Shown piece by piece: positions 1 to 64,000 of a stretch of DNA of 64,000 nucleotides. Positions within the stretch are counted from its first letter, which is position 1, and each line of letters starts with the position of its first letter. This DNA comes from Gammaproteobacteria bacterium. GTDB taxonomy: Bacteria > Pseudomonadota > Gammaproteobacteria > Pseudomonadales > Alcanivoracaceae. Where the stretch lies: assembly GCA_018067045.1 (NCBI GenBank), contig JAGPVL010000023.1, forward strand, positions 1 through 64,000. Reading direction: 5' to 3'. The position numbers and the translations under genes are program-made. The notes under the pieces are model-generated. The model saw nothing but the letters and a program-made list of their open reading frames with translations, was not told the DNA's origin and ran no database searches.

Positions 1-599
1 TTGGTGGCCACCATTGGTAGGCTCAAGGCCTCAGCTAACTGATAAAGCGCATGGTAGCGAGCACCGTCATGATCTTGCTGGTGTAAGCTGCAAGACACCC
101 ATAAGCGTTCGGGAAAAAGGGTTCTTAGGTAAAGGCCGTGAGCATGGTCGTTTACGTGATAACTAGGAATCCAGATAGCTAAGGCGCAGCGACTAATGCG
201 CTCAATATCACGTCCGTGTAAATAATATTCCCCCTTACTCGCTCGTCGTCGACTGTGAGTGATGAGTGCGGAAATTTCACTGTAAGCGGTTTTGTTGCGG
301 GCGAGCAGAATAAGATTTGTAGCTACGTCTGGAGCATCATCTTGTGTGACCGAAAGATGAGCACGAAATCGACTACCCAATATTAGCTTTATGCCGCATA
401 GCTTGGCCTCTTGATGGGCCCGCACGACGCCAGCAAAAGAGCACTCATCGGTGAGAGCCAATGCATGGTAGCCCAGTGTATGCGCTTCTTTGACCAGCTC
501 TTCTGGCTGACTTGCGCCGGTTAGGAAGGTAAAGGCTGAAGTGCTGTGTAACTCCGCAAACTTGCCTGAACGACTGCTGGGGAGTCTGGTTGTACGCAT
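1..599 (-). CDS. dnaE2: Error-prone DNA polymerase DnaE2, N-terminal part (cut by window start)
   Basis: Reading leftward from an ATG at 599 there are 199 open codons running off the window. The translation begins MRTTRLPSSRSGKF and continues AELHSTSAFTFLTGAS and ALTDECSFAGVVRAHQEA, which is the PHP-domain start typical of DnaE2, the alpha-subunit-like polymerase used with ImuA and ImuB for SOS mutagenesis. The full protein is normally about 1,000 residues, so most of the polymerase lies outside. A perfect LexA core sits 29-48 bp upstream. It is unusual that dnaE2 does not directly follow imuB: three opposite-strand genes lie between them. DnaE2 rather than replicative DnaE is favoured by the nearby imuA and imuB. 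Confidence 0.93.
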   Translation of the reverse strand, partial: MRTTRLPSSRSGKFAELHSTSAFTFLTGASQPEELVKEAHTLGYHALALTDECSFAGVVRAHQEAKLCGIKLILGSRFRAHLSVTQDDAPDVATNLILLARNKTAYSEISALITHSRRRASKGEYYLHGRDIERISRCALAIWIPSYHVNDHAHGLYLRTLFPERLWVSCSLHQQDHDGARYHALYQLAEALSLPMVAT

Positions 600-627
600 A
601 ATGACGCTCAATCGTTGTATATGCTGA

Positions 628-647
628 TACTGTACATAAGGACAGTC
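628..647 (-). promoter_or_regulatory. LexA (SOS) operator of dnaE2
   Basis: The 20-mer tactgtacataaggacagtc has CTGT at 630-633 and ACAG at 642-645 separated by eight bases, an exact match to the gammaproteobacterial LexA core CTGT-N8-ACAG. It lies just upstream of the dnaE2 ATG at 599, where a repressor would block the promoter. Confidence 0.85.
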
Positions 648-834
648 ATCTGGCCAAGCGCTATTGAACACCCATGAATAAAACCTGAAACAGTGCTGTT
701 GTTGCCGTGGGGCTTGGCTCAGTGCAAGCTCAGGCAAAGTTTTGCCGTTATAGAAAATACCTTCTATATCAGTGATGTGGCGGTATTGAAGCGATATTGA
801 GTGATGAGCAATAAAAGAAGGATGAGGGAGGGTT

Positions 835-2178
835 ATGGGGCTGCTGCGTTTATTAAAGGGTGAGTTGATTTCAGAGGTACGCCAATGGGTGGCAGATGGG
901 GTGATAGATCGACCACAAGGTGAGCAGATCTTGGCGCGCTACGATAGCTCTCTGGATGATCAAAGCCATCACTCCCTTGGCTATGGCATGTTGGTTGGTT
1001 TGGCCATTTTTTCCATGGGCTTGGCGCTGCTGTTATTGATTAGTCATAACTGGGACGACATTCCGCGAGCCGTCAGGATGCTGGCATTAATCACGCTAAC
1101 TCTGGGCCTGAATGGCTGGGGAGTTCGCTGTATGGCAAAAGGACAGACGCAAACGAGTAAGCGCTGGTTTTTTGCAGGGGCTATCTCGTATGGCGCGAGT
1201 ATCATGTTGATCGCGCAAATTTATCATCTTGGAGAGCATTTTCCGGATGGCATTTTCTGGTGGGCACTGGGTGTTCTACCGATTGCATTATTGACGGCGA
1301 GTCGCTTGCTGCATTTGTTGGTGTGGTCCCTGGCAACATTATGGTTTTTCGCCGAGGCGCGCTATGGAATGCCTTGGAGTTACCCTTTGTTTTTACTCGC
1401 ACTAACGTGGCAGCTGTGGCGAGGCATGCCATCCCGTGTAATGGGCGCCGCGTTAATCTGGGGGGCTACTCTTTGGCTACATTGCTTCTACAACGTAAGC
1501 CATTCTTTTTTTCTAGCCGAATCTTTAGGTCGCTATGACGTTCTGGATGTTACTCGAGGGCATCTTGTGGTGGACGTGGCGCTGGGTCTTTTGATCTATG
1601 GCTTCAGCCAAGTTCTAGCTACCCGTGGTAGTACATGGTGGCGAGACACGGCAACGATAATTAATCTGTGGATGTTACGTGGTGCTTTGTTGTTGCTGTT
1701 ACTTTTCAGCTATCAAGGTATGTGGGATGAAGTGACAAGGCGTTTGGATCGGCATAGCGATGCGTTTTGGTACCTGCTCGCTACTGATGTGCTCCTGATC
1801 GCGTTAGCTCCCTTTATTTCATTGCCGCGCCAGATAAGTGTTTGTTTAGCCGCGTTGACGGTTAATGGGCTGTTGTTTAGTGCTTGGCTATGGCCGTTAG
1901 ACAACATCGAGATGGTGTTGGCGATTGCAACAAATCTAATTTTGCTGGCAAGTGGTATACGTCTCATTTTACGCGGCGTTGAAATTCATGCGGGTTATCT
2001 ATTTTATACCGGCGTTATGGTGATTTTACTTCAGGCTGTGCTGCGCTACTTAGATGTGATGGGAGACTATATTACGGGTGCGATACTGTTTTTCGTGGCC
2101 GGCGGCATTCTGCTTCTGGCGGCAAGGTTTTGGCGCGGAGTTTCCAGCAGAAAAAGAATGGAGGAGAAGCCGTCATGA
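835..2178 (+). CDS. DUF2157 domain polytopic membrane protein
   Basis: 447 residues. The first 40 residues (KGELISEVRQWVADGVIDRP, then a short ILARYD) form the soluble helical N-terminus of DUF2157, followed by roughly ten to twelve hydrophobic segments across residues 50-435. DUF2157 proteins are inner-membrane proteins of unknown function. The ATG at 835 follows a purine-rich ribosome site (gagggagg). The gene overlaps the next one by ATGA, and DUF2157 genes are commonly paired with GDYXXLXY genes, as here. It is transcribed away from dnaE2. With its two followers it forms a block inside the mutagenesis cassette. Confidence 0.85.
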   Translation: MGLLRLLKGELISEVRQWVADGVIDRPQGEQILARYDSSLDDQSHHSLGYGMLVGLAIFSMGLALLLLISHNWDDIPRAVRMLALITLTLGLNGWGVRCMAKGQTQTSKRWFFAGAISYGASIMLIAQIYHLGEHFPDGIFWWALGVLPIALLTASRLLHLLVWSLATLWFFAEARYGMPWSYPLFLLALTWQLWRGMPSRVMGAALIWGATLWLHCFYNVSHSFFLAESLGRYDVLDVTRGHLVVDVALGLLIYGFSQVLATRGSTWWRDTATIINLWMLRGALLLLLLFSYQGMWDEVTRRLDRHSDAFWYLLATDVLLIALAPFISLPRQISVCLAALTVNGLLFSAWLWPLDNIEMVLAIATNLILLASGIRLILRGVEIHAGYLFYTGVMVILLQAVLRYLDVMGDYITGAILFFVAGGILLLAARFWRGVSSRKRMEEKPS

Positions 2179-2852
2179 ATAACGTCACCCAATCTTCTCG
2201 CTTCGTTATGATCGGTTTGTGTACTGCGGTGGTTTTTCAATTGGTAGTTTTGGCAGGAGAGTTGATTGTTGCGGTTTATCCGCGCTGGACGGGGACGCCG
2301 ATACGCGTTTTGGTGGAGCCTGTTGATCCCCGAGATTTATTTCGGGGAAACTATGCCCGTTTGGGTTACAGCTTTAACAGAGTTCCTGAAAGTTTATGGA
2401 ATGGGAGCGAGGCGTTGCGTCCAGGGCAGGTTGTTTATGTGGTGCTTAGTCCGATAGAAAAGGGCGCTGAGGATGATGAGGGCGGTGCTGATTGGATTGC
2501 CGCGTCGATTACGTTGCAGCCGCCTAGGTCAGAGTTGACGGGGACAGGGCAGACAAGAGAGCTCCGTTTTATTCGCGGGCGTGTGAGTTCCCATCGACAT
2601 GCACTGATGCAAACGCTAGAGGGGGATGAGGGGCCTGCAATTCAGGCAGTTGACCGACTAGGATCGTATGAAATTGAATACGGTATTGAAGCTTGGTTTG
2701 CGCCCAAAATGAAAGCGCAGGCGCTCGAGCGGGACTTACGTCGCGGCGCGTGGGCAACCTTGTACATCGCTGAGAGTGGTAGGGCGGCGCTAGTGGATCT
2801 TGAGACGGAATTTATGGTGTCGGATCTGATGGATGATGGCGCTGATGAATGA
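2175..2852 (+). CDS. GDYXXLXY domain-containing protein
   Basis: 225 residues from the ATG at 2175, which overlaps the DUF2157 stop (ATGA), so the two are translationally coupled. An upstream in-frame codon at 2130 is less likely because it lies well inside the previous gene. One N-terminal membrane anchor (residues about 10-35) is followed by a periplasmic domain with DPRDLFRGNYARLGYSF, the GDYXXLXY signature with N in place of D. The family usually accompanies DUF2157 proteins; its biochemical role is unknown. The reading frame overlaps the start of the next gene. Confidence 0.87.
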   Translation: MNNVTQSSRFVMIGLCTAVVFQLVVLAGELIVAVYPRWTGTPIRVLVEPVDPRDLFRGNYARLGYSFNRVPESLWNGSEALRPGQVVYVVLSPIEKGAEDDEGGADWIAASITLQPPRSELTGTGQTRELRFIRGRVSSHRHALMQTLEGDEGPAIQAVDRLGSYEIEYGIEAWFAPKMKAQALERDLRRGAWATLYIAESGRAALVDLETEFMVSDLMDDGADE

Positions 2853-3519
2853 TGTTTGTCACACAAATAAAGAGTGCGTGGTATTGCTGCATGGTTTAGG
2901 TCGTTCGGCACGCTCAATGTGGCGATTGGCGCGCTTTTTTCGGGTTCGCGGATATGCTGTTTTGTGTAAAACATATCCATCACGACGACATACGATCGAG
3001 TCGCTCGCGGAGCAAGTGTTCTCCGAGATTTTTCGTGATGAACGGATTAAGCAATGCGAGAAGGTTCACTTTGTTACGCATTCTTTGGGTGGTGTTTTGC
3101 TACGGCGCTGGTTTCAAGTGAAGGGGAGATCTGAACGTATTGGCCGTGTGGTGATGCTCGGGGTGCCCAATCAGGGCAGTGAAGTAACAGACTTTTTTCG
3201 TCACTGGCCTTTATATCAATGGCTGACTGGGCCTGCGGGTTGTCAACTTGGAACCGGTGAAGGTGATGTCCCTAAGATGCTAAAAACGATTAACCTAGAG
3301 ATTGGGGTGATTGCTGGTACGCGCAGTGCGGATCCTTGGTTTAACTTTTTGTTTGATGGCGAGCATGATGGAAAGGTCTCTGTGAGCAGTGCGCGCCTTG
3401 CTGAAATGGCAGATTTCATAACGTTGGACGTCGGCCATACATTGATGATGTGGGATAAAGAGGTTATTCAGCAGGCGGGGCACTTTATCCAAAAGGGTCA
3501 TTTCTTGCGGGTCGAATAG
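2833..3519 (+). CDS. Alpha/beta-hydrolase (lipase/esterase-like)
   Basis: 228 residues if started at 2833, or 224 from the ATG at 2845; both lie inside the end of the preceding gene, so it belongs to the same transcript. Visible features are the oxyanion-type VLLHGLGRSARSMW near the N-terminus, the nucleophile elbow HFVTHSLGGVLLRR with the predicted catalytic Ser, a late HDGKVSV region that could supply the Asp, and VGHTLMMW with the likely catalytic His. No signal peptide is evident, so it is probably cytoplasmic. The substrate cannot be told from sequence. It ends 27 bp from the convergent imuB stop. Confidence 0.82.
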   Translation: MMALMNDVCHTNKECVVLLHGLGRSARSMWRLARFFRVRGYAVLCKTYPSRRHTIESLAEQVFSEIFRDERIKQCEKVHFVTHSLGGVLLRRWFQVKGRSERIGRVVMLGVPNQGSEVTDFFRHWPLYQWLTGPAGCQLGTGEGDVPKMLKTINLEIGVIAGTRSADPWFNFLFDGEHDGKVSVSSARLAEMADFITLDVGHTLMMWDKEVIQQAGHFIQKGHFLRVE

Positions 3520-3546
3520 CTTGCTTCTTGTATGAAAAGCTAAATC

Positions 3547-5091
3547 CTAAAAGAAGCCGTGTAAATACCATTGCTTTGCCTGGGGGCTGAAGAAAATCCA
3601 GCAAACCATGCCGTCTGAAAGGCGAGCAACATGATAGTGCCTCGTTTGTTCCTTTTGCCACCAGCCATCGTTGATAATTTGTTCGCCGGGTAATAACTCG
3701 AGTGCTTTCCCACGTAGATACAGCGTTTGGTCGTGCTGCCTCAGTGGCTTGGGTTGATCTAAGAGCCAGAGAGGGGCGTCGCAGAATAGTGCATCCGATT
3801 GATTTGATTGGCTTAGCTGTTTTTGACGGGAATGGTTCTTATGGCCAGTAGAATAATGTTTGTGTGATTTTTTGGGGGTTGTTAAAGGGTGGACTTCAGA
3901 CTGAGCGTCATCAGGCAGATGAGAGTCTGCCTCTTCAATGAAGGTAAGCTGTAATTGCGTTAAGGCGGTTAGCTTGTCGATAAGCGTTTCGGGGGCTGCT
4001 CGCTGGGAAGAGTCTTCGAACATTGCCTCGCTGTGTTGAGTATTGTTTTGTATGCGTGCGCAGTCTAATGCGATCTTAAGGGTTTCCGCGGGCAGTATGA
4101 GTTGATCAAAATGTCGTCGTGTTAGGTCTTGCCATATGCTTAGGTCAGCATTGCTGCCAGATCGACGGATAATAATGGTAGACACATTTTTTTTGCTATC
4201 GGTAAAGTGCCAACGAATGGCTTTGGTGCGCTTTTGGTGTTGCTGCAAAAAGTAATGGAGCTCGCTGAGCAGTCGTTTAGCAGAGAAGATTAAACCCTCT
4301 GCCTGTTCTATGGGATCAGAAAATTCAATCTCAGCATAAAAACGAGGCGGCACTTTAATAGCTGCCCGTATGTCAGGCTTGTCGCCGAGTAAGCGTTGTA
4401 ACCAATCTAGCAGGTTCACTCCCTGGCGCTTTCCGAGTGCGGCTTTCGGTAGGGCGAGTATATCAGCCAGAGTGCGAAACCCTGGAGCTTGCAATGAAGA
4501 TTTTTCTGCACTGCCAAGAGGAAGACGTTCAATTGGAATCTGGCCTATTTGTTGAATGAAGTCAGTTTTCTCACTGCGAAGGTGTTGGTAATAGTGACTT
4601 TCTGATGAGTGCGTTGTTAGTAGGCTGGCGCAAAGTGGGGTATGACCAAAGCCATAAAACCATTGATGAGGTTCTCTATTCAATGACTGTCGCAATGCAT
4701 CAAAAAGATTATCTAATCCATGAAATAACTTAAGGCACCCTTCAATTTCGAGTAATAAGATGTCGGGCTCCATGATGCAAACGGTTGGAGATAGAAAAAG
4801 TAATCTTTGGGCGATTGTTTTAAGTATCTCTTGTTCGGCGCGCTGGTCTCTGTCGAAGACGTGCAAACTGTCTGAGAGTGCTCTGGCTGAAGAGGTTTTC
4901 ATGCCAGTCTTGATACCACGTTGTAATGCCGAGACGGATGCTTGGAGAACTTGGTTGTGTTCGCAAATGATCTGTTCAGGCGCCGCGCTATCTTTGCTTG
5001 GCTTGCCGCCTAAACTATCGCTCTCCAATAAGCGTTGTTCCACTACAGCCTCAAGTGGCAAGCATGGAAATCGTATGGCGAGCCACAACAT
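3547..5091 (-). CDS. imuB: ImuB, catalytically inactive Y-family polymerase-like mutasome protein
   Basis: 514 residues. It starts MLWLAIRFPCLPLEAVV, the ImuB form of the Y-family first strand; the metal-binding acidic residues of active DinB/UmuC polymerases are not present there, as in known ImuB proteins. The C-terminus has APLWLLDQPKPLRQHDQTLY, then ELLPGEQIINDGWWQ and a WYLHGFF end, matching the ImuB C-terminal domain. ImuB bridges DnaE2, ImuA and the beta clamp during SOS translesion synthesis. The gene is separated from imuA by a 75-residue ORF and is followed by convergent genes instead of dnaE2. Residues about 395-435 are a polar low-complexity linker. Confidence 0.93.
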   Translation of the reverse strand: MLWLAIRFPCLPLEAVVEQRLLESDSLGGKPSKDSAAPEQIICEHNQVLQASVSALQRGIKTGMKTSSARALSDSLHVFDRDQRAEQEILKTIAQRLLFLSPTVCIMEPDILLLEIEGCLKLFHGLDNLFDALRQSLNREPHQWFYGFGHTPLCASLLTTHSSESHYYQHLRSEKTDFIQQIGQIPIERLPLGSAEKSSLQAPGFRTLADILALPKAALGKRQGVNLLDWLQRLLGDKPDIRAAIKVPPRFYAEIEFSDPIEQAEGLIFSAKRLLSELHYFLQQHQKRTKAIRWHFTDSKKNVSTIIIRRSGSNADLSIWQDLTRRHFDQLILPAETLKIALDCARIQNNTQHSEAMFEDSSQRAAPETLIDKLTALTQLQLTFIEEADSHLPDDAQSEVHPLTTPKKSHKHYSTGHKNHSRQKQLSQSNQSDALFCDAPLWLLDQPKPLRQHDQTLYLRGKALELLPGEQIINDGWWQKEQTRHYHVARLSDGMVCWIFFSPQAKQWYLHGFF

Positions 5092-5173
5092 ATAAGCAGT
5101 CTCTGAGAAATCTACTGGATCATTGAGGTCCTAGTGCATGGCGTTATTATGAGTGCCGTAAAGGGAAAGAGAA

Positions 5174-5401
5174 TTAGTGCTCCATAAAGTGATGCAGCAT
5201 GTCTTTTAAAATCCGCGGTCGGTTGGCGTTGGCAGCAAAGGCAAGTAGGTCGTGGTGTGCACGTTCTAGGTAGCTATAAAACTGAATAATGTCTTTTTCT
5301 GTGCGCTGCCCATCAGCTCGGTTTAGCCATTCGCGGATAATATGTGGCTGCGCATCGGATTGTGTTACGGCTTCTCTTGTTTGAAAGGGTTGAATGTCCA
5401 T
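5174..5401 (-). CDS. Small unknown protein between imuA and imuB (75 aa)
   Basis: Not recognised. The 75-residue product (MDIQPFQTREAVTQ... ending LHHFMEH) looks soluble and largely helical, with no signal peptide or membrane segment. The ATG is preceded by taggagt about seven bases upstream, a good ribosome-binding site, and the gene lies in the same direction and transcript as imuA and imuB, with 69 bp to imuA and about 80 bp to imuB. Co-transcription would make it SOS-induced through the operator before imuA. A role with the mutasome is only inference from position. Confidence 0.65.
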   Translation of the reverse strand: MDIQPFQTREAVTQSDAQPHIIREWLNRADGQRTEKDIIQFYSYLERAHHDLLAFAANANRPRILKDMLHHFMEH

Positions 5402-5470
5402 GTTGTTAACTCCTAAATAATTCTATTGATGAATGCTGTCGGTTCGGCCTGCACTTATAGCTCTGCCTGT

Positions 5471-6358
5471 TTATAGGGGAAGGCTTAGGTTGCGTGTGAG
5501 AGGCTGAGTTTGGCTTGCCTGATAGTTCAGAGTTGACGCTTTGGGGCGATAGGCGAAGCGACTGTCTGGGTCTCTAAATGGCTGGACTGGAATAATTTCG
5601 CTCTCCGCTAGATCTTTGTCTTGGCAGGCCGTTATGCCGCTCGGTTGGCCGTGTGTGAGCATCGTTGTCGGGATAGGCATGTGAGCGGTATTCGCCAGCG
5701 GTGAGTGGATGCGTTCTGGTGAAAGAGGAAGATTGATTTTTTGTCCACCCCAACCGCCTGGCTGCTTAATGATCTCGATGCTAACTTGCGCTGCTCGTGA
5801 GCCTTGAAGTACAAGCCGGAGTGGCGCTGGAGATGCATTAACGGCATGGTGAGCATGACGTAAGACAACTAGCAAGCAGCGCCCTTGTTTGGCGGCAATG
5901 TGTAAGCGACGTAGGTTTTCAGGGGTGTCGGTACCGGCGGGCAGCCAAGCAAGTAGTGCGCTGGCGGCGCCAGATGCCGCGGTTTCGCGGCAGGCGCGTA
6001 ACAGTGTCTTAGGGTCGTTGCTGCGCATAATCAGTATGTTCGCACTGTGTATTCCGGCTTGTTGGAGTGTGCGGGCCTGTGGGCGTGCAGGTGGGTTGGC
6101 CATCGCGATGAGGCCGTCTTGCCTGCGACTGAGGACGGGCAGCAGTAATCGGATGGCCTGCGGGCAAGCGCTGGCGTAGAGCAGTTCGACAAGCCCACTC
6201 GTTGGCCAGCCACCACTGTGCAGTGCTTGATCAAGCTCTTCAAAACCAGTTTCTTGGTGCTCAATGAGAGGTTGTGTAAGGCGGCCGCGCCATAAATCAG
6301 GCCTGCTATGCATAAACGCGAGAGACTGTGATTCTGATTGTGTTTGGAGGTTATGCAT
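5471..6358 (-). CDS. imuA: ImuA, RecA-like SOS mutasome protein
   Basis: 295 residues from the ATG at 6358. A longer frame opening at 6493 would run back over the LexA operator, so the shorter start is preferred. The sequence TGFEELDQALHSGGWPTSGL followed by VELLYA is the RecA/ImuA-type beginning of the ATPase-like fold, and QAIRLLLPVLSR and GLIAMANPPARP follow as in ImuA. Known ImuA proteins bind ImuB and RecA-DNA and are required for DnaE2-dependent mutagenesis. The last roughly 100 residues are less conserved in appearance. The gene heads the leftward imuA-ORF-imuB transcript. Confidence 0.88.
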   Translation of the reverse strand: MHNLQTQSESQSLAFMHSRPDLWRGRLTQPLIEHQETGFEELDQALHSGGWPTSGLVELLYASACPQAIRLLLPVLSRRQDGLIAMANPPARPQARTLQQAGIHSANILIMRSNDPKTLLRACRETAASGAASALLAWLPAGTDTPENLRRLHIAAKQGRCLLVVLRHAHHAVNASPAPLRLVLQGSRAAQVSIEIIKQPGGWGGQKINLPLSPERIHSPLANTAHMPIPTTMLTHGQPSGITACQDKDLAESEIIPVQPFRDPDSRFAYRPKASTLNYQASQTQPLTRNLSLPL

Positions 6359-6395
6359 AATGGCGCACCTGTTCGTATGGTCAGTGCTTATACAG

Positions 6396-6415
6396 TACTG
6401 TCTATTTGGCCAGTA
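6396..6415 (-). promoter_or_regulatory. LexA (SOS) operator of imuA
   Basis: On the minus strand the 20-mer TACTGGCCAAATAGACAGTA has the outer palindrome TACTG-N10-CAGTA and matches CTGT-N8-ACAG with one mismatch (CTGG). It ends about 37 bp upstream of the imuA ATG at 6358. The following TACTGTATAAG could contain the -10 element. Confidence 0.75.
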
Positions 6416-6604
6416 GCGCAAGTGATTTTTCGGGAAGGACTCAGTAATAGGTGGCGGGCGATGGCAAATTGATTCTAGACGCAGGGGGAGCATGTCAGGT
6501 TAACTTGTTAAGCGGGGGGGCAGGTAGGGTGTTGAGAGCAAATAGAGACAACGCCTTGAGATTGTTGCAGTGGCTTGCAGAAATAAGAAGATAGAGCGTT
6601 GTTT

Positions 6605-9163
6605 ATGCATGAAAAGACACATGAAAAGGAAGCTTCTGCTGGGCATATTGCAGAGGGTGGAGCGCGGGCCGGTGAGTGTGCCGGTTCTGGCTCGGTAGAT
6701 ATGATCGATTGCAATGTGCAGGAACTACGAAAAATTCTGTCGGGTGGGGCGGTTGCATTGTTGCGTTTGCCGACGGCAGTAGAGGCTGGATTTCGTCGGC
6801 ATTTTCGCATAGGCGCGGCAAAATTGTTGCGTAAATCTGTGTTTGGCTTGATGGCGCTCTATCTGGTCGTTGTATTGCCCGTCGGTTTTTTTACGGATAT
6901 CAGTGAGGCTGGCACGCTTTGGTTTTATTACGCTGTGGTACCCATTGGCGTTGTGCTTACGGCAATCCTATTGGCGACACGCATAGCATGGATGGATCGC
7001 TATGTTGAAGTGACCTTGGGTATTAGCGTTTTTGTTTGTCTCAGCGGCACCATTTTTGCCTCGATGTTGCTGGGCAACTCCTTTTTGGGTCAGGTTTCTG
7101 CTTTAGAAACCATTTACGTTTTATTTATTGCGTTTTCGGTGCTTAGGCTGAGCACGCTGACGGCATTACGTGGAGCTGTATCTGCATTTTTATTGGCGAC
7201 GGTTGCCGCGTTGTTTATGAACATCGCATTTTCTTGGCTGTTGGCGTTACTGTATTTTTTTGTGCCGCTACTTATCTGCGCGATTAATGGTTGCATGCTC
7301 GAGTACGCGGCGCGGCGCGATTATATTCAGATGTTATGTAGTCGTCAGGAACAAGAATTGTTATTGGGAGACCTTCAGTCTCTTGAAGCGGGAGGCGACG
7401 ACTTACACCGGCTTTTGCATTTTTCCTTGGGGCGAATCTGTGCGCACATGGGATGGGTTGCTGGTCGCGCACTACAGGCCACAGAAAACTCTCCATTGCA
7501 GGTCATTGCTTATTATCCTCATGGCGCGCATGAGAGCGAGTTGACTCAGGCGTTGGATTTGAAGTGGCCTTTAGATCAGGTTTCCTCCCTCTCTTCAGGT
7601 GTTATGCAGAAAGGATATGCCGGCTGGCGCTTGCAAAGTATTTATATTGATGAGCAGCGTGCGGTCACTCATCTTGCTTTTCCAGTGGTCAGCGATGCTC
7701 GGACGATTGCCGTGCTGGAGTTTTTTTCGGTGCGCGAAGAAACTCCTGATGCGGCAATGATTTCTTTGTTGGCGCAAGTAGGGCAGCAGCTTGTGCGTAT
7801 CTTTGAACGGGATGCGCAACAAAAAAAATTGCAAACGATGGCGATGCATGATGGTTTGACTGGGCTGCCGAATCGCTCTCATTTATTGGCCGCATTGCAG
7901 CATGCGCTACAAGGACGAAAGGGAAATGGGCGCTATCAATTTGCGCTGCTTTTTATTGATGTAGATCGTTTTAAATGGGTGAATGATAGCCTAGGCCATC
8001 TGGCTGGAGACAGTTATTTGGCGGGCTTTGCCCGGCGCTTACGACGAGCGCTGGGCGAGAAAGGTTTTATTGCGCGTGTTGGCGGAGATGAGTTTGCGGT
8101 ATTGGTTGAAGGTGAGAACGCAAATCACGTGGCCATAGAGGTTGTCGAACGCATTCAAAAAGAACTGCAGGTTCCTGTGAGTCTTGATGGTCATCATGTT
8201 GCGATGTCTGCCAGCATTGGTATTGCCTGTGGGGCAAACCATCATCAGCTTGCAGAGGAGCTCTTGCGTGAAGCAGATACCGCCATGTCTCATGCAAAAT
8301 TATTGAGCAGAGGAGGGTATGCAGTCTTTACCGATGCGATGCATGAGCGAGTTCGTCATCGTTTAAAAATGACGACGGAGTTAAAGGCGGCGATTGACGC
8401 TGACGCATTAGTGCTGCATTACCAACCTATTGTATGCCTTAAAACTGGACGACTAAGTGGGTTTGAGGCATTGGTGCGCTGGCCTCACCCAGAGTTAGGC
8501 CTGCTTCAGCCGGATCAATTTATTTCCTTGGCCGAAGAAACGGGCCTTATTTTGCCAATGACCCGGGGTCTTATCCGGCAGGCCGCGAAGCAGTTGTCGC
8601 AATGGCGTCGTGTCTATGCGCACAGTGTGGACTTATCGGTGAGCGTAAATGTGTGTGCGGCCTACTTTTCTGACGATGAAATGCCAGATGAAGTGATCAA
8701 AGTTATTCGTCAGACGGGCTTGTCGCCAGACTCTCTGCGGCTTGAAATTACGGAAACACAAATTATTGATAACGCTGCTGCTTGCATGCGTAACATTCAA
8801 CATCTTCATGATGCAGGCATTAAAGTTTATATTGACGATTTTGGTACGGGCTATTCATCGCTAAGCTACTTGACCAGCTTTAGAGTGGATTCGTTAAAAA
8901 TTGATCGATCTTTCTTAACCAATCTTCCTGCAGACAACAATGATGCCATTGTTGTTAGAACAATTACTTCTCTAGGGCATAACCTTGGTATGAACGTGAT
9001 TGCGGAAGGGGTGGAGACGATTGCTCAGCTAAATTATCTGAAAGAGCTGGGTTGCCAATATGCCCAAGGCTTCTTATTGTCTCGGCCTTTGGCGCCGGAC
9101 GCAGCTGCGACCTTAATTGGCCTTCGTTTGATTGATGCTGTCAGTATGGCTTCCGGGGATTGA
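6605..9163 (+). CDS. Membrane GAF-GGDEF-EAL cyclic-di-GMP protein
   Basis: 852 residues from ATG 6605 (a TTG two codons upstream is possible). Order: a variable cytoplasmic start, about five to six membrane helices between residues 75 and 235, a GAF-like domain at about 265-400, a GGDEF domain with intact GGDEF near 493-497, and an EAL domain with EAL near 621-623, EITETQ, IDDFGTGYSSLSYL, KIDRSF and IAEGVET motifs. Both the diguanylate cyclase and phosphodiesterase active sites look complete, so either activity is possible. It would act at the inner membrane to set c-di-GMP levels. Divergent from imuA; a MAPEG gene follows 52 bp later. Confidence 0.93.
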   Translation: MHEKTHEKEASAGHIAEGGARAGECAGSGSVDMIDCNVQELRKILSGGAVALLRLPTAVEAGFRRHFRIGAAKLLRKSVFGLMALYLVVVLPVGFFTDISEAGTLWFYYAVVPIGVVLTAILLATRIAWMDRYVEVTLGISVFVCLSGTIFASMLLGNSFLGQVSALETIYVLFIAFSVLRLSTLTALRGAVSAFLLATVAALFMNIAFSWLLALLYFFVPLLICAINGCMLEYAARRDYIQMLCSRQEQELLLGDLQSLEAGGDDLHRLLHFSLGRICAHMGWVAGRALQATENSPLQVIAYYPHGAHESELTQALDLKWPLDQVSSLSSGVMQKGYAGWRLQSIYIDEQRAVTHLAFPVVSDARTIAVLEFFSVREETPDAAMISLLAQVGQQLVRIFERDAQQKKLQTMAMHDGLTGLPNRSHLLAALQHALQGRKGNGRYQFALLFIDVDRFKWVNDSLGHLAGDSYLAGFARRLRRALGEKGFIARVGGDEFAVLVEGENANHVAIEVVERIQKELQVPVSLDGHHVAMSASIGIACGANHHQLAEELLREADTAMSHAKLLSRGGYAVFTDAMHERVRHRLKMTTELKAAIDADALVLHYQPIVCLKTGRLSGFEALVRWPHPELGLLQPDQFISLAEETGLILPMTRGLIRQAAKQLSQWRRVYAHSVDLSVSVNVCAAYFSDDEMPDEVIKVIRQTGLSPDSLRLEITETQIIDNAAACMRNIQHLHDAGIKVYIDDFGTGYSSLSYLTSFRVDSLKIDRSFLTNLPADNNDAIVVRTITSLGHNLGMNVIAEGVETIAQLNYLKELGCQYAQGFLLSRPLAPDAAATLIGLRLIDAVSMASGD

Positions 9164-9215
9164 GGTGGCATGGGTTCGAATAGCTTGATGACAATCATTA
9201 TGTGAGGAGAATGCG

Positions 9216-9620
9216 TTGGCGGGCTTACCGATTATTGGACTTTATGTGTCGTTGCTGGCTGGTTGGCTTTTCTATCTAGGGTTGCGCGTAGCCAATATGC
9301 GTAAGGCGCACCAGATTGGCATGGGCGATAAGGAGAACCGCATATTGGCGGTGGCGATTCGAGTACATGGCAATGCAATAGAAAACGTTCCGATTTCCCT
9401 CTTATTGCTGTTGATGTGCTCGTTGAGCGGTGCCAGCGTTTATTTTCTTCATGCCGTGGGGGTGGCGCTGTTGCTAAGTCGTATTTCTCATGCTTATGGT
9501 ATGACCATTTCAGGTGGCCGCTATTCAATTTTTCGCCTGCTAGGCATTCTGGTTAATTGGTTGCTGATGTTACTGATGATAGGCGTCAATCTGTTTTACT
9601 ATCTGGCTGCTTATTCTTGA
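9216..9620 (+). CDS. MAPEG family membrane protein
   Basis: 134 residues with four hydrophobic helices. The segment RVHGNAIENVPISLLLLLM carries the MAPEG (membrane-associated eicosanoid/glutathione) signature, in which the Arg/His/Asn/Glu region binds glutathione in characterised members. The TTG at 9216 is taken as start because gaggag ends six bases upstream and no ATG or GTG is in frame. Bacterial MAPEG proteins may detoxify electrophiles with glutathione; the substrate is unknown here. Confidence 0.85.
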   Translation: MAGLPIIGLYVSLLAGWLFYLGLRVANMRKAHQIGMGDKENRILAVAIRVHGNAIENVPISLLLLLMCSLSGASVYFLHAVGVALLLSRISHAYGMTISGGRYSIFRLLGILVNWLLMLLMIGVNLFYYLAAYS

Positions 9621-9721
9621 TGCCGGCTTAAGGTGCTCGTTTTGAATGTTTAGGGCGAAAGAGGCTTGGCCGCTTGCTTAACCGGCAAGGCGACCAATAC
9701 GTTTAGAGTTCGTTCAACGCG

Positions 9722-10954
9722 CTAGTTATTTGATGCTAGCATCTGCATTAACTCGGCGCGGGCTAGCTGGGTTTCAGCTGCCAGTTCGCGGTAGTGGTCT
9801 TGTAGTGATGCTAGGGCTACATCCAGCTCTTGTCGTATCTGCGCCTTATTCTCTTCTACTTTGGCTTCTGTTAGCGCGATGCTCTGTTCGAGTTTTTTCT
9901 TTTTACTTAATGAGTCTGCGGGCAAGGCCATTTGTTGCTTATGTAGCTCATTGAGTCGATGCGCGAGTGATGCCATATGATCTTGAAGCTCGGCAAGTTC
10001 GGCCTCAATTTGTGGGCGTTGTGCTGGTTCTGCTAAAGCAAGGTTTTGTTTCAGGGTGCTAAGCTGAAGCGTATTAATGCGTGCTTCGGTTTCTAGCATT
10101 GTCTTGAACGAGGTGACATGAGCGGCTTGGATGGACTCATCCCACGCATCATCTTTAATTGATGCGCCTTGTTGTTCGAGGCAAACAAGCTGCTGCTTTG
10201 CTTCGAGGATTTCGCGCATGCTCGATAGAGCACCAGGGGTTTTATTCTGCAGGATGCTTTTAACAACCTGGCTCGTCACGTCTCGGCTTGCGTCTAATCG
10301 CGTTGCTAATAATTGGTTTACTAAGTCGTTATTTTGCGCACGCATGGTGCTGACTTGCTCCACATTCTCAAGAACCTTGTCATTAATGACGCTGTACAGT
10401 GCCCATGCTTCACGTACCTTGCCGTTGCTGGTTTGGTCTCGGGCTGAAAGAAGTAGGCCTTCTAGTGCGCGGGGATCGCTTGAGTAGCGCTGTGCGACCC
10501 GCATTAGCCATGCGTGAGACTTGGTGGAATCGCCTTGCAAGCGCCATGATTCGGCAAGCAGCAGCGCTGCATCAACCGCGACAGTGCTGGATAAATCAAT
10601 TTGAGCGAGAGATTGCCGTGCCCCGACGTAGTCTTGCTTTTTGACACGCTCTGCGGCTAACACCAAACGCGCATGACTGATGGCGACTTGCTGTGCGCTA
10701 TCGGGGGCATCTGCCGGGGTGGCGAGGTATTGTTCAAACAGGTTGGCTCGATCCCGCACACTCGCAGGGTCAACCAATGCTCTGAGTACCTGCTTTGTAC
10801 TGTTATCGATGACGCTTTGTGCGCGAGGACCGGCGCAAATGGGGGAGGTGGGTTCGGCAGCGTTGCTTAAAGAGCTGGCGCTGAGCAAGGCTATTGCGAT
10901 GAGCGCAGGCCCAGCTAAGCTTGTCGGCATACGTTGAGCAATACGAGACGGCAT
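9722..10954 (-). CDS. Predicted periplasmic protein with helical repeats and C-terminal coiled coil
   Basis: 410 residues, family not recognised. A signal peptide is visible (basic MPSRIAQRMP, hydrophobic core to about residue 30, SNAAEP cleavage region). Residues about 40-210 look like helical TPR-type repeats (AWLMRVAQRYSSDPRALEGL). Residues about 280-405 are rich in Glu, Gln, Lys and Leu heptads and should form a long coiled coil. It is divergently arranged with a lipoprotein gene across a 416-bp spacer. A scaffolding role in the envelope is only a guess. Confidence 0.75.
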   Translation of the reverse strand: MPSRIAQRMPTSLAGPALIAIALLSASSLSNAAEPTSPICAGPRAQSVIDNSTKQVLRALVDPASVRDRANLFEQYLATPADAPDSAQQVAISHARLVLAAERVKKQDYVGARQSLAQIDLSSTVAVDAALLLAESWRLQGDSTKSHAWLMRVAQRYSSDPRALEGLLLSARDQTSNGKVREAWALYSVINDKVLENVEQVSTMRAQNNDLVNQLLATRLDASRDVTSQVVKSILQNKTPGALSSMREILEAKQQLVCLEQQGASIKDDAWDESIQAAHVTSFKTMLETEARINTLQLSTLKQNLALAEPAQRPQIEAELAELQDHMASLAHRLNELHKQQMALPADSLSKKKKLEQSIALTEAKVEENKAQIRQELDVALASLQDHYRELAAETQLARAELMQMLASNN

Positions 10955-11370
10955 GTGCTTAATCTCCCTGACCCTAATTTATTGTTATTGTATTTTTGTG
11001 CGCTATTTTTATTCTCTCGGCGGCTGTATATCTATGCACGGGTCACACTTTATTCAATTTCATACGTCTAGCTTAACTTTACTAAGAAGATATTCTCTCT
11101 TGGGCGAATTGTTCCTAGTTCTGTGGGCTAATACCTTCATAGGGACTATCCCTTGACGTTATTCTGCTGTGCTGTAGGGCGTTCTTTTTAGAGTGCCGGT
11201 GTCACTTGGGGGATGAAGGAGCGGGGCGAGACGGTAATTGGTGTGGGCCTCCGCGAATCTTAGGTAGGCATACAACAGGGGGCTGGTTTCTTGATCTCCC
11301 CTGACGTAATAGCTGCAAAAGTAGCAAGTTAAGTACTACTATACGGACAAATTTAGAGGAGGAGCAGGGA
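10955..11370. other. Divergent intergenic region, no gene seen
   Basis: This 416-bp spacer separates the leftward coiled-coil gene from the rightward lipoprotein gene and must hold both promoters. A TTGACG hexamer occurs at 11153-11158 but no good -10 at standard spacing was found. No RNA gene or clear coding frame was recognised. Confidence 0.5.
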
Positions 11371-12081
11371 ATGACTTTTAGTGGCGGCAATCTTGTAGGC
11401 ATGGGCTTATTTTTGGGGGCACTTGCTCTTGTTAGTGGCTGTGATAACGGGCCTGATACCAAGCAAACCAACCAAGACGCGGAAGTAGCGAGCGCTGTGG
11501 ATGAGGTTGCGCGCGTGTCTGGTCAGAGTGCAGATGAGCAGCTAGATTGCGGCAAGCTCAGTTATCTTTTGTCGGCGCTGCCAAGTGCGGTGAAAATTGA
11601 TGGCCTCGAAGAGGTTTACCGAGGCTGCGAGTCCCCAATGACGGCAAATCTGCAGTTTGAGGACGACGAGAAAGCGGTTTATTACACCATCAGTGTACTG
11701 CAAACGGAGATGGCAGATTTGCCTGGGCAAGGAGATCACTGGCAAGGTTTGTTGGACATGAATCGCCAAGCCATTGAATCGTTGATTCGCACGCAAGAGG
11801 CGATGATTGAGGTGGGTAATAAGCCTGTCACGTCCGGCGCCGCGGATCCTCTAACCGAAAGTGAACGTGCTCGCTTGCCGAGGCAAGTGACGTTGCCAAA
11901 TGGCGCAAACGCAATGATTTATAATGAAGATGAAGATTGGGCGCTTGTTTCACTGATGAAAGATCGTTATGCCCTGAGAATTGACCTATTGAGTTATGCT
12001 GATATGGCGCCGGACAGTGACGCGGCTGAGGCTGCGTTAATGTCTAAAGTCGCTGAGATTAACTTTGCCGTATTGAAGTAG
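11371..12081 (+). CDS. Predicted lipoprotein, function unknown
   Basis: 236 residues. A lipoprotein signal is clear: a hydrophobic stretch ending in LALVSGC, where the Cys (about residue 28) would be lipidated, followed by Asp, which in E. coli favours retention at the inner membrane. The mature part is acidic, with three further Cys residues (two near 56-90) that might form a disulfide. The start follows a strong gaggagg site. No family was recognised. Its natural intrinsic terminator appears to have been split by the insertion element beginning 30 bp downstream. Confidence 0.75.
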   Translation: MTFSGGNLVGMGLFLGALALVSGCDNGPDTKQTNQDAEVASAVDEVARVSGQSADEQLDCGKLSYLLSALPSAVKIDGLEEVYRGCESPMTANLQFEDDEKAVYYTISVLQTEMADLPGQGDHWQGLLDMNRQAIESLIRTQEAMIEVGNKPVTSGAADPLTESERARLPRQVTLPNGANAMIYNEDEDWALVSLMKDRYALRIDLLSYADMAPDSDAAEAALMSKVAEINFAVLK

Positions 12082-12101
12082 TTTTACGATGAATAAAAGG
12101 A

Positions 12102-12111
12102 GCCGCATTAG
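12102..12111 (+). repeat. Left copy of 10-bp target-site duplication
   Basis: gccgcattag directly abuts the left terminal inverted repeat and is repeated exactly at 12645-12654 beside the right one. Confidence 0.8.
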
Positions 12112-12143
12112 CACTGCTGTCCCACGGTTTCTATGAGACCGCT

Positions 12144-12182
12144 AATAAGCCCACTAGAACAAAAGGTTCAAGTGGGCTTATT
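12144..12182 (+). terminator. Terminator-like hairpin near left end of element
   Basis: Arms of 17 bp (12144-12160 and 12166-12182) pair with one mismatch around a five-base loop, and the right arm ends in TTATTT. It would stop transcripts entering from the lipoprotein gene. Confidence 0.6.
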
Positions 12183-12257
12183 TATGGTTCATCGCGGATT
12201 TCCGGGAAAAGTCCGATGAATCATCAAAGCATTCAAATGAATTCGGCAGCAGAATTG

Positions 12258-12297
12258 GCTCCTGCAAGGCGGGCAACATCAAGGCTTTTGCAGGAGC
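12258..12297. repeat. Internal 10-bp inverted repeat of the element
   Basis: gctcctgcaa at 12258-12267 is exactly complementary to ttgcaggagc at 12288-12297. Confidence 0.7.
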
Positions 12298-12332
12298 GTG
12301 CCCTGCAAGCGAACAACCGCAAGCCCTAAGAC

Positions 12333-12417
12333 TCGCCTGCAAGCAGCCTCCCACAGCCCCTCTGCACGGCACCATCTCAAATTTCTGCTCACCTTGTGGG
12401 AGGCTGCTTGCAGGCGA
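12333..12417. repeat. REP-like 23-bp inverted repeat
   Basis: The 23-base arms at 12333-12355 and 12395-12417 are perfect reverse complements (right arm tgtgggaggctgcttgcagg plus cga). The right arm closely resembles a sequence at 25423-25449, so this is a dispersed repeat resembling extragenic palindromes (REP). Confidence 0.7.
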
Positions 12418-12586
12418 TCTTTCCCGACCCCGGCGAAAGCGTTAAATCTCGGGAACCGAGCGCAGCGAGGCGGCGGAAGGGGGTGCCCTTGATTCGGCTA
12501 CGCCTCTCCCTTCGGGGCGGCGCAAAAAGACGCGCGTTCACTCGCCACAGGCGAAACACTGCCTATCAATTCACGAAGACAATAAA

Positions 12587-12616
12587 AAAGCGGAGCTCGT
12601 GACAAAGCTCCGCTTT
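12587..12616 (-). terminator. Terminator-like hairpin near right end of element
   Basis: Perfect 11-bp stem aaagcggagct / agctccgcttt with an 8-base loop. On the minus strand it is followed by TTTTTT, so it should block leftward transcription entering the element. Confidence 0.6.
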
Positions 12617-12644
12617 AAGTTCGTTCAACTGTGGGACAGCAGTG

Positions 12645-12664
12645 GCCGCATTAGCGGCTTTTTT
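12645..12664 (+). terminator. Displaced intrinsic terminator of the lipoprotein gene (includes right target duplication)
   Basis: gccgc-atta-gcggc followed by TTTTTT. Bases 12645-12654 are the second copy of the target duplication. In the empty site this hairpin would lie about 20 bp after the lipoprotein stop at 12081. Confidence 0.75.
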
Positions 12665-12728
12665 ATAGGTTCAGATTGTGTTTATACCGATAAAAATCGT
12701 AGTACGATGGGGTAATAGAGACAAAGAG

Positions 12729-13337
12729 ATGGCTATGTCATACGCATCAATGCTGGGAGAGAATGTGCCGAAACGCGGCAATCGCTTTTCAAGGTGGTTG
12801 GGTGATTTTGTGCTGCGATTATTGGGGTGGCGCATTATCGGTTCCTTGCCCGATGTAAAGAAGGCTGTTGTGATTGGTGCGCCGCATACCTCCAACCGGG
12901 ATGGCGTTGTAGGCGTGGCCTGTGTGTTGGCGTTAGGATTAAAAATCGCGCTGATGGGTAAAAGCACAATGTTTCGTGGCCCATTTGATCCTATGTTGCG
13001 CTGGCTTGGTTTGATTCCGATTAGACGTGACAGTGCTGCAGGGGTAGTTGAGCAGTCAGTTGCCAAGTTTAAGGAACGTGACGTACTGTTCTTAGGTCTT
13101 GCGCCAGAAGGTACCCGGCATGGTGCTGAAGAGTGGAAGACTGGGTTTTATCGTATAGCCTTGGAGGCAGACGTACCTATTGTATTAGCGGTATTTGATT
13201 ACGCAAAGTGTGAGCTGCAGCTGCCTTTGACCTTATACCCAAGCGGAGACCTTGAGGCCGATATGGAGACCATCTTGTCTCACTATCGAGGCGTCATGCC
13301 GAAGCACCCCGAGAGGCTTTCCGGCCCATTACGTTAG
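12729..13337 (+). CDS. 1-acyl-glycerol-3-phosphate acyltransferase-like (PlsC family)
   Basis: 202 residues from ATG 12729; a TTG at 12678 is open but adds an unlikely tail. The acyltransferase motif H-X4-D appears as HTSNRD, and motif III as [34 protein letters not shown] lies between, as in small PlsC-like proteins. It would transfer an acyl group to a lysophospholipid or similar acceptor at the inner membrane; the acceptor cannot be fixed. Its stop overlaps the stop of convergent ygiQ by two bases, so no terminator separates them. Confidence 0.85.
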
Positions 13338-15574
13338 CGTCGCTTCGATGGTTTTGCTTTTCCTGCCCCCTTACGACTGCTGCCATCATCCCGCGGTGGC
13401 AAACCCGTATGTTGAGTAAGAATATTGCCAGCCTTGGTTCGCTTGGCATGTGCCGTGCCTGAATTTTTGCGGCGTGGCGCATTATAGCTGGAGGCAGAGC
13501 CTGTTGGTTGGTCTTTGGGGATCAGCTGATGCTCGCCGCTGCCGATCATATCGCTGCGGCCCATTTTTTTGAGGGCTTCTCGCAGCAACGGCCAATTAAG
13601 TGGGTCGTGATAACGCAAAAAGGACTTATGCAGCTTGCGCTGTTCCGGTGTTTTTGGTGTCTCAACGCCATCGCTTTTATAGCTAACTTTACGTAATGGA
13701 TTTTTCCCGGAGTAATACATTGCCGTGGCAGTCGCCATAGGGGATGGATAAAACGCTTGTACCTGATCGGCGCGAAAGCCGTTTGTTTTTAACCACAGGG
13801 CAAGATTGAGCATATCTTCATCACGAGTGCCTGGGTGTGCGGCGATAAAGTAAGGAATTAGATACTGCTCTTTTCCGGCTTCTTTGGTGAAGCGTTCGAA
13901 CATTTCTTTAAAGGTATTATAGCTGCCGATGCCCGGCTTCATCATTTTGGATAACGTTGCTTCCTCAGTATGCTCAGGGGCAATTTTGAGATAGCCACCA
14001 ACATGATGGGTCACCAATTCGCGAACATACTCAGGGTCTTTAATGGCTAAGTCGTAACGCAGCCCAGATGCAACAAGGACTTTCTTGACGCCGGGTAGTG
14101 CGCGGGTCTCACGATACAGCTGTGTTAGCTCAGAGTGATCGGTATTTAAGTTTTCGCAAATGCCGGGATAAACACAGCTTGGCTTGCGGCAAGCCGCTTC
14201 AATTTCTCGGGTCTTGCATGCAAGGCGATACATGTTAGCCGTCGGCCCGCCTAGATCGGAGATGACGCCGGTAAAGCCTGGGACCTTGTCACGAATTTCT
14301 TCGACTTCGCGCAAAATAGATTCTTTTGAACGGTTTTGAATGATGCGTCCTTCATGCTCGGTAATTGAACAGAAAGTGCAGCCGCCAAAACAGCCACGCA
14401 TGATATTCACGGAAAAACGAATCATGTCATAGGCTGGGATTTTTGCGCCGTTATAAGCGGGGTGTGGAATGCGAGCGAAAGGCAGGCCAAACACGTAGTC
14501 CATTTCTTCGGTAGACAACGGAATCGGCGGCGCATTCAGCCATACATCAATATCTTCGTGGCGCTGCACCAACGGCCGTGCGTTGCCCGGGTTGGTTTCA
14601 AGGTGCAGAACGCGGCTTGCATGTGCATACAGCACCGCATCACTGCGTACTTTTTCGAACGAAGGTAGACGAATAACGGTTTTGCTTTTGTCTAGTTTTG
14701 GATGAGGCAGAATATTAACGACCTGCTCACCTTGATCATTCAGTTTAACGCCACTTAATGGATTGTTACGCTTTTCAATTTCACAGGCGTCGAGTTCTTG
14801 CGTATTAACGTATGGGTTGATGATTTTATCAATTTGGCCGGGACGATCGATGCGCGTTGAGTCAATTTCCATCCAATCGGCTGGTGTGTCACGGCGAATA
14901 AATGCGGTGCCGCGAATGTCCGTAATGGTGTCAATTTCTTCGCCGCGAGCCAGCCGATGAGCAACTTCAACAATGGCGCGCTCAGCGTTGCCATACAATA
15001 GAATGTCGGCGGTTGCGTCGAGTAAAATAGAGCGGCGAATTTTGTCTTGCCAGTAATCGTAATGAGCAATACGTCGTAACGATGCTTCGATGCCGCCAAG
15101 CACGACAGGCACTTCAGGAAATGCCTCTTTGCAGCGTTGAGAATAAACCAGGGAGGAGCGATCTGGGCGCGACCCGGCTTTGCCGCCAGCCGTGTAGGCG
15201 TCGTCAGAGCGCGCCTTTCTATCCGCGGTATAGCGATTAATCATTGAATCCATGTTGCCGGCCGCAACGCCATAAAATAAATTCGGTTTGCCAAGCACCT
15301 CAAATGATTTTTTATCGGTCCAGTCCGGTTGAGCAATGATACCGACACGGAAACCTTGTGCTTCAAGTAAGCGCCCGATAATGGCCATGCCAAAGGAAGG
15401 GTGATCAACATAAGCATCGCCTGTAACGATGATGACGTCGCACGAATCCCAGCCAAGCGTGTCCATCTCTGCGCGGGACATGGGCAGAAACGACGCTGTG
15501 CCGAAACACTCAGCCCAGTAAGGGCTGTAGTTGAATAGGGCGGTTTTGGCTTTTGGGATGCTAATGGCGGACAT
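13334..15574 (-). CDS. YgiQ family radical SAM protein
   Basis: 746 residues from the ATG at 15574, which has an acgagg ribosome site; a longer frame starting at 15694 is less likely. The radical-SAM cluster CFGGCTFC (Cys about 395, 399, 402) binds the 4Fe-4S cluster and S-adenosylmethionine. The N-terminal [20 protein letters not shown] and [20 protein letters not shown] are strongly conserved YgiQ sequence. The C-terminal 60 residues are basic and low complexity. Members are widespread but their reaction is unknown. Divergent from the gene at 15836. Confidence 0.93.
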
Positions 15575-15748
15575 GCTGGACCTCGTTTCGGGGGGCGGTA
15601 GTCTAGCTGAAAACGTATTAAAAAACGCCAGTTTTCGCGCTTTCTTGCTAGGTGGGCACGGTTGCATACTGTGATTGAGGGGGGCGGCTGGCATGTTCTA
15701 AGTAAGAGTTTGTAAAACGATGATGCCTATTTGATGTTAATAGGATAA

Positions 15749-15764
15749 TGTGACACAGATCACA
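15749..15764 (+). promoter_or_regulatory. CRP/Vfr-type cAMP receptor protein site
   Basis: TGTGA-CACAGA-TCACA matches the CRP consensus TGTGA-N6-TCACA at every specified base, within the ygiQ/15836 divergent region. Its centre is about 80 bp upstream of the 15836 ATG; ttatct near 15811-15816 may be the -10 box of that gene. Confidence 0.7.
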
Positions 15765-15835
15765 TAATAGTTTTCTCGGTGTATTGCGGTCTAGGAAGGT
15801 TAATTGCTTGTTATCTATCACATGGAGTGCCAGTA

Positions 15836-16423
15836 ATGTCTGATTTTGCTGATGTGGCTGTTATTGGGGACTTGCCTGCCGACGAAAGCCTTATCTGGAG
15901 TTTACGAGAGTTCGATGACAATCGCCGCGCCGTGGAGTTTGTACGTCACTTTAGCTCCACGCTTTCGATCTTTTCTAATACGGTAAGCCAGATTTATGCC
16001 CGTTACGACGTTGAGCTGCCAGAGAGTGGTGGAGAGTGCCTTGTCGTGGTGCCGGATATGGAGGCTTTCACTGAAACCTGGTACTCAATTCCTGAAAGAG
16101 CAATAAAAACAACGGACTATACAATTCTTGCCGGTGGTGTTGTGGGTAAGACGGGAGTGTTTCTGCATATGCCAACTGACGGTGGCAAAGGCAAGGCGGT
16201 TCCCCTGATTGCGGGCTTGCGGGCTGTTACCGACGCCTTTGCAGCACGTGGAGAGGAGTTTTTACCGGTACTGACCAAAGGCGACTTGCGGGCGTTTCAA
16301 AAGAAGGCGCCGATGCTAAAGTTGCATCGTTTGGATTTAAGCGAGATGCAGGATAAGTCTCGGTTCGAATTAAACGATATCCGTATGGGTATACGTCAGA
16401 AGCTGAGAGCTTTTTTACGCTAA
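15836..16423 (+). CDS. Unknown soluble protein downstream of a CRP-type site
   Basis: 195 residues from ATG 15836 with ggag nine bases upstream; an earlier in-frame codon at 15779 lies closer to the CRP-type site and is disfavoured. No signal peptide, membrane segment or family was recognised. Notable stretches are YTILAGGVVGKTGVFLHMPT, which resembles a glycine-rich loop but not a canonical Walker A, and a basic C-terminus (MGIRQKLRAFLR). The perfect CRP-type site upstream suggests control by carbon status through cAMP. It converges with the Cys-rich gene at 16433. Confidence 0.65.
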   Translation: MSDFADVAVIGDLPADESLIWSLREFDDNRRAVEFVRHFSSTLSIFSNTVSQIYARYDVELPESGGECLVVVPDMEAFTETWYSIPERAIKTTDYTILAGGVVGKTGVFLHMPTDGGKGKAVPLIAGLRAVTDAFAARGEEFLPVLTKGDLRAFQKKAPMLKLHRLDLSEMQDKSRFELNDIRMGIRQKLRAFLR

Positions 16424-16432
16424 CGTTTTGCC

Positions 16433-16744
16433 TTAACAATATTGCTCGAGCAGAGACTGTGCTTCGTCGGCCATGTTGGGCAGAAGCCAGACGGGAATTT
16501 TGACCGAGTGCTCATGGCGGTGCAGTCGATATCGCGCGCATTGTGTCCAATTATTATCGCAATAGCGTTTTTTGAAGATTGCGCTGACGCCCTGATCTCC
16601 AGGAATAGGGCAATGCCCACTCATTTCGCAACTTTTCCCGCACTGTCCGCTTTCAGCCGTGCTGGACATTTGGCTTTCGCCGCCGTTGTTCATCACGTCG
16701 GTACTGCTCTTTGCCGCCGCGCTAGTCTTCGCAGTTAAATCCAT
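16433..16744 (-). CDS. Small cysteine-rich conserved-type protein
   Basis: 103 residues. Residues 1-35 are polar and variable. The rest has CGKSCEMSGHCPIPG and KRYCDNNWTQCARYRLHR followed by IPVWLLPNMADEAQSLLEQ, a Cys pattern like small uncharacterised proteins whose C-x(n)-KYC-x(6)-CAR element may bind a metal or iron-sulfur cluster. No signal peptide. A GGGGGGAA stretch just before the ATG could serve as ribosome site. It ends nine bases from the converging upstream gene. Function unknown. Confidence 0.6.
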   Translation of the reverse strand: MDLTAKTSAAAKSSTDVMNNGGESQMSSTAESGQCGKSCEMSGHCPIPGDQGVSAIFKKRYCDNNWTQCARYRLHRHEHSVKIPVWLLPNMADEAQSLLEQYC

Positions 16745-16868
16745 GATCTTCCCCCCCGAGAAGTTGATTTGTGACGCTTTTTTAAATCAAGCTGACCTAG
16801 CCAAGGTAGCTAGCGCATGTGTGTGCTGCAATGATGGCGCCTGATATCACGTGACGAACGGTGTTAAA

Positions 16869-16898
16869 GCGGGGAGAGGCGGGGAGAGGCGGGGAGAG
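16869..16898 (+). repeat. Three tandem 10-bp repeats
   Basis: The unit gcggggagag occurs three times head to tail in the spacer between the metal-dependent hydrolase stop and the start of the Cys-rich gene. Confidence 0.9.
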
Positions 16899-16940
16899 AA
16901 AAGGCACCGACCGTTACGGTGATGCCCGTTAATCTCAGCG

Positions 16941-17810
16941 TTAAGCTGCGCGCTTTTGTTCCAGTGTCTTCTGCCCAGAAAGAATCTCACGCCACTCCTC
17001 AATCAGGTAGCTGTCATCTTGCTGCCAAGGATGGAAGCCTGGACGTAGATACTGGATATAGTCCGGAATAGTGCCGGAAATTAGGCCGTCGTAGCCGAAA
17101 AGGCGCCAGAGGCCTTTAGCGATCGTGAGCGGCTTGCGATTGAGTCCGTCTTTTTTCAAGAAAGCCCACGTATAGCGTCCGGTATAGCCGAGCAAGAAGG
17201 TGGTTGCCGACAAGAAAGTAGAGACGCGTAGACGGTAGTCGCCGCTGACGTCCTGATACAGATCATAGGCGACGGCCTTATGTTCGGTTTCTTCAATAGC
17301 GTGCCACAACCATAGATTGCGTACGCTAGGATCGATCTTCGCGATCAAAGCAGGATCGCTGAGCAAGCGGTGAGCAAGGATCGCGGTAATGTGTTCTAGA
17401 CCTGCTGTGATCGCGAGCATTTGTTTTTTGTTCATATGTTCTTGCGCGCGCCCAATGAGCACTTGAGCAAGCTTTTGGCCTCCGCGCGCTTCTGCTTCAT
17501 ATCCTTGTGCGCAAAGCATTTCATTAAAGCTATCGTGTTCCAATGAGTGCATCGCTTCCTGACCGATAAACCCTGATATTTCCTTTTGCCGCGCAGGATC
17601 AGCGACGGCGTCACGGCAGGCTCTTACGGCATCGACAAACATGCGTTCGCCGTCAGGGAAGGTCAGGGACAGCGCATTCATAAGGTGGGTGACAACGGGG
17701 TCATTCATTGCCCACTGACGTGGGACATCACTAAACTCGAAGCCCATCTTTTGCGCTGCAATCGTAACGTTTTTTGGTGTGCGGATTTTTCGCTGCAGGA
17801 ATTTTAACAT
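16941..17810 (-). CDS. Predicted metal-dependent hydrolase (PF10118 type)
   Basis: 289 residues. The arrangement FIGQEAMHSLEHDSFNEML, ITAGLEHITAILAHRLL and LWLWHAIEETEHKAVAYDLY places Glu and His pairs on helices as in the PF10118 family, a ferritin-like di-metal fold, followed by a hydrophobic stretch and YLRPGFHPWQQDD near the end. Its reaction is not established. It is divergent from an Arabinose_bd-type AraC regulator at 17962, suggesting that regulator may control it. Confidence 0.85.
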   Translation of the reverse strand: MLKFLQRKIRTPKNVTIAAQKMGFEFSDVPRQWAMNDPVVTHLMNALSLTFPDGERMFVDAVRACRDAVADPARQKEISGFIGQEAMHSLEHDSFNEMLCAQGYEAEARGGQKLAQVLIGRAQEHMNKKQMLAITAGLEHITAILAHRLLSDPALIAKIDPSVRNLWLWHAIEETEHKAVAYDLYQDVSGDYRLRVSTFLSATTFLLGYTGRYTWAFLKKDGLNRKPLTIAKGLWRLFGYDGLISGTIPDYIQYLRPGFHPWQQDDSYLIEEWREILSGQKTLEQKRAA

Positions 17811-17961
17811 CGTTCAATTCTCCAGAACGTATCGCTTGATTCGGTCGTCAGCGTTGCTTGATAGGGTTGATCAGTACATTTATTACGCTGCGCCAAGCGC
17901 GTGCTTGGTCTAATATGGCGTTCCATGCATGACAATACTGGTGTCAGGAGGCCAATAAACT

Positions 17962-19005
17962 GTGCAGTCAGGCCGTAATACACTTACTACAAACTGGTAC
18001 CGGGGCATTCCGGGAATCTACCTATTATTGCTATGCGACGTGGTTAAGCGCTTAGGTGGCAACGACCAGGACATTATTGATGGGCTTGGCGTTACGCGCT
18101 CAGGCCTGTTGCAGCCGGATAGCCGTATCTCGGTACTCACCGGGCATATCGCTGCAGGGCGGGCCGTACACAGCGTTGGCAGCAAGGGCTTGGGGCTAGA
18201 GTATGCCCAAGCGCTAAAGGTCACGCTACACGGGCCTTTGGGGCTGATGGCTATGTCTAGTCCGACGATTGCTGATGCGTTGGATGCCGTTGTTCGTTAT
18301 ATCGGGCTGCGTGCGCCATTTTTGCAGGCTGGATATCGCGTTGATGGTGAGCAGTCGGAGATAGTTGTTAACCCACGAGCAGACATCGGCGACTTGCTAA
18401 CGTTTATTATGGAGGCGATTTTGGTCGGCTTCGTGCTAATGCTCGAGCAACTGCTCGGGGAAAAGCCGCAAGGCGTTGTCGTGCATATGCCGATGAGTGA
18501 GCCGAAGTACTATAAGAATTACCGTTCTCGTCTGGCAGTGCCGATTCAATATGATAGCGATGTGTGGGCATTACGTGGTCCCGTTGCGCTCTTTAAAGAG
18601 GCGCCACGTTTGGCAGATCCGACCGTTGCTGATTTAGCGCGTGAACAGTGCGAAATGGAGTATCAGCAAGTATTTGCAGGACGTGAAACACTGTCACAGC
18701 GGGTTGCCGATTACTTAAGAATGAGTGAAGAAGGGGCGGCATTGCCTACCCTAGATTTGATGGCCGGTTGGTTGCATTTGTCCTCGCGCACCTTGAAACG
18801 GCGCTTGCAGGAAGAAAGCGTTAATTACCGCGATATGGTCGAAGCTGAGCTGACCGAGCGTTCCCTGCGCTGGCTGGCCGATGATCGCCTTGGGGTAAGT
18901 GAAATTGCCTATCGTCTTGGCTACAACGATGTGTCGAACTTTTCGCGCGCGTTTAAGCGCTGGACGGGTAAAACGCCGAGAGAGTATCGCCTTAGCGAAC
19001 TTTGA
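17962..19005 (+). CDS. AraC family transcriptional regulator, Arabinose_bd-type N-terminus
   Basis: 347 residues from GTG 17962, preceded by caggagg. Residues about 20-210 match the PF12625-type sensor region (HGPLGLMAMSSPTIADALDA, then VRYIGLRAPFL). The C-terminal AraC helix-turn-helix pair occupies about 255-345 with LHLSSRTLKRRLQEESVNYR and the signature EIAYRLGYNDVSNFSRAFKR. Such regulators often control lipid or steroid catabolism and frequently neighbour the gene they regulate; the divergent hydrolase is the obvious candidate. The ligand is unknown. Confidence 0.92.
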   Translation: MQSGRNTLTTNWYRGIPGIYLLLLCDVVKRLGGNDQDIIDGLGVTRSGLLQPDSRISVLTGHIAAGRAVHSVGSKGLGLEYAQALKVTLHGPLGLMAMSSPTIADALDAVVRYIGLRAPFLQAGYRVDGEQSEIVVNPRADIGDLLTFIMEAILVGFVLMLEQLLGEKPQGVVVHMPMSEPKYYKNYRSRLAVPIQYDSDVWALRGPVALFKEAPRLADPTVADLAREQCEMEYQQVFAGRETLSQRVADYLRMSEEGAALPTLDLMAGWLHLSSRTLKRRLQEESVNYRDMVEAELTERSLRWLADDRLGVSEIAYRLGYNDVSNFSRAFKRWTGKTPREYRLSEL

Positions 19006-19013
19006 AGATCTTT

Positions 19014-19042
19014 GCCGCCCACATTCGTGGGCGGCGTCTTTT
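19014..19042 (+). terminator. Intrinsic terminator after AraC regulator
   Basis: Perfect nine-bp stem gccgcccac / gtgggcggc (19014-19035) with a four-base loop, followed by gtcttttgt. Confidence 0.8.
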
Positions 19043-19194
19043 GTGTACATTTCACGCAAGCATTTTGGCGCCCGTATTGTTGCACAATCATTGCACAAAC
19101 TTTTTCCGTTCGGCTGCTTCTAATGTGCTGATGTCGTGGATGTGGCGGATTTCTCCAAAGCACACGATTCCTTATGTTATGTGGAGAGCAGCCG

Positions 19195-19941
19195 ATGACT
19201 AGGTCTATTTGGATTGCCGCAACAGGCGGCGCAATAGTGGCGACAGCAGCGTTAGTGCTGGTCTCGTGGGCGGGTAATCATTATCAAATTGTTTCTCGGG
19301 ATTTGCCTCAAGAAAGCAGCGTGCTGGGAGCGCTTCTGGCCAGTGAAGATAGCATCGAGACGGTTTTACAGGAGGATGCGCGAGTATCGAATGGTGCCGT
19401 TGGTGGAACTGTCGTAGCAGCAAGTGCGGGGCAAATAAACGCGCCGATTGTGCAGCGTGAAGCCTATGCAGAGATCACCGCGGTGACGCCTGTTAAGCAA
19501 TCTTATTCGACGCCGCGTGAGGTGTGTACGAATCAGACGATTGTTTATCAGGCTCCTGTTGCCGACGAGCAGCGTGTTACGGGCAAGTTACTAGGTGCTG
19601 TGATCGGTGGCGTTCTTGGTCATCAGGTCGGCGGCGGTCGGGGCAAAGACGCAGCGACCGTTGGCGGTGCGATACTTGGTGGCGTTCTCGGTAATAAAGT
19701 ACAAGAAAAACAGCAGCAGGCTCGGACATTAAGTCGAGTGGAAACGTCATGTAAGACGGTTCAGGAGTGGCATGAAAAAACCATTGGCTATGATGTAGCG
19801 TATCGCTATGAGGGGCAGAGCGCTCAGATTCGTCTTGGCTATCAGCCGGAGCAAAGAGCACAGGTTGAGGCTGGCAGGATCATATTTGCGCCATACGGTG
19901 GCGCCAATATAAAGGCGGTAACGTTGGCGCTGGCTAATTAA
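19195..19941 (+). CDS. Glycine-zipper (2TM) envelope protein
   Basis: 248 residues from ATG 19195 (a frame opening at 19174 is possible). One N-terminal membrane anchor (about residues 5-28) precedes a variable region. Residues about 125-170 contain LLGAVIGGVLGHQVGGGRGK and GAILGGVLGNKVQ, the glycine-zipper 2TM element of Rick_17kDa/SlyB-like outer-membrane proteins. The C-terminus (ETSCKTVQEWHEKTIGYDVA, then YRYEG) is typical of this family and includes two Cys (with VCTN) that could form a disulfide. Likely an envelope-integrity protein; no lipobox seen. Confidence 0.83.
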   Translation: MTRSIWIAATGGAIVATAALVLVSWAGNHYQIVSRDLPQESSVLGALLASEDSIETVLQEDARVSNGAVGGTVVAASAGQINAPIVQREAYAEITAVTPVKQSYSTPREVCTNQTIVYQAPVADEQRVTGKLLGAVIGGVLGHQVGGGRGKDAATVGGAILGGVLGNKVQEKQQQARTLSRVETSCKTVQEWHEKTIGYDVAYRYEGQSAQIRLGYQPEQRAQVEAGRIIFAPYGGANIKAVTLALAN

Positions 19942-20151
19942 GCCCGCGCCAATAACGCCCCGCAGCCGTTCATGGCAAGACGACGGAGGTTAGATGCAAT
20001 AGAATGCGCCGTCCGTCGCTAGCAATGGCGGCGCGACGTGCGCGGCGCTAACATACGCCCGTATACGCTGTTGGATAATATGCGTGGCGCGATATGAAGC
20101 TGATCTAGAGCGTCGCACCGAGGCTGGATGTTGGTTTAGAGGAAAGCAGTA

Positions 20152-21057
20152 ATGGCAGTTATTCTTGGTTGTATCCTGTTGTACGTTGGCTGCATCGTCT
20201 TCGTTCGCGTTCGCAATAAGGCCACATTTGGATTGAAGCGTCAGTTGACGGACTTCTCAACTTTTATGGTGCCGTTCAATATTCCCGCTTACCTTTTGTC
20301 GAAGGTGCCCACGTCATCACGTATCGATCGTTCACATTTTCCTGAACTTCAAATTATTGAGGATAATTGGGAGGTGATTCGCGACGAAGCATTGGCGTTG
20401 TATCAGGGCGGAAAAATTACGGCGAAAGATGACCTGCCCGCGAGCAGCTTTTACAAAGATAATCGTTGGACCAGTTTTTATCTAAAAATCTACAACAACC
20501 GTGTTCCATCTGCGTACGATTTGGCGCCGAAAACCATGGCTCTGTTGGATCAAGTACCATCCATGAATATTGCCCTGTTTGCCGTGCTGATGCCGGGCAA
20601 ACGTTTGAATAAACACCATGATCCGTTTGCTTATACGCTGCGTTACTCCATTGGCTTGAGCACGCCGAATTCAGACGGCTCTGGGTTGATTATTAACGAT
20701 TACGATTACAAGTGGCGCGACGGCGACAGCATCGTATTTGATGAAACTTATCTACACTCCGCTTACAACGACACGGATGTGCCGCGCATTATTTTAATGA
20801 CGGATATTGATCGGCCGATGAAGATTAAGCTGGTGCAAAAGTTGTACTGGTGCTTTGGTCGCTTCTTTAATGGTTTGTTTATGATCGATAATGTCGATCC
20901 TACCCATACTGGGCTCGGTAATAAGTTGGGTAAAGGCCTTAAGGCCTACCAAGCATTCTTAAAGAAAGTAAAACGTACTAACAAAACGTTTTACGTCGCG
21001 GCGAAACTCATTATTGTGTTTGGTTTATTGGCGTATATCGGCTCGCGTTTCCTTTAG
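20152..21057 (+). CDS. Aspartyl/asparaginyl beta-hydroxylase family protein, LpxO-like
   Basis: 301 residues. An N-terminal and a C-terminal hydrophobic anchor flank a 2-oxoglutarate/Fe(II) dioxygenase domain. The iron ligands are visible in GKRLNKHHDPFAYTLRYSIG and SIVFDETYLHSAYNDT, as in LpxO, which 2-hydroxylates an acyl chain of lipid A. Protein hydroxylation is the alternative role in this family. The membrane anchors favour LpxO. Immediately converges with an EamA transporter. Confidence 0.82.
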   Translation: MAVILGCILLYVGCIVFVRVRNKATFGLKRQLTDFSTFMVPFNIPAYLLSKVPTSSRIDRSHFPELQIIEDNWEVIRDEALALYQGGKITAKDDLPASSFYKDNRWTSFYLKIYNNRVPSAYDLAPKTMALLDQVPSMNIALFAVLMPGKRLNKHHDPFAYTLRYSIGLSTPNSDGSGLIINDYDYKWRDGDSIVFDETYLHSAYNDTDVPRIILMTDIDRPMKIKLVQKLYWCFGRFFNGLFMIDNVDPTHTGLGNKLGKGLKAYQAFLKKVKRTNKTFYVAAKLIIVFGLLAYIGSRFL

Positions 21058-21071
21058 AAAAAACGGCTCTC

Positions 21072-22007
21072 CTAGGCTCTGCGCAGAAATTTGCGCAGAG
21101 CGCTGGCTTTTCCGGCTAACAATGCGGTGAAGATCAGCGCACAGCCGATGACCTGCATCAGACTCATTTCTTCGCCAAACCACACGGACGCAATCAGCGC
21201 CGTCCAGACCGGTTCTAAAACCATAATCACAACGCCGTGGCTTTGCGTGGACAGGCTTTGTGCATAGGTTTGCAGTAGGAACCGGGCAGAAGAACCGACA
21301 ACGGCGCTAAGTGCCACCCACATGAATATTTCGCCAGTAAAATTTTCGAATGTCGGGTGCCAAGGTTCGAGAAGAAGGGAAAGTGCGCCAGAAATGGCGC
21401 CTACAGTCATCAATACCATCGCGGTCAACACCATTGCAGGAACGGGCGCGCGCTGGTTAACGGCGCCTCCTTGGTCTGAAACGGTGCGGAGGTTTGCGGC
21501 ACGAGTATTGAGATTGAAGTAAATGGCAAACAGTACAGCAGCGATAACGTAGAAGCTTTGTCCGGCGGCGAAGTTGAGCCCGTTTTCTAGAGAGAGTAAT
21601 GCCAGCCCTGCAATGGCGATAGGAAGGGCAAGCCATGTGCTTGCGGGCGGTCGCTCGGCAAAGACCAGCCGCCCGATGACCGGAACAAGTACTACACCCA
21701 GGCTGGTTAAGAAGGCGCCCTCGCCAACGTGAGTGCCAAATTTTAACCCCATGATCCAGCAGCTCATACCTGCAGCGAATACCATTCCAACACGAACTGC
21801 CTGGAATATTTGTTCACGGGTTAGTTGAGCGAATTGCCGAATCGCAATTAAAGCCAAGAGCAGCCCAGCGCAAAAAAAGCGTAAGGAAAGAAACAGCAGT
21901 GGTGGCATCAATTGCACCGCTTCTTTAGAAAAAATCCAGCTTATGGCAGCTAGCAGCGTGACCGTTAGTAGCAACAGGTCGGCTTTATAGGTATTTGATT
22001 CGGACAA
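21072..22007 (-). CDS. EamA/DMT family transporter
   Basis: 311 residues from the TTG at 22007, chosen because GGAG lies seven bases upstream and the first membrane segment follows within ten residues; an ATG at 22112 would add a non-hydrophobic tail. Ten hydrophobic helices form two EamA repeats, with the second ending FGEEMSLMQVIGCALIFTAL, typical of drug/metabolite exporters. The substrate is unknown. Confidence 0.85.
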   Translation of the reverse strand: MSESNTYKADLLLLTVTLLAAISWIFSKEAVQLMPPLLFLSLRFFCAGLLLALIAIRQFAQLTREQIFQAVRVGMVFAAGMSCWIMGLKFGTHVGEGAFLTSLGVVLVPVIGRLVFAERPPASTWLALPIAIAGLALLSLENGLNFAAGQSFYVIAAVLFAIYFNLNTRAANLRTVSDQGGAVNQRAPVPAMVLTAMVLMTVGAISGALSLLLEPWHPTFENFTGEIFMWVALSAVVGSSARFLLQTYAQSLSTQSHGVVIMVLEPVWTALIASVWFGEEMSLMQVIGCALIFTALLAGKASALRKFLRRA

Positions 22008-22226
22008 TGACAGTCTCCAGAAAGTCAGCTCCAGAAGTAGGCGCGCAGCGTATCGTATTGTACGTTGGTGGGACATGCTTAAGAGACCGTTCAGGGATTC
22101 CTGAGAGGCCATTTAGAATCGGGATACAAAGGTTTTACATCTAGGGGCGGTACGTGTTGTCGTGTGGATGGTTGTGTACTATAGGCGCGGTCTAAATCTC
22201 TATATGAATGAAAGCGGAACTACATT

Positions 22227-23072
22227 ATGCGTATGCGCTGGGGCGGCAAGCTCTTTTTAGGTCTGATTGGTTACTGGATTAGTGGTGGCAGTATTATCGG
22301 CGTTGTTATTGGCGCCTTGATTGGCCACTTTTTCGACAGCTTGGCAATGAAAGTACAATCGTTTAATCCGTTCCGCCCTTATGACCCCGGCGAGCAAGAT
22401 GCGGTGCGTGAGGCGTTGCTGAGCGCGGCATTTTCGATTATGGGCCATATTGCGAAGGCCGATGGCCGTGTTAGCGCGGAGGAGGTCGCTCAAGCAGAAG
22501 TATTGATGACGCGCATGCAGCTCACATCTGAGCAGCGAAAACGCGCTATTGCACTGTTTGAGGAAGGCAAGAGCGATGACTTCCCGCTGGAAAAAACAGT
22601 CGCGGACTTTCGCGAGGCGGTTCGCTTTCGCAAGCATATGATTCCCATGTTTTTGGAGATGTTGCTGCAGACGGCGCTTGCGGATGGCGTTCTTCATGCG
22701 AATGAAGAAGCGGTGTTGCTGCGAGTGGCGGATGGTTTGGGTATCCCGCAGGCGCAGTTCCGGCAGATCTTGGCGATGCTGGTGGCGCAGGCGCAGTTTT
22801 CAGGCAGTTCACGTGCTTATGGTCAAGCAGGAGGCGCAGCGGGCAATGCGTCTGCGCCGTCACTGTCGCAAGCATACCAAGTACTTGGTTTAACACAGTC
22901 GGCGACGCCCAGTGACATTAAGCGCGCCTACCGCAAATTAATGAGCGAGCATCATCCTGATAAACTAGCGGCGAAAGGTGTACCTGAAGAAATGATTCGC
23001 GTGGCAACCGAGCGTTCAGCTGAAATCAGCACGGCGTATGACGCTATTAAGAAGGATCGTGGGTTTAAATAG
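22227..23072 (+). CDS. djlA: Co-chaperone DjlA
   Basis: 281 residues. A single N-terminal membrane helix (about 8-30, glycine-rich) anchors the protein. A TerB-like domain spans about 65-190 (GHIAKADGRVSAEEV). The C-terminal J domain (about 215-280) has YQVLGLTQSATPSDIKRAYR and the HPD motif in SEHHPDKL, which stimulates DnaK ATPase. Full length and typical organisation. An intrinsic terminator follows. Confidence 0.95.
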   Translation: MRMRWGGKLFLGLIGYWISGGSIIGVVIGALIGHFFDSLAMKVQSFNPFRPYDPGEQDAVREALLSAAFSIMGHIAKADGRVSAEEVAQAEVLMTRMQLTSEQRKRAIALFEEGKSDDFPLEKTVADFREAVRFRKHMIPMFLEMLLQTALADGVLHANEEAVLLRVADGLGIPQAQFRQILAMLVAQAQFSGSSRAYGQAGGAAGNASAPSLSQAYQVLGLTQSATPSDIKRAYRKLMSEHHPDKLAAKGVPEEMIRVATERSAEISTAYDAIKKDRGFK

Positions 23073-23076
23073 AAAA

Positions 23077-23126
23077 GCCTGCGGTAACGTTAAAGGTCTG
23101 TATTCCTTTGGATGCAGGCCTTTTTT
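23077..23126 (+). terminator. Terminator after djlA
   Basis: gcctgc (23077-23082) pairs with gcaggc (23114-23119), an inner aaagg/cctt stem fits in the loop, and a run of T follows. Confidence 0.65.
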
Positions 23127-23284
23127 GTTGATGTGTTGGCCGTTTGTCATAGAGGGTGTCATGTCTGTTTAGTCCCGATATGCCGTAGACGTAGTACTGT
23201 CGTACACGCAGAGTGTATAGCCAACGTTAGTCGAATTTTTCGGCGGTTTTTATAAACCGCTTCTATTAGGTAGGTGTTGAAGCA

Positions 23285-24697
23285 ATGACAACAAAAAAGA
23301 CCGTGCATGCATTTTCGGATGACGCCCTTGCAGATCATGATGCCGTCGCACTTGCTGGGTTGATTAAATCCGGAGAGGTGAGCGTAGAAGATGTTTCCGC
23401 GGCGGCAGCCGTGCGGATTAACAAAATACATCAGCAGCTCAATGTGCTCGCGTTACCGTTATTCGATTCGGTGCGCCCTTTGAGTGCGTCATTGGATGGC
23501 GTTTTTGCCGGTGTGCCGACGTTGATTAAAGACAACACAGATATCGTCGGAGTGCCCACTGGGCATGGGTCCGATGCAGTGCGGGCGGTGCCAGCAAAGG
23601 CGGACGGTGCTTTTACTCAGCAGTACAATTCGCTCGGGTTTAATGTTCTAGGGAAAAGTACGTTGCCAGAGTTTGGTTTTAATGCGACGACTGAATTTGC
23701 CAATGCGCCGCCGACACGAAATCCTTGGAACCCTAACTTTTCAAGTGGCGCATCGTCCGGCGGCTCAGCTGCACTGGTTGCCGCTGGGGCGGTGCCGATT
23801 GCGCACGCAAACGACGGCGGCGGCTCGATTCGTATTCCTGCTGCCTGTTGCGGCCTAGTGGGCTTGAAGCCGACGAGAGGGCGCTTGGTTGACGCAGAGC
23901 AGAATCGTAAGTTACCGATCAATATCGTTGCTGAGGGCGTAGTGACACGTAGTGTACGAGATACTGCGATGTTTTATTTCGGCGCTGAGCAATATTATCG
24001 TTCGCCAAAACTGCCATCGATTGGTCTTGTCGAAGGGCCTGCGAAGCGTCGCTTACGCATCGGCTTGGTGATCGATTCGATTACTGGTCATGAAACTTGC
24101 GAGCAAACACGTGCCGTGGTCGAAGAAACCGCGGGCTTGCTTGAAGGCCTTGGTCACGAGGTGTCCTTAATGCCCTTGCCGGTGCGGCCGAGCTTTGCCC
24201 AAGATTTTACGCTGTACTGGGCAATGCTGGCGTTTTCCGTTAGTAAGATGGGCGGTTCACTATTTGGCCCTGGATTTGACGCGAAAAAACTGGATGGCTT
24301 AAGCCTTGGCTTGGCAAAAAGATTCAAACAGCAATTTTATAAGGCACCTGCTGTCTTGTATCGACTTCATAAAACGCATGCGCAATATGCTAGCGTTTTT
24401 TCCAGCTATGACGCTGTATTAAGTCCTGTTCTTGCTCACACAACGCCGGAGTTGGGCTATCTAAGTCCGAATATCCCATTTGATGAGCTGATCGATCGAT
24501 TACTTCGCTATGTAAGCTTTACGCCACTGAACAACGCTTCTGGCAGCCCTGCGATATCATTACCAATGGGCATGTCAGATAACGGCTTACCCATCGGAGT
24601 GCAATTATCTGCAGTGCAGGGTGGCGAGCGCCAATTGTTGGAGCTCGCCTTTGAATTGGAGCACGCGAAGCCGTGGCAGCGTATTCAAGATTACTAA
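23285..24697 (+). CDS. Amidase (amidase signature family)
   Basis: 470 residues. The catalytic triad of amidase-signature enzymes is visible: Lys near 82 in PTLIKDNTDIVG, cis-Ser at about 157-158 in SGASSGGSAALVAAG, and nucleophile Ser about 181 in NDGGGSIRIPAACCGLVGLK. A soluble enzyme hydrolysing an amide; the substrate is not predictable. GatA is unlikely because gatB/gatC are not adjacent and the length and middle region differ. Confidence 0.9.
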   Translation: MTTKKTVHAFSDDALADHDAVALAGLIKSGEVSVEDVSAAAAVRINKIHQQLNVLALPLFDSVRPLSASLDGVFAGVPTLIKDNTDIVGVPTGHGSDAVRAVPAKADGAFTQQYNSLGFNVLGKSTLPEFGFNATTEFANAPPTRNPWNPNFSSGASSGGSAALVAAGAVPIAHANDGGGSIRIPAACCGLVGLKPTRGRLVDAEQNRKLPINIVAEGVVTRSVRDTAMFYFGAEQYYRSPKLPSIGLVEGPAKRRLRIGLVIDSITGHETCEQTRAVVEETAGLLEGLGHEVSLMPLPVRPSFAQDFTLYWAMLAFSVSKMGGSLFGPGFDAKKLDGLSLGLAKRFKQQFYKAPAVLYRLHKTHAQYASVFSSYDAVLSPVLAHTTPELGYLSPNIPFDELIDRLLRYVSFTPLNNASGSPAISLPMGMSDNGLPIGVQLSAVQGGERQLLELAFELEHAKPWQRIQDY

Positions 24698-24740
24698 GCG
24701 TCATGTGATACGCCTGCGTTGTAAAACAGGAGAGAGTTGG

Positions 24741-25376
24741 GTGAGTGAGAAGATGAGCGAAAACTGGTACGACCGAAATATACTGCCTTATATGATCGAC
24801 CTTGCTTGTGGCGTGAAACCGGTTCATCGGCAACGGGAAAAAATTGTGCCGCTGGCGCATGGCAGGGTGCTGGAAATTGGCATCGGTACTGGTTTGAATC
24901 TGCGTCATTATGATAAGAGCAAAGTGACTAAACTGGTTGGACTGGATCCTGCCATGCAAATGCATAAGTTGGCGGAAAAAAGGCGTCAAGAAAGTGGAAT
25001 GGACGTTGAGCTTGTCGGGTTGTCCGCGGAGACGATACCGCTGCCCGATGCCAGCTTTGATACGATTGTGATTACCTTTACTTTATGCACTATTCCCGAC
25101 CCGTTAGCTGCCCTAAAGGAAATGAAGCGTGTGCTGGCGCCAGGTGGGAAGCTGCTTTATTGCGAACATGGCGCTGCGCCTGATGAAAATGTTTTTCAGT
25201 GGCAAAAAAAGATGACGCCATATTGGAAAAGAGTTGCCGGCGGCTGCCATCTTGATAGGGATATTCCCAAGCTGTTGTTGGACGCGGGGTTTACGTTGGA
25301 AAGCTTAGAGACACGTTACTTGCCTGGTCCCAGAATGCTGACGTATAACTATTGGGGAGTGGCTGTTGCGAGTTAA
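24741..25376 (+). CDS. Class I SAM-dependent methyltransferase
   Basis: 211 residues from GTG 24741, which has aggagag upstream; ATG 24753 is an alternative. Motif I VLEIGIGTGLNLRHYD, then VGLDPAMQM, the acidic loop AETIPLPDASFDTIVITFTL and APGGKLLYCEHGA identify a Rossmann-type methyltransferase of the UbiE-like group. The substrate may be a lipid or small molecule. It begins about 44 bp after the amidase and may be co-transcribed. Confidence 0.88.
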   Translation: MSEKMSENWYDRNILPYMIDLACGVKPVHRQREKIVPLAHGRVLEIGIGTGLNLRHYDKSKVTKLVGLDPAMQMHKLAEKRRQESGMDVELVGLSAETIPLPDASFDTIVITFTLCTIPDPLAALKEMKRVLAPGGKLLYCEHGAAPDENVFQWQKKMTPYWKRVAGGCHLDRDIPKLLLDAGFTLESLETRYLPGPRMLTYNYWGVAVAS

Positions 25377-25422
25377 CCATTTTCGCAGGGAAAATGACGG
25401 CTATCTATAAAGCGCGCTGCCG

Positions 25423-25485
25423 CCTTGTAAGAGCTTGCTTGCAGGCGATGAGGCTGGATAGCATTACTTGCAAGTAAGTTCCACA
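25423..25485. repeat. REP-like dispersed palindromic repeat
   Basis: Bases 25423-25449 match 23 of 27 positions of the right arm of the palindrome at 12391-12417. The second half (25466-25485) is an imperfect reverse complement, so a hairpin can form. It sits in the convergent spacer between the methyltransferase and the DUF4334 gene, the usual position of extragenic palindromes. Confidence 0.65.
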
Positions 25486-25515
25486 TAACAAAGAAGCCTA
25501 CGTTTGCTCTTTGGC

Positions 25516-26046
25516 TTATTCGCGCCGAAGTACAAAGAAGAACGGATTATCCAATCCGCGCAAATCCATTATTCCGAGTACGGTGTTTTCATCAACTTTA
25601 CGGAAGACGTCATGAATAGGCAGGTGGTCGTAAACCATCGTCGCACTGACTTTACCGCGGTATTCCATCATTCGTAAGCGTGCCCGAGGCTTGTTGGTCT
25701 GCAGTAGTGGTTTTAAACCGAGGAAGATCCTGCTCATAAAGGTTGAGCGGGGCAGCGAAGCGCCAGTAGCAAGTGACATTGGAATACGCTGCGGGTCTAC
25801 GTTAAACAACTCACCACGGTTGTTGCGGCAGACCAGCGGATGAACGCTATTGTCGTCAATGAACTCTTTACCGTGCCAGCCAAATGTTTCGAGCAGCCCG
25901 TCCATAGGGTGGTCGGTGTTAAAACCTTCGCCGTGCCATTTTCCATGCATGAATGTTTGGCTTGCTGGTGGCAGGCTATCAAACAGGACGAGCGCCTCGT
26001 CGGTGCTGGTTTGTCCGTGAGCAACAATGCTCTCAAAAGAGGCCAT
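25516..26046 (-). CDS. GXWXG and DUF4334 domain protein
   Basis: 176 residues. The N-terminal half has MHGKWHGEGF, the GXWXG element. The C-terminal half, ARLRMMEYRGKVSATMVYDH and LGIMDLRG with a final FFFVLRR, is DUF4334. These small soluble proteins have no defined activity but resemble lipocalin-like beta barrels and occur in many environmental bacteria. Leftward, 83 bp downstream of the pirin gene and possibly in the same transcript. Confidence 0.85.
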   Translation of the reverse strand: MASFESIVAHGQTSTDEALVLFDSLPPASQTFMHGKWHGEGFNTDHPMDGLLETFGWHGKEFIDDNSVHPLVCRNNRGELFNVDPQRIPMSLATGASLPRSTFMSRIFLGLKPLLQTNKPRARLRMMEYRGKVSATMVYDHLPIHDVFRKVDENTVLGIMDLRGLDNPFFFVLRRE

Positions 26047-26129
26047 TAGCCAAACTCCAAGTCCGGTGGGGATATTGAGTGGCAGTTTCCAGCGGTTGGA
26101 GTGTTAAGGCAATGACAGTTACGTCCAGC

Positions 26130-26849
26130 TCAATGGGCAGGCCGGTCGCTAAACAGGATTCGCGAATGATGTATAGCGATAAGCCATGCATCATCGAGTA
26201 TGTGGACAGTTAAGTTATTGGCTCTGATGAGTGCCGGTTCGTGAACGTCTTGATGGGCTGCGCCATCTTCGTTAACACGTATTTTCCCAGTGGCGGAGAA
26301 CAGTAAAATGTCGTGTGGAAACACGAGTGACTCGCCCGTGCGAGGGCGGAGTATGTCGATAAAGGTGATTGCGTTTTCGCCTTCCTGATTGCTCGATGTT
26401 GATGTGTAAACTCGCTTTTTCTCGCCAATGCCGCAATGGAAACTGTCATAAGTGGCTTCTTGGCTGAGTTGTTGTGGTAGGGCCCATATTTGAATAAGCC
26501 GATTGAAGTCTGTGTCAGGATTGATTTCATTGTGGTCGAAACCGGACGCGCCAGCGCGCTGAATTTGGATGTCTCCAGCGTTCATGACGACGCCGTCTCC
26601 GAGCGTGCCCTGGTGAGATAGGCGGCCTCGTATCAAGACGGTAATGATGTCGACATTTTCATGGCTGTGCTTTTGGGTTTGGCCTTGGGGACGGATAAAC
26701 GCGTCAGCGAGATAAGTGACGTTGCCTAAACCGCAGTTGGCGTCGTCATCACGATGATCGCCAAACTGTTTTTCATCCATGACGTAGCGCCGTTCTTTTA
26801 AGTTGGCGAAGCCGTCAATAGAAAGGGTGTGTTCGAGCAAGAGGTTCAT
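26130..26849 (-). CDS. Pirin family protein (YhhW-like)
   Basis: 239 residues, two cupin domains. Metal ligands of pirins are seen in QTQKHSHENVDIITVLIRG (HSHEN in place of the common HPHRD) and in SGFDHNEINP. The C-terminal cupin is degenerate, as in YhhW. Pirins of this type show quercetin 2,3-dioxygenase activity in vitro; the cellular substrate is uncertain. No strong ribosome site is seen before the ATG. A bidirectional terminator lies just upstream, ending the cold-shock transcript. Confidence 0.85.
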   Translation of the reverse strand: MNLLLEHTLSIDGFANLKERRYVMDEKQFGDHRDDDANCGLGNVTYLADAFIRPQGQTQKHSHENVDIITVLIRGRLSHQGTLGDGVVMNAGDIQIQRAGASGFDHNEINPDTDFNRLIQIWALPQQLSQEATYDSFHCGIGEKKRVYTSTSSNQEGENAITFIDILRPRTGESLVFPHDILLFSATGKIRVNEDGAAHQDVHEPALIRANNLTVHILDDAWLIAIHHSRILFSDRPAH

Positions 26850-26935
26850 GGCATCAGTAGGGCGGCTTGTGAGGACGTTAGCGTATCGCGTTGTGTTGGC
26901 ATCGTCGAACTTGCGTTGTGTGGGGTATAAAAAAA

Positions 26936-26957
26936 GGCAGAACTTTTCAGTTCTGCC
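26936..26957 (-). terminator. Terminator downstream of cold-shock gene
   Basis: Perfect eight-bp stem ggcagaac / gttctgcc with a six-base loop. A-run on the left and T-run on the right make it usable on both strands; on the minus strand it ends the csp transcript. Confidence 0.85.
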
Positions 26958-27049
26958 TTTTTGTCGTGCTTTGGCTTTTGGGCTCTGTCTGCTTACTGGG
27001 TTATTCGCCGAATAAGAGAAAAGACTTTAAGCCAGTACTACAAGGAAGC

Positions 27050-27256
27050 TTACAGGCCAACGATGTTGGATGCCTGTGGGCCTTTTTGTCCTTGAGTAAC
27101 GGTAAACTCAACTTTCTGACCTTCGGTCAGAGTCTTGAAGCCGTCACCAACGATCGCGCTGAAATGTGCGAATACGTCAGGGCCGTTTTCCTGTTGAATG
27201 AAGCCAAAGCCTTTGCTTTCGTTAAACCATTTTACTGTGCCGGTAATAGTCGACAT
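27050..27256 (-). CDS. Cold-shock domain protein (CspA family)
   Basis: 68 residues from ATG 27256 with aaggaa upstream; earlier in-frame codons to 27349 are outside the conserved domain. It has the nucleic-acid motifs KGFGFI and VFAHFSAI and the WFNESKG start. It binds single-stranded RNA/DNA as an RNA chaperone. The upstream leader is long enough to hold a thermoregulatory 5' UTR, but no specific structure was assigned. Which Csp paralogue this is cannot be told. Confidence 0.95.
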
Positions 27257-28440
27257 TGTTCGTTCCTTTTCTAAAAGTAATGTTTGCCTCCAATGTTTAC
27301 CTAAACGGTGAGCCACTGGATGGCGGGTAGTGCTGGGAAGTATTGACATTACTTATGAGATACAGGACGAGGTGCCGATGAACCCACACGCCGAAATGAT
27401 GAGACATAAAAATAAGCAGTACTTTCTAGCAAGAGGGGAGGTTAGCGGGTTTGAGGATAAAGTCAATCAACTTTAGAGGAAGGTTTTTCGGATAACACGC
27501 TGAAATTAGTCGGTTATTGGCCAGATTTAGGTGCGTGTGCGCACTATGGCATCGCTTGCCACTAGGCTGTCCGGGAAGGTTTGGTCGGGCTCTTGAGAGC
27601 GTGTCTGTGGGAGGACAGACGGGTTGGGAGCGGGGGCTCTGGGCTTGGTTCGTCGGGATTTCATGGCTTGTATGCTCAGGGGTAGTAGATGCTTGAGGGA
27701 AAGATCTCGATGCAGTTCATCTGACACAGTGCTTATTTGTTTTCGCGCGGGTCAATTTAGGACAAAGCTGGGTTGCGATCAGCCTAGATCAAGAGCGGGT
27801 AGCGTATGTGGATGGAACCATGCTGCGTGCTGGGTGGTTAAGCTGCATATTCGGTTGAGCATTGATAGCGCATAGGGCCCGATTAGTGCCTCGAGTAACG
27901 GGGAAGGCTGTATGAGCATCTCTATAAGGGCGCGCTAGAGAGTTTAGCGGATCTTGGGTAACGATATTGGTTGATACTCAGGAAGAGTTGGGTGACGTTT
28001 CGTACTCAGTTATATGTTTGAGAGAATGTTTCACGCAGCGAAATACAACGTAATGAACAGCATCTAATGGTCCTCCTATTTATGGGTATGGCCTTTCTCC
28101 TCAAGTGAAAGGTCTAAAGCGAAGAGGGGACTGTATCCTGTTTAAAATACATGTTTGTCTCATTCCTACGTTTTCTAGTGATTATGAAAAACAGCCGCGT
28201 TTGGGTGTTCGTCTGCGTGCGATTGTCGACACTAAAAATGGTTGGCAAGTGTGAAAGTGAATCTTGCTTTGATATCAAATGGCCTTGTATTCGGGGTTTT
28301 ATGTTAATTGTTTGGCGTGTTTGTAATATTTTCTTTGATCTCGCGGTCGCTGACTATTCTATAGTTGCCGAGTTTGGCTATGATGGGGGAAGTAGATTCG
28401 TATAGACGTTTCTTATTACAACCGTTTGCTGAGATGGCCT
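27257..28440. other. 1.2-kb region without a recognisable gene
   Basis: Between the csp start and the histidine kinase start only short frames occur (about 60-85 codons, e.g. 27624-27875 and 28151-28405), none with a convincing ribosome site or recognisable sequence. The csp leader must occupy the first 100-200 bp and the kinase promoter the last part. No tRNA, large inverted repeat or tandem repeat was seen. It could be a decayed gene or a non-coding RNA locus. Confidence 0.55.
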
Positions 28441-29883
28441 ATGTTTTCTATTCTGCCGGGCACAACTGCTTTCGTGTTCCTTGCATTAGGTTTGTTTGTG
28501 ATCAAGCGAAAAGGCTGGACACGGGTAAGTGCGAGCTTTCTTTTTCTGTGTGTGACGACATTTTTCTGGCAATCAACTTGGGCTGTTCTATTTCAGGTAA
28601 AGGATCCGGCCGCCGCGTCGCTACTGGTGACGCTGGGCTATTTGTTTATTCTTTTTCTGCCAACGAGTATCTATCAGTTTCTGAGTGAGATCAGTGGTGC
28701 CCGAGCAGAGCGTCGTTATGTGTATGGGTCTTATGGATTCGCCGGATTACTTGCCATCGTTTTACTCACAACAAATGACTTTGTATCGGGCTACTACGAA
28801 TATTTTTGGGGCTATTACCCTAAAGCAGGCGCGTTACATTTCTTGCACGTGATACAAACGTCCGTGGTTGTTGGGAGAGGGCTGTATATTACATGGCTTG
28901 CGGCCCGTCAGGCCCATCATTTTCAGCGCACGAGATTGAACGCTTGTGTTGTTGCAATGCTGATTTACTTCTTTGCGGCGTTAGATTATCTGTGTAACTA
29001 CGGTGTCGAATTTTATCCTCCTGGTGTCATCTTTATTCTCATTAGCTTCAGCATTATTACTGTTGCGATTGTTAAGTATGGTTTGATGGATAATCCTGCC
29101 GCCTTGGCGGCGAGCATCGCTCATGAGATGCGTACGCCGTTGGCCACGATTCAACTACAGGCCAGTTCAATCGCGAAATTGCTGCCGGAGTTGTATCGTG
29201 GCTATCAGCTTGCAGTTGATAACCAGCTATGTGAACCCCTTATTCGTCCTCGCCATTTGGAAAGACTGCGCAGTGTCGCAGAAGATATTCAGTCCGAGGT
29301 TCGTCAGTCAAACGCAATTATCGACATTACATTGGCATCTGCGAACGGTGGTTTCAGCAAGAATTACGACCTTGAGCCGCACTCTATGTCTGAAAGTATT
29401 CTTTCAGCGGTAAGCAGCTATCCTTTTGTAACAGATGAGCGAGGATATTTAGAGTTAAGTATTGATCGCGATTTTGACTATATAGGGTCCGGCTCATTGA
29501 TGAGGTATGTAATTTATAATCTAATTAAGAATGCTCTATACGCGATTCACAGTGCTAGAAAGGGGCGGGTCCACATTATGTTGGGGCGGGATCGAGGGCT
29601 GAATACATTGGTTTTTACTGATACAGGGCCTGGTATATCGGCTGATGTCCTTCCGCATGTTTTTGACGATTTTTTCACAACGAAACGAGAAGGAGCTGGC
29701 ACGGGTATGGGCTTGGCATTTTGTAAGCGTGTATTGGTGAGCTTTGGAGCCACTATTGCTTGCCAGAGTGTTTCCGGTGAGTTTACTCGCTTTACATTAA
29801 GCTTCCCTGAGATTGATGCAAAGTTGATGCAGCATGGGAAAGCTGGCCGCGATTCCGTCCTCTCCGGTGCGGCCAGCGCTTAA
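28441..29883 (+). CDS. Orphan membrane histidine kinase with CqsS-like 7TM input region
   Basis: 480 residues from ATG 28441 (a TTG five codons earlier is possible). About six to seven membrane helices fill residues 1-215 without a periplasmic domain, as in the 7TM/CqsS-type sensors. The phospho-acceptor is His about 228 in AASIAHEMRTPLATIQLQ. The ATPase domain has NLIKNALYAIHSARKG (N box), DTGPGIS (G1) and FFTTKREGAGTGMGLAFCKR (F/G2). There is no receiver domain and no response-regulator gene nearby. CqsS-type kinases sense hydrophobic autoinducers; that ligand class here is inference. Confidence 0.88.
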   Translation: MFSILPGTTAFVFLALGLFVIKRKGWTRVSASFLFLCVTTFFWQSTWAVLFQVKDPAAASLLVTLGYLFILFLPTSIYQFLSEISGARAERRYVYGSYGFAGLLAIVLLTTNDFVSGYYEYFWGYYPKAGALHFLHVIQTSVVVGRGLYITWLAARQAHHFQRTRLNACVVAMLIYFFAALDYLCNYGVEFYPPGVIFILISFSIITVAIVKYGLMDNPAALAASIAHEMRTPLATIQLQASSIAKLLPELYRGYQLAVDNQLCEPLIRPRHLERLRSVAEDIQSEVRQSNAIIDITLASANGGFSKNYDLEPHSMSESILSAVSSYPFVTDERGYLELSIDRDFDYIGSGSLMRYVIYNLIKNALYAIHSARKGRVHIMLGRDRGLNTLVFTDTGPGISADVLPHVFDDFFTTKREGAGTGMGLAFCKRVLVSFGATIACQSVSGEFTRFTLSFPEIDAKLMQHGKAGRDSVLSGAASA

Positions 29884-29907
29884 TGTTAGAGCTGTCTGAT
29901 TTTAGTC

Positions 29908-30411
29908 TTATAGGGCATTTATCGGTATTTCGTATTGCTTAACCTTTCTGATGATGAATTCTGGGAACCGGGTGATTTTCTTCTGATGATTCGCAAAAAC
30001 TATTTGCTGATAGCCCGCAGAGGCTAGTTTTCCTTCTATATAGAAGCGAAATATTAAATAGAACGAGCAGCTCTTCACCATATAGCTGTTTAACGTGCAC
30101 TGAACCGTTTGAAACGGAAATGCCTCACTGACGTAATCGTTGTGAGCTGTTTTTGTAATAAGTACGCCTTCTTTTTGTAGCATATCCCGCGTTATATCTC
30201 TTTGAAACCAATGCTCTCGGCACACACCTTGCCATTCGAAATATCTTGAGAAATAGATATTCGTATAGGCGTTTGAGTCTTTGAGGTAGGTGTCAATGCT
30301 ATGCGTAAATGTTTTCTCGGCCCCGTTATGGTGAATAGAGTCCAGTTGATTCAGGTTATTGCTGGATAATTTTGTCTGCAATAGTGGTGCTGTAGTGTTT
30401 AAGTTAGACAT
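29908..30411 (-). CDS. Hotdog-fold acyl-CoA thioesterase-like protein
   Basis: 167 residues. DTYLKDSNAYTNIYFSRYFE followed by WQGVCREHWF is the active-site helix of 4HBT-type thioesterases of the polyketide/enediyne-associated group, with Asn/Tyr positions as in that family and Asp30-40 region preserved. Residues 1-35 are an extra polar tail. Base composition is visibly more AT-rich than its neighbours, suggesting transfer. It would hydrolyse an acyl-CoA or acyl-carrier thioester in the cytoplasm. It converges on the histidine kinase with a 24-bp gap. Confidence 0.75.
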   Translation of the reverse strand: MSNLNTTAPLLQTKLSSNNLNQLDSIHHNGAEKTFTHSIDTYLKDSNAYTNIYFSRYFEWQGVCREHWFQRDITRDMLQKEGVLITKTAHNDYVSEAFPFQTVQCTLNSYMVKSCSFYLIFRFYIEGKLASAGYQQIVFANHQKKITRFPEFIIRKVKQYEIPINAL

Positions 30412-30715
30412 GTCAGTGACCTCGGTTATCTGAATGGATTTATTTGAGCGTTCAAGGCGCTCGACATTCAGAATAACGACACTGTTAAAATGACTCTATG
30501 CAGGAGTTATTGCTCTGATCGCAGATGCCATATGCCGGATAGGCGGTGGCTGCTGCTCTTTCTTACGCCCCGAATGATATTATAGTGAGATCGCCCATGT
30601 GTTGTATGTTGATTCTCTCTTTTTAGGGCTTTAGACGTTTCCTTAGTCGGCCTCCATATTGTTATTGATCAGAATTATTTAATGGTTCAATTCATGCGGC
30701 AATAATTTGTGTTTT
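30412..30715. other. Intergenic region, nothing assigned
   Basis: About 300 AT-rich bases upstream of the thioesterase gene and downstream of the monooxygenase gene. It should hold the thioesterase promoter. No gene or strong terminator was recognised. Confidence 0.5.
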
Positions 30716-32221
30716 TTACCTGAACGTGTAGTCGCTAATAGGGAAGTGGTCTTGCGCCCAAAGCCCGCTGATTGTTGAGGTGGGTCTTAAGAGAGTGGCT
30801 TCGCCATGTTGATTGAAGTAATAGCTATGCGATGTTGCACAAAACCCTTGTTTGAATACGGAATCATCTACGCGTGCCTTCATTTTTTCGACAAACTTTT
30901 CCATTGCTATTTCCTTGGCTTCAAAGGTGGTGGCTTGCCGTTCGCGCATGGCCGTAATACAGCGAGCCATATGCTTCATCTGTCCTTCGATGGTGCTGAA
31001 GTAAGAAAGCCCGTTGTAGGCATATGGGCTTGGTAGGCTGAACAGATTTGGGAAGCCAGGAATGCTAATGCCTTGATAGGATTTAAAGCGTTCATTGCGC
31101 CATAGCTTGCCGAGATCGATGCCTTTTCTACCGGTAATGCGGATGGCTGGAAAATTTTTCTCCCAGAGATCGAATCCTGTTGCCAAGATGAGGGTGTCAA
31201 TCTCTCGCCTAACGCCATTGTTGTCCACGATAGCATCCGCTTCAATGCGGTCGATACCGTCGCTAATAAGCCCGACATTTTTACGGGTGAAGGTTGGATA
31301 GTAGTTGTTTGAGAAGGTTGGCCTTTTGCAGCCAAAGGAATAGTTGGGTGTCAGCTTTTCTCGCAGCTCAGGATCCTTGATCGCGCGGGCCATATGGGAT
31401 TTGCAAATGCGCTCCATGGAAGAGGTGAGCGCCGGAAGTTGTTTGTTGTATAGCACGCCAGCGACCATTACGACCTCCAGAATACTGGAGCTAACTAGCC
31501 GCGCAGCTTTTTGCGCAAGTGGTACAGCAGCAAAAAGCTTTCGAACACCTTTAGGGATATTGCCGTCAACCTTGGGCGTCACCCAGATGGCGGTGCGCTG
31601 GTAAACATCTAGCTGGGAAAGCTGTTTGGCGATTTGGGGAATAAGTTGAACGGCAGTGGCGCCGGTTCCTATAACCGCTGCTCGTTTTCCGTCTAGATCG
31701 TAATCATTATCCCATTGTGCGGTGTGAATAATCTTTCCGCGGAAATCATTAATGCCAGGAATGTCCGGCGTGTGTGCTTGGGATAGAAAGCCCGTAGCAA
31801 GAATCAGCATGCGAGCACGTATCGGTGCCCGGTTTTCAAGGTTTACAATCCAGGTATTACTGGATTCGTCAAAGCTTGCGTTGGTGACATCGCTGTTGAA
31901 CCGCATATGACGACGAAGATCGTATTTCTCGGCGACGTGGGCCGCATAGCTTTTCAGCTCTGGGCCGCGAGCATAGAGCCGAGTCCAGTTAGGGTTGGGT
32001 TCAAAAGAATAAGAGTAGGTGAAGGACGCAATATCGACAGCAAGTCCTGGGTATTTATTCACGTGCCATGTGCCGCCGAGATCATCTTCTCGATCAATCA
32101 TCAGAATGGAATCGATGCCGAGGCGACGCAACTGAATGGCGGCCCCCATGCCGCCAAAGCCTGTGCCAACAATAATGACTTCGTAATCCGGTGACGTTTT
32201 TTTTATGGGATTTGCTGTCAT
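30716..32221 (-). CDS. Flavin-containing Baeyer-Villiger-type monooxygenase
   Basis: 501 residues. FAD-binding VIIVGTGFGGMGAAIQLRRL lies at the N-terminus and DREDDLGGTWHVNKYPGLAVD follows. The Baeyer-Villiger fingerprint F-x-G-x3-H-x3-W appears as FRGKIIHTAQWDND near residue 155-168, then the NADPH fold AVIGTGATAVQLIPQIA. These enzymes insert oxygen beside a ketone using NADPH and O2; the substrate (cyclic ketone, steroid or long-chain ketone) is unknown. Monocistronic in appearance. Confidence 0.92.
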   Translation of the reverse strand: MTANPIKKTSPDYEVIIVGTGFGGMGAAIQLRRLGIDSILMIDREDDLGGTWHVNKYPGLAVDIASFTYSYSFEPNPNWTRLYARGPELKSYAAHVAEKYDLRRHMRFNSDVTNASFDESSNTWIVNLENRAPIRARMLILATGFLSQAHTPDIPGINDFRGKIIHTAQWDNDYDLDGKRAAVIGTGATAVQLIPQIAKQLSQLDVYQRTAIWVTPKVDGNIPKGVRKLFAAVPLAQKAARLVSSSILEVVMVAGVLYNKQLPALTSSMERICKSHMARAIKDPELREKLTPNYSFGCKRPTFSNNYYPTFTRKNVGLISDGIDRIEADAIVDNNGVRREIDTLILATGFDLWEKNFPAIRITGRKGIDLGKLWRNERFKSYQGISIPGFPNLFSLPSPYAYNGLSYFSTIEGQMKHMARCITAMRERQATTFEAKEIAMEKFVEKMKARVDDSVFKQGFCATSHSYYFNQHGEATLLRPTSTISGLWAQDHFPISDYTFR

Positions 32222-32539
32222 TTTGGGCGCCTCGTTTGATTACGAAAGTTGACGGAGTGGCATCGGTTGTCTTTCTGAACTTAATATCCGCGTGTGTTTT
32301 GTCTCTCGACTGTCGCACAGGATATATTGTCGTTGATGTGCGCGTTGGGCCAATTTTTAAGTGTATTTTGTCGTGTCCGCATAAGAAATGCCTCAGGCCT
32401 ATGCGTTAATTACGAGCGATAAGAAACGGACGGGCATAGGAGTTTGGTGCGATGGCACGGGCGCACCACATGGTTTACAGTTTTAATACGTGTCCGCGAA
32501 AGTGGTGAGTTTTTATAATGAGTTGTTCAGGGAGGTTTT
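32222..32539. other. Divergent intergenic region, nothing assigned
   Basis: About 320 bp separating the leftward monooxygenase from the rightward tail-collar gene. It should contain both promoters. No RNA gene, repeat or clear operator was recognised. Confidence 0.5.
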
Positions 32540-33181
32540 ATGAAGGGGAAATTATGGGGATCGGCATCACTAGTCATTGCGCTTACCGCATTTTCGGCGC
32601 CCGTACAGTCGGCAACAGACCCTTATATCGGTGAAGTGATGTGGACCGGGGCAAATTTTTGCCCGCGAGGGTGGACTGAAGCGAGCGGTCAGATTCTGGC
32701 TATTAGCGATAATAACGCGCTCTTCGCGCTCTACGGCACAACCTATGGCGGCGATGGCCGCACAACCTTCGCATTACCTGATTTACGTGGCCGTTCCGCC
32801 GTTCACGACGGCACAGGACCTGGTTTGACCCGCATTCGACTGGGTGAAAAGGGCGGTGCAGAAACGGCGACACTGACGAGCTCTAATCTCCCTAGTCATA
32901 GCCATGGTTTGACGGCGGCGACAGTGACGTTAAGCGCGAGCGGAGAGGCTGGAGATAGCCCTGCGCCGGAGGCTCGTATGCTGGCTGATGGGCAACGCGC
33001 AGCGATTTACGCTGATGTGCCTGCTGATGTGGCCGATATCAAGGCTTTGGCAGCCGAGAGCGCTGATGTAGGCGGGCAAACGGATGCTGCAGGAAGCGGA
33101 TCGCCGGTGAATATACGCTCACCATACGTTGCTATGCGTGCTTGCGTCGCGCTGGTGGGCACCTTCCCATCCAGGAGCTAG
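32540..33181 (+). CDS. Secreted tail-collar (microcystin-dependent protein MdpB-like) protein
   Basis: 213 residues. A signal peptide (MKGKLWGSASLVIALTAFSA, cleavage near VQSA) precedes a phage tail-collar fold: PYIGEVMWTGANFCPRGWTE, LFALYGTTYGGDGRTTFALP, DLRGRSAVHDG and LPSHSHG. The C-terminal region is variable, closing with NIRSPYVAMRACVAL, so the two Cys could pair. Bacterial members of this family are often not phage-borne; the signal peptide and absence of phage genes support a cell-surface or extracellular role. Probably one transcript with the next gene (8-bp gap). Confidence 0.85.
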   Translation: MKGKLWGSASLVIALTAFSAPVQSATDPYIGEVMWTGANFCPRGWTEASGQILAISDNNALFALYGTTYGGDGRTTFALPDLRGRSAVHDGTGPGLTRIRLGEKGGAETATLTSSNLPSHSHGLTAATVTLSASGEAGDSPAPEARMLADGQRAAIYADVPADVADIKALAAESADVGGQTDAAGSGSPVNIRSPYVAMRACVALVGTFPSRS

Positions 33182-33189
33182 GGGGAATC

Positions 33190-33876
33190 ATGCGTCTTAT
33201 TTCATTCGCTCTATTCCTCGGCTTGAGTGCTGGTGCGCAAGCGGCTATCGAAAACTTTGACAGCGCAACGTGGCTACATCATGAATCGCTGCCATCTACA
33301 GTGCTGACTCAGGATCTCATTATTTCGGTGGACGCTGGCGCTAGTTTGAAGGGCGTTCGTGGGCCAAATGCGCTGCAGCCAGGGTTTGATCCGTTGACCC
33401 CTGCGGAGATGTTGATCATAGAGCCGCGTAATACCGAAGTGTTTTCGCTGAACGGATTTGTTGCAACGGACCTGTTCCAGATGACGGAACCAACACTCAA
33501 GGTTGAGGGCTTCCGTGAGGGCGTGGTGGTCGCTACGCAAGTGACCGGCCCATTGTGGGATAACGTTAATGAAAACGGCGTGCTAGTTGCGTTAACCGGG
33601 TTTGACGATGTTGATCGCGTCGAAATTAGCGGAAATGTGACGGCCCCAACGGCGAGTGATGTTTTCTTTTTCTTGGAGAGCCTCGCCTATGGCTACCCTG
33701 GCGAGCCGGGTGAATCGCCGTTTGGTTTTGGTAGCAATTTCAATTTTGACAACATTGATGCGGGGAGCGCTAGTTCTGGCGGCATGCTGAGCGTTTTTGC
33801 GATGCTGTTGTTCGCGTTGGTCGGCGGCTTGCGTTTTTCCGGACGTCTAAAGGTCATACGTGATGGAGCAATATAA
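33190..33876 (+). CDS. Exported protein with GlyGly-CTERM-like C-terminal sorting signal
   Basis: 228 residues from ATG 33190; an upstream in-frame codon at 33142 would overlap the previous gene and hide the signal peptide MRLISFALFLGLSAGAQA. The mature part is beta-rich and acidic, without a recognised family. The C-terminus has ASSGGMLSVFAMLLFALVGG, then LRFSGRLK: a Gly-Gly pair, one hydrophobic helix and a basic tail, the layout of GlyGly-CTERM substrates of rhombosortase. Tail length after the helix is somewhat longer than usual, so a PEP-CTERM-like or ordinary anchor is possible. Confidence 0.65.
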   Translation: MRLISFALFLGLSAGAQAAIENFDSATWLHHESLPSTVLTQDLIISVDAGASLKGVRGPNALQPGFDPLTPAEMLIIEPRNTEVFSLNGFVATDLFQMTEPTLKVEGFREGVVVATQVTGPLWDNVNENGVLVALTGFDDVDRVEISGNVTAPTASDVFFFLESLAYGYPGEPGESPFGFGSNFNFDNIDAGSASSGGMLSVFAMLLFALVGGLRFSGRLKVIRDGAI

Positions 33877-33922
33877 ATCGCTTAGATCGACAACAATCCT
33901 GTAAGCGTTGATAAAAACGCGA

Positions 33923-33960
33923 CCACTAAAAAGCCCGGCATTTGCCGGGCTTTTTAGTGG
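33923..33960. terminator. Bidirectional terminator between CTERM gene and acnB
   Basis: ccactaaaaagcccggca pairs with its complement around tttgc, giving about a 17-bp stem with A and T runs built into the arms, usable from either side. Confidence 0.9.
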
Positions 33961-33979
33961 TGCTTCATACTGTTGCTAA

Positions 33980-36580
33980 TCAGCCAACTTGTGCGGTTGG
34001 AATCTTCACGCTGTCTGCGACGTCTTGATATTCCTTCATCTGATCGAAGTTCAGGTAACGGTAGATATCATCCGACATTGAGTCGATCGTTGCGGCGTAT
34101 TCCATGTACTCAGCTACGGTTGGCAGTTTGCCAAGAATCGAGGCAACTGATGCCAGTTCTGCAGAGGCTAGGAATACATCAGCGCCTTGCCCAAGTCGGT
34201 TCGGGAAGTTACGAGTCGACGTCGATACCGCAGTAGACTTCGGCGCGATACGCGCTTGGTTACCCATGCACAATGAGCAGCCTGGCATTTCGGTGCGGGC
34301 GCCGGCGCTGCCGAAGATGTTGTAGTAACCCTCTTCGGTAAGCTGGTGTTGATCCATCTTTGTTGGTGGCGCAATCCACAGGCGAGTTGGCAAGGTGCCG
34401 CTCTCGACGCTCTGCAGTAGTTTGCCTGCGGCGCGGAAGTGACCGATGTTGGTCATGCAGCTACCGATAAAGACTTCATCAATTTTTGTGCCGGCAACAT
34501 CAGACAATACTTTCGCATCGTCAGGATCGTTCGGGCAGCACAGCACAGGCTCTTTGATTTCGTTCATGTCGATTTCGATGACGGTGTGGTACTCGGCATC
34601 GGCGTCAGCGCGCATCAATTTAGGATCTGCAAGCCATGCTTCCATGCCACGAATACGGCGTTCGATTGTGCGTGCGTCGCCATAACCGTTCGCAATCATC
34701 CATTTCAGCATGGTGATGTTGGATTTTAAATATTCGGTCACACTCTCTTCTGACATGGTGATGGTGCAACCCGCGGCAGAACGTTCCGCAGAGGCGTCAG
34801 AAAGCTCGAACGCTTGTTCAACCGTAAGGTCTTCGAGGCCTTCGATTTCCAGTACCAGACCAGAGAAGACGTTAACCTTGCCAGCCTTAGCAACGGTTAG
34901 GTGGCCTTCTTTAATCGCTTGTAGTGGAATCGCATGAACGAGGTCGCGCAGCGTAATCCCTGGCTGACGTTCGCCTTTAAAGCGAACCAACACAGATTCA
35001 GGCATGTCCAGCGGCATAACGCCTGTGGCTGCCGCAAACGCAACGAGGCCGGATCCCGCAGGGAAAGAAATGCCCAGAGGGAAGCGTGTGTGAGAATCGC
35101 CGCCGGTGCCGACAGTGTCAGGCAGTAGCATGCGGTTCAGCCAGCTGTGAATGATGCCGTCGCCGGGACGCAATGAAACGCCACCGCGGTTCATAATAAA
35201 GTCAGGCAGTGTGTGGTGCGTGGTCACGTCTACTGGCTTCGGGTACGCCGCAGTGTGACAGAAAGACTGCATGACCAAATCAGCTTGGAAGCCTAGGCAG
35301 GCGAGGTCTTTCAATTCGTCACGGGTCATTGGGCCGGTGGTGTCTTGCGAGCCAACGGTGGTCATTTTGGGTTCGCAGTACATGCCAGGGCGAACGCCTT
35401 CTATGCCACATGCCTTGCCGACCATTTTTTGCGCAAGCGTGTAGCCTTTGTTGCTGTCACCTGGTTGTTCTGGCTTGCGGAACAATTCGGATACAGGCAG
35501 GCCAAGTGCTTCGCGTGCGCGAGTGGTTAGACCGCGACCGATGATCAAATTAATACGGCCACCAGCACGTACTTCGTCGAGCAGCACTTGTGACTTCAAT
35601 TCAAACTCAGCAATAACGCTGCCGTCCTTTTCGACTTTACCTGCAAAAGGGTAAATGTCGATGACGTCGCCAGTGTTCATGTTGGAAACGTCGCACTCGA
35701 ACGGGAGGGCGCCGGAATCTTCCATAGTGTTAAAGAAAATTGGAGCGATTTTGGCGCCGATGCAAACGCCCGCAGCGCGTTTGTTTGGTACGAATGGAAT
35801 GTCGTCGCCGAAGTGCCACAGAACGGAGTTTGTTGCAGACTTACGTGAAGAGCCGGTGCCAACAACGTCGCCTACATAGGCAACAGGGTGGCCTTTGGCT
35901 TTCAATTCTTCCATCTGTTTAAGCGGGCCAATTTCGCCGGCTTTTTCAGGGAAGATGCCTTCGCGTTCGTTTTTCAACATGGCGTTGGCGTGTAATGGAA
36001 TATCTGGGCGGCTCCACGCATCTTGCGCAGGCGACAGATCATCTGTGTTCGTTTCACCGGTTACTTTAAAGACGGTAACCGTCATTTTTTCGGCAACGTC
36101 TGCACGGTTGGTAAACCACTCGGCATCAGCCCAGCTTTGCATGACTGCTTTCGCTAGTTCGTTGCCAGCTTTTGCTTTTTCTTCCACGTCGTGGAAGGCA
36201 TCAAATACCAGTAACGTGCCCTTGAGTGCTTCGGCTGCTGTAGCGCCAACTTCTTTATCGTCGAGTAGATCAACCAGCGGGGCAACGTTGTAGCCGCCTT
36301 GCATGGTGCCGAGTAGTTTAGTGGCGTGATTACGTGATACGAGAGGTGAAGTTGCTGTGCCTTTGGCGACGTCTGCAAGGAACGCAGCTTTAACGTAGGC
36401 AGCTTGGTCTACGCCAGGTGGAATGCGATTTTCCAGAAGGTCGACCAGAACGGTTTCTTCGCCAGCCGGAGGGTTCTTCAGCAATTCAACCAATGCAGCG
36501 ACTTGTTGTTCGTCTAGCGGCGTTGGTGGAATGCCTTCGGCAGCACGTTCTTCGATTTGTTTGCGGTAAGCTTCTAACAC
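33980..36580 (-). CDS. acnB: Bifunctional aconitate hydratase 2 / 2-methylisocitrate dehydratase
   Basis: 866 residues, the usual AcnB length, starting at a GTG (36580) with gagg eight bases upstream. The N-terminal HEAT-like domain ([16 protein letters not shown]) precedes the swivelling domain, the AcnB order rather than AcnA. The iron-sulfur ligands include [15 protein letters not shown] near the C-terminus. It interconverts citrate and isocitrate in the TCA cycle and acts in the methylcitrate cycle. Single gene with a bidirectional terminator downstream. Confidence 0.97.
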
Positions 36581-36819
36581 AGCAGATCCCTCGTCTCGGT
36601 GGTTTGATTTCTTTTGGAAATCAAATGATTAGGGTTTGGTATGGGGTAATTCGAGGAGGGCGATTATATAGAAGGCGAGGTTTGCTGGGTAGGGATGGGG
36701 AGAATAAATGTCGTTAATGGCGGTGATACCCGCTATTCACGCAAGGTGATAGTGGTGGTATGTGCCTCCCGCACGGGAGGAAGAGTACAGGTTCGGACGG
36801 CGGCGCTTCGTTAATCTGA

Positions 36820-37725
36820 TCAATAGGGCTTGATCTGACCTTCTGGAGCGCGCCGAAAGCGCTTGTAGCTCCATAGATACTGAGTGGGGGCTTCTGCAAT
36901 CAGCGACTCTATGGCGCGGTTGAGGGCTGCAAGAGAGGTATCGATATCCTTAGAATAAATATCTTTGTCCGCTGGCTGCATGATGACCTGATAGCCGCTT
37001 GCGTCGGTGAGTCGCTTAGCGAAAGCCATAAAGACTTGGGCGCCGGTTTGTTGAATGAGCTTGGTGGATAGCGTGCCGGTCCAAGCCGGCTGCTTGTAAA
37101 AGTCGGCAAAGCGTCCGCCACGGCGATCGGCGACCTGGTCGGGCAATATCGCGGTAAGGCTATGGCCTTTTTTCAGCGCCCGAACCAAGGTGGCGACGCC
37201 TCGCGCTGTTGCCGGATGCATAGTGCTGCCAATTTTCTCGCGGCTGTTGCGGACAAGATTGTCGAGTCGTTGAACGCCGCTGGGTAAAAACATGGCGTGC
37301 ATGGGCGCTTGCTTCGCCAGCCAGAAATTCAGCACCTCCCAGCAACCAAGGTGGGGGGCGAGGACGATGACTGGCGCACCGCTACGGAGTGCAGTGTCGA
37401 ATTCGCTATTGCCGCCGTTTGTTAGAGCGAGAGCCTGTTCAGGGTGATGCCAAACCCAGCCAAGCTCAGCCATACCTTTGCCGGTTTCGATGAGCGATTG
37501 CCGTGCCAGTAGATCGCGTTGCTCAGTAGATAGCTCGGGCAGGCATCGTTTAAGGTTGATTTCAGTAACGCTGCGGCTAGTGCCGTTTAGTTGCCATAAC
37601 AGCAAGCCAATCAGGCGGCCGACGACGCGATTCATTTGAAATGGTAGCAGTGCCATGAGGCGCAGCACGCCTGTGGCGAGGCGTCCGCGGAGCTGTAGTG
37701 TTGCTTGGTGTGTTTTGCGTCCCAT
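36820..37725 (-). CDS. LpxL/HtrB-type lipid A acyltransferase
   Basis: 301 residues, usual length. An N-terminal hydrophobic segment (about 17-45) anchors it to the inner membrane. The catalytic H-X4-E motif is HLGCWE in VLAPHLGCWEVLNFWL, with SLTAILPDQVADRRGGRFAD following. It adds a secondary acyl chain to lipid A precursors; LpxL and LpxM cannot be separated here. Divergent from miaE. Confidence 0.88.
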   Translation of the reverse strand: MGRKTHQATLQLRGRLATGVLRLMALLPFQMNRVVGRLIGLLLWQLNGTSRSVTEINLKRCLPELSTEQRDLLARQSLIETGKGMAELGWVWHHPEQALALTNGGNSEFDTALRSGAPVIVLAPHLGCWEVLNFWLAKQAPMHAMFLPSGVQRLDNLVRNSREKIGSTMHPATARGVATLVRALKKGHSLTAILPDQVADRRGGRFADFYKQPAWTGTLSTKLIQQTGAQVFMAFAKRLTDASGYQVIMQPADKDIYSKDIDTSLAALNRAIESLIAEAPTQYLWSYKRFRRAPEGQIKPY

Positions 37726-37914
37726 ATAGGTTGGCGATTATGCAGGTTTAGCGTCGCACGGGGTAGGGGCTCGGGAAGGGTGTTAAATCTGCTCCGCGTA
37801 TGGTGACCAGTTGATCGCCTGCAAAGTGTTTGCCTTCAGTGTTTGAGCATCGTGCTGGATTCATCTGTTGTGCGCTTCTACAATGCCGGCCTTATTATCC
37901 GGTGACGACTATGT

Positions 37915-38535
37915 GTGATATGGGTGAAGACGGTGCATGATATTTCAGCAATCCAAGATTTTTTAGCGTGCCCAACGCCGACCCAATGGGTTGAGTGGGC
38001 TCTGCAGCATCCGGAAACACTGCTGATTGATCACGCGCACTGCGAGAAAAAAGCCGCGAGCACGGCGATTAATTTAATGTTCCGCTATGTTGACCGTCCC
38101 GAATTGCTTGACGCATTAAGTCGTTTAGCTCGCGAAGAATTGCTTCACTTTGAGCAAGTGCTCGACATTATGCGAAAGCGCAGCGTGGTCTATGACCATA
38201 TGACGCCGTCTCGTTACGCTGGTGGCATGCGTCAACACATGCGCACGAAAGAGCCTGAGCGCCTGATTGATATATTAATCATTGGTGCTTTTATTGAGGC
38301 GCGTTCGTGTGAACGCTTCGCGGCGTTAGCGCCCCATGTTGATGAAGAGCTTGGCCGTTATTATAAGTTTTTGTTAAAAAGTGAATCGCGGCATTTTGAA
38401 GACTATTTGACGCTAGCCAAGCTTTACACCAAAGACGATCTTAGTGAGCGAATTGCATTCTTTCGTGAGCACGAGAAGTTGCTTGTCGAAGGGGCTGATA
38501 CAGAGTTTCGTTTTCATGCCGGTGTGCCAGCGTAA
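37915..38535 (+). CDS. miaE: tRNA-(ms2io6A37) hydroxylase MiaE
   Basis: 206 residues; the GTG at 37915 has ggtga about nine bases upstream, though a GTG at 37924 is possible. Di-iron ligands of the ferritin-like fold are visible in LLIDHAHCEKKAAS, LAREELLHFEQV, GAFIEARSCERFA and SESRHFEDYL. MiaE hydroxylates the isopentenyl group of ms2i6A37 on tRNAs reading UNN codons. Converges with lpxH. Confidence 0.93.
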   Translation: MIWVKTVHDISAIQDFLACPTPTQWVEWALQHPETLLIDHAHCEKKAASTAINLMFRYVDRPELLDALSRLAREELLHFEQVLDIMRKRSVVYDHMTPSRYAGGMRQHMRTKEPERLIDILIIGAFIEARSCERFAALAPHVDEELGRYYKFLLKSESRHFEDYLTLAKLYTKDDLSERIAFFREHEKLLVEGADTEFRFHAGVPA

Positions 38536-38553
38536 GCTTCAAATAACTCGGCG

Positions 38554-38569
38554 TGCTTGCAAGCGATGG
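38554..38569 (+). repeat. Possible degenerate REP half-site
   Basis: tgcttgcaagcgatgg matches 14 of 16 positions of the repeat core at 25434-25450, in the convergent miaE/lpxH spacer. Confidence 0.35.
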
Positions 38570-38593
38570 GGCGCTGAATAAAGCCAAAAAGCC

Positions 38594-39322
38594 TTACGCG
38601 ATGTCGAAGTTGGTGAGCTCGATATCGTCTTTGCTGGCACGAATAAGCCAAGCGCTGTTGCCCCAATCACCGAGAACCCAGCGCGTTCCCATGCGATCGG
38701 CGAGTTGCACACTATGCACATTCGGGCGATGAGTATGGCCATGAATAAGGTCGTTTACGCCAGCTTCTTCCATCACGCGCACCACCTCTTCAGGGGTGAC
38801 ATCCATGATGTTTGCCGCTTTATTTTCATTGTTTTGTTGGCTTTGCATGCGCATGCCGTCTGCGATGGCGCGGCGTTCGGCAAGCGACTTTGTTAGCATG
38901 CCTTGTTGCCAAGCAGGCTGTCGCACCATGGCACGAAATTGCTGATACTTCTCGTCTTCTGTACATAGGCTGTCGCCATGCATGAGAAGCGCTTGTGTGC
39001 CGTATAGGTTAACGACGGTTCTCTCGGCAATGAGAGTGCCGCCGGCTTGCTGAGCAAAGTCTTCGCCCAGCAGAAAGTCGCGGTTGCCGTGCATAAAGAA
39101 GAGTTTGCTGCCTGTGGAGGAGAAGCGTTTAAAGGCGCTGATCGCACGCAGATTAAACGCACTGTCGTTATCGTCGCCAATCCACGTTTCAAATAAATCG
39201 CCGAGAATGTAGAGCGCATCGGCAACGCCGCCGTGCTCTTTCATAAGGTGCTCAAGGGCAGCTAAATGTTGCGGGCGGCTTTCATCGAGATGCAGATCGG
39301 AAATGAAAAGTGTGTACGACAT
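38594..39322 (-). CDS. lpxH: UDP-2,3-diacylglucosamine diphosphatase LpxH
   Basis: 242 residues. Metallophosphoesterase motifs are complete: FISDLHLDES, ILGDLFETWIGDD, FMHGNRDFLLG, LLMHGDSLC and DLIHGHTHRPNVH. It hydrolyses UDP-2,3-diacylglucosamine to lipid X in lipid A synthesis at the inner membrane face. Its ATG overlaps the ppiA stop by one base, so it is translationally coupled to ppiA in a ppiB-ppiA-lpxH operon. Confidence 0.97.
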   Translation of the reverse strand: MSYTLFISDLHLDESRPQHLAALEHLMKEHGGVADALYILGDLFETWIGDDNDSAFNLRAISAFKRFSSTGSKLFFMHGNRDFLLGEDFAQQAGGTLIAERTVVNLYGTQALLMHGDSLCTEDEKYQQFRAMVRQPAWQQGMLTKSLAERRAIADGMRMQSQQNNENKAANIMDVTPEEVVRVMEEAGVNDLIHGHTHRPNVHSVQLADRMGTRWVLGDWGNSAWLIRASKDDIELTNFDIA

Positions 39323-39951
39323 TATTTAGACGTTGGCTCCGCGTCTGCTTCTGATTTCTTTGCAGGGGCCGCTGCAGGCTTGGCCTCGGCTACTCGCGAT
39401 ACCGTTTTAATTACAATAGCGTCGCGTGGGACGTCACGGGCAGGGTATCCGCCTAAAGAGCCGGAGCCTGTTTGTGATTTTTCAATGATGTCGACGATGC
39501 CAAGTCCTTTGGTGACTCGGCCAAATACGGTGTAACCCCAGCCACGCTGTGACTTATCGCGATGGTCAAGACTGCTGTTGTTGACGGTATTAATAAAGAA
39601 CTGGGCGGTGGCGGAATGTGGATCATTCGTGCGCGCCATGGCGATGGTGCCGCGACGGTTGATTAGGCCATTGTCGGCTTCATTCTCGACAGCAGGACGG
39701 GTCGCTTTCTGCTGGTACTGCTGGTCAAAGCCGCCGCCTTGAATCATAAATCCGTCAATAATACGGTGGAAAACGGTGCCGTTATAGAAGCCGTCGTCTA
39801 CGTATTGGAGAAAGTTGGCTACTGATTTTGGTGCCTTATCGGCGTATAGCTCGATAACGATGTCGCCCTTACTGGTTTCGACTTTCACCAGCGGGTTGGC
39901 CGCAAAAGCGGGCAAGCTAATCAGTGCACATAATGTCAGTAACCAACGCAT
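39322..39951 (-). CDS. ppiA: Periplasmic cyclophilin-type peptidyl-prolyl isomerase
   Basis: 209 residues. Signal peptide MRWLLTLCALISLPAFAANP is followed by a cyclophilin domain with VFHRIIDGFMIQGGGFDQQY and TAQFFINTVNNSSLDH. The last 25 residues are an Ala/Lys/Glu-rich extension not needed for catalysis. It isomerises prolyl bonds in exported proteins. It begins three bases downstream of the ppiB stop; the two cyclophilins look like a tandem duplication with different locations. Confidence 0.93.
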   Translation of the reverse strand: MRWLLTLCALISLPAFAANPLVKVETSKGDIVIELYADKAPKSVANFLQYVDDGFYNGTVFHRIIDGFMIQGGGFDQQYQQKATRPAVENEADNGLINRRGTIAMARTNDPHSATAQFFINTVNNSSLDHRDKSQRGWGYTVFGRVTKGLGIVDIIEKSQTGSGSLGGYPARDVPRDAIVIKTVSRVAEAKPAAAPAKKSEADAEPTSK

Positions 39952-39954
39952 GGC

Positions 39955-40452
39955 TTATTCCTCGATCAGGTCTGCAGATTCAATTAAAACAGCTTCACGC
40001 GGAACGTCCTGGTGGCCGCCATTGCTGCCGGTTGGGACGCCTTTGATTTTATTAACAACGTCCATGCCGTCGGTGACTTTCCCGAATACTGCATAGCCCC
40101 AGCCGTCCTGCGAGCGTGCTTTATCGAGGAAGTGGTTGTCAGCAATGTTGATAAAGAACTGGGCGCTGGCTGAGTGCGGATCGCTGGTGCGTGCCATGGC
40201 AATCGTGCCAGTTTCGTTCGAAAGGCCGTTGTCCGCTTCGTTCTTAATGGTATCCCGAGTTGGCTTTTGGCTCATTTTTTCGTCAAACCCGCCGCCCTGA
40301 ACCATGAAGTTCGGGATGACGCGATGAAAAATAGTGCCGTTATAGAAGCCGTCCTTAACGTATTGAGCGAAATTCGCTGCTGTTTCGGGGGCCTTCTCGG
40401 CGTTCAGTTCAATGGTGATATCCCCGTACGTGGTATGCAGCACCGCTTTCAT
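39955..40452 (-). CDS. ppiB: Cytoplasmic cyclophilin-type peptidyl-prolyl isomerase
   Basis: 165 residues without signal peptide. VFHRVIPNF-like element [20 protein letters not shown], then [17 protein letters not shown] and [17 protein letters not shown] mark PpiB. First gene of the ppiB-ppiA-lpxH operon; promoter must lie in the 139-bp divergent gap to glnS. Confidence 0.96.
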
Positions 40453-40591
40453 GTTAACTCCCTAGCTTGGATGGTGAGATTGGGCACTGTACACTAGCGC
40501 CCCGATGATTTCAGCCACCTAATTCCACCAATTAAGGGCGCCTTATGTATCAATTAATAAGGCATCCCTTAGCGTAAGGCGTCCCCTAGCG

Positions 40592-42265
40592 ATGACTGAC
40601 CAGAATTCCGAGACCAAGACGGCCCCAACTAACTTTATTCGCCAGATTATTGAGAAGGATCTGGCGCAGGGAAGGCATGCTCGTATCGTTACGCGCTTTC
40701 CGCCAGAGCCGAATGGTTATCTCCATATCGGCCATGCGAAGTCGATTTGCTTGAACTTCGGGATTGCAGAGGCTTACCAGGGTGACTGTCAGTTACGCTT
40801 TGATGACACCAATCCGGCGAAAGAAGAAGACGAGTACATCCAGTCTATTCAGCGCGATGTCAGCTGGCTGGGTTTTGAGTGGGCGGGGGACGTGCGCTAT
40901 GCGTCCGGTTACTTCGATACAATCTACGATTGTGCGGTTGAGTTGATAAAGAAGGGGCTGGCCTATGTTGAGAGCCTTACCGCCGATGAGATGCGCGAGT
41001 ATCGCGGCACGTTAAAAGCGCCCGGCAAGCCGAGCCCGTATCGTGAGCGCAGTGTCGAGGAAAACTTGGCACTGTTCGAGCAGATGAAAAACGGTGATAT
41101 TGATGAAGGCGCCGCCGTTCTGCGAGCAAAAATTGATATGGCCAGCCCGAATATCAGTCTGCGTGATCCGACTTTGTATCGTGTGCGTAAGATTCATCAT
41201 CATCAAACCGGTGATAAATGGTGTATCTATCCCATGTACGATTTTACCCACCCCATTTCAGATGCGCTGGAAGGCGTGACTCACAGTCTTTGTACATTGG
41301 AGTTTGAGGCTCATCGGCCTCTGTACGACTGGGTTATTGAGCATTGCGCTCTGCCGGCGGCGCCGCGTCAGTACGAATTTGCACGACTAAATCTTAATTA
41401 TACCGTGACCAGTAAGCGCAAATTGAAAGACCTTGTTGATGGCGGTTATGTTGGCGGCTGGGATGACCCGCGTATGCCGACGATTGCCGGTCTACGTCGG
41501 CGCGGTTACACCCCAGCCAGTTTACGCAAGTTTTGTGAAATGGTCGGCGTGGCGCGGGCCGATTCGGTGGTGGATATGGGCATGCTCGAGTCGGCGATTC
41601 GTGATGATTTAAATCAGAACGCACCGCGAGCATTTTGTGTGCTACGCCCATTGAAATTGGTCATTGAGAATCTGCCAGACGGCCATGAAGAAATGCTGGA
41701 TGCGCCTGTGCACCCGCAGAACGAAGCGCTTGGCACGCGGAAAATCCCGTTAACCCGCGAAGTGTTTATTGATCGCGAAGACTTTTTAGAAGAAGCAAAT
41801 AAGAAGTTTAAGCGGCTGGTTCTCGATTCAGAGGTGCGCCTGCGATACGGCTATGTGATTCGCGCTAACGAAGTGATTAAAGACGCCGCCGGTAATATTA
41901 CGGAAGTGCGCTGCACATATGACCCAGATACGCTTGGCAAAAATCCAGAAGGACGTAAAGTGCGCGGCGTAATTCATTGGGTCTCAGCAACGCGCAATGT
42001 TCCTTGTGAAGTGCGCCGTTATAGCCGTCTATTTAATGAGGCGAATCCCGATAAGGTTGCTGAGGAAGGGTTAACGTTCTTGTCGAATATTAATCCGGAT
42101 TCGCTAGAGTCTCTGCCTGCGGCGTTGGCAGAAGAGTCATTGCTTGGCGCGTTACCGGAAACCCGTTATCAGTTTGAGCGAGAAGGGTATTTCGCCGTCG
42201 ATCGAGATAGCACGACCGAGAAGCTGGTGTTTAATATGACGGTAGGGCTTAAAGAAGGCTTTTAA
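40592..42265 (+). CDS. glnS: Glutaminyl-tRNA synthetase
   Basis: 557 residues, usual length. The class I HIGH motif is intact at 45-48 ([16 protein letters not shown]), and the KMSKS-type loop reads VTSKRKL near 272. Charges tRNA-Gln with glutamine. The leader holds two short repeats of aagg-cgtccctta type and a gccttat/ataaggc inverted repeat (40540-40563). In Pseudomonas glnS is followed by cysS; here a 55-residue ORF follows. Confidence 0.98.
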
Positions 42266-42374
42266 ATTAAACGCTCTCTTGTATTGCCTAACGGGGTGGT
42301 GCGAGAGGGCGCTTAAGGGTATCTATCGTGTCGCGTTAGTGGTGGTAATGAAAGTAGTTGGACCAGAGGTGGTT

Positions 42375-42542
42375 ATGAACAAGCATGAGAAAGGCCCTGC
42401 GAAAAGTGCGGTGATGCAGCCGAAGTATCGGTTACGGGTTGAGCGGGATAAAACGCGTTACGATCAAAGAGATAGACAAGATATGAAAAAGGCCCTGAAG
42501 AAGGGCCTTTATTCGTTTTGGCGTAGTATTTTTAGTGACTAA
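42375..42542 (+). CDS. ArfA-like small basic protein (candidate ribosome-rescue factor)
   Basis: 55 residues from ATG 42375, with gaggtgg immediately upstream; the frame is open back to 42279. The N-terminal MNKHEKGPAKSAVMQPKYRL and RVERDK resemble ArfA, whose signature includes KG-x-x-K, a hydrophobic stretch, then FRxRVExxK. The usual KGKGSY is replaced by a charged segment. A nine-bp terminator hairpin (42488-42510) lies inside the frame before the stop, as in arfA mRNAs of other bacteria, which are cut or terminated to give non-stop messages. That hairpin also serves folD. Assignment is tentative; a lineage-specific basic peptide is the alternative. Confidence 0.5.
   Translation: MNKHEKGPAKSAVMQPKYRLRVERDKTRYDQRDRQDMKKALKKGLYSFWRSIFSD
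42488..42510. terminator. Hairpin terminator inside ArfA-like ORF, shared with folD
   Basis: Perfect nine-bp stem aaaggccct / agggccttt around gaaga. On the minus strand it is followed by TT after the arm A-run (folD terminator, 47 bp after the stop); on the plus strand by TTTATT. Confidence 0.8.
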
Positions 42543-42556
42543 TTTACATGCTCGGG

Positions 42557-43414
42557 TTAAACGCTAGGCGTGCCGAGCGACTTTTCTGCGGATTCGAGCG
42601 TTTGGAAAATCAGCGTATTAATTGTCATTGGGCCGACGCCGCCGGGTACCGGAGCATAGGCAGAAACACGGCCCGTTAGTGGTTCCAATTCAATGTCCCC
42701 ACATTTTTGTGGGTGGTAGCCTGCGTCAACAACCACAGCGCCATCTTTAATCCAATCTGCTTTGATAAACTCAGGCTTGCCCACTGCGCCGATGACGATG
42801 TCTGCCTGACGAATATGTGCGGCGAGATCTTTGGTGCGGCTATGGCAAATGGTGACGGTTGCATTGGCATTTAGCAGCATCATTGCCATCGGTTTGCCAA
42901 GAATAGCGCTACGGCCGACAACAACAGCATGCTTGCTTTCCAGCGGCACCTTGTAGTGCTCAAGAAGACGCATAATGCCCTGTGGCGTGGCGCAGCCATA
43001 AGCGCTTTCACCCATGCTCATGCGGCCAAAGCCAAGGCAGGTGACGCCGTCGACATCTTTTTCAAGGTCGATGGCGTCAAAGCACAAACGCTCATCAATC
43101 TGCCCAGGAACAGGGTGCTGTAACAGGATGCCGTGAACATCTGGGTTGGCGTTGAGCTTTTCGATTTCGGCCAACAACTGCTCTGTGGTTGTCGTGTCGG
43201 CAAGTTCTACGCGAATAGAGCCCATGCCAACGCGTTCGCAGGCGTTGCCCTTCATTTTTACATAGGTGGCAGAGGCTGGATCAGCGCCGACCAGAATAGT
43301 AGCCAGAATAGGCTTTCGACCATCGGCTTTTTGTTTGAGCTTTTCCACCCGCGCTCGCATTTCCTGCTCGAACTGCTGGGCCAACGCTTTACCGTCCAAT
43401 ACTAATGCGCTCAT
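42557..43414 (-). CDS. folD: FolD, methylenetetrahydrofolate dehydrogenase/cyclohydrolase
   Basis: 285 residues from ATG 43414; an open frame back to 43666 is the antisense of tRNA-Pro and is not coding. Motifs: [31 protein letters not shown] with catalytic surroundings, [18 protein letters not shown], and [14 protein letters not shown]. It makes 10-formyl-THF from methylene-THF in the cytoplasm. Opposite in strand to the flanking glnS and tRNA genes. Confidence 0.97.
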
Positions 43415-43589
43415 GCTGATTTCTCTTTCGTCATTTGCGGGGGATTTTGCGGCGAGATTCTCGCACGCGTGACAGCGTTGCGCAAAACGCGTACAAATGG
43501 TGCGTCGATTAACGAAATCTTTGTTCATGTTGTTGACGGCAAGGTGGGTGGTGAGTAAGATGCCGCCTCGCTCGTACGGGTAGTATTTC

Positions 43590-43665
43590 GGGGTGTAGCG
43601 CAGCCTGGTAGCGCGCCTGCTTTGGGAGCAGGATGTCGGGGGTTCGAATCCCTCCTCCCCGACCA
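43590..43665 (+). tRNA. tRNA-Pro (anticodon TGG)
   Basis: Cloverleaf of 76 nt with encoded CCA: D arm gcgcagcctggtagcgc, anticodon loop tttggga, T arm gggggttcgaatccctc. The acceptor stem has one non-pairing position (T-T). Confidence 0.96.
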
Positions 43666-43763
43666 TCCGTCGAGTGTAATTCGTAACAGTACTGTGACAG
43701 TAGATTGTTGGTTGGCTCGAAAGAGCACGTTAACAAGTTGCGGAGTTTAAGTGGTCTACGCAT

Positions 43764-43840
<77 letters not shown>

Positions 43841-43883
43841 GTCCTGTAGGATCGATCTAAGTCGGTTTCAAACCAGTTTCAAT

Positions 43884-43960
43884 GGTGGCTGTAGCTCAGT
43901 TGGCAGAGCTCCGGATTGTGATTCCGGCGGTCGTGGGTTCAAGCCCCATCAGCCACCCCA
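43884..43960 (+). tRNA. tRNA-His (anticodon GTG)
   Basis: 77 nt with CCA and the extra G at position -1 opposite C73 that marks tRNA-His. Anticodon loop ttgtgat, T arm gtgggttcaagccccat. Confidence 0.96.
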
Positions 43961-43965
43961 ATTCT

Positions 43966-43999
43966 AAAACCCTTGATGCAACGCGTCAGGGGTTTTTTT
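43966..43999 (+). terminator. Terminator of the tRNA transcript
   Basis: aaaacccttga pairs with tcaggggtttt (one G-T wobble), followed by a T run, six bases after tRNA-His. Confidence 0.85.
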
Positions 44000-44113
44000 A
44001 TGCCCGGGCAGTTTGTGGGGTGGTTATTGTTGCTGAAACGCCTTTTGTAGAGGTTATCGCACCAGAAGAGGGTTTGCCTGAGCTAGGCTGTATGCAACCC
44101 CGCACACCTCCTT

Positions 44114-44119
44114 TATAAT
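44114..44119 (+). promoter_or_regulatory. Possible -10 box of tig
   Basis: A perfect TATAAT lies 78 bp before the tig ATG, but no good -35 was found at standard spacing. Confidence 0.35.
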
Positions 44120-44196
44120 GCGCCCCCTTTATCACGCCAGTTGGGCTTGCTCATCTGGCTCTTTTTTAATGCTAATGCTTTGCAAAAGAGGACGTT

Positions 44197-45507
44197 ATGC
44201 AGGTTTCTGTAGAAACAACTTCAGGTCTTGGTCGTCGTATGACCGTAGGTGTCCCAGGTGAAAATCTGGCGACGGTCATTGAAACCCGCCTGCAAGAGGC
44301 GCAGAAAACGTTGCGCATCGACGGATTCCGTCCAGGCAAAGTGCCAATGCGTGAAGTGAAGCGTCGCTATGGCGATGCGGTCCGCAATGAAGTGCTCGGC
44401 GATTTAATGCGCGACAGCTTCCTGAAAGCGGTGAAGAGCGAAGCAATTGAGCCAGCGGGCATGCCGCAGTTCGAGCCTAAAGCAATCGAAGACGGTAAGG
44501 ACTTTGAGTTTGTCGCCACTTTCGACGTTTATCCCTCTATAGCGTTGGCGAGCTTTGACGGCATTGCCGTTGAAAAGCTAAGCGCGGATGTTGCAGACGC
44601 GGATATCGATACCATGATTGAAACGTTGCGTAAGCAGCGTGCCGCTTGGTCCGAAGTGGCGGATGCTTCTGCGGATAATGATCGTGTGAACATCGATTAT
44701 GAAGGGTTCAAAGACGGTGAGGCCTTTGCAGGCGGATCAGCGAAAGGGCAAGACCTTGTGCTTGGATCTGGCTCTATGATTCCAGGTTTTGAAGACGGGC
44801 TTAAGGGCCTTAAAAGTGGTGCAGAGACAACCCTGAAGCTAACTTTTCCAGCAGATTATCAGGCTGAAGAGCTAGCCGGCGCGGCGGTAGAGTTCAAAGT
44901 GACCGTCAATAAGGTTGAGCGTCAGGAGCTGCCTGAAATTGACGGCACTTTTATGGAAGGCTTTGGCGTGAAAGACGCTGATCCGGTTAAGTTCCGGGAA
45001 GAAGTACGCAAGAACATGGAGCGTGAGCTTAAGAATGCCGTTAGCGCCAAGGTTAAAGAGCAGGTAATGGACGGCCTTGTGAAGGCGCATGACTTTGATG
45101 TGCCAAAAGCCTTGGTAAATGGCGAAATTCAGCGCATGCGTCAGCAGATGTTGCAGCAGTTCGGCGGCGGGCAGAGCTTCGACCCAGCAATGTTGCCTGA
45201 AGAGCTGTTCTCCGAGCAGGCTGAGCGTTCCGTTCGCCTTGGCTTGGTCGTTCGTGAAGTGCTAGAAAAGAATGAGCTTAAGGCAGATGCTGATAAGGTT
45301 CGCGCGCATATCGAAGAGATTGCGGGCCAATATGAGCAGCCAGAAGAAGTGATTAACTATTTCTACGGCAACCCGCAGCAGCTGCAGCAGATCGAAGGCG
45401 CTGTATTGGAGCAGCAGGTCGTCGACCTCGTTCTGGCTAGCGCTCAGGTTTCTGAGAAATCAGTCTCTTATGAAGAGGCGACTCGTCAGAATCAGCAAGG
45501 CGGCTAA
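44197..45507 (+). CDS. tig: Trigger factor
   Basis: 436 residues, usual length. The ribosome-binding N-domain has the tail signature RIDGFRPGKVPMREVKRRYG, then a FKBP-type PPIase domain at about 155-245 (NDRVNIDYEGFKDGEAFAGG) and a long helical chaperone domain. It binds nascent chains at the ribosomal exit. It starts the tig-clpP-clpX-lon-hupB-ppiD block; a strong terminator follows. Confidence 0.98.
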   Translation: MQVSVETTSGLGRRMTVGVPGENLATVIETRLQEAQKTLRIDGFRPGKVPMREVKRRYGDAVRNEVLGDLMRDSFLKAVKSEAIEPAGMPQFEPKAIEDGKDFEFVATFDVYPSIALASFDGIAVEKLSADVADADIDTMIETLRKQRAAWSEVADASADNDRVNIDYEGFKDGEAFAGGSAKGQDLVLGSGSMIPGFEDGLKGLKSGAETTLKLTFPADYQAEELAGAAVEFKVTVNKVERQELPEIDGTFMEGFGVKDADPVKFREEVRKNMERELKNAVSAKVKEQVMDGLVKAHDFDVPKALVNGEIQRMRQQMLQQFGGGQSFDPAMLPEELFSEQAERSVRLGLVVREVLEKNELKADADKVRAHIEEIAGQYEQPEEVINYFYGNPQQLQQIEGAVLEQQVVDLVLASAQVSEKSVSYEEATRQNQQGG

Positions 45508-45528
45508 AAAAGTCGTAAGTTGCACTTG

Positions 45529-45555
45529 AAAATGGGGCCTACGGGCCCCATTTTT
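45529..45555 (+). terminator. Terminator after tig
   Basis: Perfect 11-bp stem aaaatggggcc / ggccccatttt with a four-base loop, followed by T. Confidence 0.88.
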
Positions 45556-45650
45556 GCTTCTAGTGCACAGTTTTTAGGCATGGCGGTCAAGAAAGCAGCA
45601 GTTGATGCACTTAAACCCTACCTTTTATGGACGCCCGCTTCGCCGGCGTC

Positions 45651-45687
45651 ATAACATGCTTGGTAGCTAGCGAGCCAAGCATGTTAT
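45651..45687. promoter_or_regulatory. Perfect 13-bp inverted repeat in clpP leader
   Basis: ataacatgcttgg at 45651-45663 is exactly complementary to ccaagcatgttat at 45675-45687, with an 11-base spacer and no T run. It ends 38 bp before the clpP start. A protein-binding operator or a 5' UTR hairpin are both possible. Confidence 0.6.
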
Positions 45688-45724
45688 TGAGGCTCCACGA
45701 TGAATATAACTAGGAATGGCATCC

Positions 45725-46396
45725 ATGATTGATTTAAGCCGGATTACTACGCTTACACCGGAAATGAATAAGCTGATCGAAGATCCAACGCGCTCCCAGC
45801 TGGTGCCAATGGTCGTCGAGCAGACAGCTCGTGGCGAGCGTTCCTATGATATCTATTCGCGGCTATTGAAAGAGCGGGTGATCTTCTTGGTTGGTCAAGT
45901 CGAAGATCATATGGCGAATCTGATTGTCGCGCAGATGCTATTCCTCGAGTCTGAGAACCCAGACAAAGACATTAACCTGTACATCAATAGCCCCGGGGGC
46001 TCTGTCACGGCAGGGATGTCTATTTATGACACCATGCAGTTTATTAAGCCTGACGTGTCGACGATGTGTATCGGTCAAGCGGCCAGCATGGGGGCATTTT
46101 TGCTCGCAGCGGGCGCTAGCGGTAAGCGCCAAGCACTGCCTAACTCGCGCATTATGATTCACCAGCCACTTGGCGGTTTTCAGGGGCAAGCTTCTGATAT
46201 CGAGATTCACGCTAAGGAAATCTTGAAGATTAAGGGCAGCTTGAATCAACTGCTGGCGCATCATACTGGTCAGCCGCTGGAACGCCTTGAGAAAGACACC
46301 GATCGAGATAACTTCATGGGTGCCGACGATGCTAAAGAATATGGCATTGTCGACCAAGTGCTAACCAGCCGTGCGAGCGCACCTGCGGCTAAGTAG
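45725..46396 (+). CDS. clpP: ATP-dependent Clp protease proteolytic subunit
   Basis: 223 residues from ATG 45725, chosen because taggaa lies nine bases upstream; ATG 45716 is too close to it. Catalytic Ser about 121 is in [13 protein letters not shown] and His about 146 in [12 protein letters not shown]. The N-terminal extension (to about residue 25) is likely processed. Serine protease forming a tetradecamer with ClpX or ClpA. Confidence 0.97.
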
Positions 46397-46428
46397 GCGC
46401 GTTTCGGTACTGTATAGGGCTATTTATA

Positions 46429-46452
46429 GGGCCATTGATAACCTAATGGCCC
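46429..46452 (+). terminator. Hairpin between clpP and clpX
   Basis: Perfect eight-bp gggccatt / aatggccc stem with eight-base loop, followed by agttttag. Could partly terminate or process the clpP-clpX transcript. Confidence 0.5.
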
Positions 46453-46563
46453 AGTTTTAGTAAAATTTTATCTAACGGTTGGCGCAGCGGTGTATTCGGT
46501 CTTGAAATACCTGCCAGATAGCTGCATCGTAACTTTGTTAGACGCGTTTTTTGAGGAAATCTG

Positions 46564-47853
46564 ATGGCCGACCAGTCAGGCGGTAAAGACGACGGCAAGC
46601 TGCTGTATTGTTCATTTTGCGGCAAAAGCCAGCACGAAGTACGCAAGTTGATTGCGGGGCCTTCTGTGTTTATCTGCGACGAGTGCGTAGATCTGTGCAA
46701 CGACATCATTCGTGAAGAAGTGCAGGAAGACACAAGCGATTCCTCCAGCGAAAAGCTGCCGAAGCCGGACGAAATCAAAGTCACGCTGGACGAGTATGTG
46801 ATCGGTCAAGAGCGCGCCAAGAAAGTATTGGCCGTTGCGGTGTACAACCATTACAAACGTTTGCGCCGTGGTGGAAAGGGTAAAGATGAAGTTGAGCTAG
46901 GAAAGTCGAATATCTTGCTTATCGGGCCAACCGGCTCAGGTAAGACATTGCTTGCTGAAACCTTGGCTCGCTTGCTTGATGTGCCCTTTACGATTGCTGA
47001 CGCAACTACACTGACCGAAGCGGGCTATGTCGGTGAAGACGTCGAAAATATTATTCAGAAGTTATTGCAGAAGTGTGATTACGATGTAGAGAAGGCCCAG
47101 CAGGGCATTGTTTATATTGATGAGATCGACAAAATTTCGCGTAAATCGGATAACCCTTCGATTACTCGCGATGTCAGCGGCGAAGGTGTTCAGCAGGCGT
47201 TGCTAAAACTGATCGAAGGCACGGTTGCATCCGTTCCGCCACAAGGTGGTCGTAAGCATCCACAGCAGGAATTCTTGCAAGTCGATACAGCGAATATTTT
47301 GTTTATTTGCGGCGGAGCCTTTGCCGGCTTAGATAAAATTATTCGTGCGCGCTCTGAAAAGGGTGGTATTGGCTTTTCTGCCGACGTGAAGACCAAAGAT
47401 GAAAGTCGTAGCCTTGGTGAGTTGTTCCAAGATTGCGAGCCAGAAGATTTGATTAAGTATGGTTTGATTCCGGAATTTATAGGTCGTTTGCCGGTGATTG
47501 CCACGCTGGAAGAATTGTCTGAAGACGCACTGATTCAAATTCTTACCGAACCACGCAATGCGCTGACAAAGCAGTATGCACGCTTGTTCGATATGGAAGG
47601 CGTTGAGTTAGACTTCCGTGATGATGCTTTACGGGCTGTTGCGAACCGCGCAATGGAGCGTAAGACCGGCGCACGGGGTTTGCGCTCCATCCTTGAAAAT
47701 GTGTTACTCGACACCATGTATCAAGTGCCATCTATGGAAGGTCTGTCTAAAGTTGTTATTGACGCAGCCTCCATTCGTGGCGACTCGGAGCCACTGTTAA
47801 TTTTTGAGAACAGCAACAGTGAGCATCCTCCTTCCAAAGCTGCGCCAGATTAA
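46564..47853 (+). CDS. clpX: ClpX ATPase subunit
   Basis: 429 residues. The C4 zinc finger ([11 protein letters not shown] ... ICDECVDLC) is at the N-terminus; Walker A is GPTGSGKT at about 121-128, Walker [12 protein letters not shown]. The IGF loop (GGIGFSAD) that docks on ClpP is present. Unfolds substrates for ClpP. Confidence 0.98.
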
Positions 47854-47921
47854 TGACTGCCTAGGATTAGGGTTTAATAAGTCAAAAATTAATGTGTCGT
47901 AGCCGACTAGCGAGGCTGAAG

Positions 47922-50321
47922 GTGCTTAAAAAAATTCCACTTTTACCACTGCGTGACGTAGTGGTTTATCCGCACATGGTTATCCCGTTGTTTGTTGGGC
48001 GTGCTAAATCGATTAGTGCGTTAGAACAAGCGATGAAAGGGGATAAACAGGTTCTGTTGGTTGCCCAGCGTAATGCGTCGGACGACGCGCCCAACGATAA
48101 CGACCTTCATGCGGTCGGCACCGTTAGTACGGTTCTGCAAATGCTGAAGTTGCCTGATGGCACCGTGAAGGTGTTGGTCGAAGGTGTTTCCCGTGCCACC
48201 GTATTAAGTACGGATTTCTTAGATGATGTCGTCGTTGCCGATGCCGAAATTGTCGAAGAGACCCCCCCTGACGAAAATGAAATGGATGGTCTCGGCAAGT
48301 CATTGCTAGGACAGTTCGAAGAGTACGTAAAACTGTCTAAGAAGGTTGCTCCGGAGATCGTCAGTTCTGTATCCAGTATTGATGAGCTGAGCCGTCTTGC
48401 CGATACCATTGCCGCTCATCTGCAATTAAAAATTGAAGAAAAGCAGGAAATTCTAGAGATGAGTGACACGCGTGAGCGGGTCGAACATCTAATTGGCTTG
48501 ATGGAAGCGGAAATTGATGTCTTAAAAGTTGAAAAGCGCATCCGCGGCCGTGTTAAGAAACAAATGGAGAAAAGCCAGCGCGAGTACTATTTGAATGAGC
48601 AAATGAAAGCTATTCAGAAAGAGCTTGGCGACATGGATGACGGCGGCAATGAGCTTGAAGAAATCGAAAAGCGCATTGATGCCAGTGGCATGCCCAAGGA
48701 CGCGAAGGAAAAGTCTAAGGCAGAGTTGAACAAGCTGAAGATGATGTCGCCAATGTCTGCGGAAGCGACGGTTGTGCGTAGCTACCTTGACTGGATGGTT
48801 AACGTTCCGTGGAAAAAGCGTAGTCGTGTCCGTCATGACTTGAAAATGGCTCAGCAAGTTCTCGATCAGGACCACTACGGTCTTGAGGAAGTGAAGGATC
48901 GTATTCTTGAGTTTCTTGCGGTCCAGAACCGTGTCGGCAAAGTTAAAGGCCCCGTTTTGTGTTTGGTTGGCCCTCCAGGTGTCGGTAAGACATCTCTGGG
49001 GCAGTCTATTGCCAAAGCAACAAATCGTAAGTTTATTCGTATGGCGCTAGGCGGTGTACGTGATGAGGCTGAAATTCGCGGCCATCGTCGTACTTACATC
49101 GGTTCTTTGCCCGGTAAAGTTATTCAAAAGTTGTCGAAAGTTGGCGTACGTAACCCACTGTTCTTGCTTGATGAAATCGACAAGATGGGAATGGATATGC
49201 GTGGCGATCCTGCCTCGGCGCTATTAGAGGTTTTAGATCCAGAGCAGAACAACGCGTTCAATGATCATTATCTCGAAGTGGATTATGACTTGTCTGAGAC
49301 GCTGTTTATTTGCACGTCGAACTCGATGAATATTCCAGCCCCGTTACTTGATCGAATGGAAGTTATTCGGATTCCTGGCTACACAGAAGACGAGAAAGTG
49401 AATATCGCCCGTCAATATCTGGTGCCTAAGCAAATTGAAGCGAATGGCCTAAAAGCCGGAGAGCTTGAAATAGACGACTCTAGTCTTCGCCATATGGTGC
49501 GCCATTACACTCGTGAGGCGGGTGTGCGTGGTCTAGAACGTGAAATATCAAAAGTCTGCCGTAAGGTGGTTAAAGAGCACCTCCTCGCTGGGGCGTTAGA
49601 TCCTGTGAAGGTTGTCGGTGAGGGCGTTGAATATTACCTCGGCGTACAGAAATTTAGCTTTGGTCGTGCCGAGGAAGAAGACCAGATAGGGCAGGTTACC
49701 GGACTCGCATGGACGTCGGTGGGCGGTGAGCTATTGACCATCGAAGGTGTGGCTGTACCGGGTAAGGGGCGCGTTACTAGCACCGGCTCTCTCGGCGACG
49801 TCATGCAGGAATCGATTCAGGCTGCGTGGACAGTCGTAAAAAGTCGGGCCCGTACATTGGGCATTCGCCGCCGCGCATTAGATCGTAATGACTTCCATAT
49901 TCATGTGCCTGAGGGCGCAACGCCGAAAGACGGACCCAGTGCGGGCGTGGCGATGTGTACGTCGTTAGTCTCTGTTTTAACAGGCATTCCTGTACGAGCG
50001 GATGTGGCGATGACAGGTGAAATTACCTTGCGCGGACAGGTGCTGCCGATCGGAGGATTGAAGGAAAAACTGCTAGCTGCGCACCGCGGTGGCATCAAGA
50101 AGGTTTTGATTCCCAAAGAGAACGAGCGTGACCTCAAGGAAATTCCGGACAACATTAAGGCGGCGCTGGAGATTTTTCCGGTGAAGTGGATTGACGAGGT
50201 TTTAGCCGTTGCCCTACAGCATGTGCCAACAGCGTTAAGTCAGGAGGAGGTTGAGGAAGATATCGCGGCCGATAATCCGAGTAAATCTGGTACGGATGAT
50301 GATCGAGTCAGTACCCACTGA
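47922..50321 (+). CDS. lon: Lon protease
   Basis: 799 residues from the GTG at 47922, favoured because gagg sits just upstream; the ATG at 47892 lacks a ribosome site and adds ten residues absent from typical Lon starts. The LON domain begins IPLLPLRDVVVYPHM. Walker A is GPPGVGKT near 350, catalytic Ser near 673 in PKDGPSAGVAM and Lys about 716. ATP-dependent serine protease in the cytoplasm. A strong terminator follows. Confidence 0.97.
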   Translation: MLKKIPLLPLRDVVVYPHMVIPLFVGRAKSISALEQAMKGDKQVLLVAQRNASDDAPNDNDLHAVGTVSTVLQMLKLPDGTVKVLVEGVSRATVLSTDFLDDVVVADAEIVEETPPDENEMDGLGKSLLGQFEEYVKLSKKVAPEIVSSVSSIDELSRLADTIAAHLQLKIEEKQEILEMSDTRERVEHLIGLMEAEIDVLKVEKRIRGRVKKQMEKSQREYYLNEQMKAIQKELGDMDDGGNELEEIEKRIDASGMPKDAKEKSKAELNKLKMMSPMSAEATVVRSYLDWMVNVPWKKRSRVRHDLKMAQQVLDQDHYGLEEVKDRILEFLAVQNRVGKVKGPVLCLVGPPGVGKTSLGQSIAKATNRKFIRMALGGVRDEAEIRGHRRTYIGSLPGKVIQKLSKVGVRNPLFLLDEIDKMGMDMRGDPASALLEVLDPEQNNAFNDHYLEVDYDLSETLFICTSNSMNIPAPLLDRMEVIRIPGYTEDEKVNIARQYLVPKQIEANGLKAGELEIDDSSLRHMVRHYTREAGVRGLEREISKVCRKVVKEHLLAGALDPVKVVGEGVEYYLGVQKFSFGRAEEEDQIGQVTGLAWTSVGGELLTIEGVAVPGKGRVTSTGSLGDVMQESIQAAWTVVKSRARTLGIRRRALDRNDFHIHVPEGATPKDGPSAGVAMCTSLVSVLTGIPVRADVAMTGEITLRGQVLPIGGLKEKLLAAHRGGIKKVLIPKENERDLKEIPDNIKAALEIFPVKWIDEVLAVALQHVPTALSQEEVEEDIAADNPSKSGTDDDRVSTH

Positions 50322-50328
50322 TTCATCT

Positions 50329-50356
50329 AAAAAGGGCCCTTGTTAGGGCCCTTTTC
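50329..50356 (+). terminator. Terminator after lon
   Basis: aaaaagggccc pairs with gggcccttttc around ttgtta, followed by T-rich sequence. Confidence 0.88.
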
Positions 50357-50847
50357 TTTGTCTGCTTTACGAGAGTTTGATGTCACCATTGGTACCACTT
50401 GCTGTCGTGGTCTTGGCCTCGTCTAGGGCTCTTCTGAATATAATTGTACAAAAAATGCACGCCGATTCTGTTGTTGGCCGCTGTACGCCTAGTGAAACAC
50501 GAGGAAAGGCGGTGGATAATTCGGAAAAATTCTCGAATTATCATTGGCTTCTGAGGTAAAACTAAAGCGACTTTGTAAAAGAGTAAAGATATTCAATTAA
50601 TCGCGAATAGTGCTCGCCAAAGCAGGTATTTCCGCTGTTATACTGCTCCCACTCTAAAGTAATCTCTGTCTAATGGAGATTCTTTGAGAAATACAGGTCA
50701 GTCTTTTTATAAGTTGCTTTATGTTCGGTCAGGTTCTGCAGTAGGATTCTTGACGCAACATAAGTAGCGTTGATATAAAGGCGGCTTCATCACGGAGAGT
50801 GCGAGACGCCTCGTTTAAAAAACCGGTAACCATCAAGGGGAATATTT
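50357..50847. other. lon-hupB intergenic region
   Basis: About 490 bp. Apart from the hupB promoter at 50750-50779 no gene was recognised; a 60-codon frame at 50377-50559 has no ribosome site. Confidence 0.5.
50750..50779 (+). promoter_or_regulatory. Sigma-70 promoter of hupB
   Basis: TTGACG and TATAAA are separated by 18 bases, about 70 bp upstream of the hupB start. Confidence 0.75.
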
Positions 50848-51123
50848 GTGAATAAATCCGAACTGATTGACGCGATCGCAGCAGCAGCTGATCTTTCTAA
50901 GGCAGATGCAGGCCGTGCACTAGATGCAACTATTGAATCTGTTACTGGCGCACTAAAAAGTGGTGATTCGGTTTCTCTCGTTGGTTTCGGTACTTTCGCG
51001 GTTAAGCAGCGCGCTGCGCGTGAAGGTCGTAACCCACAGACCGGCAAAACCATTCAGATCGCTGCGGCGACTGTTCCTGGCTTTAAAGCAGGTAAAGCAC
51101 TAAAAGACGCGGTCAATATCTAA
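50848..51123 (+). CDS. hupB: DNA-binding protein HU-beta
   Basis: 91 residues starting at GTG 50848 with a ggggaa site. [20 protein letters not shown] and [20 protein letters not shown], then TGKTIQI, are the HU signature. Dimeric nucleoid protein. Its position between lon and ppiD is conserved in gammaproteobacteria. Confidence 0.97.
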
Positions 51124-51133
51124 GTCGCGCGCA

Positions 51134-51191
51134 CGGAGCAGAGCCATCGGTAATCTAGATGGCTAACGGGACACAATCTTGCTCTGCTCCG
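51134..51191 (+). repeat. Nested inverted repeat in hupB 3' region
   Basis: cggagcagagc (51134-51144) is an exact complement of gctctgctccg (51181-51191). Inside, agccatc and gatggct (51142-51148, 51158-51164) form a second seven-bp stem that shares three bases with the first, so the two may alternate. Confidence 0.7.
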
Positions 51192-51194
51192 GAA

Positions 51195-51228
51195 GCAAAA
51201 AAGCGTATCATTTGATGCGCTTTTTTGC
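51195..51228 (+). terminator. Terminator after hupB
   Basis: gcaaaaaagcg-tatc pairs with ga-tgcgcttttttgc type arms, with T run. Confidence 0.85.
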
Positions 51229-51308
51229 GTTTATAGTGCATGAATAATAATGTCTGAATAGTGCCTGCCTAGATTCGTCCCGGTTTGTCCGGCGACTTGG
51301 AGAAAGTA

Positions 51309-53246
51309 ATGCAACAGTTTAGAACTTTTGTTCGAGGTCCGGTGGGGGTAGCCCTGCTAGTTCTCTTTATGGTTCCTTTTATTATTACGGGCTTTTACGG
51401 TTATTTCTCCAGCAGCCCTCAGGGTAAGTCCGTTGCCGAAGTAGCAGGGGTCGCTATTTCAGCGGCTGAGTTGGACGCGAAGGTTCAGCAAATGCGCCAA
51501 CAAATGCGTCAGCAAAGCCCTCAGGTTGATAGCGCTATGATTGCTAGCTTTATACAGCCAGCCATGGTGCTAGGTGGGCTCGTGAATAACGAGTTAATGA
51601 TGCACGAGGCCAATAGTACAAACATGCTGATTAGTACTGCGCAGGCCGCACAGCTTATTTATGCGGCGCCATCGTTTCATCAAGACGGTAAGTACTCTCG
51701 TGAAAGCTTTCAACGCTTTGTCCGAGATCGTGGAATGAGTGAGACAGGCTTTATTAATTCCCTGCGTGGCGACTTGCTGATGAATCAAGTTCGTACGGGC
51801 ATCGTCGATACGGACTTTGCATTGCCGGGCGAATTAACAGAGCAGCGTCGTCTTGCCGAACAGCAACGTGATATCCGTTTTGCGCACAAACGTGCAGACA
51901 AGCTGGCGCAAAGCTACGACGTGAGCGACGAAGATGTTGCGGCATATTATGAGGCGAACGCTGAAAGCTTTATGCGGGCACAGCAGTTCCAGCTCTCTTT
52001 TATCGAAATTGATCCGTCCAAGGCCTCTGAGGTTGTGATTAGCGAAGAAGATGTTGCCTTGGAGTATCAAGCTCGCCTTGGCGCGATTAAGGCCGTTGCA
52101 GCTAACTCTGAGCGGCGCCAAGTCGCCCATATACAGATAGCTCTTGGTGACGAACGGACTGATCAAGAGGCACAGTCGTTAATTTCGACGATTGAAGCAG
52201 AGATCGATAGGGGTGCAGATTTTGCTGCAATGGCTAAGAAATACTCAGATGATAAGGCAACGGCAAACACGGGCGGCAAGCTAGGCACGTTTACGCGCGG
52301 CGAGTTACCGGAAGAGATGGCACAAGTTCTTTTTTCCATGAATAAAGGGCAAGTCTCAACAGCGATCGAAGTTGAAAATAATATTCATATTTTGAAGCTT
52401 GAAGATATTGTTCAGCGCGAGCTACCGTCACAGGAAGATCTTGCCGAAGGCATACGCCGTGATTTGAAACAGGCTCGCATAACCGCTGAGCTAAGTGAAA
52501 AAGCCGCACAGCTAGATGAACTGGCGTTTGAACATGGCGACCTGCAAACACCTTCTGAAGTGGTTGGCATTGCTATCAAGACTTCTAGCTGGTTTAGTTT
52601 AGATGCTCCGAATGGCATTGCGAGCAATCCGCAGGTGATTCAGGCGCTTAATAGCGCTGCAGTGAAAAAAGATGGCCACAATAGTGACATGATCGAGTTA
52701 GGTGAGAATCACTATGTGGTCATTCGCCTAGCGGATACTCGGCCAGCTGAGCCGATTCCAATGGCGGATGTGAAAGATTCAATTGTTGAGTCGGTCCGTT
52801 TGGCGCGTGCTGCGGATGAGCTTGATGTAAAGGCGGAAGCGTTGAGAGAACAGCTGTCTGCCGGCGCGGCGTTTGAAGCCCTGGTTGATGACCTAGGCAC
52901 TGAGGCGGATTCCGCCAATGGCTTGACGCGTAATAGCAGAGATCCAGCCTTACAGATTGTTCGCGAAGCGTTTAGTTTGAGTCGCCCCGCGGCTGGTGAG
53001 CAGGGGCCTGTTAGCGTCCTACGCTTGGCAAATGGCGACTTGGTAGTGGTTCAAGTCACCGCTGTTCGTGAAGGGGCTGCAACTGTTTTGACTGCAGAGC
53101 AGCAGACTCGTGCTTTGGGTGAATTGGCGGCGGCGGAAGGTGATCGTACCCTGCGTCAGTCGATTGAGCTTGTGCGCCACAATGTTGATGTGACGATCAA
53201 TGAAGAATTGCTTTCATCCTTAGGACAGGCTTCTGCAGGGCAATAG
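51309..53246 (+). CDS. ppiD: PpiD periplasmic folding chaperone
   Basis: 645 residues from ATG 51309 with ggag seven bases upstream (a TTG at 51285 is open). One N-terminal membrane anchor (about 12-34) positions it at the inner membrane facing the periplasm. A SurA-like N-domain, a parvulin domain at about 265-365 (FAAMAKKYSDDKATANTGGK) and a C-terminal chaperone region follow. It works with the Sec translocon in folding outer-membrane proteins. Confidence 0.96.
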   Translation: MQQFRTFVRGPVGVALLVLFMVPFIITGFYGYFSSSPQGKSVAEVAGVAISAAELDAKVQQMRQQMRQQSPQVDSAMIASFIQPAMVLGGLVNNELMMHEANSTNMLISTAQAAQLIYAAPSFHQDGKYSRESFQRFVRDRGMSETGFINSLRGDLLMNQVRTGIVDTDFALPGELTEQRRLAEQQRDIRFAHKRADKLAQSYDVSDEDVAAYYEANAESFMRAQQFQLSFIEIDPSKASEVVISEEDVALEYQARLGAIKAVAANSERRQVAHIQIALGDERTDQEAQSLISTIEAEIDRGADFAAMAKKYSDDKATANTGGKLGTFTRGELPEEMAQVLFSMNKGQVSTAIEVENNIHILKLEDIVQRELPSQEDLAEGIRRDLKQARITAELSEKAAQLDELAFEHGDLQTPSEVVGIAIKTSSWFSLDAPNGIASNPQVIQALNSAAVKKDGHNSDMIELGENHYVVIRLADTRPAEPIPMADVKDSIVESVRLARAADELDVKAEALREQLSAGAAFEALVDDLGTEADSANGLTRNSRDPALQIVREAFSLSRPAAGEQGPVSVLRLANGDLVVVQVTAVREGAATVLTAEQQTRALGELAAAEGDRTLRQSIELVRHNVDVTINEELLSSLGQASAGQ

Positions 53247-53259
53247 GGAAAGTTTAGCA

Positions 53260-53295
53260 GTATAAAAAACGCGCCTATTGGCGCGTTTTTTATAC
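53260..53295. terminator. Bidirectional terminator between ppiD and fabI
   Basis: gtataaaaaacgcgcc pairs perfectly with its complement around tatt; A and T runs in both arms serve both converging genes. Confidence 0.9.
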
Positions 53296-53306
53296 CTAAA
53301 AGAAAG

Positions 53307-54104
53307 CTACTCTTCGTCGCCAAAGGCCATCGAGACTGTATTTGCGCCGCCATCAACATACATGATTTCACCGCTAACGCCGGACGCTAGGTCTGAGCAA
53401 AGGAACGCGGCAGCGTTACCGACTTCTTCAATGGTGACATTGCGACGCAGCGGAGACTTGGCGGCGTTTGCATCGAGCATCATGCGAAACTTCTTAATAC
53501 CGGACGCCGCGAGCGTTCTAATCGGGCCCGCTGAAATGCCGTTTACACGTGTGCCTTCAGGACCAACGCTGGACGCGAGGTAGCGTACACTTGCCTCTAG
53601 ACTGGCTTTCGCCATGCCCATAACGTTGTAGTTAGGCACTGTTTGTCGCGCGGCATGGTAGGTTAAAGTCAGCAAGCTACCGTTTCGACCTTTCATCATT
53701 TCGCGCCCAGCTTTTGCCAGCGCAACAAAGCTGTAGCTAGAAATATCATGGGCGATTCGGAACCCTTCACGGGTTGATACGTCAACAAAGTTGCCGTCTA
53801 ACTCATAGCCTGGTGCAAAACCTACGGCGTGAATGATGCCGTCTAGGCCGTCCCACTTTTTTGCCAGAGCAGTGAAAACAGCTTCGATCTGCTCATCACT
53901 GACCACATCGCAAGGAAATACAAGATCAGCATTGCTGCCGTACTTTTCGGCCGCCTTCATCACCCGCGAAAGCAGCTTTTCAGTTTGGTAGGTGAAGGCG
54001 AGTTCTGCGCCTTCGCGATGCATGGCTTCGGCAATACCCGTTGCAATGGAACGGTCACTGGCAACGCCGACGATCAGGTATTTTTTTCCGCTTAAAAAGC
54101 CCAT
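53307..54104 (-). CDS. fabI: Enoyl-ACP reductase FabI
   Basis: 265 residues. The NAD-binding start [20 protein letters not shown] and the catalytic region [20 protein letters not shown] (Tyr-x6-Lys) identify FabI. It reduces enoyl-ACP in each fatty-acid elongation cycle. Position next to ppiD is the same as in Pseudomonas. Confidence 0.98.
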
Positions 54105-54166
54105 GGTCTACTTCCCTTATCCTTAGGTGTGAATGAGTCGCGATGTTTAGCAAGAACGCGTCTGGG

Positions 54167-55759
54167 TTAGTACTTTACGGTTTCATCAAATGCCGCGTGA
54201 ATGAGTTGCTGAGTATACGGTTGCTGAGGGGATTGGAAAATCGACTCAGTGTTACCATTTTCGACAATACAGCCGTCCCGCATCACGATGAGATCATGGC
54301 TGATCCCGCGGACAACGCGTAAATCATGACTAATAAAGATGTACGTCAGATTATGTCGATGCTGGAGCGCTTTTAGTAGCTCCAAAACTTGATGCTGAAC
54401 GCTGCGATCAAGTGCGGAAGTAGGCTCATCTAGAATAAGCAGCTCCGGTTCAAGAATGAGGGCTCTGGCGATAGCGACGCGCTGGCGTTGCCCGCCAGAA
54501 AGCTCGTGGGGGTAGCGATGCCGCATTTCTGCCTCTAACCCTACCTCGGTCAGTATGGCAGCAACCCTCGCATCTCTTGCTGTTTTGTTGAGATCGCGGC
54601 GATGAACTTCAAGGCCTTCGACAACAATTTGCCCGATCGTTAGTCGTGGATTGAGCGTCCCCCATGGATCTTGGAAAACGATTTGCATGCGCGCTCGGTA
54701 TGGCTGCATTTGCTTGCCGCGGAGTGCGTCGAGGCGGATATCGCCCAACGAAATATCGCCGCGTGAATCAATGAGTCGGAGCAGCGCCATAGCGAGCGTT
54801 GATTTTCCTGAGCCGGACTCGCCGACTACGCCCAGTGTTTGGCCGCGACGAATGGAGAGTGAGACATTGTTAACGGCTGTAAGATGGCTCTTTTTGCCGA
54901 GCCAGCCGAGACGTTGAGAAAACCGAACAGAAAGCGCGCTTGCACGGAGGAGGGTGCCTGAGTTACTTGGGGTTGGCGCCGTTCCGCCTGGGGCGGAATC
55001 GATCAAATGACGGGTATAGGTATGCTGTGGGTCCGCGAGTACGGCGGCCGTATTACCTTGTTCTACGATTTTCCCGGCGCACATTACGGAGACTTCTTCC
55101 GCGTAACGTCCGACGATGCCCAGATCGTGCGTGATAAGAAGAACACCGAGGCCAAGGTCCCGTTGCAGTTGTTTAAGCAAGTCGAGAATGCTCTCTTCAA
55201 CGGTGACATCGAGAGCAGTAGTGGGCTCATCCGCAATCAATAGGGCAGGGTCGTTTGCCAATGCCATGGCGATCATGACGCGTTGCCGTTGTCCGCCGGA
55301 AAGTTGATGTGGATAACGCGCCATGATTTGTTCAGGGTCTGGCAGCTGTACTTTTTCTAATAGGGCGATACAGCGCAGCCGCGCCTTATGACGATCGATT
55401 TGTTGATGAATTAAAATATTTTCACAGACTTGCTGTTCGACGATATGCAAAGGGTTTAGTGCGGACAGGGGCTCTTGAAATATCATGCCGATGCGACCGC
55501 CACGCAGCTGCCGCAGCTTTTCATCGCGCCAGTCCGTGACGTCAACACCATCGAGCTCGATGGCGTCGGCCTTTACCTGTGCCGCGGGAGGAAGCAGCCT
55601 TAGGATGGAAAGTGCGGTTAATGATTTACCTGAACCTGACTCGCCAACAAGCGCATGCATTTTTCCGGGGGAGAGGGCAAAGTTTACGCCGTCTACCGCA
55701 GGTTTCTCTTGCCCTGCAAAGCAAATGCGAAGATTGCGGATACTAAGTAACGTGCTCAT
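54167..55759 (-). CDS. yejF: Peptide ABC transporter ATPase, two fused domains (YejF/NppD type)
   Basis: 530 residues holding two complete ATPase halves. Walker A occurs as GESGSGKS twice (about residues 38-45 and 318-325), ABC signature LSGGQRQRV twice, and Walker B LLIADEPT and LLILDEPT. It powers the YejB/YejE pore. Its start overlaps the yejE stop (ATGA). Fused ATPases are characteristic of YejF. Confidence 0.95.
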   Translation of the reverse strand: MSTLLSIRNLRICFAGQEKPAVDGVNFALSPGKMHALVGESGSGKSLTALSILRLLPPAAQVKADAIELDGVDVTDWRDEKLRQLRGGRIGMIFQEPLSALNPLHIVEQQVCENILIHQQIDRHKARLRCIALLEKVQLPDPEQIMARYPHQLSGGQRQRVMIAMALANDPALLIADEPTTALDVTVEESILDLLKQLQRDLGLGVLLITHDLGIVGRYAEEVSVMCAGKIVEQGNTAAVLADPQHTYTRHLIDSAPGGTAPTPSNSGTLLRASALSVRFSQRLGWLGKKSHLTAVNNVSLSIRRGQTLGVVGESGSGKSTLAMALLRLIDSRGDISLGDIRLDALRGKQMQPYRARMQIVFQDPWGTLNPRLTIGQIVVEGLEVHRRDLNKTARDARVAAILTEVGLEAEMRHRYPHELSGGQRQRVAIARALILEPELLILDEPTSALDRSVQHQVLELLKALQHRHNLTYIFISHDLRVVRGISHDLIVMRDGCIVENGNTESIFQSPQQPYTQQLIHAAFDETVKY

Positions 55760-56817
55760 GACAGGAACTTCCGTGGGTCAAACGCATCGCGAATGGCTTC
55801 GCCAATAAAAATAAGTAACGTCAGTAATATCGACAGCGATGCGAATGCGCTAATGCCGAGCCACGGAGCTTGCAGGTTAGCTTTGCCTTGGCCAAGTAAT
55901 TCACCAAGCGAAGGCGAGCCCGGCGGAAGTCCAAAGCCGAGAAAGTCTAAAGAAGTCAGCGTCACAATGCCGCCGTTCAAAATAAACGGCATAAAGGTGA
56001 GGGTGGCAACCATGGCATTAGGGAGCATATGTCGAAACATAATAACCGGTGCGGGCACGCCGAGCGCCCTAGCAGCGCGAACGTAATCAAAGTTTCGCCC
56101 TCTTAGAAATTCCGCACGGACGAGGTCGACCAGCGCCATCCAAGAGAACAGCAGCATGATGCCAAGCAACCACCAGAAATTGGGTGCGACGAAGCTGGTC
56201 AGAATAATAATGAGAAAGAGTGTTGGCATGCTTGACCAGACTTCCAGAAAACGTTGCCCGGCAAGATCTATCCAGCCTCCGTAATAGCCTTGAATGGCGC
56301 CAACAATGATGCCAACAATACTGCTTGCGATCGTAAGGAGTAAACCAAATAGGACAGAGAGCCGAAAGCCGTAGATCACTCGTGCCAGTACGTCACGGCC
56401 TTGATCATCTGTTCCGAGCCAGTTGTCTGATGACGGCGGGGCGGGTGCAGGAGTAGTAAGATTGTAGTTAATGGTGTTGTAGCTATAAGGGATAAGTGGC
56501 CACAGCATCCATCCGTCTTCTTCAATAAGCTCGGCAACAAACGGATCGCGGTAGCTTGTTTCTGTTTCAAACACGCCCCCAAAAGTTGTCTCGGGGTAGC
56601 TCACAAAGATCGGAAAATAGGTTTCGCCTTGGTAGCGGGCTAGTAACGGTTTGTCGTTGGCAATAAATTCAGCACACAGGCTGGTTAGAAACAAAAAGCT
56701 AAATAGCCAGAGTGACCAATAGCCTCGCTTGTTTTGTTTAAACGCCGTCCACTGGCGCTCGGTGACAGGATTGCTAAAAGGACGGCGAGGCGTTCGAGTG
56801 AATAGCCGAAAAGACAT
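55756..56817 (-). CDS. yejE: Peptide ABC transporter permease (YejE/NppC type)
   Basis: 353 residues. An N-terminal TM helix, a roughly 100-residue periplasmic segment and five more helices with the EAA-type loop ARALGVPAPVIMFRHMLPNA. DNWLGTDDQGRDVLARVIYG is the conserved DppC/OppC-type entry. Overlaps yejB (TAATG) and yejF. Confidence 0.94.
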   Translation of the reverse strand: MSFRLFTRTPRRPFSNPVTERQWTAFKQNKRGYWSLWLFSFLFLTSLCAEFIANDKPLLARYQGETYFPIFVSYPETTFGGVFETETSYRDPFVAELIEEDGWMLWPLIPYSYNTINYNLTTPAPAPPSSDNWLGTDDQGRDVLARVIYGFRLSVLFGLLLTIASSIVGIIVGAIQGYYGGWIDLAGQRFLEVWSSMPTLFLIIILTSFVAPNFWWLLGIMLLFSWMALVDLVRAEFLRGRNFDYVRAARALGVPAPVIMFRHMLPNAMVATLTFMPFILNGGIVTLTSLDFLGFGLPPGSPSLGELLGQGKANLQAPWLGISAFASLSILLTLLIFIGEAIRDAFDPRKFLS

Positions 56818-57896
56818 TAGAAGTCCCTCCGCGAGAAATCGATGCGAGGATCAACCAAAACATAGGTTAGGTCGCTAACTAGCTTTAATAAAAGGCTAAT
56901 AAGGGTAAAGATAAACAGCGTCCCAAAGACAACTGGATAGTCGCGATTAATAACGGCCTCGAATCCGAGTAAGCCAAGGCCATCGAGCGAAAAGATGTAT
57001 TCGATTAGGAGCACGCCGGTAAAGAACATACTAACAAAAGCAGCGGGGAAGCCTGCAATCACAATCAGCATGGCGTTACGAAAAACATGTCGATAGAGAA
57101 CTTGATTTTCTTTTAAACCTTTGGCGCGGGCGGTTTGAACGTATTGTTTACTGATCTCATCGAGAAAAGAGTTTTTCGTTAGCATTGTTAATGGCGCAAA
57201 GCTGCCAATAACAATGGCAATGGTTGGCAATGTGATGTGCCATAAATAGTCCGTTGCTTTACCAAACAAGCTAAGCGAATCCCAGTTATCTGAGGTTAAG
57301 CCCCGTAAAGGAAATAAGTCCCAATAACTTCCGCCGGCAAACAGAACGATGAGTAGCATGGCAAAGAGGAATGCTGGAATGGCGTAGCCAACAATAATGG
57401 CGCTACTGCTCCAGATGTCGAATGCTTCGCCGTGCTTTATTGCCTTACGAATACCGAGTGGAATAGAAATAATATAGGCAAGCAAGGTGCTCCATAAGCC
57501 AAGGGAAATGGATACTGGCAGGCGCTCGATGATCAATTCCGTGACGGATCTATCTTTATAATAGGACTCGCCGAAATCGAACGTCGCATAATTCTTGACC
57601 ATGATAAGGAAACGTTTGGGCGCGGGCTTGTCGAAGCCATACATTTTTTCGATGCGCTCGACCAATTCCTTTGGCAATCCTTGTGAGCCACGGTAAGGCC
57701 CGCCGCTCGATGCAAGGTCAGCGCTGCTGCCGGCGAAGCCTGAGCCTGTTGCGCTGCTCATACCTTTCAATTCGCCGATCAGCTTCTCAACCGGACCGCC
57801 GGGTGCCGCCTGAATTACCGTAAAGTTCAGCAAAAGGATGCCGAGCAGGGTCGGAATAATCAGTAAAAGCCTGTTCGTAATATAACGAAGCATCAA
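56817..57896 (-). CDS. yejB: Peptide ABC transporter permease (YejB/NppB type)
   Basis: 359 residues with six membrane helices. It starts [23 protein letters not shown] loop [21 protein letters not shown] Gly/Ser-rich periplasmic stretch near residues 45-65 is characteristic of YejB. Its ATG overlaps the upstream yejA stop. Confidence 0.94.
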
Positions 57897-59779
57897 CGAT
57901 TACTCTGCGCCGGATTACCTGTAGCTGATCCGTCATCAGACCACCAAAAGTCAAATGATAGTCCGAAGGGCGGAAGCGTTTCGGGGTGGCGAAGGGCGTT
58001 GCTATAGGCAAGGCGATAGCGATCGATATGCCAATTGGGAATGACGAAGTTGTTCCACTGTAGAACCCGGTCAAGCGCGCGGCAGCGGGTAATGAGTTCT
58101 TCGCGCGTGCCGGCTTGTATGACAAGCTCGACAAGCTGATCAATGATCGGATCTTTAATGCCAATTAGATTGCGTGAGTCGGTGCGCTCGGCAGCATCGC
58201 TGCTCCAGTAGTCACGTTGTTCATTGCCAGGGGAGTTTGACTGACCGAAAGTGGCGACAACCAAGTCATAGTCGAACTTGCGCAAGCGCTCAATGTATTG
58301 ATTGCTGTCAACGGTACGAACCGTTGCTTCGACGCCAAGCACTTTTAAGTTGCGGGTGAAGGGAAGAACAATGCGTTCAAAAATGGGCGAACTCAGCAGA
58401 ATTTCGATCTTAACGGCCTGTCCTGAAGGCGTGTAGAGCTGGTTGTCCTTGATGCTGTAGCCGGCAACAGCAAGCATCCTTTGCGCGTCACGCAGATTTC
58501 CTCGAATGCCGGATGCTGTGTCTGTACGTGGCGGCTGATAGACATTGGTAAAGACTTCCCCTGGCAGTTGGTCTTTCCACTGATTCAATATAGCAAGCTC
58601 TGCTTTATCAGGTAGCTGGGTTGCCGCCAACTCAGAGTTGTCAAAGTAACTGCGCGTACGGGTGTATTGCCCGTAAAAAAGATTGGTATTTGACCATTCG
58701 AAGTCTAATGCCAGAGTCATTGCCTTGCGCAGAATCTGATCTTGTAGGATTGGCTTGCGTAGATTAAAGGCAAATCCTTGCATGCCTGCAGGTTGTTTGT
58801 TGGCGATTTCCTTTTTGATGATTTTCCCAGAACGAAGCGCCGGTGAATCATAGGCAGTGGCCCAGTTTTTAGCGCTGCTTTCGACGCGCACATCGTAGCT
58901 GCCGCCTTTAAAGGCTTCTAACGATACGGTGTCGTCCAGAAAGTATTCGTAGGTGACGCTGGCGAAATTATGCTGCCCTTTATTGATACCAAGATCTTTG
59001 GCCCAATAATCATCACGCAATGCATAGCTAATACGTTTTCCTGGTTTGAACTCCTTCACTTTGTATGGGCCGCTACCGAGTGGCAAGGTGAAATCCGCCT
59101 TCTGAAATAGCTGGCCTTCATAGTAATGTTTAGGGATAACAGGAAGCTGGCCGATGATAAGCGGCAGTTCTCGGTTCTGCTTTTCAGTGAATGAAAATTT
59201 GATGGTGTGTTTATCAATGATCTCGGCTTTGCTCACCGAGCCATAGTAATAGCTATAAAATGGCCGTCCACTTTCTTTAAGAGCCTTAAAAGAATAGAGC
59301 ACATCTTCGGCGGTAACGGGTTTGCCATCGGCAAATCGTGCCTGCTTGCGCAGATAGAAGGTGACGGCGCTTTGATCAGCCGCAACCTTCATTTTTTCAG
59401 CAATAAGACCGTATTCTGTAAAAGGTTCGTCTAGGCTTTGTACGGTAAGGCTGTCCCAGATGTAGCTACTGCCAAGGTAAGCGAGCCCTGCGGCGGGAGC
59501 GCCTTTTGAAATGAAAGGGTTAAATGAGTCGAAAGAACCGATCGTAGCCGATCGAAGGCTTCCGCCTTTGGGTGCGTTCGGATTCACGTAATCGAAGTGT
59601 GAGAAGCCCTCTGGGTATTTAATATCCCCATACATGGATAGTGCGTGGCTTTTTGATAAAGAATGGCTTTCTTCGCCAGCGGCGAAGACGTTTATCGGCA
59701 GCGTGACTGTGGCGATAAGAAGTGATGCGCTTACTGCCAGGGTATTAAGTGAGAAAAACAAACTTTTATTATTCTTCAA
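57893..59779 (-). CDS. yejA: Second extracellular peptide-binding protein (YejA/NppA2 type)
   Basis: 628 residues from the TTG at 59779, chosen because GGAG lies eight bases upstream and it exposes a signal peptide ([20 protein letters not shown], cleavage near VFAAGEE); the longer frame to 59953 lies inside the previous gene. SBP family 5 sequence [20 protein letters not shown], with [18 protein letters not shown]. The start overlaps the stop of the preceding paralogue by 11 bases. Binds periplasmic peptides for the YejBEF importer. Confidence 0.92.
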
Positions 59780-61613
59780 GAGATTTGCTCCACCAAGTGT
59801 CGGTGCCAAGGTTGTAGAGTGACGGCGCAGCAGGGCGGCCAAATTTATCCCACCATGCGATGCGATGATAACCAAGATACCAGTGCGGGATAATGTAATG
59901 CTTCCAGAGTAATACGCGGTCGAGTGCATGAATGGCAGCGCGATAGTCGTCAATGTTGTCGGCGCTTAAGGTTGTCTCGATGAGGCCGTCAATAACGGGA
60001 TTGCTTATTCCTGAGAAGTTGTTTCCGCCAATCGTGTTGGCGTAGCTTGAGTGAAAGTACTCTTTCAGCTCCGGTCCAGGGAACGCTTGTTGTGAGAGTA
60101 CTAAGACGGTGACGTCGTAGTCGAATTTATCCATGCGTTCTTTGTAAGAGCTAGAGTCGATACTACGATAGTTCGTATTGATGCCGATTTTTTCAAGGTT
60201 TCTTAGCCATGGCTGGATGACGCGCTCCATGCCAGGGTTGTGATTGATTACGATGTCTAGGCTGAGCTGTTCGCCCGTAGAAACCTTTACCAGTTTCTGT
60301 TGCTTGATATCCCAGCCCGCTTGTTTGAAAAGAGCGAGAGCTTGGCGTAACTGATTGCGGTTGTGCCCGCTGCCGTCGGTCATCGGCAGTTGGAATGGCT
60401 TGCTAAAGAGATCGGCAGGTAGCTGCGCCTTATATTGCTCGAGTAACGCGAGCTCTCTTCCTTGTGGAATGCCGGTTGCGGTGTTGTTGCTATTCGGGAA
60501 CCAAGTGGTCTGGCGTTTGTATGCGCCATTAAATATCGATTTATTTGTCCATTCAAAATCAAACAGTAGGCCGAGCGCTTCACGTACCCGAATATCCTGG
60601 AATTGCGGTTTACGTAAGTTCAAAAAGAACGCTTGGGTGCCTTGAGGCTCACTGTGTTTGATGGCTTCTCGTTTTACTGAGCCTGATTTTATCGCAGGAA
60701 AGTCATACGCGGTTGCCCAGTGCTTGGCAATATAATCGAGGTGGATGTCGTAGCTATTGGTTTTAAATGCCTCAAAGGCCACCTGAGCGTCACGGTAGAA
60801 ATCAATAACGACGGTGTCGAAGTTGTAGCGGCCTTTGTTAACGGGAAGGTCTTTGCCCCAATAGCTCGGGTCCCGGCGTAAAGTTATCTGTCTGCCCGGA
60901 AGGACTTCACTGACGGTGTAGGCATTGCTCATTACGGAGGGCGTAAAGTCGCCACGGGTAATGTCGTGCTTGTCCCAATAATGCTTAGGTAGAACGGGAA
61001 GGTGGCCGACCGTAAGTGGTAACGCGCGGCGATTGTTGCCGCTAAATTCAAACTTAACCCTATCCGGAGAAAGAGCCTTTGCGCTGTCGACGTTTTGTAA
61101 AGCGATGGCGAACCGCGGATGACCATCCTGTTTTAAGGTGTTGAAGCTAAAGACCACATCTTCGGCAGTAATTTTCTTACCGTCATTGAAGCGAGCTTGA
61201 GGCCGTAAGGTGAAGATGCACCATTGCCTGTCTAACGGATATTCAATGCTTTCGGCAATCAGCCCGTAGCCGCTTTGCGCTTCATCGGCTGTATGGTGAT
61301 AGGGGCTGGCACCGGTTAACAGAGAGTCACTTAATTCAAGGTAACCAAAAATATAGGCGGTGGTATCGGCGAGGCTTTTTCCTTTAAGGATGTACGGATT
61401 TACGGAGCTAAAGGTACCCGCTGCATAAAGCTTAAGCTCACCGCCTTTCGGTGCGTTTGGATTCACATAGTCAAAGTGCTGAAAGTCTTTTGGGTATTTT
61501 AGTTCGCCAAAGGGGAGGTAACCGTGGCTGATCACGGTTGTCTTAGAGTGCTCTGCTGCGTGCCCAAAGGCGCACAGCATGAGGATAAATACAGCAAAAA
61601 AACTAGTACGCAT
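59769..61613 (-). CDS. yejA: First extracellular peptide-binding protein (YejA/NppA1 type)
   Basis: 614 residues with signal peptide [40 protein letters not shown] and LLFDFEWTNKSIFNGAYKRQ closely parallel the downstream paralogue, so the two arose by tandem duplication. Pseudomonas aeruginosa has the same two binding proteins (NppA1A2) before its permeases, linked to uptake of peptidyl-nucleoside antibiotics. The ATG lies inside the end of mltD, overlapping by 11 bases. Confidence 0.92.
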   Translation of the reverse strand: MRTSFFAVFILMLCAFGHAAEHSKTTVISHGYLPFGELKYPKDFQHFDYVNPNAPKGGELKLYAAGTFSSVNPYILKGKSLADTTAYIFGYLELSDSLLTGASPYHHTADEAQSGYGLIAESIEYPLDRQWCIFTLRPQARFNDGKKITAEDVVFSFNTLKQDGHPRFAIALQNVDSAKALSPDRVKFEFSGNNRRALPLTVGHLPVLPKHYWDKHDITRGDFTPSVMSNAYTVSEVLPGRQITLRRDPSYWGKDLPVNKGRYNFDTVVIDFYRDAQVAFEAFKTNSYDIHLDYIAKHWATAYDFPAIKSGSVKREAIKHSEPQGTQAFFLNLRKPQFQDIRVREALGLLFDFEWTNKSIFNGAYKRQTTWFPNSNNTATGIPQGRELALLEQYKAQLPADLFSKPFQLPMTDGSGHNRNQLRQALALFKQAGWDIKQQKLVKVSTGEQLSLDIVINHNPGMERVIQPWLRNLEKIGINTNYRSIDSSSYKERMDKFDYDVTVLVLSQQAFPGPELKEYFHSSYANTIGGNNFSGISNPVIDGLIETTLSADNIDDYRAAIHALDRVLLWKHYIIPHWYLGYHRIAWWDKFGRPAAPSLYNLGTDTWWSKSLEE

Positions 61614-63216
61614 TACGGACGTCTACATACAGCGTCAGGCGCTGACCTGGGCGCAGGTACCTTTGTTTGTTAATACGATTCCAGTCGGTAATTTCATTGA
61701 CTGAGACATTAAAGCGGCTGGCGATACGAGAAAGTGAATCGCCATTGCGCACCGCGTAGTTAACTTTTCGAATCATTTCAGGGCGCGCGGACGAATTGCT
61801 GTTGCTTGACGGAGCCCTTGCTTGTGCTGACCAAATAACGAGCGTTTGACCAATTTTAAGCGGGTCGCCTGGCGCCATGTTGTTCCATTTGGCAAGTTCG
61901 CGAACACCGACATTGTATTGTCGAGAAATCTTCCAAAATGAATCGCCGCTGCGCACTGCATAGTGCTGCTTTTCGCGGCCGCTGACGCCCTTGTTTTGCA
62001 CTGCCGACAAACGTTCATCGGCGCTCAGGCTGTATTCAGAAAGTTGTGCTGATGGCTTAGGAATGAGCAGGGTGTCGCCTGCAATAATAGTGTTACCGCG
62101 TAATTTATTGGCGGTGCGCAATGTCGCAGGTGTTGTTTGATATCGATTGGCAATGCTAATCAGACTGTCACCGCTACGAATGGTGTAGCGATCCCAGCGC
62201 ATACGAGCCTCTTCAGGTAAGTCTGCTAACCGTTGTTGAAATTCTTCTGCATGGTCTACAGGAATAAGCAGTGTATGCGGCCCTTCTGGTGGCGTTGCCC
62301 AGCGGCTATAGCCTGGATTAAGAAGATACAATTCCTCCAGTGAAATACCGGCTAGTTCGGCGGCTTCGGCTAAATCGATCTGGCTGCCAGCATCAATTTT
62401 CTCAAAATAGGCGGTATCGGCAATAGGCTTAATGGTGATGCCGTATTGCTCCGGGTTACGTACCAACTGACTCAGCGCGATCAACTTAGGAACGTATGCG
62501 CGCGTTTCACGCGGCAGATTAAGATTCCAGAAATCGGTCGGTAGCCCGCGTTTCTTGTTGTAGCGGATGGCTTTTGAAACGGTGCCAGCACCGGCGTTAT
62601 AGGAGGCGAGCGCGAGCAGCCAGTCGCCATCAAAGCGGTTAGCAAGGCGGCTGAGGTATTCCAATGCGGCATCGGTAGATGCTGTGACGTCTCGGCGGCC
62701 GTCATACCACCAGTTTTGGTGCAGTTTAAACATGCGGCCCGTGGAAGGAATAAACTGCCAAGGCCCAGCGGCGCGGCCGTGTGAATAGGCAAATGGGTCA
62801 AACGCGCTTTCTACGACGGGAAGCAGCGCGAGCTCAAGCGGCATGTCGCGGGACTCGGCTTGCTCGACGATGTAGTACATATAACGTTCAGCGCGTGTCG
62901 CGACCCGATCAAGGTAAGCTTGGTGCTTGGCGTACCATTCGCGCTGCACTCGAATGCGATTGTTGTCGCTATCGAGGTCTAGCGAGAAGCCGGCGCGGAC
63001 GCGTATCCAGATGTCGGCGTCCGCTACAGGGGTTTCTGGCTCAACTGTTTGGGTTTCCTCGAGCGGGAGGCTACCGCCGTCTTCAGTGACGGCGGGCATA
63101 GGGCCTAAATTATCGACTGTTTCTTGCTTCGGCGAGAACGCTGCACAGCCTGAAATCGTTACTGATGCTGTCATCAGTGCCGCGGTCACAAGCGCAGGGT
63201 GAAAAAGTTTATTCAT
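61603..63216 (-). CDS. mltD: Membrane-bound lytic murein transglycosylase D
   Basis: 537 residues. Lipoprotein signal with TISGC (Cys about 23). The family 1 lytic transglycosylase domain (about 100-270) has the catalytic Glu in LALLPVVESAFDPFAYS and GRAAGPWQFIPSTGRMF, ASYNAGAGTV. Three LysM repeats follow (YTIRSGDSLISIANRY, HYAVRSGDSFWKISRQY, YAVRNGDSLSRIASRF). It cleaves glycan strands to anhydromuropeptides. First gene of the operon with the peptide importer. Confidence 0.96.
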   Translation of the reverse strand: MNKLFHPALVTAALMTASVTISGCAAFSPKQETVDNLGPMPAVTEDGGSLPLEETQTVEPETPVADADIWIRVRAGFSLDLDSDNNRIRVQREWYAKHQAYLDRVATRAERYMYYIVEQAESRDMPLELALLPVVESAFDPFAYSHGRAAGPWQFIPSTGRMFKLHQNWWYDGRRDVTASTDAALEYLSRLANRFDGDWLLALASYNAGAGTVSKAIRYNKKRGLPTDFWNLNLPRETRAYVPKLIALSQLVRNPEQYGITIKPIADTAYFEKIDAGSQIDLAEAAELAGISLEELYLLNPGYSRWATPPEGPHTLLIPVDHAEEFQQRLADLPEEARMRWDRYTIRSGDSLISIANRYQTTPATLRTANKLRGNTIIAGDTLLIPKPSAQLSEYSLSADERLSAVQNKGVSGREKQHYAVRSGDSFWKISRQYNVGVRELAKWNNMAPGDPLKIGQTLVIWSAQARAPSSNSNSSARPEMIRKVNYAVRNGDSLSRIASRFNVSVNEITDWNRINKQRYLRPGQRLTLYVDVRNAY

Positions 63217-63334
63217 AAAAATATCAAACCGTTATTTTGTCGTATTTTAGGTGGTGCCACATTTTAGGTATGGCAGGGGCACCACAGCAAGCCGCTATGT
63301 GCAGCAATTAGGCGAATGCGCGATTGGAACACAT

Positions 63335-64000
63335 TCAGAAACGATCTTTCCACGCTCTGAGAGCTGCGAAACGCTGATTATGTTCCTGAAGTGGTTTGCC
63401 GAGTTCGTTTTCGAGCGATATTTGAAGCAATTTGTCGTCTACGCGCAAAAATGGGTTGCTGATTTTCTCAGCCCCGATGGTCGAGGGTAGCGATGGCTGG
63501 CCAGCTGCTCGAAGCGCCGCAACGTCGCGGCTGCGCTGGTTAAACGCTGGATCTTCTGGCAGCACCGCAAGGGCGAAGCGTAAGTTCGCTTCGGTGTATT
63601 CATGGGTGCAGCAGACACGGCAGTGGTCGGGTAGTGCGGTTAGGCGCTGTAGCGAGTTATCCATTTGCTCCGGGGTGCCCTCGAATAGGCGTCCGCAGCC
63701 TGCCGAGAATAGCGTGTCACCGCAGAACAGCAGTGGCTCAGGCAGGGTGTCACTGTAAAAGGCAATATGGTCGAGGGTATGGCCTGGCACTTCTAAAACG
63801 TCAAAACCAAGGGTGGGGGAAGCCAGGGCTATTCGGTCGCCGTCATACACAGAATGGGTTATGCCTGCGATCGAGCTGTTGTCAGGACCATATACGGGTA
63901 CTGGCCACTGTTTCGTTAGGCGCTGAAGGCCACCGACGTGGTCGGGATGGTGGTGAGTTATAAGGATGGCGCCGAGTGTCATCTCATTGTCGGCCAAAAA
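63335..64000 (-). CDS. gloB: Hydroxyacylglutathione hydrolase (glyoxalase II), start beyond window
   Basis: The frame is open to the window end, giving at least 221 codons; about 30-40 N-terminal residues lie outside. Metal motif ILITHHHPDHVGG, then VPGHTLDHIAFYS, FCGDTLFSAGCGRLFEG and CCTHEYTEANLRFA give all metallo-beta-lactamase-fold ligands. Hydrolyses S-lactoylglutathione in methylglyoxal detoxification. Next to mltD, as in Pseudomonas. Confidence 0.95.
   Translation of the reverse strand, partial: FLADNEMTLGAILITHHHPDHVGGLQRLTKQWPVPVYGPDNSSIAGITHSVYDGDRIALASPTLGFDVLEVPGHTLDHIAFYSDTLPEPLLFCGDTLFSAGCGRLFEGTPEQMDNSLQRLTALPDHCRVCCTHEYTEANLRFALAVLPEDPAFNQRSRDVAALRAAGQPSLPSTIGAEKISNPFLRVDDKLLQISLENELGKPLQEHNQRFAALRAWKDRF

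Follow-up and report, generated by a model that had tools for sequence, protein, structure and literature searches.

A probable MITE of the terminator-targeting, ISAbe18-like IS4 group in an Alcanivoracaceae genome

The window, that is the whole stretch of 64,000 nucleotides analysed here, contains a short gene for a lipoprotein-like protein of 236 aa that has no match in Pfam, and downstream of it a mobile element of 533 bp (12112-12644) that is inserted in the terminator of this gene. Counted from the first letter of the window, the features are:

11371-12081, plus strand: short upstream gene for the lipoprotein-like protein, whose terminator is the target; orthologues in genomes G001 and G004
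12094-12101, plus strand: remnant of the target terminator (A-tract, 5' side) left of the insertion
12102-12111, no strand: left copy of the 10-bp target-site duplication, GCCGCATTAG
12112-12129, plus strand: left terminal inverted repeat (TIR) CACTGCTGTCCCACGGTT of an IS4-family (ISAbe18-type) MITE; same ends on the insertion sequence (IS) and ISAbe18 copies treated below
12144-12182, no strand: left end-proximal hairpin AATAAGCCCACT...AAGTGGGCTTATT with a weak T-tract, ATTTAT, at 12180-12185
12186-12427, plus strand: truncated ISL3-family MITE with TIR GGTTCATCGCGGATTTCCGGGAAA, right end missing; about 14 more copies in the genome
12333-12355, plus strand: REP-like arm TCGCCTGCAAGCAGCCTCCCACA, inverted pair with 12395-12417; many copies in the genome
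12395-12417, minus strand: REP-like arm, inverse of 12333-12355
12428-12560, no strand: third repeat module, common to contig C37 of the host genome (G000) and, in longer form, to the copy on its contig C24
12587-12616, minus strand: right end-proximal hairpin similar to the one found at the right end of the IS; minus-strand T-tract
12627-12644, minus strand: right TIR AACTGTGGGACAGCAGTG
12644-12664, plus strand: complete terminator GGCCGCATTAGCGGCTTTTTT surviving downstream of the element
12645-12654, no strand: right copy of the target-site duplication, GCCGCATTAG

The initial annotation had described perfect 14-bp terminal inverted repeats flanked by an exact 10-bp direct repeat, and both are borne out: CACTGCTGTCCCAC (12112-12125) and GTGGGACAGCAGTG (12631-12644) pair at 14/14 positions, the pairing reaches 17/18 when extended, and the duplication matches 10/10 on both flanks, its right copy being followed by CGGCTTTTTT up to 12664. 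Removal of the element together with one repeat yields AAAAGGAGCCGC-ATTA-GCGGCTTTTTT, which folds into a continuous terminator hairpin (-15.2 kcal/mol), just as had been proposed. The claimed lack of an internal transposase also holds, as no transposase-like ORF is present between 12112 and 12644, where the longest ORFs comprise 64-68 aa in overlapping frames. The interior, which had been read as a series of inverted repeats, is structured far beyond expectation, with a single-strand fold of -242.3 kcal/mol for the element versus -174.8 ± 6.2 kcal/mol for shuffled sequences (z = -10.9). Outward-facing terminators at both ends, on the other hand, stand only in part. End-proximal hairpins do exist, and the right one occupies the position of a hairpin that is conserved in the related IS, where it marks the 3' end of the transposase gene. 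As its T-tract lies on the minus strand, however, it would stop transcripts that enter from the right and not those that leave the element, and the left hairpin with its weak T-tract was not called by the terminator scan.

We read stretches around matches to the element in the host genome G000 (3.3 Mb, 44 contigs, 96% complete). A second full copy of 556 bp is located at about 121577-122132 on contig C24 (L027, 2078-2633) and has the same mosaic of modules. Its duplication measures 11 bp with one mismatch (10/11), and its target is a different terminator, GGGCCGC-TTAC-GCGGCCC-TTTTTT. In addition, a third right end, at C24:76431, adjoins yet another terminator. The additional copies with differing duplications that mobility had led the initial annotation to expect are therefore present, and the window element cannot be a product of chance. 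Furthermore, recurrence of the same mosaic at two unconnected places points to movement of the composite in one piece.

The segment 12186-12427 is a truncated copy of a repeat of about 312-315 bp with ends GGTTCATCGCGGATTTCCGGGAAA. This repeat is found about 14 more times in the genome, and its end sequence also recurs in Alcanivorax relatives. Complete ISL3-family elements in genome G018 (L249, L250, L251) carry an ISL3 transposase between the same ends, and the repeat is therefore an ISL3 MITE; elements of this family, IS and MITE alike, have ends GGTTCATCGCGG and A/T-rich duplications of about 8 bp (TTTTTTAT, ATAAAAAA, TTTTTTT), the first of which lies inside the T-tract of a terminator. 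A run of A or T directly adjoins the outside of 54 of 63 ISL3-type ends, as opposed to 27 of 189 control stretches. ISL3 elements thus insert in the T-tract and not in the loop as the IS4-type elements do, so that two families with no relation to each other occupy the same niche. The ISL3-family MITE (window 12186-12427; L028-L045) is present in about 15 copies in G000, with insertion in terminator T-tracts and inverted REP pairs; the window copy likewise carries an inverted REP-like pair. The sole ISL3-type match in G000 is weak and partial (C14:439-768). In the window the ISL3 module starts right after ...AAGTGGGCTTATTTAT, the T-side of the end-proximal hairpin of the IS4-type element. This arrangement is consistent with transposition of the ISL3 element, the source of the nested module, into a terminator-like end of the IS4-type MITE and subsequent loss of its right end; the fragment would then adjoin an internal terminator-like T-tract of the host MITE, a type of site used by ISL3 elements. 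The third repeat module (window 12428-12560; L027 about 2470-2540; L033; L041) is accompanied by a TTTTGCTTACTTTTCTTTGGGCAAGCAAAGAAAAGTGAG palindrome in its longer copies.

When 84,980 species genomes were scanned for the end sequence, at least 120 stretches matched. Pairs of ends 1271-1273 bp apart flank a DDE transposase of about 380-400 aa, whose ORF is intact in L086, L110 and L072. This partner IS of about 1.27 kb (1271-1276 bp) resides in Alcanivorax, Cellvibrionaceae, Amphritea and other hosts. Its transposase matches NCBIfam NF033592 above the cut-off (E-values of 8e-74 to 6e-82) and contains the Pfam domains DDE_Tnp_1 (PF01609) and DUF4372, which place it in the IS4 family; the translations contain a Y..R...E......K stretch (IYKDRWQVELFFKAIKQ), a candidate YREK motif. 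Duplications of 9-11 bp fit the value of about one helix turn (8-13 bp) given for this family. Members of the IS4Sa subgroup have ends CA------T, lengths of 1150-1750 bp and repeats of 8-10 bp (PMC2266710), and the partner IS agrees with this description in its ends (CACTGCTGT) and in its length. The closest named relative that we found is ISAbe18 from Acinetobacter plasmids, the Alcanivorax transposase being 58.7% identical to the ISAbe18-type enzyme. ISAbe18/IS4Sa-type IS (about 1.27 kb in ISAbe18) and the window element share the ends CACTGCTGTCCCAYAGTTT, duplications of 9-11 bp and terminator sites; the window element differs in lacking a transposase and in its mosaic interior. The transposon with matching ends whose existence the annotation had made a touchstone has thus been found. 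In the same-genus genome G001 there is a transposase homologue with 72% identity over 377 aa and no recognisable left end beside it, and the transposase of the relative G008 is 100% identical to the Alcanivorax nanhaiticus copy.

Two further observations concern the IS itself. In the full-length copies L175 (1403-2674), L176 and L180 the terminators at the two ends differ and a matching duplication is missing, as though two sites had been brought together by recombination of one copy with another. The left end (L175 1403-1530; L180 1402-1520) contains an inverted repeat, AAAAAGCCTGAACC...GGGAGGTTCAGGCTTT, that spans the probable ribosome-binding site of the transposase gene. IS10 and IS50 limit transposase expression from outside promoters, and by analogy this structure would be a possible guard of the same kind, one that would fit life behind genes.

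Taken together, the segment is short, has terminal inverted repeats, a target duplication and no transposase, and is accompanied by other copies and an autonomous partner with the same ends; MITEs with these ends also occur in other hosts. We therefore regard it, with a probability of about 0.9, as a MITE of the ISAbe18-like group of the IS4 family with IS4Sa-type ends, which would have been mobilised in trans by the terminator-targeting DDE transposase of this group. The proposal of a mobile non-autonomous element is well supported by the full second copy elsewhere and by the partner IS. Mobility today is unproven, since a matching IS4-type transposase was not found in the host genome (96% complete, 44 contigs), and the window element is probably stranded there.

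Insertion into terminators is not peculiar to the window. When 94 distinct ends are read outward, positions 15-18 are T in 66-86% of cases, and a TTTT is usually first met 13-15 nt out; the T-tract is in place at 67 of these ends versus 76 of 467 control placements further out (p = 2e-25). A larger set gave the same picture, with a T-tract starting 11-18 nt outward at 105/151 ends versus 118/745 control placements, and under a strict T5 criterion at 78/151 versus 22/745. The T-tract is at the expected place at all 15 ends in Thalassolituus marinus, at 7/7 in Oceanospirillaceae SAT97 and at 5/5 in A. hongdengensis. Where both ends and the duplication are known, in the window, L027, L069, L082, L121 and L136, the rebuilt sites are terminators; at several pairs of ends matching duplications are absent. 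An independent set is provided by Acinetobacter plasmids, in which 22 of 22 ISAbe18-like copies are flanked by perfect duplications of 9-11 bp. These copies occupy 18 distinct sites, and at most of the sites the cut runs through the loop of a bidirectional terminator, e.g. AAAAATGGGAGC-TATA-GGCTCCCATTTTT. Landing in terminators, initially claimed for one element, is strongly supported across hosts and is a property of the ISAbe18-like IS4 group. The targeting is not absolute: in SZUA-41 the T-tract is at the expected place at only 4 of 16 ends, and preferences are weaker or different in this MAG, in 42_54_T18 and in an older MITE family of Alcanivorax. ISAbe18 has also been recovered under selection from the interval that separates a promoter from a start codon (PMC8552602).

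The end-sharing MITEs of the SZUA-41 MAG (L083, L087, L093, L098, L100, L102, L103) are repeatedly inserted in one shared sequence, AGGCATGCCTTGTCTCTAC, another palindromic target. A MITE family of 247 bp with the same IS4-type ends (L136 4132-4378; G046, G048, G043, G040) is present in more than a dozen copies in the Alcanivorax genome G046. Its terminator enrichment is moderate (12/37 ends versus 13/185 control placements), its folded sites are unremarkable, and its preference for terminators lies below that of young IS copies.

Natural empty sites are available for the related ISAbe18 elements. The puuE-uraD terminator that is the target of ISAbe18 is intact in other plasmids that match over 440/440 nt at 100% identity, and the empty site of L294 matches over 440/440 nt at 99.8%. 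The suggested comparison with related genomes was thus successful for ISAbe18 and failed at the window locus itself in G001, the one genome of the same genus, where the lipoprotein gene is retained beside a different downstream neighbour and no natural empty site exists. The corresponding region of G004 has no terminator comparable to the window site and therefore no syntenic empty site, and none was found in sister species for the Alcanivorax MITE L136, the flanks of which are not conserved at the insertion.

Among 32 duplication-confirmed sites, 25 have AAA before and TTT after the duplication, and the spacing between the two is 17-19 bp in 21. The target rule would accordingly read AAA-N17-19-TTT around a duplication of about 10 bp, and we favour terminators as the commonest source of sites with this spacing. 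As this pattern is the common denominator of the sites, DNA shape may outweigh the hairpin in recognition. It is conceivable instead that the transposase reads an extruded hairpin (cruciform) or the termination complex. Such recognition would account for insertions centred on the loop, for palindromes with at least 8 of 11 pairs at 15/32 confirmed sites as opposed to 71/3200 shuffles (2%) and for the palindromic sites without tracts in L086 and L098, and there is a parallel in IS1272, which has been described as targeting DNA secondary structures (PMC4923244). Nevertheless, we consider it unlikely, because correctly spaced tracts accompany a weak palindrome in L110, L290, L293, L296 and L304, tract spacing is more constant than pairing, and a duplication of about 10 bp is what IS4-family strand transfer ordinarily leaves. 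We therefore favour a transposase that reads the sequence or shape of the duplex.

Much less credible is the idea that targeting is only apparent, with insertion at random and purifying selection sparing those copies that came to rest in harmless terminators. Terminators are indeed intergenic and tolerant, and the copies seen are mostly natural and established. Selection, however, would not set a base-pair register, whereas the T-tract starts at a fixed distance (mostly 13-15 nt) outside the element and the cut is centred on the loop, and in L294 and L297 one terminator was hit in two plasmids with different duplications of 9 and 10 bp. Least plausible of all, to the point of near dismissal, is a fixed BIME/REP cluster that resembles a MITE by accident. 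An inverted REP pair and a repeat in about 15 copies are present, but TIR and duplication match the IS group and the second copy of the whole composite with another duplication contradicts a fixed cluster. A REP/RAYT origin was rejected, as a search that included positive controls found no Y1 (RAYT) transposase in the host genome.

With targeting through duplex sequence or shape as the preferred reading, the following course of events can be proposed. An IS4-type DDE transposase would move the MITE in trans and make a staggered cut of 9-11 bp centred on bidirectional intrinsic terminators. It would prefer targets in which about 17-19 bp separate an A-tract from a T-tract, and the two tracts would usually enclose a GC palindrome. 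The duplicated 10 bp or so cover the loop along with a portion of the stem, which would leave every flank with a tract and a short hairpin. The right flank in the window retains a full terminator, so that the lipoprotein gene should still end properly and its neighbour should be shielded; judged from the sequence, termination at the locus thus appears to be preserved, and polar damage would be avoided. The right-end hairpin of the MITE, like that of the IS, would halt inbound transcription.

Insertion sequences that hit terminators are already known. IS1272/TnSha1 of the IS1182 family targets hairpins, often transcription terminators (PMC4923244), as does the group described here, but has a transposase of another family, inserts bluntly, deletes part of the stem-loop and leaves no duplication, whereas our group produces a duplication of about 10 bp spanning the loop. 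IS1272-type targeting was rejected for our group, in which duplications measure 9-11 bp and the rebuilt terminators are intact. The IS known to insert in REP palindromes (PMC1525189) resemble our elements in their palindromic intergenic target; REPs form a fixed sequence family, however, while our group hits unrelated terminators. The pneumococcal BOX/RUP/SPRITE clusters (PMC10969869) likewise consist of small nested elements, some of them terminator-like, but belong to different families, and terminator targeting is not what that work describes. Strong arm specificity in some IS4/IS4Sa elements has been noted without naming terminators (PMC2266710). In the open-licence literature, which we covered in part, no report of terminator targeting or of this target rule was found for the ISAbe18-type IS4 group, and to that extent the rule appears to be new. 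The E. coli element IS4 is reportedly present in the pheST attenuator and is said to have a target resembling AAA-N20-TTT.

Our findings show that a widespread group of IS4 elements, to which a named IS of Acinetobacter plasmids belongs, targets terminators by a simple rule, and they make the choice between DNA-shape and hairpin recognition directly testable. Terminators emerge as a safe-harbour strategy for mobile DNA, which accounts for where these IS and MITEs accumulate. At even odds, they constitute a niche partitioned by unrelated families, ISAbe18-type IS4 elements using loop and stem and ISL3 elements the T-tract, in which nested mosaics accumulate without harm to the flanking genes. 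If this is true, each element brings along terminator-like sequence and so becomes a landing site for the next, which suggests that the mosaic intergenic repeats of these bacteria grow by nesting at terminators.
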